From Acidobacteriota bacterium (GTDB taxonomy: Bacteria > Acidobacteriota > Blastocatellia > Pyrinomonadales > Pyrinomonadaceae): a stretch of 38,145 nt of DNA. Below, one piece after another: positions 1 through 38,145 of the stretch (the first letter of the stretch is position 1; the number at the start of each line of letters is the position of its first letter). The notes under the pieces were generated by a model, which was not told the DNA's origin, ran no database searches, and saw only the letters and a list, made by a program, of their open reading frames with translations. A program made the position numbers and the translations under genes. The stretch is taken from NCBI GenBank assembly GCA_003222895.1, contig QHXI01000070.1, positions 1 through 38,145 on the forward strand, in the 5' to 3' direction.

Positions 1-1
1 C

Positions 2-43
2 CTTGACTTCGATCAGCGCTTCATAGATGACCTCAACTTATGA
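2..43 (+). CDS. C-terminal tail of an upstream gene (partial)
   Basis: One frame is open from the window edge to a TGA at 41-43. That stop overlaps the larC start as ATGA, the usual sign of translational coupling. The 13 visible residues end in RFIDDLNL and are too few to identify a family. LarB or LarE often precede LarC, but nothing here shows that this is either. Confidence 0.35.
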   Translation, partial: LDFDQRFIDDLNL

Positions 44-1230
44 AGACTCTCTACTTCGATTGTTACGCCGGCGCCAGCGGCGACATGATTCTGGGCGCAT
101 TGGTTGGCGCAGGAGTCGATCCGCAGGCTCTGATCGAGCAATTGCAAATGCTGGTTGTTGGGGGCTGGCAGATCGAGTTTGAGAAAGTCGATCGCTCGGG
201 TATCAGCTCAACTTACGCCAAAGTGGAAACAGCGCATGAGCATGCGCATCGGCATCTGGGCGACATTCTGAAAATCATTTACGAGTCGCATCTGAACGAT
301 CGCGTCAAGGATCGGGCTGCACGAATATTCTCGCGCCTCGGTGAAGCCGAAGCGTACGTGCATAACTTGCCGGTCGAAAAAATTCACTTTCATGAGGTCG
401 GTGCGCTTGATGCGATCATCGACGTATGCGGAGCAGCGATCTGTTTCGATCTCCTGGGAATTGAGAACTTCATTTGCTCGCCGTTGCGGGTAGGCCACGG
501 CATGGCCAGGATGGCCCACGGAACGTTTCCGATTCCACCGCCGGCAGTTGCTGAATTGCTAAAAGGGAGACCGATTTACGCCGGCGATATCGAAGGCGAA
601 TTCGTTACGCCGACGGGCGCGGCGATTATCACGACTGTCTGCGATCGGTTTGAAGCATTGCCGTCGATGAAAATTCACGCGACGGGTTACGGCGCGGGTA
701 CTCGAAATCCAAAGGGATTTCCAAACGCGCTGCGCGTGCTGATCGGCGAAACCGCAGATTCGACTGTAGCTCTTGACGAACCTCTGCTGATGATTGAAAC
801 GAACATCGACGACATGTCGCCGCAGCTTTTCGGACACGTCATGGATCGCGCGCTTCAAATGGGCGCGCTCGATTGCTACCTCACACAGACACAGATGAAG
901 AAAAATCGCCCGGGCATTTTGCTGTCGATCCTTTGCGAAACGGAGGATCGAGAGAAGTTTCTGGAAATGTTATTCTCTGAAACGACGACGATCGGAGCGC
1001 GAAGTTACGAAGTGAAGCGGCGCGCGTTAGCGCGCGAGAGCGTCCGGGTTGAGACCGCGTTTGGGCCAATCGATGTTAAAGTTGCTTACTCGAACGGCAG
1101 TGTGAAGGCGATGCCGGAATTCGAGCAGTGCCGCGTCGCCGCTACGAAATCAGGCGTCGCCCTCCGTGAAGTTCAGGAAGCGGCCAGCACTGCCTATCGT
1201 AACAAGACCGCTGGGGCTGGTAAGCCGTAA
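40..1230 (+). CDS. larC: LarC-type nickel insertion protein (nickel-pincer cofactor synthesis)
   Basis: LarC inserts nickel into the pyridinium bisthiocarboxylate mononucleotide to finish the nickel-pincer cofactor of lactate racemase-like enzymes, in the cytoplasm. The 396-aa product opens with the family signature YFDCYAGASGDM and has the internal motifs HFHEVGALDAIIDV, PTGAAII and ETNIDDMSPQ, all typical of LarC. Some lactobacilli make LarC by programmed frameshifting; here the reading frame is continuous, so no shift is needed. The start overlaps the preceding stop (ATGA), and folE begins 6 nt after the stop, so the three genes are probably co-transcribed. LarB, LarE and a LarA substrate enzyme are not in the window. 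Confidence 0.93.
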   Translation: MKTLYFDCYAGASGDMILGALVGAGVDPQALIEQLQMLVVGGWQIEFEKVDRSGISSTYAKVETAHEHAHRHLGDILKIIYESHLNDRVKDRAARIFSRLGEAEAYVHNLPVEKIHFHEVGALDAIIDVCGAAICFDLLGIENFICSPLRVGHGMARMAHGTFPIPPPAVAELLKGRPIYAGDIEGEFVTPTGAAIITTVCDRFEALPSMKIHATGYGAGTRNPKGFPNALRVLIGETADSTVALDEPLLMIETNIDDMSPQLFGHVMDRALQMGALDCYLTQTQMKKNRPGILLSILCETEDREKFLEMLFSETTTIGARSYEVKRRALARESVRVETAFGPIDVKVAYSNGSVKAMPEFEQCRVAATKSGVALREVQEAASTAYRNKTAGAGKP

Positions 1231-1236
1231 ATTAAA

Positions 1237-1863
1237 ATGAGTACCAAGATCGCAAATATCAGATCCCGAACACCCAAAGTCCGCAAGCATGCCGAACTCG
1301 ATCTCGATCGGATCGCGCGCGGTGTGCGGCTGATTCTCGAAGGTATCGGTGACGATCCTAATCGCGAAGGCTTACGCGATACGCCGAAACGTGTCGCAGA
1401 GATGTACGCTGAGTTGACTGCCGGCATGCGCGAAGATCCCTCGGAACACATCGTGCCGCTCTCCGGCAACAAACACGACGAGATGGTGATCGTCAAAGAC
1501 ATCTCGATCGCTTCGCTGTGCGAACATCATCTGGCGCCATTCGTCGGCAAGTGTCACATCGCGTACATTCCGCGCAACGGAAATATTCTCGGCGTGTCGA
1601 AACTGGCGCGGCTCTCGGAAACCTTTGCGCGACGTCTGCAATTGCAGGAGCGTCTGACTTCGGAAATCGCGCACACGCTTTTCGATCAATTGAAGCCGCT
1701 TGGTGTCATGGTCGTCATAGAAGCCGAACACACCTGCATGACTTTGCGCGGCGTGAAAAAGTCGGGAGCGAGAACGGTTACATCGGCCGTACTTGGCGGA
1801 TTTCGTAAGGATTCGCGGACGCGGGCGGAGGCGATGGCGTTGATTACGGGACATACGAAGTAA
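1237..1863 (+). CDS. folE: GTP cyclohydrolase I
   Basis: Converts GTP to 7,8-dihydroneopterin triphosphate, the first step of tetrahydrofolate (and some pterin) synthesis. The 208-aa protein has the expected length and fold: the N-terminal helix pair with DTPKRVAEMY, the zinc-binding LCEHHLAPF motif, the substrate loop IGVSKL-like NILGVSKLAR, and the second zinc cysteine in EHTCMTLRGVKKSGARTVTS. The catalytic histidine is in the CEHH segment. It follows larC by 6 nt. The stop codon TAA at 1861-1863 touches a heptameric tandem array (1862-1889). Confidence 0.96.
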   Translation: MSTKIANIRSRTPKVRKHAELDLDRIARGVRLILEGIGDDPNREGLRDTPKRVAEMYAELTAGMREDPSEHIVPLSGNKHDEMVIVKDISIASLCEHHLAPFVGKCHIAYIPRNGNILGVSKLARLSETFARRLQLQERLTSEIAHTLFDQLKPLGVMVVIEAEHTCMTLRGVKKSGARTVTSAVLGGFRKDSRTRAEAMALITGHTK

Positions 1864-1889
1864 TGAGTGATGGGTGATGAGTGATGACT
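1862..1889 (+). repeat. Heptameric tandem array 1 (folE/M28 junction)
   Basis: Four 7-bp units read aatgagt-gatgggt-gatgagt-gatgact. The array begins in the folE stop codon and contains the GTG (1881) and ATG (1884) proposed as starts of the following peptidase. It resembles the short tandemly repeated heptamers known from filamentous cyanobacteria in layout. Four other sites in this window have the same 7-bp period. Confidence 0.8.
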
Positions 1890-3509
1890 AAGCGCGAAGA
1901 AAAAGTGAACATTTCGATTAAGCGAATCCTGCTGGGCTCATTCATATTCGTTGCCGAGAGCGCTCTCCGCGCTCACATCAAATTTCTCTCCAATGATCGA
2001 CTCGAAGGCCGCGGCACTGGCGCGAAGGGCGGTGAACTCGCCGCGCTTTATGTCGCGGAACAATTCGAAGCGATGGGTCTGAAAGGCGCCGGCGCAAAAG
2101 GAAGTTTCTGGCAGCCGGTTTCACTCGTCGGCGTCAAAGCCGATCCTAAAACTGAATTGCACGTCAATGGCCCAACAGAAGCGGCCAACTTCAAATTCGC
2201 TGACTTTGTCGCGTTCACGGGAGCACAGACTGAACGCGTCAGCGTCGACGCGCCAATGGTTTTTGTTGGCTACGGCATCGACGCGCCCGAGCAGAAGTGG
2301 AACGACTACAAAGGTCCTGCTGAAGACTATCGCGGCAAGATCCTGGTGATGCTGGTCAACGATCCGCCGGCGACTTCCCAGGAACCTGATCTCTTTGGCG
2401 GGCGCAGGCTGACTTACTACGGGCGTTGGACTTACAAGTACGAAGAAGCAGCGCGACGAGGCGCGGTCGGCGCGATTCTGCTGCACACAAGCGAGTCAGC
2501 CGGGTATCCGTGGAGCGTGGTGCGCACTTCGAATGGATCGTGGCGATTCGATATCGCCCGGACTTCGGGCGATAGGAATCCTTACTTACAAATTCGTTCG
2601 TGGATGACGGATGACGCCGCCCATCGCATGATGCAACTCGCCGGATTGAATCTTGACGATTTGCGCAAGCAAGCTGCATCGCGCGATTTTAAACCCATCA
2701 AACTGAATCTAACGGCATTGATGGATCTCAAAAGCGAATTGAAGAGAGTTGAGGCGCCGAACGTCGTTGCGATTCTTCCCGGCCGCGATCCAAAGCTACG
2801 CGACGAATACGTTGTCTACTCCGCGCATTGGGATCATTTTGGGATCGGCGCTCCTGATAAGAGCGGCGACACGATTTATAACGGCGCCCTCGATAACGCC
2901 ACTGGGGTAGCATCGGTTCTGGAAATCGCGCGAGTTCTGTCCAACCTGCCCGCGGCTGAAAAACCACGACGCTCAATCCTGTTCCTCATCACGACCGGTG
3001 AAGAACAGGGTCTGATCGGTTCAGAATGGTATTCACTTCATCCACTGGTCCCGCTCAACAAAACCGCTGCGGACATCAATCTCGATTCGATGAATATCCT
3101 CGGTCCGACGCGGGACTTCGTGCCGTTGGGTGCAGAGCGTTCGTCTTTGAAACTCGTCGTCGATCAGATCGCGCGCGAGCGCGGGCTAACCATCGCGCCC
3201 GATCCACGGCCTGAGCAGGGATCTTTCTATCGCTCGGATCATTTTCCGTTTGCGAAAGTCGGCGTGCCTTCAATCAGCTTGAAGGAGGGCGATGATTACC
3301 TTGGCCATCCGAAAGGTTGGGGCGAGAAGAAATTCAAGGAATACAACGAGGCGCATTATCACCAGCCGTCGGACGAGTATCGCGACGACTGGAATTTCGC
3401 AGGGATGATTCAGGAAGCTGATTTTGCGATGGCGATCGGACGGCGCGTTGCGGATTTACCTACGCTGCCCAAGTTCAATCCGAATGATGAATTCGCTAAG
3501 AAGAAGTAA
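1884..3509 (+). CDS. M28-family zinc aminopeptidase with PA domain
   Basis: Predicted dizinc exopeptidase of the M28 (PSMF/aminopeptidase S-like) family, probably secreted in its relatives. About 541 aa: a short hydrophobic N terminus (ILLGSFIFVA), the conserved ALRAHIKFLSNDRLEGRGTG entry motif, a PA-like insertion around residues 110-250, then the catalytic domain. Metal ligands are visible: His near 315 (SAHWDHFG), Asp near 338 (GALDNATG), the Glu-Glu pair near 373 (TTGEEQG), Asp near 400 (NLDSMN) and His near 453 (SDHFPF). The N terminus looks shortened: the usual signal peptide and spacer are nearly absent and both possible starts (GTG 1881, ATG 1884) lie in a heptamer array; GTG 1905 is another option. 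Export is therefore uncertain. Confidence 0.88.
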   Translation: MTKREEKVNISIKRILLGSFIFVAESALRAHIKFLSNDRLEGRGTGAKGGELAALYVAEQFEAMGLKGAGAKGSFWQPVSLVGVKADPKTELHVNGPTEAANFKFADFVAFTGAQTERVSVDAPMVFVGYGIDAPEQKWNDYKGPAEDYRGKILVMLVNDPPATSQEPDLFGGRRLTYYGRWTYKYEEAARRGAVGAILLHTSESAGYPWSVVRTSNGSWRFDIARTSGDRNPYLQIRSWMTDDAAHRMMQLAGLNLDDLRKQAASRDFKPIKLNLTALMDLKSELKRVEAPNVVAILPGRDPKLRDEYVVYSAHWDHFGIGAPDKSGDTIYNGALDNATGVASVLEIARVLSNLPAAEKPRRSILFLITTGEEQGLIGSEWYSLHPLVPLNKTAADINLDSMNILGPTRDFVPLGAERSSLKLVVDQIARERGLTIAPDPRPEQGSFYRSDHFPFAKVGVPSISLKEGDDYLGHPKGWGEKKFKEYNEAHYHQPSDEYRDDWNFAGMIQEADFAMAIGRRVADLPTLPKFNPNDEFAKKK

Positions 3510-3533
3510 ATCGTGAATCGTAAATCGTAAATA
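3506..3533 (+). repeat. Heptameric tandem array 2, left flank of S23 cassette
   Basis: Four units gtaaatc-gtgaatc-gtaaatc-gtaaata. The stop codon of the M28 peptidase (TAA, 3507-3509) is inside the first unit. A 16-bp stretch (3513-3528) is repeated perfectly in inverted orientation at 3951-3966, on the other side of the four-helix-bundle gene. Confidence 0.85.
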
Positions 3534-3573
3534 GAAACCTGGCTTTATCATCTTGGTTTTCAGGAGCAATATC

Positions 3574-3936
3574 ATGCGCCCTCACGAGAAGCTAGATGTT
3601 TGGAAGAAATCTGTGGATTTTGTTGTTGCAATCTACAAAGCCACAGAGAGTTTTCCAAGAGACGAAAGATTTGGACTAACATCGCAGTTGAGAAGAGCCG
3701 CAGTTTCAATTCCCGCAAACATTGCAGAAAAGGCTGCCCGAAGGTCAGACAAAGAGTTCGCCCATTTCCTGTCGAACTCACAAGGATCAGCCAGTGAGGT
3801 CGAAACGGAGCTTTTGATCGCTCGTCGCTTAAGCTACCTTCAGGAACTTAACTACGGGTCTTTGGTTTCTTCTCTTGATGAGATCGGCCGAATGCTTACT
3901 GGGCTGACTCATCACGTCAGGCCGAAGGAAAAATAG
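3574..3936 (+). CDS. Four helix bundle protein, S23/23S rRNA intervening-sequence (IVP) family
   Basis: A 120-aa protein of the family (TIGR02436-like) first seen inside 23S rRNA intervening sequences of spirochaetes and others. Diagnostic segments are HEKLDVWKKSVDFVVAIYK at the start, LTSQLRRAAVSIPANIAEKAARRS in the middle and FLSNSQGSASEVETELLIA toward the end. The family folds as a pentameric four-helix bundle; its job is unsettled. ATG 3574 is preferred because homologues begin just before the DVWKKS motif; an upstream in-frame start at 3553 would add seven atypical residues. No rRNA is nearby. The gene is flanked by inverted heptamer arrays, which suggests that it moved in as a cassette between the peptidase and metG. 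Confidence 0.9.
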   Translation: MRPHEKLDVWKKSVDFVVAIYKATESFPRDERFGLTSQLRRAAVSIPANIAEKAARRSDKEFAHFLSNSQGSASEVETELLIARRLSYLQELNYGSLVSSLDEIGRMLTGLTHHVRPKEK

Positions 3937-3937
3937 T

Positions 3938-3972
3938 CTATTCACTATTCACGATTTACGATTCACTAAATG
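3938..3972 (-). repeat. Heptameric tandem array 3, right flank of S23 cassette (inverted)
   Basis: On the + strand the units read ctattca-ctattca-cgattta-cgattca-ctaaatg; on the minus strand they match array 2. The array starts two bases after the S23 stop codon, and its last degenerate unit contains the metG ATG (3970-3972). The 16-bp core at 3951-3966 pairs with 3513-3528. Confidence 0.85.
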
Positions 3973-6078
3973 ACCTGCTACGTCACCACGCCCATCTATT
4001 ACGCGAACAGCCTCCCGCACCTTGGTCATCTTTATACGATGATCGTGGCGGATACGATCGCGCGCTCAAAACGACAGCGGGGAATTGAGACCTTCTTTCT
4101 CACCGGCACCGACGAGCACGGCATCAACATCGAGCGCGCAGCGCAGCGAAACAATCGCACCCCGAAAGAACAAGCTGATTACGTTGTCGAGTATTTCAAG
4201 AAGATGACTTCCGCATTCGGCCTGGATACCGCTCACGGCGGTTACGACATCTTCATGCGCACGACCGAGCCTTTTCATTACGAGGGTGTCGGCGAATTCT
4301 GGCGACGGGTCGCGAAAGCGAAAACTCCGAAAGGGAACGACGCGCTTTACCAAGGTCATTACGAAGGCTGGTTCTGCGCAGCGTGCGCGGCATACAAGAC
4401 TGAGGACGAGTACGCGAAGTCTGAGAATCCAGACGAACCGCCAATCTGTTTAATTCATGAAACGAAACTCGATCGAGTTTCAGAAGAGAGCTATTTCTTT
4501 CGCCTCTCTGATTACGACGAAGCGCTGCTGAGTCTTTATGAATCGCGCGCCGATTTCGTCCGGCCGGAAGCCCGCCGTAATGAAGTGAAGAGTTTTGTCG
4601 CGGGCGGTCTTCAGGATCTTTCTGTAAGTCGACTGCGATCGTCAGTGAGCTGGGGCATTCCGGTTCCCGACGATCCTCAGCACACGATGTACGTCTGGTT
4701 CGATGCGCTCACGAACTACATCACGGCGATTGGTTTTGGAAACGAGCAACAGAACCGCGCGATTGGATTCGAAAAGTTCTGGCCGGCCTTGCATCTGGTT
4801 GGCAAAGACATCCTTCGATTCCATGCGGTCTATTGGCCGGCGTTTTTGCTGGCCGCTGGAGTTGAGCAGCCGCGCGCGATCGTTGCTCATGGAATGTGGG
4901 TTGATCCCACGGGCCGCAAGATGTCCAAAACGCTTGGCAACACGATCGAGCTGGACGTTCTCAACAAATATTTTCCGATCGATGCGATTCGCTATTTCTG
5001 TTTGCGCGAGATGGTGTTCGGGCAGGACGGCCGGTTCGGATACGAGAGTCTAATCGATCGCACGAACAGCGATCTCGCCAGCGGCCTCGGCAATCTTTCG
5101 AGCCGCACGCTAACGATGATTCAAAGATATTGCGAAGGCCGCATTCCATCGCGATTGATTTCCGACGAGGCCAGGTTGCGGGCAAAACGGGCCGGTGTTG
5201 AAACGGACGAGGCGACGGTTTCGAAACTGCTCGCGCAGGCCCGCGAACAATTCATTAAACACTTTGACGACTTCAGTTTCAATCGCGCACTCGAAGAAGC
5301 TTGGGCCATCGTCTCGCGCGTGGACAAAATGATCTCCGACGCGCGGCCGTGGGACTTGGCGAAGGACCAGTCGCAACGACAGACGCTGAACGCTGTTTTG
5401 TATCGAGCGGCTGAAACTCTTCGATGGCTGGCAGTTCTGTTGTATCCAATGATGCCAAACGCAACGCGCCAAATTTATCAACAACTCGGCTTGCCGGACG
5501 AAGTTTCAACAATTGATCCAGCGACATTGCGTTGGGGCGATTTGCCGGAAGGCACACAGATTGGAGAAATCAAACCTTTATTTCCCAGAATCGATAAGGC
5601 GAGGATTATGGAAGAAATCAAAGAGCAGGAGTCGGGGATTGGGACTCAGGAGTTAGAAAAGCGGGGCGGTAGCGCGGCGGTCGGAGAGGGCGCGACGCAA
5701 AGCGTTCCAGCAACTACGCATTCCGACGCAGTTCCCGGTGTCGCGAATTTCATCGACATCACGGACTTTGCCAAAGTCGATCTGCGGGTCGGCGAAGTAA
5801 AGACGGCCGAGCGAATTCCCAAAGCCGACAAGTTGCTGCTGATCACGGTCGACATCGGAGAAGAGAAGCCGCGTCAGATTCTCGCGGGCATCGCTCAATA
5901 TTATGAACCGGAGAAATTAATCGGTCGGAAGATCGTCGTTGTAGCAAACCTCAAACCGCGAAAACTGCGCGGCTATGAATCGCAGGGAATGCTCCTCGCA
6001 GCATCCGTCGGCGACGAAGGCAAACCCGTGATCGCAACGTTCGCGGAAGATGTGCCGAACGGCGCGCGGCTGAAGTGA
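3970..6078 (+). CDS. metG: Methionyl-tRNA synthetase with C-terminal tRNA-binding domain
   Basis: Charges tRNA-Met with methionine. Class I signatures are present: HIGH as PHLGHLYT near residue 17 and KMSKS as KMSKTLGN near 317. The CP-domain zinc knuckle appears as CAACAAY, with a further CLIH pair. The anticodon-binding helical domain follows, and residues from about 595 form a Trbp111/EMAP-II-like OB domain (VDLRVGEVKTAERIPKADKLL, ILAGIAQYY, LKPRKLRGYESQGMLLA) that usually serves dimerisation and tRNA binding. At 702 aa it is a standard length for this form. The linker between catalytic/anticodon part and OB domain contains a 28-nt heptamer array (5628-5655), read through in frame. The start codon lies at the edge of array 3, with no clear Shine-Dalgarno sequence. 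Confidence 0.97.
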   Translation: MTCYVTTPIYYANSLPHLGHLYTMIVADTIARSKRQRGIETFFLTGTDEHGINIERAAQRNNRTPKEQADYVVEYFKKMTSAFGLDTAHGGYDIFMRTTEPFHYEGVGEFWRRVAKAKTPKGNDALYQGHYEGWFCAACAAYKTEDEYAKSENPDEPPICLIHETKLDRVSEESYFFRLSDYDEALLSLYESRADFVRPEARRNEVKSFVAGGLQDLSVSRLRSSVSWGIPVPDDPQHTMYVWFDALTNYITAIGFGNEQQNRAIGFEKFWPALHLVGKDILRFHAVYWPAFLLAAGVEQPRAIVAHGMWVDPTGRKMSKTLGNTIELDVLNKYFPIDAIRYFCLREMVFGQDGRFGYESLIDRTNSDLASGLGNLSSRTLTMIQRYCEGRIPSRLISDEARLRAKRAGVETDEATVSKLLAQAREQFIKHFDDFSFNRALEEAWAIVSRVDKMISDARPWDLAKDQSQRQTLNAVLYRAAETLRWLAVLLYPMMPNATRQIYQQLGLPDEVSTIDPATLRWGDLPEGTQIGEIKPLFPRIDKARIMEEIKEQESGIGTQELEKRGGSAAVGEGATQSVPATTHSDAVPGVANFIDITDFAKVDLRVGEVKTAERIPKADKLLLITVDIGEEKPRQILAGIAQYYEPEKLIGRKIVVVANLKPRKLRGYESQGMLLAASVGDEGKPVIATFAEDVPNGARLK
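5628..5655 (+). repeat. Heptameric tandem array 4 inside metG linker
   Basis: Four units ggagtcg-gggattg-ggactca-ggagtta lie within the coding sequence for the MetRS interdomain linker (translated about as QESGIGTQELE). The period of 7 is not a multiple of 3, so gain or loss of fewer than three units would shift the frame. Confidence 0.75.
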
Positions 6079-6147
6079 GTAACCCATGAGAGCTTGCAAT
6101 ATTTTTGCCTAGATGGTGCGCGAAGTAAGTGGTAGCATTGAGACATC

Positions 6148-6531
6148 ATGTCCCGGGTAATCAAAACAATCGAAATTGAAGGCGAGCCGGCGAAGGCCTT
6201 GTTCGACACAGGCGCGTTCCACAGCTATTTGCTTCGGCGTTATCTTGAAGGTCTCCCGAGTCGCATTGTGCCGGTCAATAACCCGTACGACGTTGCGCTC
6301 GGCGGTGAGACGATTCACATCACTGAGCGGGCCTTGGTAAACGGCAAGATCGAAGGGCTGGACTTTGACACCTCGCTAGTGCCCGTTGATTCACTCGGCA
6401 AAGCGAACGGTCACCATCTCGACGCTATTATAGGCGCCGTCACGATGGAAGTTTGGGAAATCACCGTCAATCCGAGAGACGGAACGCTGGGACTTGAGGG
6501 ACTCAAACGCCGCGAGTTTACTGAATATTAA
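6148..6531 (+). CDS. Retropepsin-like clan AA aspartic protease domain protein
   Basis: A 127-aa protein with the single aspartyl-protease motif FDTGAFHSYL (DTGA, catalytic Asp near residue 21), a second hydrophobic-Gly segment DAIIGAVTMEVWEI that matches the ILG-type flap/closing motif, and beta-rich spacing typical of bacterial clan AA (retropepsin-like) proteins. Such proteins would act as homodimers, since each chain supplies one Asp. There is no signal peptide or membrane segment, so it is probably cytoplasmic. Substrate unknown. It sits between metG and tatD in the same orientation, with 69 nt upstream that may hold its own promoter. Confidence 0.75.
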   Translation: MSRVIKTIEIEGEPAKALFDTGAFHSYLLRRYLEGLPSRIVPVNNPYDVALGGETIHITERALVNGKIEGLDFDTSLVPVDSLGKANGHHLDAIIGAVTMEVWEITVNPRDGTLGLEGLKRREFTEY

Positions 6532-6568
6532 ATCACTCAGGCCTTAGCTTCTGTCATGCAATCTCCTC

Positions 6569-7363
6569 ATGTCCTTCATTGATTCCCATTGCCATATCGA
6601 CGGTCCTGAATACGATGCCGATCGCGAAGAAGTAATTGCGCGCGCACTCGATGCCGGCGTCACGACAATGCTCAACGTTGGCACCGGCGATCCGCACAGC
6701 GGCGCATTTGAACGAGCGGTTGAGTTAGCCGAAAAGCATCCGGAAATCTACGCCGCGATCGGCGTTCATCCGCACGATGCGAAACTGTTTGATCACTCGG
6801 CAGAAAAACGATTGGTTGATCTCGTAAAGCAAAGTCGCAGAGTTATTGCCTGGGGTGAGATCGGTCTCGACTATCATTACGATCATTCGCCGCGCGATGT
6901 GCAGCGCGATGTTTTCCATCGGCAGCTTCGCATCGCGGGCAGTTTGAATCTTCCTGTCGTAATTCACTCACGCGAAGCCAATGACGACACGATTAATATT
7001 CTGCGCGACGAATTAACCGGGCATGCGCGTGCCGGGGTATTGCACTGCTTTGGCGGCAGCTTGCAGATGGCGCGCGAGGCAATCGATCTCGGTTTCTTCA
7101 TTTCATTCGCCGGTAATCTTACATTCAAGAAGGCCGACGACTTCCGCGACATTGCTCGTCAACTTCCTATGGATCAATTGCTCATCGAAACTGATTGCCC
7201 TTATCTGACGCCGGTGCCGTTTCGGGGAAAACGAAACGAACCGGCGCGGGTGGTTGAGACGGCAAAGTGTCTGGCTGATTTGCATCACCTGAAGCACGAC
7301 GAAATCGGCAAAATTACGAGCGGGAATTTTACAAACTTATTTGGAGTGCGGTGGCAAGCGTAG
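6569..7363 (+). CDS. tatD: TatD-family metal-dependent DNase
   Basis: TatD/YcfH family TIM-barrel hydrolase, a 3'-5' exonuclease on single-stranded DNA/RNA in characterised members. All metal-site motifs are present: DSHCHID at the N terminus, Glu in WGEIGLDYHYD, His in PVVIHSREA, His in GVLHCFGGS, and the terminal ETDCPYLTP. Length 264 aa is standard. The last codons and the stop (7361-7363) lie inside the left arm of a long palindromic repeat that starts at 7340, so the final residues RWQA are repeat-encoded and the ancestral end may have differed slightly. Confidence 0.94.
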   Translation: MSFIDSHCHIDGPEYDADREEVIARALDAGVTTMLNVGTGDPHSGAFERAVELAEKHPEIYAAIGVHPHDAKLFDHSAEKRLVDLVKQSRRVIAWGEIGLDYHYDHSPRDVQRDVFHRQLRIAGSLNLPVVIHSREANDDTINILRDELTGHARAGVLHCFGGSLQMAREAIDLGFFISFAGNLTFKKADDFRDIARQLPMDQLLIETDCPYLTPVPFRGKRNEPARVVETAKCLADLHHLKHDEIGKITSGNFTNLFGVRWQA

Positions 7364-7444
7364 TGCGACACCGCTTTGGATTAAGACTTGCGAGGCAATC
7401 AATCCAAAGCGCCGTCGCACTTCGTTCTGCCGGCTCACTCCAAA
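7340..7444. repeat. Long imperfect palindrome (MITE/REP-like) at tatD 3' end
   Basis: Left arm 7340-7382 (begins TTTGGAGTGCGG and ends CGCTTTGGATT) pairs with right arm 7401-7444, its near-exact reverse complement with a few changes; the loop is 18 nt. No ORF inside. The size and hairpin form fit a MITE or REP-type element. In RNA it would also act as a strong 3' hairpin behind tatD. Confidence 0.85.
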
Positions 7445-7525
7445 TGTCCGCGCTCCTCGAGTTCTAGAGAACACTTTCACATGCTCTTCATTTGATGTTA
7501 TCCTCACGACAGTAGCGATCATTTC

Positions 7526-8023
7526 ATGGCCCAGCAGAATTCATTCGACATTGTCTCGCAGGTTGATCGCGCCGAAATCATGAATGCGATCAATCAAACG
7601 ATGAAAGAAGTGCACCAGCGTTTTGACTTTAAGGGCAGTCGCGCGGACGTTGGTTTGGAAGAAAAAGAGTTGGTGCTCTCAGCCGAAGACGAAACCAAAC
7701 TGCGAAATATGAATGACATCCTGCAGCAAAAGCTCGTTCGTCGCGGCGTGCCGCTGAAAGCACTGAGCTATGGTAATGTCGAGCCTGCCGCCGGTGGAAC
7801 CGTGCGTCAACGCGCGCAGATTCAGCAAGGCATACCGCAGGAAAAAGCAAAAGACATCGTAAAAGCGATCAAAGATTCGAAAGCTAAGGTTCAAGCTTCA
7901 ATCCAAGGCGATCTGGTAAGGATTTCAGGCCGCGATCGAGATACGCTCCAACAGGTAATCGCGACTTTGAAAGCCAAAGACTTCGGCATCAACATGCAGT
8001 TTACGAACTATCGATCGAACTGA
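7526..8023 (+). CDS. yajQ: YajQ-family nucleotide-binding protein
   Basis: A 165-aa member of the YajQ/DUF520 family with the exact family opening NSFDIVSQVDRAEIMNAINQ and the motifs RFDFKGS, DILQQKLVRRGV, and a closing RDTLQQVIATLKAKDFGINMQFTNYR. Two ferredoxin-like halves bind nucleotides; one characterised member binds cyclic di-GMP, others tRNA/GTP. Length and ends match the family. It is separated from tatD by the palindromic repeat and about 80 nt. Confidence 0.95.
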   Translation: MAQQNSFDIVSQVDRAEIMNAINQTMKEVHQRFDFKGSRADVGLEEKELVLSAEDETKLRNMNDILQQKLVRRGVPLKALSYGNVEPAAGGTVRQRAQIQQGIPQEKAKDIVKAIKDSKAKVQASIQGDLVRISGRDRDTLQQVIATLKAKDFGINMQFTNYRSN

Positions 8024-8330
8024 TTTCAATATTCGTTTAGAGGCCCGTACTTGTGCGGCCTGTCGCGGACTTGAACGGATCGATACACATAGAGGCTTTG
8101 CGCGCTATCCCAACCTACTGCATCGACCGCGATCGATGACGCGGCGAAACCCCGACCGTTAGTGAGGGTGCGCAACCTGGCCCATTTTCAGCACCGCCTT
8201 TAATAGTCGGGTTTTGGATAGTAGTGTTAATCTGGGTTGGATTATCAGGTTCTGCGCCACAGGTTCTACCCTCAGGAATAGGATACGTCAGTCGAATTGC
8301 TGGGCGCACCCTGGAAAAGAAAGCATGAAA
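8024..8330. other. Intergenic stretch with short inverted repeats, no gene
   Basis: No convincing gene is seen. An 8-bp inverted pair GGGTGCGC (8166-8173) and GCGCACCC (8304-8311) bounds about 146 nt and could mark a small inserted element. A minus-strand frame across it (8115-8309) has composition like translated repeat and no recognisable domain, so it is not called. Confidence 0.4.
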
Positions 8331-8756
8331 TCATCGCAGCGGGTATAAGAACAGAACGCACATGGAAACACCCACTATTAAGAATATTAGTGCTGATGTT
8401 CTAAGCAGTATATACAAGATTTGAGCGTCGGGAGCCTTCACCAGGTCTAAACTATCGAGCGCCTCCCTCATTATCTTCACAACTATCTTCCATTTACTGG
8501 CTGCGTAGAAAAAGGTTGCTCCGAGCACAAAACTCATTAGGATCGGAAACAACAAAGCATATCTAACAAATGGCTTTCCATAGTTCACAAAATAGAACGA
8601 CAGAATGCCACCGGTAATGATGTAAAAGAACGCATTGACCTTCATGAGCATGTCCATGTAGTGCTTATAAAGGCCTACCTGAACCTCATACTCTCGCCAC
8701 TGCAACTTGCGAGTGGTGGGAATTGGTAGTTCAGCTGTGACATGAGTCTGATTCAT
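8331..8756 (-). CDS. Small three-TM membrane protein, unknown function
   Basis: A 141-aa protein with a hydrophilic N terminus (about 45 residues containing WREYEVQVGLYKHYMDML) followed by three hydrophobic segments: FFYIITGGILSFYFV, YALLFPILMSFVLGATFFY and SALIFLIVGVSMCVLFLY. I do not recognise a characterised family. The start at 8756 is supported by a strong purine ribosome site (GAGGAGGAG) 12 nt upstream on the minus strand. It lies just outside the left end of the IS1-like element and points away from it, so it is part of the accessory region but not of the transposon. Confidence 0.75.
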   Translation of the reverse strand: MNQTHVTAELPIPTTRKLQWREYEVQVGLYKHYMDMLMKVNAFFYIITGGILSFYFVNYGKPFVRYALLFPILMSFVLGATFFYAASKWKIVVKIMREALDSLDLVKAPDAQILYILLRTSALIFLIVGVSMCVLFLYPLR

Positions 8757-8921
8757 CGTCGATTTTCTCCTCCTCTGTCAGTTGCCCTTGCAGATTCTGA
8801 GAGTGGAACGGCCGACATGAGGGTACTTGAAGATTCTGTGTGAAGTGGCTACGGCGTTTTCACCAGTCCGAGAATAGAGGGTTAAGTTTGGACTATTTCA
8901 TCCATGGAAGGCAAGAGCTCC

Positions 8922-8929
8922 CCTTTCCG
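8922..8929 (+). other. Target-site duplication, left copy
   Basis: CCTTTCCG directly abuts the left terminal inverted repeat and is repeated exactly at 13861-13868 outside the right one. Eight to nine bp is the usual duplication for IS1-family insertion. Confidence 0.88.
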
Positions 8930-8954
8930 GGTAGTGGGGTAAATGTGTGGTGCT
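8930..8954 (+). repeat. Left terminal inverted repeat
   Basis: 25 bp identical to the reverse complement of 13836-13860. It begins with GGTAGTG, matching the GGTRATG-like tip of IS1 ends. Confidence 0.9.
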
Positions 8955-9045
8955 GGTTATAGCGGGGCATCGTGGGACATAGCGGGACTAAAGCTGGCGG
9001 GCAGAACTCTGGCGATCTTGCGGTCGCTGGTGATAGCCTTGCGCG

Positions 9046-9537
9046 GTGCGAAACCTCAAAGCACTTCTTGTCTCGATCTTCGATCAACTGGCGATACTCA
9101 CTATGCTAGGAATCCTCACGCTTATCGTAGCAGTCCTAGCCTACGTTTCGCCTTCGCATGGCGGGGTTAGTCGCAAAGTATTAGTGCTATGTTTCGCAAT
9201 CGCGATAATCGGCATTATTGCGACCGTCTATCGAATGCGAATGGTTTACAGAATGAATCGTGCGCGGGCCGTCTTAAGCGGGCGTCTCGCTGAGGGACAG
9301 CGCATACTGTTAGCAATGAGAAGTTCCATACCCGTGCCTACGCAGACTCAGAAGGAGGAAGCGGGCGGCTGGCTCCAGCAAGTTGAAGTCGATATCGGGA
9401 AGTATCTGGATGAATCCTATCTCCGTCGATTTCAGTTTCAAGTCTCATTAGAAAGCCCGGCAAACCCTTTATCGCTCAAGATCGAGTCGGCATTAGAATC
9501 TATCGGGAAGTTTCTTTCCGAACTTTGGGTTAGTTAG
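9046..9537 (+). CDS. Two-TM passenger protein of the transposon, unknown function
   Basis: A 163-aa protein with two close hydrophobic segments (LAILTMLGILTLIVAVLAYV and VLVLCFAIAIIGIIATVYR) and a soluble C-terminal half carrying GWLQQVEVDIGKYLDESYLRRF. No family is recognised. The two-TM-plus-soluble-tail plan occurs in some membrane-acting defence effectors, but that is only an analogy. Start is uncertain: GTG 9046 is the first in-frame start after a stop at 9034, with no clear ribosome site; ATG 9103 would remove most of the first segment's flank. Its stop overlaps the convergent XRE gene stop by 4 nt. Confidence 0.62.
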   Translation: MRNLKALLVSIFDQLAILTMLGILTLIVAVLAYVSPSHGGVSRKVLVLCFAIAIIGIIATVYRMRMVYRMNRARAVLSGRLAEGQRILLAMRSSIPVPTQTQKEEAGGWLQQVEVDIGKYLDESYLRRFQFQVSLESPANPLSLKIESALESIGKFLSELWVS

Positions 9538-9776
9538 GGCAAGTCTAATTTGTCGTCAATCAGCGCGTCCGTTGACACGCGCGCCAGCCGCGCATATCGC
9601 AGCAAGATTAAAAGGTTAGGCTCTCCCGTTCCTCGCTCATAACTCGAAATCACCGTGTAAGTCTTCTTCAGCTTGAGAAGCTTCGCCATCTCTGTCTGAC
9701 TCACTCCTAACCCGTTCCGAATAGCCAGCAACTTGCGAGCTAGACGTTTTGGTTTTTCTCGCGGAGGTTTACCCAT
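9534..9776 (-). CDS. XRE-family helix-turn-helix regulator
   Basis: An 80-aa DNA-binding protein that is almost only a Cro/CI-type HTH: LLAIRNGLGVSQTEMAKLLKL followed by SSYERGTGEPNLLILLRYARLA. It probably represses a promoter in the element, possibly its own. An AGGAGG ribosome site lies upstream of ATG 9776; both are inside a perfect palindrome (9774-9798), a candidate autoregulatory operator or translation-blocking hairpin. It is convergent with the 2-TM gene. Confidence 0.88.
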   Translation of the reverse strand: MGKPPREKPKRLARKLLAIRNGLGVSQTEMAKLLKLKKTYTVISSYERGTGEPNLLILLRYARLARVSTDALIDDKLDLP

Positions 9777-9798
9777 TCAGGACTTCGCCTCCTGAATG
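9774..9798. promoter_or_regulatory. Palindrome enclosing the ribosome site and start codon of the XRE gene
   Basis: CATTCAGGA-N7-TCCTGAATG: 9-bp arms, perfect. On the minus strand the AGGAGG ribosome site overlaps one arm and the ATG is at the end of the other. It could be an operator for the dimeric XRE product or an RNA hairpin that hides the ribosome site. Confidence 0.7.
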
Positions 9799-9866
9799 AG
9801 TTGAATTAACTTGTGGCTATCTCTGTTTCGATATAGACTGCGCGCCGTGTTAGAGGATTGCCGGAA

Positions 9867-9885
9867 CGCCCGCATATGGCGGGCG
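9867..9885. other. GC-rich hairpin
   Basis: CGCCCGC-ATATG-GCGGGCG, a perfect 7-bp stem in the noncoding stretch 9799-9950. No T-run follows, so not a standard terminator. Confidence 0.5.
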
Positions 9886-9950
9886 ATGGCCACTAACCAG
9901 TTCTACCTCGCGCTTTAGTCAACATCTGATCGGTCAGGTCTGCACAGCAT

Positions 9951-10065
9951 ACGGGAGCACAGCGCAAGTAAGCAATAGTGGGATTGCTGAAACCATACTC
10001 CCGTTAGAGCGGGGAAGCCCTTGGGGGCGTCGCAGGGTAGGACGCTCGCCGACTTCCCCGCTTTT
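9951..10065 (+). ncRNA. Candidate structured RNA with possible pseudoknot and terminator-like 3' end
   Basis: Several nested perfect stems occur in 115 nt without a gene. Hairpin A: ACGGGAG 9951-9957 with CTCCCGT 9998-10004, enclosing AGCAAT 9971-9976 with ATTGCT 9983-9988. Hairpin B: AGCGGGGAAG 10008-10017 with CTTCCCCGCT 10053-10062, enclosing GCGTC 10027-10031 with GACGC 10041-10045, followed by TTT. The loop of the inner stem carries AGGG (10034-10037), which can pair with CCCT (10018-10021) and so make a pseudoknot. It lies just before the small Cys ORF at 10073. It could be a cis-regulatory leader or a small RNA ending at the T-run. No known riboswitch or ribozyme class is recognised. 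The strand is inferred from the T-run. Confidence 0.45.
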
Positions 10066-10072
10066 ACAAATC

Positions 10073-10291
10073 ATGTACGTCGTATCTCTCAGCGATCCGG
10101 TTTACCACATTGCGAAGGATGAAAACTTCACGCTCTGCATGATCAGGATTCATGGCGATCCCGGTCGTCGCCGCCGCTGGCAAGATCGTAGATTAGTGAG
10201 TGAGAAGCCTACGGGTCGCTTTGCCGTACTTTGTAAGGACTGTGCGGCTACGCGGTCAGCAAGTCTCTTAAACTCCAAACGTGTTGAGTGA
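10073..10291 (+). CDS. Small Cys-containing protein, possibly truncated
   Basis: A 72-aa product with TLCMIRIHGD and, further on, RFAVLCKDCAA. The spacing of a single Cys plus a CxxC resembles small zinc-finger proteins of phages and mobile elements. The last 15 residues are encoded over the 3' end of the convergent transposase gene (overlap 10248-10291) and look like non-native tail, so the original gene may have been cut when the parts of the element were joined. No ribosome site is evident; the ATG lies 7 nt after the T-run of the structured segment. Confidence 0.45.
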   Translation: MYVVSLSDPVYHIAKDENFTLCMIRIHGDPGRRRRWQDRRLVSEKPTGRFAVLCKDCAATRSASLLNSKRVE

Positions 10292-11189
10292 TTCCGCTTT
10301 CCATCGCCGGAGTGCAACGGATCGAACTGTGAATCCGGCAGAAATTATAGTAAGCGAAATAGACCGCGAGCATCGCCTTCAGGTGTTCCCACTTCTTGCT
10401 AAAAGCGTTCGTCAATCTTGTCAGTCTGCGGATCGATGTTCTCATGCTCAGGTTTGAGCGTTCGACAATGCTTGTACAGATGCGGCTCGGATCGGGATCA
10501 CCGTTCATAATCTTCGTTACTGTTTCCACCACTTCGGGTGGCGAATACTTTTGCTCGCCTTCTCGATCCTTTGCGTAGACTTTGATCAGCATCGCATAGT
10601 CAACTCGCGTTCCGAGTGAATAGCTGACAGCGTTCTCATAAGGCCGGAATCCGTCTGTGGTTAGTTGGAAGCGCCCGGTCGTGGCTTCGTGCAGCTTCTC
10701 AGTGAAAGCCTCACAGTCAACCATTCCGCGCTCGCCTAGATGCCACGCCAGAACAAGCTTTGTGTTTCGTTCGATGCCAACCCAAGTATACGCATCGCCT
10801 TTGTGCGCGTCAGTGATTCCCTTAAAGAGCTTGTGGCGATTCTTACATTGAACAAATCCCCAAATCTCATCCGCTTCTACGTCTTTGACGGCAACGCCCT
10901 TAATCTTCCGGCGCATGAGTTCTTCGCAATGCTCGCCAGCCAGTAACAGAACGGACGTGATAGTTTTCTTTTCGATGTTGGTGATCCGCTCAATGCTGCG
11001 GATGCTGTTGCCTTCAAGTAGGAGCCTGAGAACGAGCAAAGACTTTTCTTCGGACAGGTACATATTGCCCAGAAGTTTTTCGCGTTCCTCTTGGAATCGG
11101 CGCTTGCATTGGTTACAACGAAACCGCTGATTGCCTTTGCGATCCTTCCCGTCTTTCTTCGTTTCGATTTTGCAATTGTGACACGTCAT
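10248..11189 (-). CDS. IS1-like DDE transposase
   Basis: Catalyses cut and insertion of the element. From ATG 11189 it is 313 aa, a single ORF that fuses the parts called InsA and InsB in E. coli IS1. N terminus: zinc finger with Cys 3, 6, 25 and 28 (CHNC...CNQC). Next an HTH around residues 44-80 (EGNSIRSIERITNIEKKTI). Then the IS1-type catalytic domain: Asp107 (EADEIWGFV), Asp179 (TTDGFRPY), Glu243 (IVERSNLSMR), followed by RLTRLTNAFSKKWEHLKAM and YFAYYNFCRIH. A TTG start at 11252 would add 21 residues before the zinc finger; ATG 11189 is preferred because family members begin right at it. A TTGACA promoter lies upstream at 11318-11347. Confidence 0.92.
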   Translation of the reverse strand: MTCHNCKIETKKDGKDRKGNQRFRCNQCKRRFQEEREKLLGNMYLSEEKSLLVLRLLLEGNSIRSIERITNIEKKTITSVLLLAGEHCEELMRRKIKGVAVKDVEADEIWGFVQCKNRHKLFKGITDAHKGDAYTWVGIERNTKLVLAWHLGERGMVDCEAFTEKLHEATTGRFQLTTDGFRPYENAVSYSLGTRVDYAMLIKVYAKDREGEQKYSPPEVVETVTKIMNGDPDPSRICTSIVERSNLSMRTSIRRLTRLTNAFSKKWEHLKAMLAVYFAYYNFCRIHSSIRCTPAMESGITQHVWSLRDLLTA

Positions 11190-11269
11190 GTGAACCTTGA
11201 TTCTTTCTGCGATCAGGCTCACAATGACTTTGCGTGAATCAGGCGTGAGCAATCGCGTCTGGTTTTCAA

Positions 11270-11303
11270 AAGGGCCTTAGCGGTTACAGCCGTTAGGGCC
11301 TTT
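11270..11303 (+). terminator. Hairpin with T-rich tail between promoter and transposase
   Basis: A 14-bp stem (11270-11283 with 11290-11303, loop TTACAG) followed by TTTGTTT-like sequence (11301-11307). Three of the pairs are G-U in + strand RNA but would be A-C mismatches in minus-strand RNA, so the structure is built for the + strand. It could stop transcripts that run antisense across the transposase before they reach the divergent promoter. Confidence 0.6.
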
Positions 11304-11316
11304 GTTTCAATACAGC

Positions 11317-11338
11317 TATATTACTCTGGAATAACATA
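11317..11338. promoter_or_regulatory. Operator-like palindrome 1
   Basis: 22 bp, begins TATATTACT and ends ATAACATA; about 17 of 22 positions match operator 2 at 11354-11375, 37 bp away. It overlaps the transposase -10. Confidence 0.6.
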
Positions 11339-11347
11339 TCCTGTCAA
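11318..11347 (-). promoter_or_regulatory. Probable promoter of the transposase
   Basis: On the minus strand TTGACA (11347-11342), an 18-nt spacer, then TAATAT (11323-11318). The -35 is the sigma-70 consensus. A 22-bp operator-like palindrome (11317-11338) covers the -10 and most of the spacer. Confidence 0.65.
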
Positions 11348-11353
11348 CACAAA

Positions 11354-11375
11354 TATATTACTTGCGGATAATATA
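11354..11375. promoter_or_regulatory. Operator-like palindrome 2
   Basis: 22 bp with arms AATATATTA and TAATATATT (perfect 9-bp arms over 11352-11377) around CTTGCGGA. It overlaps the -35 and spacer of the + strand promoter of the zinc-ribbon gene. Confidence 0.65.
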
Positions 11376-11390
11376 TTTAGACGCTATACT
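11362..11390 (+). promoter_or_regulatory. Promoter of the zinc-ribbon gene
   Basis: TTGCGG (11362-11367), 17-nt spacer, TATACT (11385-11390). Transcription would start near 11397, so the mRNA would be leaderless or nearly so, beginning at ATG 11398. Confidence 0.65.
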
Positions 11391-11397
11391 CATGGTC

Positions 11398-11565
11398 ATG
11401 CCTAAAGTGAAAATTACTGTTTGGGGCTTCCGGTGCGGACGCTGTAAGTATGAGTGGGTTCCCCGCGATCCTGATAGTAAGGATGAACCAAAGTTCTGTC
11501 CGAGCTGCAAAAGCCCTTACTGGAACAAGCCTCGAAAAAACAAGGTAGCCAAGGCGGGGAAGTAG
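11398..11565 (+). CDS. Small zinc-ribbon protein
   Basis: A 55-aa protein with two CxxC knuckles (FRCGRCKYEW and FCPSCKSPYW), an aromatic basic tail WNKPRKNK, and one beta-rich ribbon. It probably binds one zinc and nucleic acid or a partner protein. ATG 11398 fits the promoter position; ATG 11392 and TTG 11362 are in frame upstream but 11362 is the -35 itself. It is divergent from the transposase, with which it shares a 75-nt control region containing twin operators. Small zinc ribbons of this look are common beside mobile and toxin-type genes; the exact role is unknown. Confidence 0.8.
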   Translation: MPKVKITVWGFRCGRCKYEWVPRDPDSKDEPKFCPSCKSPYWNKPRKNKVAKAGK

Positions 11566-11834
11566 CGTTAAACTACTCCCCGGTTGACCCTTGGCTTTCT
11601 GGCTTATGGTGGCGCTCGCGGCCAGACGGTATAACGACTTACTCTCATTCTTGAGAGTAAACCGCAAAGATACTCTGCCTGCCTATTCCTGCCTCAAAAT
11701 ATTTCTTGAGATACTTTCAGATCACCTGTTTCGAGATATTTCCAGAGACTTTTGACGGTATTTTGTTTGGGCGATTTTCGTGATAATTCAAACTGTCTTT
11801 TTGGACTATAACGATTCGAGTTTATCGGAATAAT
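11566..11834. other. Noncoding stretch in the transposon with hairpins
   Basis: No gene seen. GGGGAAGTAG 11557-11566 with CTACTCCCC gives an imperfect hairpin at the end of the zinc-ribbon gene. A perfect 9-bp stem with TTCT loop is at 11639-11660 (TTACTCTCA / TGAGAGTAA). AT-rich, repeated GAGATA(C/T)TTTC-like segments follow around 11700-11755. Confidence 0.5.
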
Positions 11835-12767
11835 TCAAGAGCGGGGTTTGATTTTCCACGCTGTAAGTTCTTGTCTCAGACGGGCTATGGACAATTCAAC
11901 ATTAGGCGGAAGGCACAGTCGGGCCGCATGGAGAACCGCAATATCGGACGGCTTTGCGTCGTCGGCTCGCAGGGTTGCAAATCTCTCAAGCAAGTCCGGA
12001 GGTAAGTCGTAAACCGCGAGTACTTCTTTTCTCCACTCCCTCTTTCGAGTTGCTTCTGTGGAGTTTTGGGCGATCCTGGCGATCTTCTTGGCTTCAATCC
12101 AAATCGGCTGAAGTTCGGCATATTTGGTCGCCAAGCAATTGCGATCCGTATCGCTCCAAACATGCTTGATATTGCGAGCGCCGCCCCGACTGTGTTCGAT
12201 GATAAGGTTAGGCAACTCTTTCATGATGAATCGAAGCTTGTCTCTCTTTTTGGATGAAACTCTCTTGACGGCCTTCTCAATCGCGTCCGTTGCGTCGCCG
12301 ATAGCTTGCCCTGACTGCATTGAAAGGTTCTTTCCTACCCCAGAGGCAAGATAGGCAGCCGCAACCAAATAGCAGTCTTCAAGCGTTTCGTCTAACGTCA
12401 GCAATAGTTCTGAACGAAACTGAGAAATTAGAATTACAGTGGCATTTGCGGCCATGTTTCCAACCCAATGATCCTTGCGAATGGGGTCAAGTGAAAGCTT
12501 CTTTTGTTCTCCAGTATTCGTATCTTTCGCGTTCACTTCGAAAACGTCATAGTACCGCTCACACACGCGGATGATCTTCTTGACCAGATTAAGGGGTGAG
12601 TATTCACTTGTGAATACTCCAGAGCCGTCCGCGTACACGATAAGCGGATCTCCCGCGTCGGTTTTGCGAACCGCTGAAAAAGGAGGGTTGCCCGAACGGT
12701 TAAGATAGGAAATCGTTTCGGTAACTACATCTCTGGCGAGAGCGTCAAGCTCTGCATCGGTGAGCAT
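11835..12767 (-). CDS. 310-aa passenger protein of unknown function
   Basis: No family recognised. The N terminus (DAELDALARDVVTETISYL) and middle look mixed alpha/beta; a hydrophobic helix-like run SELLLTLDETLEDCYLVAAAYLASG lies near residue 120-145; the rest is mostly helical and charged, with EHSRGGARNIKHVW. No membrane segment, no nuclease motif seen. AGGAAG 7 nt before ATG 12767 supports the start. It is divergent from the EVE/NucS-like nuclease gene with a shared control region of about 125 nt, so it may be its partner (specificity, inhibitor or immunity); that is inference from position only. Confidence 0.75.
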   Translation of the reverse strand: MLTDAELDALARDVVTETISYLNRSGNPPFSAVRKTDAGDPLIVYADGSGVFTSEYSPLNLVKKIIRVCERYYDVFEVNAKDTNTGEQKKLSLDPIRKDHWVGNMAANATVILISQFRSELLLTLDETLEDCYLVAAAYLASGVGKNLSMQSGQAIGDATDAIEKAVKRVSSKKRDKLRFIMKELPNLIIEHSRGGARNIKHVWSDTDRNCLATKYAELQPIWIEAKKIARIAQNSTEATRKREWRKEVLAVYDLPPDLLERFATLRADDAKPSDIAVLHAARLCLPPNVELSIARLRQELTAWKIKPRS

Positions 12768-12800
12768 AGCGGCTTCCTGATAGCCAGTCCTGAAAAGTAA

Positions 12801-12871
12801 TCGGCTCGCCCGTCGCGTCAGGATGTCGCGGCCTTTCCTCTCGTTAGCTAGACGTGAGTAAGGCGAGCCGA
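12801..12871. promoter_or_regulatory. Inverted repeat in the divergent control region
   Basis: TCGGCTCGCC (12801-12810) and GGCGAGCCGA (12862-12871), perfect 10-bp arms 51 nt apart, between the start codons of the 310-aa protein and the nuclease. It may be two half-sites for a regulator acting on both genes. A TATTAT box at 12877-12882 could be the -10 of the nuclease gene. Confidence 0.5.
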
Positions 12872-12892
12872 AGTTGTATTATGGATTCTACC

Positions 12893-13837
12893 ATGAACTA
12901 TTGGCTGTTCATTGTTACGCAAAAGAAAAGCGACGGCAGGACGTTTGCTGCGGACGCTGTTCTCAACCAAAGATTGGCGGACAAGTTCTGGGGACTTGGT
13001 GAGCGAACGCCAAACAGGCGACATCTTCAAAAGGGCGATAGGGCGATCTTTTATGTGGGCACTGGGTTTTCCACTTTTGCCGCTTGCGTCACACTGTCCA
13101 GTGAAGCCTTCGAACTATCAGAAGAACAGAAGGACAAATACGGGCACGGCCTAGACTTCTACCGCGCAGAGTACGGCGTAACGCTTGATGACATTCAACT
13201 GTGGGAACCGCCGCGACTCGTTAAGGAGGTAATTCCGAGTCTGAGGTTCATTGAGAATAAACAGAATTGGGGTGCGTATTTTCAAGGCGGTGTGAGACAG
13301 CTTTCCGAAGATGATTTTCGGGCTATTACAGAGAATCGCGCCATAGCCGCCGTACAGATTTCCAAGACCGAAGACGCAATAATCAGCGAAAGTCAGTTTG
13401 CTTTAGAAGCTCATCTTGAAGAATTCATCGACAAGAATTGGAAGCATATCGACTTCGGCGCAAACCTAACGAAATATCAAGTTGACGATCAAGGCGGGAG
13501 GCAATTTCCCGCTGGCCCGTGGAGCATCGATTTTCTTTGTGTAGATAAAGCAAACGATGACTTGGTAGTAATCGAACTCAAGCGCGGCAAGAGTAGCGAT
13601 TCGACCGTAGGTCAGGTCTTACGTTATATAGGATGGGTCGAAGAAAACGTAGCCAAGGCAGGGCAGCAAGTGCGGGGCATAATAATCGCCCAAGAAGCAG
13701 ACGATGCGCTGAGATATGCGGTCAAGGGTTTGAAGAACGTGAACGTGTTAACTTACAAAGTGGATTTCAGGCTATCACCGTTTAAGTCCGGCAAATCTCT
13801 AACGCAAGACACTTCCCGTGCCAGAGGATCGGAGTAG
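12893..13837 (+). CDS. EVE-like plus NucS-like (DUF91) nuclease, candidate modification-dependent restriction enzyme
   Basis: 314 aa. Residues 1-150 look like an EVE/PUA-type domain: NYWLFIVTQ start, LQKGDRAIFYVG, LRFIENKQNWGAYFQGGVR and LSEDDFRAI. Residues about 165-300 match the NucS/DUF91 PD-(D/E)XK core with Asp213 (SIDFLCVD), Glu228-x-Lys230 (VIELKRG) and the following GQVLRYIGW helix. EVE domains bind modified bases in nucleic acid; the pairing with a nuclease suggests a restriction system aimed at modified (phage) DNA. ATG 12893 is preferred because EVE proteins start at this point; ATG 12881 and GTG 12854 are in frame. A TATTAT box (12877-12882) would give a near-leaderless mRNA. The stop codon TAG (13835-13837) overlaps the first two bases of the right terminal repeat. 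Confidence 0.83.
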   Translation: MNYWLFIVTQKKSDGRTFAADAVLNQRLADKFWGLGERTPNRRHLQKGDRAIFYVGTGFSTFAACVTLSSEAFELSEEQKDKYGHGLDFYRAEYGVTLDDIQLWEPPRLVKEVIPSLRFIENKQNWGAYFQGGVRQLSEDDFRAITENRAIAAVQISKTEDAIISESQFALEAHLEEFIDKNWKHIDFGANLTKYQVDDQGGRQFPAGPWSIDFLCVDKANDDLVVIELKRGKSSDSTVGQVLRYIGWVEENVAKAGQQVRGIIIAQEADDALRYAVKGLKNVNVLTYKVDFRLSPFKSGKSLTQDTSRARGSE

Positions 13838-13860
13838 CACCACACATTTACCCCACTACC
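13836..13860 (-). repeat. Right terminal inverted repeat
   Basis: 25 bp, exact reverse complement of 8930-8954; ends CCCCACTACC. The first two bases are the end of the nuclease stop codon. Confidence 0.9.
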
Positions 13861-13868
13861 CCTTTCCG
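13861..13868 (+). other. Target-site duplication, right copy
   Basis: CCTTTCCG, identical to 8922-8929. Removing 8930-13868 restores an unbroken intergenic sequence. Confidence 0.88.
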
Positions 13869-13955
13869 TCAGCCCGTCCCCTGTAAAAAATGCTACGATA
13901 CGCGAGCCTCTGCAAAGAAAGCACTGAACACAAAGCCTAAAGGAGCCTCGCAGGA

Positions 13956-14717
13956 ATGAAGAGCGCAAGACTGAAAACCGTACAACACGGCACTCTACAT
14001 CACGTCGCACTTATTCCTGATGGTAACGGCCGTTGGGCAACGGCCAACCAGCTGTCCACGAATGAGGGTCATGTCCATGGGGCGCAGTCAGTTGAGGCCT
14101 TCCTAAATGTTTGTAAGCGATATGAGGTGGCCGTGGCAACGGTATGGGCATTCTCCACGGAAAACTGGCGTCGCGAGGCGGAAGAAGTTCAGGGAATTAT
14201 GTATTTAGTGCAGCGGGTCTTAGAAAGCAAACGCAGCCGCTTTAAAGAAAACGGGGTTCGAGTCAAAATCATCGGTAGAAGAGATCGCATTCAGGAACAC
14301 TTTCCGAGTGTAGCGAAATTCCTCACCGAAATTGAACAGGAGACTAAGTCGTACGGACCACTTACTTTCAACTTGGCGTTGGACTACGGCGGACGTGACG
14401 AGATTGTTCGGGCTATTCGGAAATTGGTTGCCAGAGGCGTAAGGGAAACCGACGTCACCTGGGAGACAATTTGCAGCGCTTTAGATACGGAAGGGCTGCC
14501 TGATCCTGACCTTATCATTCGCACGTCGGGGGAACAGCGTCTATCAGGCCTAATGCCGCTCCAAAGCGAATACGCAGAACTCCATTTCATTCAAGCACTG
14601 CTGCCAGATGTCACCGAAGAGGTTTTTGAACAGGCGTTTATCGAATTTGCAAACAGACAGAGGCGCTTCGGCGGCCGAGTTGAGGCTGCCGGATCTCGTA
14701 ATGTGAAACAAAAATGA
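13956..14717 (+). CDS. Divergent cis-prenyltransferase (undecaprenyl diphosphate synthase family)
   Basis: Condenses isopentenyl diphosphate in cis onto an allylic diphosphate. 253 aa with all family motifs: HVALIPDGNGRWA (catalytic Asp near residue 22), the GA/HxxG-like EGHVHGAQSVEAFL, WAFSTENWRR, and the terminal RTSGEQRLSGLMPLQSEYAELHF. The first motif (IPDGNGRWA) and LSGLMPLQ differ from the common forms (MDGNGRWA, LSNFLLWQ), so it is a diverged copy. AAGGAG lies upstream. It overlaps the next gene as ATGA, so the two are one operon. It may be a second, specialised enzyme rather than the cell's murein-lipid uppS. Confidence 0.88.
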   Translation: MKSARLKTVQHGTLHHVALIPDGNGRWATANQLSTNEGHVHGAQSVEAFLNVCKRYEVAVATVWAFSTENWRREAEEVQGIMYLVQRVLESKRSRFKENGVRVKIIGRRDRIQEHFPSVAKFLTEIEQETKSYGPLTFNLALDYGGRDEIVRAIRKLVARGVRETDVTWETICSALDTEGLPDPDLIIRTSGEQRLSGLMPLQSEYAELHFIQALLPDVTEEVFEQAFIEFANRQRRFGGRVEAAGSRNVKQK

Positions 14718-15802
14718 ACGAATCTAGAGTCCGGATTTTGCAGCAGATCTCAGAGTTTGTCGGCCCGGCCGAAGAGGAATGGATGCAATTTCTCTCCACG
14801 CATCCACTAGCCTCGGACACCGCTCCAAGCTGCGGTAGGGACGCTGTGGCCTGTTATCAAAAGCTACTGCCGACGGGGAAACACATCCGCCCATTCCTCT
14901 TTTCGCTTGGCCATCGTCTTGGGCCGAATCAACTGTCAGACACCGATCAGCGACTGGCGTCCGGTTCAATCGAGCTTCTTCACAATGCATTTCTGATTCA
15001 CGACGACATCGTTGACAATAGTGCCTTGAGGCGTGGCGAAGATACCGTGCACGTTGCCTACGCGAAGCGGGCGAAGAACGCCGGTTATCCTGGCCCAGAA
15101 AGCGAATATGGAAAAAGTTTGGCGCTCAACATCGGAGATGTCGGCCAAGCGTTGGCTCAAGACTTTATTTTCGCGACCAGCGCTTCCCCCGACCTCCAAC
15201 TTCAAGCGATCAGACTCTTGAACCTACACTTGCAGAATACGGTAGTTGGGCAGTTATTGGATCTACAATTTACAGCGCTGAAAGATCTGACAGAAGCGCA
15301 GGTGCTTCAGATTCAAACATATAAAACGGCGTTCTACACTTTCGTGCTCCCCCTCTGCATGGGATGCGTCCTCGCTGGTGGAGAGCCGAACATGATTGCC
15401 GTGCTAGAAGAATATGGCAGAGCTGTGGGAATCGCTTTCCAAATACAGGATGACTACCTCGGTCTTTTCGGAGACGAAAAAAAGGTCGGGAAGCCCGTGA
15501 CGTCTGACATCACGGAAGGGAAGAAAACGCTTCTCATGGTCAACGCGTATGCGAAAGCCAGTTTAGCAGACAGAGAGTTTATGAAATTGGTTCATGCCCA
15601 CTCGGATGTGTCACTGGATGATCTAGAAAAACTGCGTAAAATTGTCAGAGACTCTGGGGCGTTGGGAGCGTCAGACAAAATGGCCAGTGATTGTGTTGAG
15701 CATGCTGTAGGGGTTCTTAAGCCGTTGGAGTCTGATGGCGCGGCTTCAATTCTCGAGACGATGCGGGCCGTAGCTAACTATGTGATACAGCGAGAGGACT
15801 GA
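14714..15802 (+). CDS. trans-Polyprenyl diphosphate synthase (IspA/IdsA-like)
   Basis: 362-aa all-alpha trans-prenyltransferase that extends DMAPP/GPP/FPP with IPP. Asp-rich motif 1 is HDDIVDNSALRRG, motif 2 is QIQDDYLGLFGD, and the conserved GKHIRPFL and DITEGKKTLLM segments are present. The residue five positions before motif 1 is Ala, with Phe at -4, so product length cannot be set by eye. The start ATG overlaps the upstream stop. A trans- and a cis-prenyltransferase in one two-gene operon could supply a chain with a defined trans start and cis tail. No terpene cyclase is adjacent. Confidence 0.92.
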   Translation: MNESRVRILQQISEFVGPAEEEWMQFLSTHPLASDTAPSCGRDAVACYQKLLPTGKHIRPFLFSLGHRLGPNQLSDTDQRLASGSIELLHNAFLIHDDIVDNSALRRGEDTVHVAYAKRAKNAGYPGPESEYGKSLALNIGDVGQALAQDFIFATSASPDLQLQAIRLLNLHLQNTVVGQLLDLQFTALKDLTEAQVLQIQTYKTAFYTFVLPLCMGCVLAGGEPNMIAVLEEYGRAVGIAFQIQDDYLGLFGDEKKVGKPVTSDITEGKKTLLMVNAYAKASLADREFMKLVHAHSDVSLDDLEKLRKIVRDSGALGASDKMASDCVEHAVGVLKPLESDGAASILETMRAVANYVIQRED

Positions 15803-15861
15803 GACTGCCTCGCGTTTCTTCTATGTTGTGCTAGTGCGTCATTTATGAGTTTCGGCCTCTA

Positions 15862-15890
15862 TTGCCAACGACGGTTAGGCACACTAAAAT
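15862..15890 (+). promoter_or_regulatory. Probable promoter of the HARE-HTH gene
   Basis: TTGCCA (15862-15867), 17-nt spacer, TAAAAT (15885-15890); ATG at 15903 leaves a 5' UTR of only a few nt. Confidence 0.55.
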
Positions 15891-15902
15891 CACGGACGGG
15901 AC

Positions 15903-16478
15903 ATGGCCAACGAGACTCTTATCGCCCGGCTCGAACAGAACCTGCGGCAATCGCGGGCGGCGCGGACGCGTCTGGCAGCGCGCCTGGCTGAAATCGAATC
16001 CGAAGCCGAAATTATTCGCGCCGAATTGATAGAGATTGACGCGCTCGCTAGTACGACTGAGGCGGCGATTGTTCGCTTACTTTCGAATGTAGTCAGCGGA
16101 TCGGTGAACGCGACCGGCGCAAATTCAGTAAACGATCTGGAGATCCAGTTGCAGCGACGACTGGCTCAGGTCGAATTACAGCAACACAATCCCCAGGCGC
16201 GGCATAGCATTCCGCAGATCAGAAGCAATATCGAAGTCACCAGCGATCGATTCTTCGATCGCACCATCCCGCAAGCGACGACCATGATTCTGCGCGAAGC
16301 CGGCGGTCCGCTGCACGTTAACGATATTTATAATCGGTTACTGGAGGGTGGGTTTAGCTTCACCGGTCACAACCCGACGATCAGCATCGCCGTTTCGCTC
16401 AATCGCAATACACGCTTTCGGAAAGTCGCGCCGGGAACATTCGATCTCGTGATTCGCGATGCCGCGAAAGCATCATAA
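15903..16478 (+). CDS. Coiled-coil protein with C-terminal HARE-HTH-like winged helix
   Basis: 191 aa. Residues about 5-60 form an Arg/Glu/Ala-rich coiled coil (RLAARLAEIESEAEIIRAELIEI). The C-terminal 70 residues read TTMILREAGGPLHVNDIYNRLLEGGF and SIAVSLNRNTRFRKVAPGTFDL, which fits the HARE-HTH/winged-helix fold seen in restriction enzymes, RNA polymerase delta and ASXL proteins. Probably DNA-binding; partner unknown. It converges on mutS with a 3-nt gap. Confidence 0.7.
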   Translation: MANETLIARLEQNLRQSRAARTRLAARLAEIESEAEIIRAELIEIDALASTTEAAIVRLLSNVVSGSVNATGANSVNDLEIQLQRRLAQVELQQHNPQARHSIPQIRSNIEVTSDRFFDRTIPQATTMILREAGGPLHVNDIYNRLLEGGFSFTGHNPTISIAVSLNRNTRFRKVAPGTFDLVIRDAAKAS

Positions 16479-16481
16479 CGA

Positions 16482-19271
16482 TCACATCAGCCTTTTTCGC
16501 AGCTCACGTAGTAGATCTTTCGCGTCGTCGCCCGTCATCTCATCGACTCTTGCATCGCGCAACTCATCGACAATTTTCTGATTAGCAAGATCGAACAGGG
16601 AAGCTTGCGCCGCAATCCGGCGCCGCGCTGCGTGTGTGGTTGCCGCTCTCAAAGCGCTGTCTTCCGGTTCGATCGATTCGGTAGAGCCAACAGCAATCGC
16701 GCGCTCTGGCTGCACTTCGCTTTGTTCTTCAGCGAACACGTCGAGTTCATAACGCTCAAGCCGCTGGAGCACTTCACGCGCGCGCGCCAACGCGGCGGGA
16801 GGCATGCCGGCCAAACGCGCAACTTCAATCCCGTATGATTTCGACGCGCGCCCACGCTCGAGTCGATGCAGGAAGACGACCTCGCCCTCTCGTTCGGCCG
16901 CCGTGATCTGATAGTTCTGCGCCCCGGGCAGGCGCTCTGCTAATTCAGTCAGCTCGTGATAGTGGGTCGCGAACAGGGTCTTCGCGCAATGGTCCGGCGA
17001 GTCGTGCAGGTATTCGGCGACCGACCAGGCGATCGACAATCCATCGAACGTCGCAGTGCCGCGGCCAATTTCATCAAGCAGCACGAGCGAACGCGGCGTG
17101 GCACTGTGAAGGATCGCGGCGGTTTCAGTCATCTCGACCATGAATGTCGATCGGCCGCGCGCAAGATCGTCCGACGCTCCGACCCGCGTCCAGACTCGAT
17201 CAAGCAAAGGCAACCTGGCACTTTCAGCCGGAACAAACGAACCCATTTGCGCGAGAATGCCTATCAGCGCCGTCTGCCGCAGCACGGTGCTCTTGCCGCC
17301 CATGTTTGGGCCCGTGATGATCAGCAGACGATCTGTCGAGTTGTTGAGATAGACGCTGTTGGGAACGAATGGCGCGTCGATGAAGACTTCGATCACCGGA
17401 TGTCGCCCATAAATAATTTCGATCTGATCGCCATCGTGCATCGATGGCCGAACGTATCTACGGCGCACCGCCGTTTCGGCCAGCGAGGTGAGCGCGTCGA
17501 GGCACGCCACAGCCCGCGCGGTGGCTTGAATTCGAGAAGTTTCGGTCGCGACTTGACGGCAAATGAGCGCGAAGATTTCCGATTCAAGTTGCAGGATCCG
17601 TTCTTCGGCGCCCAGGACCTTGCTCTCCCATTCTTTCAAAGCCGTCGTCGTGAATCGTTCCGCATTGGCCAAAGTTTGCCGTCGTTCGTAATCCGTTGGC
17701 ACGCGTGCGGCGTTCGCTTTTGAAACCTCGATGAAATAACCGAACACGTTGTTATAGCGAATGCGCAACGTTGTGATTCCCGTCCGCGCGCGTTCGTCGG
17801 TTTCGAGCGCGGCGATGGTTTGCTTGGCATCGCGGCTCAGCGAGCGAAGCTCATCCAACTCAGCCGAGTAACCACTTTTGATCACGCTGCCGTCGCTGAC
17901 TTTCGCGGGCGGATCATCTTCGATTGACGAGGCAATGAGGGCGCGAACGTCGGCAAGCTCGTCGATTGATTCATTGAGAACCTGCAGCAGAGACGATTGC
18001 GAATTTATCAAGCGTTCGCGAATGCTGGGCACTTGATCCAGAGAACGGCGCAACGCCACCAGGTCGCGCGGCGTGGCTGATCCGAGATTCAGCCGGCCCG
18101 AGAGCCGTTCGACATCAGCGACTTCTTTCAACCGGGTGCGCAGGCCGTCGCGCCTCATATGCGACGCGTGCAACTCAGCGACAGCGCCGTGGCGCGCCTC
18201 TACTTCGCCGCGATTAACCGACGGCCGAAGCAACCACGAACGCAATAAGCGCGCACCCATGCCCGTGACAGTTTCATCGATTACGTCGAGCAGCGATCGC
18301 GAAGCGTTGCCGCTGCCGGCTCCTTCAATCAGTTCGAGATTGCGGACGGTGATGTTATCCAGGACTAAATGATCCTGCGGTTCGAAGTAAGCGATGTCGG
18401 TGACGTGCGCTGCTGAGGCGCGCTGGGTTTCTTGTGCGTAACGCAAGCACGCTCCCGCGGCGATGATTGCTTCGGCCTTTCCTGTTAGAGCAAAGCCATC
18501 CAGCGACTGCACGCCGAATTGTTTCAGCAGCAGACTCTCAGCATCGTTCGCCTGCCATAACCAATCGTCGAGCGGCGTCAACGCGATCGCCGAGTTCCCG
18601 AAAATCAATGTTGAGTGATCTTCGCTTCCATCACTCTGTGCCGTCCTTGCGGACGCATCTTCGTTTAGCGGCAGCGGCTTCGTGTGTGGCTCGGCGTCGA
18701 ATCCCGCGCGAACCAGCGGCGCCAACGCAGCGGGGAAGAGAAGCTCGCGTGGCGCATAGGATTCGATGTCCGCAGCGATCCGTTTCCAAGCCTCACCGCC
18801 GCTTGCCTGGGTCGCGCGAAACTCGCCCGTCGAAATGTCGAGAAACGCCGCACCGACATTTTCGCCGCGCGCACAGAGCGACGCGAGATAGACTGATTCG
18901 CGCGGCTCGAGCAACTGCGGATCGATCGGTGTCCCGGGAGTCACGATGCGCACGACTTCGCGCTTGACCAACTTCTTCGTCTTGCTCGCTTCTTCAGTCT
19001 GTTCGCAAACCGCGACTCGATAACCCTTGCGCACGAGTTTGGCGATGTAGTTCGCCGCTGAATGATGCGGCACGCCGCACATGGGAATCGGATCGCCGCG
19101 CTCTTTATGTCGTGCGGTCAGCGTAATTTGCAGTTCGCGCGCGCCGATGACCGCGTCATCAAAAAACAGTTCGTAAAAATCGCCCAGCCGAAAGAAAAGC
19201 AACGTGCCCGGATGCTGAGATTTCAGCTCCTGATACTGCCTGACCATTGGAGTAGTATTAGTCGCAGACAT
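16482..19271 (-). CDS. mutS: DNA mismatch repair protein MutS
   Basis: Recognises mismatches and small loops and recruits MutL. 929 aa, somewhat longer than E. coli MutS (853). Domain I carries the mismatch-binding Phe-x-Glu in RLGDFYELFFDDA; the connector, lever (RRSLDQVPSIRERL) and clamp (YNNVFGYFIEVSK) follow. The ABC-type ATPase has Walker A TGPNMGGKST near residue 655, Walker B and signature region DEIGRGTATFDG (Ala where Ser is usual), and FATHYHELTELA. The C terminus has an extra charged linker and ends in a short helical tail, as in tetramerising MutS. Start at 19271 gives the normal N-terminal PMVRQYQELK. Confidence 0.97.
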   Translation of the reverse strand: MSATNTTPMVRQYQELKSQHPGTLLFFRLGDFYELFFDDAVIGARELQITLTARHKERGDPIPMCGVPHHSAANYIAKLVRKGYRVAVCEQTEEASKTKKLVKREVVRIVTPGTPIDPQLLEPRESVYLASLCARGENVGAAFLDISTGEFRATQASGGEAWKRIAADIESYAPRELLFPAALAPLVRAGFDAEPHTKPLPLNEDASARTAQSDGSEDHSTLIFGNSAIALTPLDDWLWQANDAESLLLKQFGVQSLDGFALTGKAEAIIAAGACLRYAQETQRASAAHVTDIAYFEPQDHLVLDNITVRNLELIEGAGSGNASRSLLDVIDETVTGMGARLLRSWLLRPSVNRGEVEARHGAVAELHASHMRRDGLRTRLKEVADVERLSGRLNLGSATPRDLVALRRSLDQVPSIRERLINSQSSLLQVLNESIDELADVRALIASSIEDDPPAKVSDGSVIKSGYSAELDELRSLSRDAKQTIAALETDERARTGITTLRIRYNNVFGYFIEVSKANAARVPTDYERRQTLANAERFTTTALKEWESKVLGAEERILQLESEIFALICRQVATETSRIQATARAVACLDALTSLAETAVRRRYVRPSMHDGDQIEIIYGRHPVIEVFIDAPFVPNSVYLNNSTDRLLIITGPNMGGKSTVLRQTALIGILAQMGSFVPAESARLPLLDRVWTRVGASDDLARGRSTFMVEMTETAAILHSATPRSLVLLDEIGRGTATFDGLSIAWSVAEYLHDSPDHCAKTLFATHYHELTELAERLPGAQNYQITAAEREGEVVFLHRLERGRASKSYGIEVARLAGMPPAALARAREVLQRLERYELDVFAEEQSEVQPERAIAVGSTESIEPEDSALRAATTHAARRRIAAQASLFDLANQKIVDELRDARVDEMTGDDAKDLLRELRKRLM

Positions 19272-19398
19272 CGATTCGCAGTGAGAGGTCGGACTCGAAG
19301 CTCGATCGTTCTTTCATCGTCGCGCGAAGCCGCAAGCCTACATCGCGTCCGTGATTCGCGCAAGTTCACATTTCTTGCAAACAATCAGGTAATTTTTC

Positions 19399-19427
19399 TT
19401 GACAGTGTTTGGTCAAAGAATTAGTCT
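19399..19427 (+). promoter_or_regulatory. Possible promoter upstream of the LuxR-type gene
   Basis: TTGACA (19399-19404), 17-nt spacer, TAGTCT (19422-19427). A transcript would carry about 120 nt of leader before ATG 19554. The rest of 19272-19553 shows no gene. Confidence 0.45.
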
Positions 19428-19553
19428 CTTCGGCCTATTCACAGATAGTTCGACGACACTGAACGCATCATTCGAGCGAGCAGTGTGTGCAGTGATTAAT
19501 TGAGAAGCGGCCAGGCAGAAGTCTCTCCTCTGGCGTAAATCCGGATAGCAGCT

Positions 19554-20210
19554 ATGCTCTTCTCCAAGGGTTCAACTTCATCCGCGGTTGCTCCAGCAAC
19601 CTACCCTTTCGACGGGAATTCCGAACAGTTGATTGATGAGCAGGCGACAGCTCTAGTCGCGCTCAGCCACACCGCCGCCGAGCAGCAACTCTATGCGGCG
19701 ATGTTGGCTGAAATCGCCAGCGTCGGGACGCGGGTGGCGTCATTCACCACGCGACGTTTGATGAGCTTGAGCGGAATTCAGGGTTACAGCACGGTGCGGC
19801 GCGGCGTGATTGGACTGGTGAACAAATTGAGCATCGAGCGTCAGCAGGTCGCGGGGCATAACAGCAGTCAACCGTTGATGGTTTATTTGGTGTTCACGCC
19901 CGAAGAGATTCTCGCACGAAGGCGCGCGGTCGGTTTCTCGATTTATCCGAAGGCTCTGGGCAGTCAACGGTGGGCTGCTTCACTGGCTAAGGCCGTCAAT
20001 CGTGTGGCAGGGACGCGAAGTTTGAGCCGGCGCGAAGTCGAAGTTGCGCTTTGCTGCGCGCAGGGTCTGACAAATGCTGAGATTGGATCGCGTCTGGAAG
20101 TGAGCGAGCAAACGGTGAAGTTTCATCTGCGAAATATTTTTGTGAAGTTCGGTGTGAAGCGGCGCGCAGAATTGGTTTCGCGCTTGCTTCGCGACGGTGG
20201 CACAGACTGA
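19554..20210 (+). CDS. LuxR-type transcription regulator, probable controller of the polysaccharide locus
   Basis: 218 aa. The C terminus is a GerE/LuxR HTH: LSRREVEVALCCAQGLTNAEIGSRLEVSEQTVKFHLRNIFVKF. The N-terminal half lacks a receiver or PAS pattern; instead EQQLYAAMLAEI followed by FTTRRLMSLSGIQGYSTVRRGVIGLVNKL looks like a second winged-helix DNA-binding unit. Two DNA-binding parts in one short protein would be unusual. It is the first gene before the wza-like gene and points into the locus, so a role in switching it is likely but inferred. The stop codon (20208-20210) lies in the loop of a palindrome. Confidence 0.85.
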   Translation: MLFSKGSTSSAVAPATYPFDGNSEQLIDEQATALVALSHTAAEQQLYAAMLAEIASVGTRVASFTTRRLMSLSGIQGYSTVRRGVIGLVNKLSIERQQVAGHNSSQPLMVYLVFTPEEILARRRAVGFSIYPKALGSQRWAASLAKAVNRVAGTRSLSRREVEVALCCAQGLTNAEIGSRLEVSEQTVKFHLRNIFVKFGVKRRAELVSRLLRDGGTD

Positions 20211-20218
20211 AGTCTGTG
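20201..20218. repeat. Palindrome containing the LuxR-gene stop codon
   Basis: CACAGACT-GA-AGTCTGTG. The stop TGA is at the turn of the hairpin. The flanks GGTGG and GCAC make it look like one copy of a dispersed repeat, and it may also serve as a 3' hairpin. Confidence 0.65.
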
Positions 20219-20362
20219 GCACTTTGAAAATTAGAAGCTGCCTCGCGAACGAGGTTTCCCTTCGGGGTCGCTGCGTGCGCTCGTCGATTTGACGAGTTGA
20301 TCACGCCCAGTGGATACGTGTCAGAAGTTCGACCTTTAGGTGGTTCTGGCAAAACTCTGCCG

Positions 20363-20632
20363 ATGGCGAAAAAGGAAAAGAAAAAAAAGAAGAAAACCGC
20401 GCTCGTCGTTTGTCGCGACCGAAAAGAGTTTTGGACCACGCAGAAACAATTTTGGCAATGGGTGCGCGACGGCGTGATCGATAAGACCGGCGATCAGCCT
20501 CTGACCGGCGCCTTTCGACGAGAGCATGACGATTTAATGGTCCTCGTCAGCAATACCGTCTTGAATCTGGCGCGGCCAAATCATATGCGCGAAGCCTTGC
20601 TATCGCGTCGCATCGGACTGGGTGGAAAGTAG
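20363..20632 (+). CDS. Small Lys-rich protein of unknown function
   Basis: 89 aa. A poly-basic start (KKEKKKKKK), then TALVVCRDRKEFWTTQKQFWQWVRDG and a neutral end LSRRIGLGGK. The aromatic WVRDGVIDKTGDQPLTGAFRREHDDLM segment suggests a folded mini-domain. No family is recognised. ATG 20363 is chosen because the upstream in-frame part (from 20297) is repeat-like. It ends 4 nt before the wza-like start, so it is in the same operon. Confidence 0.65.
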   Translation: MAKKEKKKKKKTALVVCRDRKEFWTTQKQFWQWVRDGVIDKTGDQPLTGAFRREHDDLMVLVSNTVLNLARPNHMREALLSRRIGLGGK

Positions 20633-20636
20633 ATTT

Positions 20637-21554
20637 ATGAAATTCAACCTTATCGGCATCATTCTCATCATCATCGCGACCGCAATGCTGTTGGCCGCGC
20701 AATCGCCGGAGCGTTATCGAATCGGCGCCGGCGATGTGCTCGACATCCGCGCCTATAATCGGCCGCAGCTTTCGCGCGATGCGGTTCGCGTCGAAGGCAA
20801 CGGCATGATTCGCATGCCGCTGATCGATGGCGAGATTCAGGCCGCCTGCAAGACAGAAGGCGAGCTGGCCAAGGAAATTTCAACGCGCTACGCGAGATAC
20901 TATCGCAATCTGCCGGTCGACGTTTTCATCAAGGAGTATCACGCGCGTGAAGTCGCGCTGATCGGCGCGGTGAATGAGCAGGGTCGTTATCAGATGCAGC
21001 GTCGCATTCGCTTGCTTGAACTGCTCACCTTTGCGAAAGGGCCTTCAGACAAGGCGGGCCAAACAATCAACATTGTGCGCGGGCCGCGCCAGGATATCTG
21101 CGCAACTGATTCCCAACAAACCGATGGCGGATTCATAACTCTGAAATTGAATGACACTTTGCGCGGTGAAGAGAAGGCGAATCCCTTCGTCGAACCGGGC
21201 GACATCGTGACGATTCCGGAAGCCGAGCAGGCTTACGTCGTTGGCAACGTCTTCAGTCCAAAGTCCGTTCCGCTGAAAGAGCCAATCACGGTCTCGCGCG
21301 CGATTGCGATGGCGGGCGGACCTTTGCGCGATTCCAAAACCGATCGTGTCCACATCGTGCGGCAACAGGCGGGCGGGCAAACTGAAATGTATGTGAGTTT
21401 GAGCGCGATTGCGCGGAAGAAGGCTGACGACATCCTGCTGCAACCGAATGACATCGTTGAAGTCCCCGAGTCGACCGGCAAGAGTTTGATTCGCAGCTTG
21501 CTTGGCGCGGTCGCGCCCTCCGTCTCGCAAATGCCGCTACGAGTTATTCCGTGA
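20637..21554 (+). CDS. Polysaccharide export protein (Wza/OPX-like)
   Basis: 305 aa. N-terminal signal-type hydrophobic segment (LIGIILIIIATAMLLAA), then the Poly_export (PES) domain beginning YRIGAGDVLDIRAYNRPQL, with LPVDVFIKEYHAREVALIGAV and two SLBB-like repeats (GRYQMQRRIRLLELLTFAKG and AYVVGNVFSPKSVPLKEP). Members form the periplasmic/outer-membrane channel for capsule or exopolysaccharide. No lipobox Cys is seen after the hydrophobic segment. ATG 20637 is chosen over GTG 20622 because the signal sequence starts there. Its TGA (21552-21554) lies in a heptamer-type unit. Confidence 0.9.
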   Translation: MKFNLIGIILIIIATAMLLAAQSPERYRIGAGDVLDIRAYNRPQLSRDAVRVEGNGMIRMPLIDGEIQAACKTEGELAKEISTRYARYYRNLPVDVFIKEYHAREVALIGAVNEQGRYQMQRRIRLLELLTFAKGPSDKAGQTINIVRGPRQDICATDSQQTDGGFITLKLNDTLRGEEKANPFVEPGDIVTIPEAEQAYVVGNVFSPKSVPLKEPITVSRAIAMAGGPLRDSKTDRVHIVRQQAGGQTEMYVSLSAIARKKADDILLQPNDIVEVPESTGKSLIRSLLGAVAPSVSQMPLRVIP

Positions 21555-21646
21555 AGTGAGCAAAGCATAGGGCAAAGTGCCAAGAGCTAAGAGTTATGGA
21601 CAAACGACAAATCCGCTCTTTACACTTTGCCCTTCGCTCTTAGCAA
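21551..21646. repeat. Inverted pair of heptamer arrays between wza-like and wzz-like genes
   Basis: Forward units (21551-21599): gtgaagt-gagcaaa-gcatagg-gcaaagt-gccaaga-gctaaga-gttatgg. The reverse array (21612-21646) gives, on the minus strand, ttgctaa-gagcgaa-gggcaaa-gtgtaaa-gagcgga. The two can form a long imperfect hairpin around a 12-nt loop. The wza-like stop codon lies in the first forward unit. Confidence 0.75.
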
Positions 21647-21652
21647 ATAAAG

Positions 21653-24097
21653 ATGAACGAAGCCACCAAACTAGTCAGGCGCGACGACCAGCCGCGCGAA
21701 ATTGATCGACGGACAGGCGACACCACGTCTTACCGCACGGCATACGGCTACAACATGGACGCCGGCGAGAACGAAGTCCACCTGCTCGATTATTGGCGCG
21801 CGATCCGCAAGCGTCTGTGGCTGGTGATCGGCGTGGCGGCGTTGCTAACGACGCTCGCGCTCGTTTATGTCGCGCGCAAGCCCGACATCTACGAAGCAAA
21901 ATCGCAGGTGCAGGTCGACCTCGAGAACAATCCGATGTACGCGGGCAAGACCGCGCCGATGATTGTCAGCCCCGTTAATGATCCGGCTTACTTCAACACT
22001 CAACTTCAAATTCTGACGAGTCAGGGTCTTCTGCGGCGGGTCGTAAAGACGCTTGACCTCGAACACAATCAAGCATTCCTGCGACCGCAAACCGCGCAAC
22101 CGCATTCAACCTGGAAGACGATTCTGCAAATGCTCGGCGTTGGCGGGCGCGAGAAAAAAGAGACGAAGCAACAGAACAATGTCTTGCCGCTGACGACCTC
22201 AGTCGCGCCGGCGACGTCGAGCGAAGACCTGGTGGAAGCGAAGCGTCTCGCGCCATATGTCGGCATGTTGCTCGGCGGCTTGCGGGTCGACCCGGTGCGC
22301 GAAAATCGGGCGGGCTACTACAAAGAGACGCGGCTGATCGATATCGACTATCAACACGGCGATCCGGAAATCGCGGCCAAGGTCGTTAATTGCGTCGCGG
22401 AAACTTTCGTTCGTTCGAACCTCGAGAAGAAAAACGAAACGAACACGAGCACCAGCGAATTTCTCTCGAAGCGTGTTACCGAATTGCAAAGTCAGATTCG
22501 TTCAGATGAAGAGAAACTGGTCGTCTATGCCAAGAGCAATCAAATCCTTTCGCTCGATGCCAGTCAGAACACGGTGGTTGAGCGACTGGCGGGATTGAAC
22601 AAGCAATTGCTCGAAGCGGAAAACGATCGAAAGATGGCGGAAGCTGAATTCAATGCGGCCAAGGCCCCTGGCGCCGCAAGCGCGCTCGCCGAGGCCGGCA
22701 AGGATATCGAGCTTTCCGAATCGAAACTCGCGGAACTGAAACAGAAACGCGCGGAGTTGTTGGTTACCGCGACGGAAGAAGCGCCTGAAGTCAAGGAAGT
22801 CGATCAGCAGATCGACGTGATCCAAAAGCACCTCGTTGAAACTCGTTCGCGTAGCACTGCGACGCTGTTAACTAACCTGGAAACGAAATATCGGCAGGCG
22901 GCTGAACGTGAAGACTCTCTGCGCAAGTCTTTCAATCAGCAGAAAGGCGAGACGCTTTCACAGAACGAAGCGGCGATTAATTATCGAATTCTGCAACAGC
23001 AGATTGAAACGAATCGCGGGCTGCTCGACAACTTGTTGCAGCGTTCCAAAGAAAATGACGTCGTGCTGGCCGGCCGGCCGAACAACATCTCAGTCGTCGA
23101 TTACGCAATCGTTCCCGATTTTCCGGTCGGGCCCGGGCGTATGCGGACAGTGATGCTCGCGTTCGTCTTGTCACTCGGATTAGGCATCGCGCTGGCGCTG
23201 TTCCTTGAATACCTGGATGACACCGTTCACTCGACTGAAGATGTCGAGAAGTTTCTGCGCTTGCCGGCGCTGGCGGTAATTCCGGCGATGGGCGCAGCCT
23301 CCGCGCCGCGGCGTTTGCTTTCTTCGGCGACGGCACTGCAAAAGCGCAATGGCAACAACGGTGGAAATCCGGAACTGCTGCTAAACATCACCGGGCGATC
23401 GGCTTTGGCGGAAGCTTATCGCCAGCTCAGAACTTCGGTTTTGCTTTCGACCGCGGGGCGCGCGCCGAAGACTTTGCTGGTCACGTCGAGTTTGCCCGGT
23501 GAAGGGAAGACAACAACCGCGGTGAATACCGCTATCAGTTTGGCCCAGACGGGCGCAAACGTTTTGATCATTGATGCGGACATGCGGCGTCCGCGGCTGC
23601 GCTCGATCTTCGATCTTTCGGAGCGTGAAGGTTTGAGTTCGATCCTTTCGAGCGAGATGAAGCCCGACCAAATGCTGGGCGCAATAGTGAAAGATCCGAC
23701 GACGGGATTGAACGTGCTGACCTCTGGCCCAGTGCCTCCGAATCCTGCCGAGCTGCTCGGTTCAGAGCAGATGCGAAAGTTGATCGCCGTGCTCAGCATT
23801 CCTTTCACGCATATCGTGATCGATTCGCCCCCAGTCAGTTCGTTCACTGACGGCGTCTTAATCGCGTCAATTGTTGACGGCGTGCTGCTGGTGGTGCACG
23901 GCGGCAAAAGTTCACGCGGAGTTGTGCGTCGTTCGCGGCAGATGCTGCTGGATGTGGGCGCAAAGATCGTCGGCGTCGTGCTGAACAACGTCAGTGTTCG
24001 CTCGCACGATTATTACTACTATTATCAGCGATACTACCATCAGAGTTACTACCACGCCGACGAAGCCGAAGAAGCAAAATCGGTCGCGGCTTCGTAG
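21653..24097 (+). CDS. Wzz/GumC-type chain-length protein fused to BY-kinase
   Basis: 814 aa inner-membrane protein. TM1 about residues 55-73, a long periplasmic coiled-coil region with GNVR-type segment (NYRILQQQIETNRGLLDNLLQRSKEN), TM2 about 497-517, then a cytoplasmic tyrosine kinase: Walker A LPGEGKTTTAVN near 615, Walker A' VLIIDADMRRPRL, Walker B HIVIDSPPVSS. The C terminus carries a Tyr cluster (YYYYYQRYYHQSYYH, about 785-800), the autophosphorylation tail of bacterial tyrosine kinases. It sets polymer length and controls export with the Wza-like protein and Wzy. Confidence 0.95.
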   Translation: MNEATKLVRRDDQPREIDRRTGDTTSYRTAYGYNMDAGENEVHLLDYWRAIRKRLWLVIGVAALLTTLALVYVARKPDIYEAKSQVQVDLENNPMYAGKTAPMIVSPVNDPAYFNTQLQILTSQGLLRRVVKTLDLEHNQAFLRPQTAQPHSTWKTILQMLGVGGREKKETKQQNNVLPLTTSVAPATSSEDLVEAKRLAPYVGMLLGGLRVDPVRENRAGYYKETRLIDIDYQHGDPEIAAKVVNCVAETFVRSNLEKKNETNTSTSEFLSKRVTELQSQIRSDEEKLVVYAKSNQILSLDASQNTVVERLAGLNKQLLEAENDRKMAEAEFNAAKAPGAASALAEAGKDIELSESKLAELKQKRAELLVTATEEAPEVKEVDQQIDVIQKHLVETRSRSTATLLTNLETKYRQAAEREDSLRKSFNQQKGETLSQNEAAINYRILQQQIETNRGLLDNLLQRSKENDVVLAGRPNNISVVDYAIVPDFPVGPGRMRTVMLAFVLSLGLGIALALFLEYLDDTVHSTEDVEKFLRLPALAVIPAMGAASAPRRLLSSATALQKRNGNNGGNPELLLNITGRSALAEAYRQLRTSVLLSTAGRAPKTLLVTSSLPGEGKTTTAVNTAISLAQTGANVLIIDADMRRPRLRSIFDLSEREGLSSILSSEMKPDQMLGAIVKDPTTGLNVLTSGPVPPNPAELLGSEQMRKLIAVLSIPFTHIVIDSPPVSSFTDGVLIASIVDGVLLVVHGGKSSRGVVRRSRQMLLDVGAKIVGVVLNNVSVRSHDYYYYYQRYYHQSYYHADEAEEAKSVAAS

Positions 24098-24112
24098 ATC
24101 GTTTCGGTTGAT

Positions 24113-25618
24113 TTGACCTCGCATAAATCTTTACAAAAATTCCTGTTGTACGGCAGCGCGACGCTGGGGATTGCGGTTGGCGTCGAGCGCGTCGCGGGGT
24201 TTGTATCCGCCTCACTCGCTGCGCGCATCGCCGGGCCGCAGACTTTCGGCGCGTATTCGGTCGCGCTGGCAACCGCAGGGACTATCGCGGCTTACGCCGG
24301 CGCCGGCATCGGCACAACTGCAAATCGATTTTCAGGCCAGTATCCACTTGGCAGCGCAGGCTATGCGAAATTCTTCCGAACGCTGACCCTGATTGCGGTT
24401 GTGTCTTGCTTACTGGCGGCGCTGCTCATGTTTGCCGCGGCCACGCCGCTAGCCCGATGGGTGCTTCACAACGATTCTCTGATACCCCTTTTCAGAATCG
24501 CAGCAGTCTCTTCCGGCGCGATGGTTTTGCTTGAATGTTATCGCGGCCTCCTGATCGGCCAAAGAAAAATCCAGTCGCTGCTTGCGATCGCTTTGATATC
24601 CGGAATCGCGATCGTCTTGCTGTTACCATTCATGGCAAGGATCGGCGCGTTCGCAATGATCGGCGCGCAAGCTAGTGTCGCGCTCATTGCGCTTTGCTGT
24701 TACGCGTTGTTCGCAAAGCGGCTGGGCATCGCGCCGACCAAAACCTTAGCGCCAGGCGGTCCGGGAATTCGACCAATCATCAAGTTTGGCATCGTGCAGT
24801 TCGGAGCATTCGCGGGAATCAGCATCGCGACGTGGGGCCTCGCATCTCTGGTCGCTCGTTCCGATCCGTCTCTGACGCAGATGGGTTTCTATGCAGTCTC
24901 AAATCAATTGCGGGGACTGGCGGTGATCGCGCCAGGGCTGCTCACGCAGATCGTTTACAGTGTACTGACCAATGAATCCGGTCTCGAGTACGGCGGCGCG
25001 CAGCACGTCCTGCTCTCAAGCACAATCATGACGACGCTGCTGGTAGTTTTGGTGGGCGGCTTCGCGATGACGGTGCTGCCGTGGATTTTGGTTGCTGCTT
25101 ACGGACGGTCGTATGCAAGCGCGGAGCTTCCGATTCTGCTGTTGCTCGCCACCGCGATCATTCACATGAGTGGCCAGGCGGCATCACAGCGTTTGAGTAT
25201 CGTCAGACTCAGAGCAACTGCGGTTATCAACACTCTGTGGGCAGTTTTGTTGCTGGTATTTGGCTTTCTCTTGATTCCGAAGTATGGGGCTACCGGAGCG
25301 GCGCTCGGATTTCTTGCGGCCCACACGATCTCGAATATTTTGGTGACCATTTCGCTCTATCGCCAAAACGATCTGCCTAAAGGTTTTTTGTCGAGCGCGG
25401 CGGTTACTTTTCTCTGTACAGCCGCGATGGTCTCAATCGGTTACTCGCGCGCCGCGAAAATTTTCCCAAACGGCTCAGGGACATTTTTGATGGCGTTGGC
25501 GTGGCTGTTGGCTCTGGTGGCGGTAGCTATCATCGGCATGAAGCATGATTGTTTTCCTGAATTCTCGTTCCGGAGAAAGCAACCCGCTCAGGCTGTTCCT
25601 TCGTTGAGTCAAACATGA
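24113..25618 (+). CDS. Oligosaccharide flippase (Wzx/MOP superfamily)
   Basis: 501 aa, about 12-14 hydrophobic segments, typical of Wzx-type flippases that move undecaprenyl-linked repeat units across the inner membrane. Opening FLLYGSATLGIAVGVERVAGFVSASLAARIAGPQTFGAYSVAL matches polysaccharide synthase members. TTG 24113 is used because the in-frame stop (TAG 24095-24097) leaves no ATG/GTG close by. The end overlaps the next start as ATGA. Confidence 0.9.
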   Translation: MTSHKSLQKFLLYGSATLGIAVGVERVAGFVSASLAARIAGPQTFGAYSVALATAGTIAAYAGAGIGTTANRFSGQYPLGSAGYAKFFRTLTLIAVVSCLLAALLMFAAATPLARWVLHNDSLIPLFRIAAVSSGAMVLLECYRGLLIGQRKIQSLLAIALISGIAIVLLLPFMARIGAFAMIGAQASVALIALCCYALFAKRLGIAPTKTLAPGGPGIRPIIKFGIVQFGAFAGISIATWGLASLVARSDPSLTQMGFYAVSNQLRGLAVIAPGLLTQIVYSVLTNESGLEYGGAQHVLLSSTIMTTLLVVLVGGFAMTVLPWILVAAYGRSYASAELPILLLLATAIIHMSGQAASQRLSIVRLRATAVINTLWAVLLLVFGFLLIPKYGATGAALGFLAAHTISNILVTISLYRQNDLPKGFLSSAAVTFLCTAAMVSIGYSRAAKIFPNGSGTFLMALAWLLALVAVAIIGMKHDCFPEFSFRRKQPAQAVPSLSQT

Positions 25619-26769
25619 TCTGGCACGTTCTCGATGTTCGTGCGATTTGGATCAAAGAGTTCGCGTCTGCGCTCAGCAAACAAGTTCCGACCTTAGGATG
25701 GCTGCCAAGATTTAGCGCCGCCAGTCTCATTCACAATCGCGAGGAAGAATTCGCCTGCGACGATCCGCCGCTGACAATTCGGACGTTTCCTTTGCAGCGT
25801 GGCTTTGCGCGATTTCCGTTCAAACGACTGGCGCCAGAGAAGCGGCGAATAACGCGTCGCTTGAGCGAGCGAACTTCAAGTCCAACGAAGACTCCGTTGA
25901 TCTTGACGTCGCCGCACTACGCGGATGTCGCGGTTGAATGGACTGGTCCGGTAATTTACTACGTAACAGATTTTTTCCCCGCCTATCGTGACGAACCGCA
26001 ATTCATTCGCGGGCTCGACAAGAAAATGTGCGAAGCCGCGACTGTCGTTTGTCCAAATTCTCAACGAATCGCTGACTACTTGAACCGGGAAGCTCTGTGC
26101 GCGACCGAGAAGATCGTCATTGTTCCCAACGCAACGCGTGCTTCGAATATTTTTCAGAGCATGCCCAAGGCTCCAGGTGAGTTGCCGGCCGACATTGTTG
26201 ATTTGCCCCGACCGATCGCGGGCGTGATCGGCAATCTTGCCGAGAACACCGATTGGATCCTGCTTCGCGAAACCATTGAATGCACGCCATGGCTCTCCTG
26301 GGTTTTCGTCGGGCCGACGGACATGGCAATTCGGGATGAGAAACAAGATGACGCGCGACGATCCTTGATGCAGATCGGTGGACGGGTTCGATTCGTCGGC
26401 GATAAGCCATACAGCGAGTTGAAAGATTACGCGCGCAGCATTGACGCGGCGATTCTGCCTTACAAAAAACGTGAGCCCACCTACTCCGGCAGTTCGACGC
26501 GTTTCTACGAACATCTCGCTGCGTGCCGTCCAATGATTGCGACGCGTGGTTTTGAAGAACTGCTTCACAAAGAACCGCTGGTGCGCTTGATTGACAACAG
26601 CAACGAGATGACAGAAGCGCTCGAACACTTGCGGGCGGCGAGTTTTTCTGACGGACATGAAGAACTGCGTTGGCGAGTCAGTCAATGTGAGACTTGGGAA
26701 AACAGAGCCGCACGAATAATCTCAGAGTTATCAGAACGGTTCGCGATCGGTCGTGAAGCTGCCGCTTGA
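25615..26769 (+). CDS. Glycosyltransferase (GT4-like, TuaH-like)
   Basis: 384 aa GT-B-type enzyme. N-terminal half without a strong motif; YYVTDFFPAYRDE and EAATVVCPNSQRIADYL in the middle match the TuaH-like group, and the C-terminal half has AGVIGNLAENTDWILL, IDAAILPYKKREPTYSGSSTRFYEHLA and the E-x7-E-like nucleotide-sugar region. Donor and acceptor unknown. ATG overlaps the flippase stop (ATGA). Confidence 0.85.
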   Translation: MIWHVLDVRAIWIKEFASALSKQVPTLGWLPRFSAASLIHNREEEFACDDPPLTIRTFPLQRGFARFPFKRLAPEKRRITRRLSERTSSPTKTPLILTSPHYADVAVEWTGPVIYYVTDFFPAYRDEPQFIRGLDKKMCEAATVVCPNSQRIADYLNREALCATEKIVIVPNATRASNIFQSMPKAPGELPADIVDLPRPIAGVIGNLAENTDWILLRETIECTPWLSWVFVGPTDMAIRDEKQDDARRSLMQIGGRVRFVGDKPYSELKDYARSIDAAILPYKKREPTYSGSSTRFYEHLAACRPMIATRGFEELLHKEPLVRLIDNSNEMTEALEHLRAASFSDGHEELRWRVSQCETWENRAARIISELSERFAIGREAAA

Positions 26770-26773
26770 TTCA

Positions 26774-27763
26774 ATGAAAACTCAAAACCAAACGGCGCCA
26801 GTTTCCGCAGTGATGCCGGCGTATAACGCCGCGCCTTTCATTCGCGAAGCGATCGAAAGCGTTTTCGCGCAGACAGTCGCACCGGCGGAATTCTTCGTCG
26901 TCGACGACGGGTCGACCGATGACTCGGCCAGGATCGCTGAGTCGATGGGCGTTCGCGTTATTAGTCAGGCGAACGCCGGACTCCCGGGCGCACGCAATCG
27001 TTGCGTACGCGAGGCTTTGCAGCCGTGGGTCGCGTTCATCGATGACGATGACGCGTGGATGCCCGAAAAGATCGAACGGCAGATGGAGATCGTTTCGCAG
27101 AATCCCGAGGTCGGTCTGGTGAGTTGCGATTTCACGATCTTCGATGAGCAGGGAACGATCGTCAGGTCAGGCCTGGAAAAATACCGAAGGGATTACGATC
27201 TGCAGCCGAAAAGAAGATGCCGGGGCGGCGTTGTCATCGATCAGCTCGACGAGCGATTCGAGTCAGCGCATTACTTTTTGCTGCCGACGTACGTAATGAT
27301 TCGTCGCGATCTTTTGCGCGCGGTTGGTATGTTCGATGAAACGATCGAGTCGGCGGAAGACTTTGATTGCTTCATGCGCGTAATTGCCGGCACGCCTTTC
27401 GCGATTGCCGAGAAGAATCTCGTGCGGCGGCGCGAACACGCAAACAATGCTTCGAGTCGGCTCGTCAACAACAGCCTCCAGTGCCTGGCGGTGACTTACA
27501 AAGTTATCGAGCATCCGGAACTTTATCCACCGGCGACCGTCGCCCTATGCAAACGGTGGCTGCCCTCGAATCTGCGACACGCGGCGGCGCGTCAATTGTC
27601 GATCGGCAACCGCGGCGAAGCACGGAAGCTCTTGCGCGAGAGCGTGAAGTTGGAACTGAGCACTCGCACCCTCCTGGCGTTGAGCGCCTCAATTACACCC
27701 GCGGTAATCGGCAAGAATTTGATGTCAGCTCGATACTTCGTCTCGAAGCGATTCGGAATCTAA
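26774..27763 (+). CDS. Family 2 glycosyltransferase
   Basis: 329 aa from ATG 26774; a GTG at 26753 would overlap the previous gene. GT-A fold: SAVMPAYNAAPFIREAIESV, VVDDGSTDDSARI, the DXD-like IDDDDAWMPEKIERQM, and the ESAEDFDCFMR acceptor/catalytic region. Transfers a sugar onto the lipid-linked repeat unit in the cytoplasm; specificity not deducible. Confidence 0.92.
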   Translation: MKTQNQTAPVSAVMPAYNAAPFIREAIESVFAQTVAPAEFFVVDDGSTDDSARIAESMGVRVISQANAGLPGARNRCVREALQPWVAFIDDDDAWMPEKIERQMEIVSQNPEVGLVSCDFTIFDEQGTIVRSGLEKYRRDYDLQPKRRCRGGVVIDQLDERFESAHYFLLPTYVMIRRDLLRAVGMFDETIESAEDFDCFMRVIAGTPFAIAEKNLVRRREHANNASSRLVNNSLQCLAVTYKVIEHPELYPPATVALCKRWLPSNLRHAAARQLSIGNRGEARKLLRESVKLELSTRTLLALSASITPAVIGKNLMSARYFVSKRFGI

Positions 27764-27771
27764 TTCAAAGC

Positions 27772-29046
27772 ATGACAAGACCACTTCGCGTAGCGATGGT
27801 TCATTACCGGGACGCAGCAATCGCGGGGGGATCGCTGCGCGTTGGTGAAACAATCGCGAATAATCTCGATCCCGAACACGTGTCAGCAGAATTTGTGTTT
27901 GCATACGGCGAGCCCGGACCGGTCGCCGACCGCACGAATCTCGAATGTCATTTCATTCGCGCCAGGGGTCCGAAGGATTTTACGGTTTGGGCGCATGCGC
28001 GCGATCTGTTTGCCAAGCTGCAACCTGACATCATTCATTTTCAGGAGGGCGTCGTTTGGCTGCGAACAGCTTTGACCAGAACGCCGGCAAAGAAGATTGT
28101 GCACATCCACGGCCGTTACAGCAGTTTTCAATCACCTGATCAAACGGCTCGGAAAAAAATCAGAGTGGCGTTGGATGCGCGTCTCTCGCGAACCTACTTA
28201 AAGTCGATGGACGCGCAGATTTGTATCAATCATGCGACGCGGAATTGGCTGCTCGACGTCGGTTGGATTTCAAAAACGAAGTCCCGCGTCATCTATAACG
28301 CGATCGATGTTGATCGCTTTGCTTTATTGATGCCGCGCCAGGACGCACGCGCTCGACTTGGCTTACCGCGAGGCGCGCCGCTGCTCGGAATGATCTGCCG
28401 TTTGGTTTGGGAGAAAGGCTGTTCAGATTTTCTTTCGATAATTGAACGCCTGCCCGAGCGTTGGCATGGCGTGATTTGCGGCGATGGCCCACTGCGAGAT
28501 CAGTTGCACCGGGAATGCGAACAGCGCGGTATTGCAAGCCGAATCCATTTTCTCGGCAGCCTCGATGATGTCAGGCCGGTGTACGCCGCGATTGATGCCT
28601 ATGCATTTGTCTCGCGCTACGACGCGTTCGGTTTGACCGCCGCCGAAGCAATGGCCGCTCGCGTTCCTGTTTTCGGAATTGAACGTGAAGGGGATTATGG
28701 TGAACCTGAGTATCCGCTCATCCGCCCTAACATCGCGTCGATGGTCAAGTGCGATCGCGACCACAAGGTTGACCAAGCCGTTCAGGAAATTGCCAGGCGC
28801 ATCGCTCATTTCGGGGAGCATCCGGAAATACGCGTTAATTCGATCGAGCTAGCGCATGCGTGGATCGAGAACTGTTTCTCCGCTTCGATTCAAGCGGAAG
28901 CGATGACTCGCGTTTACCACGAGATCCTCGGTAAAAATCGTTCGTCACCGCAGTCGCTCGCGCAGTTCTACGATGCGCAACGTGCAGCAGCAGAACGAAT
29001 CATCGACCGGCTTGGCGAGCGTCAGGCGGTCGCAGCCACGGCATGA
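27772..29046 (+). CDS. Family 4 glycosyltransferase
   Basis: 424 aa. ATG 27772 begins the Rossmann strand TRPLRVAMVHYRDAAIAGGSLRV; the frame is open upstream across the previous gene, which is a shadow. IVHIHGRYSSFQS and the C-terminal LGMICRLVWEKGCSDFL, VICGDGPLRDQL and VSRYDAFGLTAAEAMAARVPV (the E-x7-E motif) are typical GT4. It starts 8 nt after the GT2 gene and overlaps the next start. Confidence 0.93.
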   Translation: MTRPLRVAMVHYRDAAIAGGSLRVGETIANNLDPEHVSAEFVFAYGEPGPVADRTNLECHFIRARGPKDFTVWAHARDLFAKLQPDIIHFQEGVVWLRTALTRTPAKKIVHIHGRYSSFQSPDQTARKKIRVALDARLSRTYLKSMDAQICINHATRNWLLDVGWISKTKSRVIYNAIDVDRFALLMPRQDARARLGLPRGAPLLGMICRLVWEKGCSDFLSIIERLPERWHGVICGDGPLRDQLHRECEQRGIASRIHFLGSLDDVRPVYAAIDAYAFVSRYDAFGLTAAEAMAARVPVFGIEREGDYGEPEYPLIRPNIASMVKCDRDHKVDQAVQEIARRIAHFGEHPEIRVNSIELAHAWIENCFSASIQAEAMTRVYHEILGKNRSSPQSLAQFYDAQRAAAERIIDRLGERQAVAATA

Positions 29047-30185
29047 TTCATCTCGTCATTCGTGAACCGATTGCTTATCAGCGGACGTTGTGTCGCGCGC
29101 TCGACAACTACTATCGCGGCGATTTTGTCGCATGGTTCGCCAGTGGAAACGAAAGCGATTTTATGTCGCGTGATAATTTCTCGCGGCGGTTCCTTGCTGA
29201 AAGCGGCTTCGCAAAATTATTTAGCACGCTGCGAGCAGACGCGAATCCCGTGATAATTCTCGGCGGCTGGTCGTCACAACTAGCTTACAAGACGCTGCTC
29301 ATCACGACTACGTTGCGCGTGCCCGTGTTAATTTGGGCTGATCATCCGCATCCTCATCAGAGAAGTCGGTTGTTCGAAAAGTTGCGCGTGATGTATTTGC
29401 GTTTGCTTAGTCGCGGCGCCGTGGCATTCCTAGCGTGCGGCACCCCAACAGTCGAACATTTGGCGAAGCTGGGAATTGCGCGCGCGAAGGTTTTCAATTT
29501 TCCATATTGGGTTGATGTGCCAACTGAATGGTCACCGCCGCCCGGGGTTTCTGAGGAGAACTCGGCGTCAAAGCCGCTGCGGTTGTTGGCAATCGGCCGC
29601 CTCGTGCCGGCGAAGGCATTCGACGTGGCCATCAAAGCCGTCGCGTTGGCGAATAAGAACGCAAACCGTCGGGTCGCAGACCTTTCGATCATCGGCGATG
29701 GACCAGAGCGTGAACGCCTTGAGCAACTGACCCACTCGCTCGACGTCGCATCGGCAGTCACGTTTAGAGGTCGACTCGATAATTCAGCAGTGTTCGACAA
29801 TCTGCGAGAAGCCGACGCGCTCATCGTGCCCAGCACCTTCGAACCATACGGCGTCGTTGTGCTTGAGGCGATGGCCCACGGCCGGCCCGTGCTCGCGTCA
29901 GACAAAATCATTGCAGCGCTCGACAGAGATGATTCGTCAGGAGCAATTCGATTGCATCGAGTGGACGACATCGATCAGTTGACCTCACAGATTGAGATGC
30001 TGGCGGATGATCGGGCCGCTTTGCGCGAAGCCTCACACGCAGCGCGCAAGATCGCCGAAGTTTGGAAGCCGGAGCGGGCCGCAGAGATGCTGCAAGCCAT
30101 TCTCAACGCTCGTTTGGGCCGCGAGACCAATTCTGCCGATCACGATTCGCAAACGCATTATCAAGCGAACGCACAACCTACCTGA
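29043..30185 (+). CDS. Family 4 glycosyltransferase
   Basis: 380 aa. GT-B: LIIGRL-like LLAIGRLVPAKAFDVAIKAV, IIGDGPERERLEQL, and VPSTFEPYGVVVLEAMAHGRPVLAS with the E-x7-E pattern. Starts inside the stop of the upstream gene (ATGA). The polymerase starts 8 nt after its stop. Confidence 0.93.
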   Translation: MIHLVIREPIAYQRTLCRALDNYYRGDFVAWFASGNESDFMSRDNFSRRFLAESGFAKLFSTLRADANPVIILGGWSSQLAYKTLLITTTLRVPVLIWADHPHPHQRSRLFEKLRVMYLRLLSRGAVAFLACGTPTVEHLAKLGIARAKVFNFPYWVDVPTEWSPPPGVSEENSASKPLRLLAIGRLVPAKAFDVAIKAVALANKNANRRVADLSIIGDGPERERLEQLTHSLDVASAVTFRGRLDNSAVFDNLREADALIVPSTFEPYGVVVLEAMAHGRPVLASDKIIAALDRDDSSGAIRLHRVDDIDQLTSQIEMLADDRAALREASHAARKIAEVWKPERAAEMLQAILNARLGRETNSADHDSQTHYQANAQPT

Positions 30186-30192
30186 AGGCTTC

Positions 30193-31674
30193 ATGATTCA
30201 CGCGGCTTATCGCAAGACTATAGCGCGTTGGCGCAGCCAGGGAGCGACGGAGGGAACCCCCCCAGCGGTAACCATCGTCCAGTGGCTGCTGGTTACTGCC
30301 CCAGTGCTTCTGGCGCTTACGAGTTATGAATTCCAGAGCTACGCCGTACTGGCTTTTATTACTCAGGCGCTGGTCGTGTTGAATGTTTTGCTGCTGATCA
30401 TCGTGACGCGCGAAGTTCTCAAAACGCGAACGATTGGCAAGTTTTGTTTGATAGGCGGCACGTTCATTTTCTACTGGCTCGATGCCCTGGCGCTTTCGTC
30501 GATGAAAGATCCTTTCAGCATCGCGGAAGGCTTTCCGATCAATGCGACGCAGTTCGATCAGGAAATGATTCAGCAGGCGCTCGTTTATGTGAGCGTCTTT
30601 CAGCTTCTGCTGTTTGTCGGATATTCAATTCGACCGCGCTTCGATCGGCCGATTCGATTCTTCACGTCACGAATTGATTCGCTGTCGTTGGATCGCACGC
30701 TGATTGCGATGCTGCTGGTCGCTTCGTCGGTCATGCCGCTGCTGATTTATTACGACTTCGACGGCGCCAAAATCATTACGGCGCTTCTGACCAGTCGCAG
30801 CGGATCAGAATTAGAATCACCGGAGCCGGGATTAGCTTCCCACATCGCAGTCTTTGGCATCTATGGCGCTTCGCTGTTTTTCGTATATGCGCTCAAAGCG
30901 AAAACCTGGCAACGTTTCTGGTGGCTACTGCTCGGAGTGCTGGCCGCGTTGCCGCTGATATCGGGTGGCGCCCGACATATTTGGCTGTACATCTCGTTGC
31001 CATCGCTCTTGATCGTGCTGCGCGGTTTTAAGGGCTCGTTTACTACATCGCGATTGCTCGCATTAGTTTCAGTGGCTCTGCTCATCTTAATCGTCGCACA
31101 ACTTCAGATCGCTTATCGCGCAGTCGGATGGCAAGAGATAGGGAACGAGAAGACACAGGAGCTTTCGACGCTCAACACAAACGGCCAATTTACCGCCCTG
31201 CTGTTCGCTGAGTATTTGGTGCCCAACGAGCATCCATACTTTCTCGAGCCAGTCGAGCCCTACTTTGTGATTCACTGGATACCGCGACAGGTTTGGCCCA
31301 CAAAGCCAATCATGCAAACGTGGACTTACTACAACGATCGCTATGTCGAGGGCGCGGCTTTCAATGTCACGCCCTCCGTAATCGGTCAGTTTCATATGAG
31401 TTGGGGTCTGGGCGGTGTGGCCTTCATCGGACTCTGGCTAGGTCTGCTTACCTTATTTGCGGATCGGCTTTTGTTGCTGGTCAACTCGGATCGGCAACGG
31501 GCAATGTTCGTCGTCGTGGGCATGTTCTACGCCTTTATCATTTCGTCGTTTCGATTCTATTCGCCGATTTACTTTTCCTACTTTCTGTTCGGCGTGATCG
31601 CGATGCTGCTATTGACGCGTCACCCGCTCGCGCGGGGTGCGCTACTTCTCAAACCGCAGCAACTACCAGCATAG
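30193..31674 (+). CDS. O-antigen/exopolysaccharide polymerase (Wzy-like)
   Basis: 493 aa with about 10-12 hydrophobic segments and a larger hydrophilic loop near residues 330-400 (YFLEPVEPYFVIHWIPRQVWPTKP), the pattern of Wzy and oligosaccharide repeat unit polymerases. It would link the repeat units on the periplasmic face. ATG 30193 is chosen because it follows the previous stop by 8 nt; the longer upstream frame overlaps a real gene. Confidence 0.8.
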   Translation: MIHAAYRKTIARWRSQGATEGTPPAVTIVQWLLVTAPVLLALTSYEFQSYAVLAFITQALVVLNVLLLIIVTREVLKTRTIGKFCLIGGTFIFYWLDALALSSMKDPFSIAEGFPINATQFDQEMIQQALVYVSVFQLLLFVGYSIRPRFDRPIRFFTSRIDSLSLDRTLIAMLLVASSVMPLLIYYDFDGAKIITALLTSRSGSELESPEPGLASHIAVFGIYGASLFFVYALKAKTWQRFWWLLLGVLAALPLISGGARHIWLYISLPSLLIVLRGFKGSFTTSRLLALVSVALLILIVAQLQIAYRAVGWQEIGNEKTQELSTLNTNGQFTALLFAEYLVPNEHPYFLEPVEPYFVIHWIPRQVWPTKPIMQTWTYYNDRYVEGAAFNVTPSVIGQFHMSWGLGGVAFIGLWLGLLTLFADRLLLLVNSDRQRAMFVVVGMFYAFIISSFRFYSPIYFSYFLFGVIAMLLLTRHPLARGALLLKPQQLPA

Positions 31675-31675
31675 A

Positions 31676-32851
31676 ATGGAACCAATCAAAGTACTTTTCG
31701 TTTCTCCGTCATTCTATCCGGCGACGTATTACGGCGGTCCCACCTTCGTGAATAAGGGGTTGTGTGATGCGCTTGCGGCGCACCCTAACATTGAGCTGAA
31801 GGTGCTCACGACTGATTCGAATGGGCCGCATGCGCGGATCACTGGCGAAGCACAAAGCACGAACACAAGTTACCAAACCATCTACTGCCGTCGATTCATC
31901 CAGCCAGACATCGCACCCGGCCTGCTGTTCCGGTTGTTCGGGATGATCCGGCGCGCGGATGTGGTGCACCTGAATGCAGTGTATTCGTTCCCCACGATTC
32001 CCGCGCTGGCGCTGTGCCGGCTTTTCCAAAAGCCAGTTGTTTGGTCGTTGCACGGCGCGCTACAAGTGTGGACCGACGAGAAACGATCGACCGCGAAACG
32101 CGTGTGGGAAAGGGTCTGTGATTCGTTCTGCGATCGCCGGCGAATCGTCGTCCACGCTGCAAGTGATCAGGAAAAATCCATCAGCGATGTGGTCATCAAA
32201 CGCGCCGACTCGATCGTCATTCGCTATGGCGTTGAAATGCCATCGTTCAAGCGTGAAGAATCACGAAGCGCTGACGGATTGCGATTGCTTTATGTCGGCC
32301 GGCTCCATCCGATCAAGGGAATTGAAAATCTCTTGCGGGCCGTTGCCCGCACTCACACTAGAGTATCGCTCCATGTTTATGGCGCAGGCGATGCGATGTA
32401 CGAAGCAAAGCTTCGAACTCTTGTGACCGAGTTTTGCCTCGATGACCGCGTTCGGTTTCACGGAAATGTCCATGGCGAAGCGAAAGAAGAAGCATTTCGC
32501 GAAGCTGATCTGTCCATCATCCCTTCGTTCAAAGAAAGTTTCGGCACCGTCGTCAGCGAAGCGCTGGCGCGCGGGGTTCCGGTAATTGCGAGCCGGGGGA
32601 CCCCGTGGGAAAGAATCGAGGAAATCGGTTGTGGGCTGTGGGTGGAAAACAATCCGCAGGATCTCGCTGCGGCAATCGATCGAGCGGCTGCAATGCATTT
32701 AGTCGAAATGGGCAAGCGCGGACGAGCGTGGATGGAACGAGAGTTCGCGTGGACGAACGTCGCGCGCGAAATAGTCGATCAATACAGGCGACTGGTGCGG
32801 CGCGAAAGCAGCGAAGAAAACGAAGCGGCCACGTGGGTGAAGATTGCATGA
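31676..32851 (+). CDS. Family 4 glycosyltransferase
   Basis: 391 aa. KVLFVSPSFYPATYYGGPTFVNKGL at the start, LYVGRLHPIKGIENLLRAV, and IIPSFKESFGTVVSEALARGVPVIAS with the E-x7-E motif. Starts 2 nt after the polymerase stop. Confidence 0.93.
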   Translation: MEPIKVLFVSPSFYPATYYGGPTFVNKGLCDALAAHPNIELKVLTTDSNGPHARITGEAQSTNTSYQTIYCRRFIQPDIAPGLLFRLFGMIRRADVVHLNAVYSFPTIPALALCRLFQKPVVWSLHGALQVWTDEKRSTAKRVWERVCDSFCDRRRIVVHAASDQEKSISDVVIKRADSIVIRYGVEMPSFKREESRSADGLRLLYVGRLHPIKGIENLLRAVARTHTRVSLHVYGAGDAMYEAKLRTLVTEFCLDDRVRFHGNVHGEAKEEAFREADLSIIPSFKESFGTVVSEALARGVPVIASRGTPWERIEEIGCGLWVENNPQDLAAAIDRAAAMHLVEMGKRGRAWMEREFAWTNVAREIVDQYRRLVRRESSEENEAATWVKIA

Positions 32852-32861
32852 CATCAGAGCT

Positions 32862-33662
32862 ATGTTGGATCAGATAACACCGCTCATCCTGACCTACAAC
32901 GAAGCCGCAAACATCGGGCGCACGCTGGAACGCTTGACCTGGGCGCGCGAGGTCGTGGTTGTTGACAGCTTTAGCGATGACGACACCGTCAATATTCTTT
33001 CCAGCTTTCCGCGCGTACGATTGGTTCAGCGAAAATTCGACACTCACGAACGGCAATGGAATTTTGGGCTGAAAGAGACTGACATTTCAACTGAGTGGGT
33101 CATGACGATGGACGCTGACTTCGTCCTCACGACTGAACTAATCGAGGAGATCGCACACTTACAGCCACGACCAAACATCAGAGGTTACCGCGCGCCGTTC
33201 GTGTTCTGCATCGACGCACGAAGATTGCGATGCGCAATTTGTCCGCCGGCCACGTTCTTGTTCCGCCGCGATCGCGCCCAATATTTTCAGCATGGCCATA
33301 CGCAAAAGCTAAGATTATTCGGCAAGATTGAATCGCTGCTCACACCGATTCTCCACGATGATCGGAAGCCCTGGTCGAGGTGGGTTGAGTCCCAAGAAAG
33401 ATATGCTTTACTGGAAGCCCAAAAGCTTCTCGATAGCTCGGTCGCGTCTCTTGACGCCGCAGATCGCATGCGCAAACTTCGCGTGGTCGCGCCTTGCGCT
33501 ATGGGACTCTATTGCCTGATTCTTCGCGGCGGAATTCTTGATGGTTGGGCGGGATTCTACTATGCGTTTCAACGGATGACTGCGGAGTTAATGCTTTCGC
33601 GTCACTTGATCCGAAACGATTTCGGTTTGAAGCGAAGGACGCGAGTCCGCGGCCGGTCCTAA
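32862..33662 (+). CDS. Family 2 glycosyltransferase (WaaE/KdtX-like)
   Basis: 266 aa. ITPLILTYNEAANIGRTLERL, VVVDSFSDDDTVNI and TMDADFVLTTELIEEI are GT2 donor motifs; RQWNFGLKE and the C-terminal region FFYAFQRMTAELM-like AGFYYAFQRMTAELMLSR match the WaaE-type beta-glucosyltransferases. ATG 32862 is preferred to TTG 32844. It is the last + strand gene before the reversed GT39-like gene. Confidence 0.88.
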   Translation: MLDQITPLILTYNEAANIGRTLERLTWAREVVVVDSFSDDDTVNILSSFPRVRLVQRKFDTHERQWNFGLKETDISTEWVMTMDADFVLTTELIEEIAHLQPRPNIRGYRAPFVFCIDARRLRCAICPPATFLFRRDRAQYFQHGHTQKLRLFGKIESLLTPILHDDRKPWSRWVESQERYALLEAQKLLDSSVASLDAADRMRKLRVVAPCAMGLYCLILRGGILDGWAGFYYAFQRMTAELMLSRHLIRNDFGLKRRTRVRGRS

Positions 33663-33685
33663 GTCCAAAGGTGATTTGAGAACAG

Positions 33686-34743
33686 TCAATTTACTCTTCG
33701 CCGCAATACTAATAAGCCCAAGCCCGCGAGGATAGCCAGCATTGGGGTTGGTAAAAGCCTAAAGCCGAGAAGATCCAAAAGAGAAGATTTCCGAACACAA
33801 ACGTCCACTTCATAATTACGGCTAATTCAGATGATGGAAATGCATAGGCACCCGTATCGATTAGCACTCTAGGATATTGCTTGACTCTGACTATGAGCCA
33901 ATTGAAGGGGTCGGATTTGATCCGCTCTATCGCTGTGTGCAAGTAAACGTCCTGACTCCGGGGATCGGCCCAACCGTAAGCAGGCATCGCACCTGGTTGC
34001 GCGAATGCTTGTTCCCAAAGTTGCTGCTTGCCATACTTGATGTCAAAGGTCCCGTATAGAAGATTCTGCCCGCCGCCGGCCGCGACAGGTACCAGCTTGT
34101 GAAAGATTACAGCATTTCTCACGATCCAGGGACTTATGGTTATGAGAGCGATCAAGGTTATCAATGCCAGTTGGCGTCGATGTGTCCGATAGACAAATAC
34201 CGCGAGGACCAGTCCGAGCGCGAGAATCGCTAAAGTGTTTGGTCTAACTAGCCATGACAGTCCAAACGCGAGGCCGCTCGATATTAAACGGCTACGGTCC
34301 CAAAGAAGAACCGCAACGACAACCAGAAATGTGTAAAGAGTCTCGGTCATTACTTGTCCCGTCAGACTTCCGCCCAACGGACCAAGGGCCATTCCGATGC
34401 CGGAGATGAGCGCAACCCCTTTCCCGAATCTCAGACTTAATAAATATGTGGCCACTACTGTGAGCGATCCGAGTATGACCTGAAACGCGAAGAGCAAGGG
34501 TATGGAGGATCGAAGGATAGCAATCAGAAATGGATAACCAGGTGGTCGAAAGTAGCTTGGCTGATGATCATAATCAAAGCTCAATACGTGAAAATATCGA
34601 ATGTTTTCTGAGGCAATCATGTACTGCCAAGAGTCTGATTGAGGCGTGTAAGCTCCGTCATACTCACGAGAGCCTTTGTAGGCCCAAAATGTCTTTACGG
34701 TTAATGCAAGGATGAGAATTAGAAGTATATCGCGCCGGGACAT
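33686..34743 (-). pseudogene. GT39/ArnT-like membrane glycosyltransferase, frameshifted near its C terminus
   Basis: A multi-TM protein with PMT/ArnT-type N terminus: ILLILILALTVKTFWAYKGSREYDG, PSYFRPPGYPFLIAIL, and a long TM series. The intact frame stops at 33709 with the odd tail FYQPQCWLSSRAWAY. If one T were restored in the run before 33770 (minus strand GGCTTTTACC), the frame would continue as FLPTPMLAILAGLGLLVLRRRVN to a TGA at 33686-33688, a good last TM helix with a basic end. So the gene is probably full-length in relatives and has lost one base in a T run here, or the sequence has a homopolymer error. It would transfer a sugar from a polyprenyl phosphate donor on the periplasmic side. 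Confidence 0.8.
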
Positions 34744-34853
34744 GCAGCGTCAGTCTAGTTCGCCAGACTCTAGAACATCAAGCGAGTGGTCTGTCCAATT
34801 GTGCGACGCATTCGCTCATGTTCGCGGCGCGTGACTCCCTGGCTGCATATTTA

Positions 34854-36794
34854 ATGTACATCCTCGGCATAAACGCTTATCACGGTGACGCCGCGGCGGC
34901 GATCGTTGGCAACGGCGAGCTGATTGCCGCGGTCGAAGAAGAACGCTTCAATCGGATCAAGCATTGCGCCGGATTTCCTTCGGAATCGATCAAGTATTGT
35001 CTGCGCGCCGCCGGCATTGATATCGAGCAAGTCGATCACGTCGGCATCTCGCGCAATCCTTCCGCGAATCTGCATAAGAAGATTTTGTTTGCCGCGAAGC
35101 GATTTAGCCACAGAGGCGCAGAGGCGGAGAGCAAAGCGGAAAGGGCGAAGAGCAAAGCGTCAGGTGCCGACCTGTCGCCGTCGTTCGCGGTCGAAACTAT
35201 GGGCACAGATGAGACTGCAAGCTCGACTGCTCATTATTTGCTCTGGCCTTCCCCAGCGAACGGAAATGGGAATGGCCACGGCAAACGGTTTCTTCAGCAG
35301 GTTACAGATCGTTTGCGCAATGCGGCCAAAGTTCGGGACATCAAATCAGAATTGGCCAACGCGCTCGAGGTTTCCGCAGCGGGATTGCGCGCGTACTTTC
35401 ACAACATCGAGCATCATCGCGCGCATCTGGCCAGCGCGTTTTTCGTCTCGCCCTTCGAGCGCGCGGCGCTGCTCTCAATCGACGGTTTCGGCGATTTCGT
35501 TTCGACGATGTGGGCCATCGGGAAAGAAAATTCCATCGAAGTGTTGGGCCAGGTCGAGTATCCGCATTCGCTTGGCATTGTCTACACGGCGACAACGCAG
35601 TTTCTGGGCTTTCCGCATTACGGCGATGAAGGAAAAGTGATGGGGCTCGCGCCTTACGGGCAGCCGCGCTTCATCGATCAATTCCGCGAGATCGTGCGCG
35701 CGGAATCGCACGGCCAATTTGTCTTGAACCTCGACTACTTTAGGCACACGTCGGAAGGCGTAGACATGACGTGGGAGGGCGGTTCGCCGAGAGTCGGTCG
35801 ATTGTTTTCAAATGAGTACGAAAATATTTTCGGTGCAGCGCGAAAACCTGACGCGCCTCTGACTAATCGCGATCGCGATGTCGCTGCGAGTTTGCAGTTG
35901 CGGCTGGAAGAAGTGGCGTTCCACGTTCTGAATCATTTGCACGAGCAGACAGGATTGACCGATCTCGGTTTGGCAGGCGGCGTCGCTTACAACTCAGTGA
36001 TGAACGGAAAGATTTTGCAGCACACGCCGTTTCGTCGCGTCTTCGTTCAGCCGGCCGCGGGCGACAGTGGTACGGCAATTGGCGTTTGCTACCAGATACT
36101 TAACGAGCAGAGAGCGAGGAGCAAAGCGGAAAGAGTCACAAATCGATCGTCCTATGCACTTAGCTCTTTGCTCGTCGCGCCTTTCACCGGGCCTGAATTT
36201 TCAAACCATGAGATCGCTGGAGAATTGAAGCGTTCGAATCTGAAATTCGAAACTCTTTCGGACGGTGAACTTACCGATCTCGCGGCCCGCGATATCGCGG
36301 ATGGTTTGATAGTCGGTTGGTTTCAAGGACGCATGGAGTTCGGGCCGCGCGCGCTGGGCAATCGATCGATTCTAGCCGATCCACGACGCGAAGAAATGAA
36401 GGACATCTTGAATGCTCGCGTAAAAAGGCGTGAACCTTTCCGGCCGTTTGCTCCTTCAATTCTGGAAGAACATATCGGCGATTATTTTGTAGAGACGCAC
36501 CCGTCGCCGGCAATGTTAATGGTCTACGGGATTAAACCAGATGGTCAAAGAGAAATTCCCGCGGTTACTCACGTCGATGGCTCCGGCCGTTTGCAAACAG
36601 TGACGCGCGAGGCAAACGAGCGTTACTACGATCTCATCGAGCAGTTTTACAAATTAACCGGCGTTCCGATTGTGCTCAACACGTCGTTCAATGAAAATGA
36701 ACCCGTTGTTTGCACGCCACGCGATGCAATTGAATGTTTTTTGAAAACAAAGATCGATGTCTTGTATCTTGGCAATCACATGGTCAGGAGATAA
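34854..36794 (+). CDS. NodU/CmcH-family carbamoyltransferase
   Basis: 646 aa. Transfers a carbamoyl group, here probably to a sugar of the polysaccharide. N-terminal Kae1-like domain: ILGINAYHGDAAAAIV, AAVEEERFNRIKHCAGFP, the metal-site IEHHRAHLAS and ALLSIDGFGDF. C-terminal YrdC-like domain: WFQGRMEFGPRALGNRSILADPR and FRPFAPSILEEH, VLNTSFNENEPVV. Between residues about 80 and 150 there is an inserted, low-complexity stretch (ESKAERAKSKASG then NGNGNGHGK), and around 420-440 a second (RARSKAERVTNRSSYALSS); both are heptamer-array translations. ATG 34854 is chosen because the domain starts there. Confidence 0.93.
   Translation: MYILGINAYHGDAAAAIVGNGELIAAVEEERFNRIKHCAGFPSESIKYCLRAAGIDIEQVDHVGISRNPSANLHKKILFAAKRFSHRGAEAESKAERAKSKASGADLSPSFAVETMGTDETASSTAHYLLWPSPANGNGNGHGKRFLQQVTDRLRNAAKVRDIKSELANALEVSAAGLRAYFHNIEHHRAHLASAFFVSPFERAALLSIDGFGDFVSTMWAIGKENSIEVLGQVEYPHSLGIVYTATTQFLGFPHYGDEGKVMGLAPYGQPRFIDQFREIVRAESHGQFVLNLDYFRHTSEGVDMTWEGGSPRVGRLFSNEYENIFGAARKPDAPLTNRDRDVAASLQLRLEEVAFHVLNHLHEQTGLTDLGLAGGVAYNSVMNGKILQHTPFRRVFVQPAAGDSGTAIGVCYQILNEQRARSKAERVTNRSSYALSSLLVAPFTGPEFSNHEIAGELKRSNLKFETLSDGELTDLAARDIADGLIVGWFQGRMEFGPRALGNRSILADPRREEMKDILNARVKRREPFRPFAPSILEEHIGDYFVETHPSPAMLMVYGIKPDGQREIPAVTHVDGSGRLQTVTREANERYYDLIEQFYKLTGVPIVLNTSFNENEPVVCTPRDAIECFLKTKIDVLYLGNHMVRR
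35124..35158 (+). repeat. Heptamer array 5, in the carbamoyltransferase gene
   Basis: Units gcggaga-gcaaagc-ggaaagg-gcgaaga-gcaaagc, read through in frame. The 15-mer GAGCAAAGCGGAAAG (35129-35143) recurs exactly at 36119-36133 in the same gene. Confidence 0.8.
36105..36177. repeat. Heptamer array 6, inverted pair in the carbamoyltransferase gene
   Basis: Forward units (36105-36139) gagcaga-gagcgag-gagcaaa-gcggaaa-gagtcac; inverted units (36150-36177) give cgacgag-caaagag-ctaagtg-cataggacg on the minus strand. The frame is kept through all of it. Confidence 0.75.
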
Positions 36795-36925
36795 GTCCGC
36801 GACCTATATTCCAAAGAAAGATTAGCTACGAAAATGCACAAAAGGCTCAAACCAATTCCAATGTGCCTTGATCGCTCGAGGTTTGCTTTTGTTACTCTTG
36901 CGCCTTTTTGTGGCCTATTAGAAGC

Positions 36926-37894
36926 ATGAGAATACTCGTCACCGGCGGAGCCGGCTTCATCGGATCGCATCTCTGCGATCGTCTAATTGGCGATGGTCAC
37001 GAGGTCATCTGCCTCGACAATTTTTTCACTGGCCGTCGCGAAAACATTCTACAACTGCTCGACAATCATCGATTCGAATTACTGCGTCACGACGTGATCG
37101 AACCGATCCTGCTCGAAGTCGATCAAGTCTATAACCTTGCGTGCCCCGCGTCGCCGATTCATTACCAGTACAACCCGGTGAAGACGGTCAAGACAAACGT
37201 GATGGGTACACTGAATATGCTCGGCCTGGCCAAGCGTGTGCACGCGCGAATTCTGCAAGCATCGACCTCTGAGGTGTACGGCGATCCCGTGGAGCATCCG
37301 CAGACGGAAAAGTATTGGGGCAATGTAAATCCGATCGGGATCCGCAGTTGCTATGACGAAGGGAAGCGGGTGGCCGAGACTTTGATGATGGATTACCACC
37401 GGCAGAACCACGTCGATACGCGCATCGCGCGCATCTTCAACACGTACGGCCCGCGCATGTTGGAAAATGATGGGCGCGTAGTTTCGAACTTCATCGTGCA
37501 AGCGCTTTGCGGCGAATCGATCACGGTTTACGGCGATGGCAAACAAACGCGCGCGTTTTGCTACGTCGATGATCTAGTTGATGGATTGATTCGGCTGATG
37601 AATGCAGATGAGGTTTTTGATCCGGTGAATCTCGGCAATCCCGGCGAGTTCACGATCAATCAATTGGCCGAAGAGGTTAAGACGCTTTGCGGATCGAACG
37701 TGAAGATCAAGTATCAAACTTTGCCGTCGGACGATCCCCGTCAGAGACAACCAAATATCGATCGTGCCCGCTCGCTGCTCGGCTGGGAACCGCGGATTGG
37801 CCTGCGCGAAGGTTTGATGAAAACGATTGCGGACTTCGCCAAACGAATCGCGCCGAAAGGCGATCATAAAGCCCAGAGGATCGCTCAGTCGTGA
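36926..37894 (+). CDS. UDP-glucuronate decarboxylase (UDP-xylose synthase-like SDR)
   Basis: 322 aa. Makes UDP-xylose from UDP-glucuronate, a donor for the glycosyltransferases nearby. NAD-binding [14 protein letters not shown], the catalytic STSEVYGDP and Tyr-x3-Lys in [11 protein letters not shown], and [10 protein letters not shown] are exactly those of the UXS group of extended SDRs. ATG 36926 starts the Rossmann strand. The 131 nt before it hold no gene. Confidence 0.92.
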
Positions 37895-37919
37895 TGACCG
37901 GAACACCTTCCTCCTCTCG

Positions 37920-38145
37920 ATGAAGATTCTTTTACTCAATCAATGTTTCTGGCCGGATGTAGTTGCTACATCGCAGCAGTTGACTGCCGTCGCTCGTCGT
38001 CTCTCTGAACAAGGTCACGAGGTCACGGTGGTCGCGGCTCGTCAGGGCTATGACGATCCAGGACTTACATTTCCGCGGCGCGAGCGATGGAACGGTATTG
38101 AAGTCATCCGCGTCTCGTCGCTCAATCTTGGAAAGAAAACTCGAT
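37920..38145 (+). CDS. Family 4 glycosyltransferase, cut by the window end
   Basis: ATG 37920 begins KILLLNQCFWPDVVATSQQL, TAVARRLSEQGHEVTVVAA and WNGIEVIRVSSLNLGKKTR, the N-terminal half of a WbuB-like GT4 enzyme. The frame is open to the last base. Starts 25 nt after the SDR stop. Confidence 0.85.
   Translation, partial: MKILLLNQCFWPDVVATSQQLTAVARRLSEQGHEVTVVAARQGYDDPGLTFPRRERWNGIEVIRVSSLNLGKKTR

Follow-up and report, generated by a model that had tools for sequence, protein, structure and literature searches.

Bell, Wolf and Koonin (2020, PMC7641849) described proteins in which an EVE domain is joined to a PD-(D/E)XK nuclease as putative type IV restriction enzymes (here and below, published systems are compared as far as the available parts of the cited papers describe them), and the protein studied here resembles them in its two-domain plan and in its predicted role. 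The main text of that paper contains no occurrence of NucS or DUF91, whereas the nuclease of our protein is NucS-like; and the examined parts of the paper contain no bounded transposon carrying an EVE-PD(D/E)XK gene, whereas the carrier described here is delimited. VcaM4I (PMC7897488) likewise has its EVE domain, about 147 residues long, at the N-terminus and a nuclease at the C-terminus, but its nuclease is of the HNH type and that of our protein is of the PD-(D/E)XK type. The mismatch endonuclease NucS/EndoMS has the C-terminal nuclease fold and the aligned catalytic residues in common with our protein; in the latter, an EVE domain replaces the N-terminal part of NucS, and the protein is sporadic and mobile, unlike NucS/EndoMS.

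The vehicle also has described counterparts. The concept of a passenger-carrying “transporter IS” of the IS1/IS1595 kind has already been published (PMC3129680, PMC9330008), and our element shares with such elements a single transposase, terminal repeats, a short target duplication and passenger genes. It differs from the transporter ISs described in those sources in that its IS1-like lineage carries, besides the transposase, a further ORF of at least 120 aa in 25 of 27 duplication-bounded copies, some of immune type. Tn7-like transposons carry varied cargo, including restriction and toxin-antitoxin genes (Benler 2021, PMC8649781), as does the present family, whose vehicle is far smaller than those of the Tn7-like type and has one IS1-like transposase. 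A literature search, conducted mostly outside the subscription journals and on the accessible parts of papers, returned no IS1-like element with defence cargo. As far as this search extends, the location of a NucS-like version of the enzyme within a small, fully delimited transposon and the existence of a cargo-exchanging IS1-like family are new.

The window, i.e. the whole stretch of 38,145 nucleotides from the Acidobacteriota contig QHXI01000070.1, contains an IS1-like transposon of 4,931 bp at positions 8930–13860. Its features, with their coordinates and strands, are as follows.

8922..8929, direct repeat: left target-site duplication, 8 bp, CCTTTCCG
8930..8954, + strand: left terminal inverted repeat, 25 bp, perfect
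9046..9537, + strand: unnamed ORF of 163 aa, its N-terminal part hydrophobic by eye
9534..9776, − strand: small HTH_3 regulator (35.5 bits vs. a cut-off of 23), related to HTH ORFs of the sister elements L029 and L035
10073..10291, + strand: 72-aa ORF, also present in sister element L029, overlapping the 3′ end of the transposase gene
10248..11252, − strand: IS1-like DDE transposase with an N-terminal zinc-binding region; aligned D113, D185 and E249 invariant
11362..11565, + strand: 67-aa zinc-ribbon-like ORF, all Pfam matches below cut-off; relative in element L031
11835..12767, − strand: gene of 310 aa, oriented divergently to the nuclease gene; element L044 has a relative (26%)
12893..13837, + strand: EVE–NucS-like gene, 314 aa, coordinates including the stop codon (ATG at 12893, TAG at 13835–13837)
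12893..13333, + strand: EVE (PUA-fold) domain, residues 1–147 (Pfam, PDB profile search, VIA-align)
13388..13768, + strand: NucS-type PD-(D/E)XK nuclease domain, residues 166–292
13529–13531, 13574–13576 and 13580–13582, + strand: catalytic codons D213, E228 and K230 of the nuclease domain
13836..13860, − strand: right terminal inverted repeat, 25 bp, into which the EVE–NucS stop codon extends
13861..13868, direct repeat: right target-site duplication, CCTTTCCG

The boundaries of the transposon are sharply defined. The inverted repeat is perfect over 26 bp (8929–8954 pairs with 13836–13861, 100% complementary); we assigned the outermost base to the flank, which gives 25-bp ends and an element of 8930–13860. 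A 23-base core of the repeat, with at most three mismatches, occurs twice in the window vs. a mean of 0.00 times in shuffled sequences. An empty site is present in a congener (G001): the flanks of our element, joined with one copy of CCTTTCCG, align over the junction at 87% identity across 1,069 columns, and the single-copy target of the congener reads GCTTTCCG, identical to CCTTTCCG at seven of eight bases. The perfect 25-bp ends, the 8-bp duplication and the empty site confirm the proposal of the initial annotation that the EVE–NucS gene is the cargo of a transposon. The transposase matches PF03400 in Pfam with 36.2 bits (cut-off 24.1) and NF033558 with 99.5 bits, just below the cut-off of 100; the DDE residues D113/D185/E249 are invariant in seven aligned transposases. 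Neither a methyltransferase nor a Tn7 gene was found among the six scanned ORFs of the element, a set that excludes the 72-aa ORF at 10073–10291. The 310-aa gene has no Pfam match and only one weak PADLOC match (DpdC, 0.008). Its two relatives among 162 genomes of the class lie in element L044 and in genome G498, the latter with no recognisable element around it. A lone repeat end with two mismatches is located elsewhere in the same genome (C126:690–712), not far from where its contig ends and a short way upstream of a gene that by eye resembles secA; no element could be bounded there, and it possibly belongs to a third element copy truncated by the assembly.

The cargo gene encodes an EVE domain followed by a nuclease domain. 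We place its start at ATG 12893 rather than at GTG 12854 because the one full-length relative found (L002, see below) begins with MKYWMF. In Pfam, residues 2–147 of the 314-aa protein match EVE (PF01878, 25.3 bits vs. a cut-off of 23) and residues 211–270 match NucS_C (PF01939, 33.1 bits vs. a cut-off of 24); no HNH family is among the Pfam matches, the C-terminal domain being PD-(D/E)XK. Profile searches of the PDB retrieved solved EVE proteins (2p5d, 1.8e-11; 1wmm, 2.9e-6). In the alignment, D213, E228 and K230 correspond to D160, E174 and K176 of Pyrococcus abyssi NucS (2vld), which we take to be its catalytic residues; the three are invariant across nine aligned nuclease domains, that of the window included, as are a helix glutamate, E172, and Q241/Y245. 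The whole-protein NucS equivalog NF003270 reaches only 37.6 bits (cut-off 216), the match being confined to the nuclease half. Residues 147–295 also match positions 159–306 of the 308 of PDC-S02, a PADLOC candidate defence family (PDLC04824), at 4e-42, a model without a stated cut-off.

Structure prediction agrees with this assignment. A first model, built from two sequences, had a pLDDT of 52.6 and was too weak to be used alone, with NucS and EndoMS already the top Foldseek matches at about 1e-3. For a second model, the alignment was extended by two nuclease relatives from viral contigs (L143 and L144); its mean pLDDT is 62.7, with ten-residue blocks of 69–88 for residues 211–290 and of 40–76 in the EVE half. 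Foldseek matched the second model to EndoMS (5gke, 1.2e-5) and NucS (2vld, 1.4e-5), and VIA-align, run over the top Foldseek chains, superimposed 5gke_A with a Z of 12.2 (115 residues aligned, 3.8 Å) and 2vld_B with a Z of 11.7 (108 residues, 2.7 Å). The EVE proteins 2hd9 and 2p5d gave Z values of 8.6 and 8.4, and the VcaM4I restriction enzyme (6yex_A) gave 8.1 (123 residues, 4.2 Å); a Z of about 8, as in the EVE matches, is little above the middling range and near what chance arrangements can reach. The structural matches of the EVE half are therefore modest, yet they are backed by the agreement of the sequence profile with 2p5d and 1wmm. Pfam, PDB profiles and the structural matches of a modest model thus converge on the architecture that had been proposed from the sequence, an EVE-type reader and a PD-(D/E)XK core in one protein with Asp213, Glu228 and Lys230 as core residues, and both folds are present in the model.

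We consider it probable that the EVE–NucS protein is a single-chain, modification-dependent (type IV-like) restriction enzyme that travels as a passenger of an IS1-like transposon. The N-terminal EVE domain would flip out and read a modified base in incoming DNA, and the C-terminal NucS-type domain (D213, E228 and K230, preceded by the helix E172) would then cut that DNA; we infer the base reading, the DNA cutting and a protective role against phages or modified DNA of other origin. As related elements of the carrier family exchange cargo, the enzyme would move as a mobile immunity module. The EVE profile also gave a weak match to 6p0f (0.0037 over 40 positions), a restriction GTPase subunit that is presumably the reader of Thermococcus gammatolerans McrB. 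This reader has been called a 6mA-sensing YTH domain (PMC7897488), and the weak match therefore makes 6mA a possible substrate. By analogy with VcaM4I, whose EVE domain flips and reads 5mC/5hmC (PMC7897488), the base read by EVE–NucS may instead be 5mC/5hmC. The genome of the window contains C5-methyltransferase genes (PF00145) at three places above the cut-off, one of them whole; an enzyme that cuts at every 5mC would therefore be harmful to this host.

The enzyme is sporadic. A full-length EVE–NucS gene was found in its own genome only, where it is single-copy, among 97 relatives (E 1e-10; two others have partial matches of the nuclease half), among 396 genomes of the phylum (E 1e-10; eight others have the nuclease half only) and among 162 genomes of the class (E 1e-25); the three sets overlap. 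A scan of genome contigs for close relatives only retrieved one full-length relative, L002, and one EVE-only match. L002 encodes 310 aa, about 52–54% identical to our protein, in an Acidobacteriaceae MAG, and keeps the catalytic residues and the domain signatures. A Mrr_cat gene is located about 3 kb away, and the locus lacks the terminal repeats of our element; the 310-aa gene has no counterpart there (the best tblastn match has an E of 3.7). Full-length EVE–NucS is absent from the viral contigs searched and from 50,697 phage records, and the 22 matching plasmid records are all partial, each covering less than 80% of the query. Six of these 22 records were inspected for their gene context: three place the nuclease-half relative next to restriction or methylase genes, and three (Paenarthrobacter, Sinorhizobium and Haloarcula) have no clear restriction neighbour. 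On one of two viral contigs with nuclease relatives (L143, from IMG/VR), a NucS-like nuclease (2521–3450) directly follows a type ISP restriction-modification enzyme (8–2503). The N-terminal part of the L143 nuclease differs from that of our protein and by eye resembles those of L049, L050 and L144.

This distribution bears on the reading that was set against restriction from the outset, namely that the same protein is fixed in chromosomes as a repair enzyme: a protein confined to its own genome in three genome sets, with one full-length relative elsewhere, is sporadic and therefore not a fixed repair gene. A NucS/EndoMS-like nuclease acting on mismatches or flaps could nevertheless ride on a transposon, in which case the EVE domain would guide it to damaged bases, and EndoMS and NucS are indeed the best structural matches of the nuclease domain. 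We regard this as unlikely: the nuclease half alone matches, with NF003270 far below its cut-off; the full-length protein is distributed unlike a housekeeping repair gene; and several of the nuclease relatives are located in restriction loci. The closest folds also weigh against an RNA- or self-directed toxic nuclease, in which the EVE domain would read modified RNA or sense infection and the nuclease would kill the cell (abortive infection), because NucS and EndoMS are DNA nucleases; the 310-aa neighbour, lacking a Pfam match and matching DpdC weakly, bears no antitoxin signature. Toxin-antitoxin-like genes do occur in some of the sister elements, and we judge such a toxic role decidedly unlikely.

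Two further readings concern the relation of the gene to its carrier. That the gene is a functionless passenger in decay would be compatible with its single copy in the genome and with the single full-length relative found, but the frame of 314 codons is intact, and the catalytic residues and domain signatures are kept in comparison with L002; this is very unlikely. The position of the gene at the element edge, with its stop codon inside the end, might indicate that it serves the transposon itself, by aiding transposition or attacking competing elements, and not host immunity. None of the 29 other elements with which it was compared contains an ORF related to EVE–NucS (blastp, 1e-4), yet 26 of these 29 have exact duplications, so the gene is not needed for transposition, and we consider a transposon-serving role the least probable of all. 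A modification-dependent restriction enzyme thus remains our preferred reading.

The overlap of the stop codon with the right end is real but unremarkable. The last two bases of TAG 13835–13837 are the first two of the right repeat, as the initial annotation had noted. Its further conclusion, a trimming of the cargo to the element edge, is not supported: because L002, at 310 aa, is no longer than the 314-aa protein, nothing has visibly been cut off, and in 10 of 30 elements, that of the window included, the terminal 25 bp contain the end of an ORF at least 100 aa long, a count that takes any mechanical ORF, transposase frames too.

The IS1-like element family is more interesting than the single enzyme. 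Searches with the transposase at E 1e-30 identified 20 places in 12 of 60 genomes, and a transposase profile at E 1e-60 identified 32 places, 16 of them new, in 21 of 119 genomes of the family. The resulting 36 distinct transposase loci comprise 27 with an end pair and an exact duplication, three with ends only and six with neither; the end pair had to be of the GGTAGTG type, with up to one mismatch, and to span the transposase. Among the six, L036 and L084 are situated on a short contig or close to where a contig stops. The duplication is 8 bp long in 24 of the 27 and 9 bp in three, and a control at eight shifted offsets gave one match over all 36 loci. Bounded elements measure 1,395–7,450 bp (median 3,471). 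L047 and L093 have only a partial transposase, and that of L039 contains a stop codon, its frame being imperfectly compared in the identity analysis. With the elements that have ends only, a further ORF of at least 120 aa is present in 28 of 30 (L040 and L091 included; absent from L039 and L099); these cargo ORFs are mechanical calls, and some may be spurious.

Many of the sister elements carry genes with matches to known or candidate defence families. HMM searches identified HTH/M78 proteins like PD-Lambda-2_B in six elements (L088 1060–4179, L089 6615–9999, L086 7000–11759, L032 8746–12027, L094 30–3264 and L042 7251–10709, the last placed through its homology cluster), accompanied in five of the six by a related partner of about 166 aa. 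L042 also carries a HigB-like toxin (HMM), with a relative in L094, and in L085 (318–1769) and L086 (10087–11685) an N6/N4 methylase is fused to a Mrr_cat nuclease domain, which is possibly a single-gene restriction-modification enzyme. Other elements carry, likewise by HMM, TIR (L035), PDC-S42 (L048), AAA proteins (L040 and L090), NYN (L091), Fic together with SocA-Panacea (L092), Bro-N (L097), P63C (L087) or ClpP-like cargo (L034); several further cargo ORFs are unnamed. Two ORFs of L031 (7559–8032 and 10635–11141) contain D...E.K stretches that by eye resemble PD-(D/E)XK cores; neither has a Pfam family above the cut-off, and weak PADLOC matches were obtained for 7559–8032 only.

Elements with similar transposases mostly carry different cargo. 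Transposase identity is 70% or higher in fifteen pairs of elements. One of them, L096/L099, was set aside as uninformative because L099 contains no cargo frame as long as 120 aa; shorter or overlapping frames of the two do match. In 11 of the remaining 14 there is no common cargo ORF of at least 120 aa (blastp, 1e-3), and the same is true of 7 of the 10 in which both elements have the duplication. The two bounded elements of the window’s own genome, that of the window and L029, have transposases 77% identical and small accessory ORFs in common, and no common cargo ORF of at least 120 aa. L088 and L089 have transposases 90% identical and PD-Lambda-2_B proteins only 37% identical, whereas L032 and L086 have transposases 61% identical and cargo 68–71% identical; common cargo was also found in 11 pairs with transposases less than 48% identical. 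The histories of cargo and transposase are therefore different.

A match to a PADLOC model at 1e-10 is present in 10 of the 27 duplication-bounded elements (that of the window, L032, L035, L042, L048, L085, L086, L088, L089 and L094; the assignment of two PADLOC methylase members to L085 and L086 follows from the separate HMM annotation); in the available part of the Tn7 survey, known immune systems are given for 26% of Tn7-like transposons (Benler 2021, PMC8649781). As a control, all 65 cargo ORFs of at least 120 aa were compared with 100 random ORFs out of 298 in the flanks at a PADLOC E of 1e-10. The cargo matches comprise six to PD-Lambda-2_B, two to methyltransferases and three from separate scans, i.e. 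at least 11 of 65; the flanking matches comprise 24 families with one or two members each, in 26 member-rows that may repeat a protein, i.e. up to 26 of 100 proteins, our guess being 10–15. This crude control gives no clear overall PADLOC enrichment in the cargo; in our judgement, PADLOC models pick up ordinary ATPases and methylases as well. The picture is sharper for PD-Lambda-2_B itself: five of the seven near-full-length genes (at least 300 model positions, out of 35 matches of any length) in the 119 family genomes are located inside these IS1-like elements, and the two outside (L130 and L131) have neither an end pair nor such a transposase in the stretch examined. Being related cargo, the five genes do not represent independent events.

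We suggest, tentatively and at somewhat less than even chances, that the IS1-like lineage acts as a minimal shuttle for immunity, with elements of 2–7 kb and one transposase, acquiring and swapping small defence modules faster than its transposases diverge; EVE–NucS, PD-Lambda-2-like pairs, HigBA, methylase–Mrr fusions, TIR and AAA would, with the same reserve, be among these modules. If so, single-enzyme immunity could be redistributed across genomes without a large island. Transposon-borne immunity has been documented for large Tn7-like elements (PMC8649781, in the part available), and here the carrier measures less than 5 kb and has a single transposase. The sister elements, which show exchange of such modules, also offer a limited collection of passenger genes, as yet uncharacterised, as candidates for antiphage activity.

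A small ORF of about 55–100 aa, forming one single-linkage cluster, is present in 18 of the 30 elements (e.g. L032 11685–11951, L034 7089–7340 and L089 6647–6940) and is perhaps part of the element backbone. In the 13 elements with coordinates for it, it lies near one element end, and a Gly/Lys-rich stretch is apparent in it by eye.
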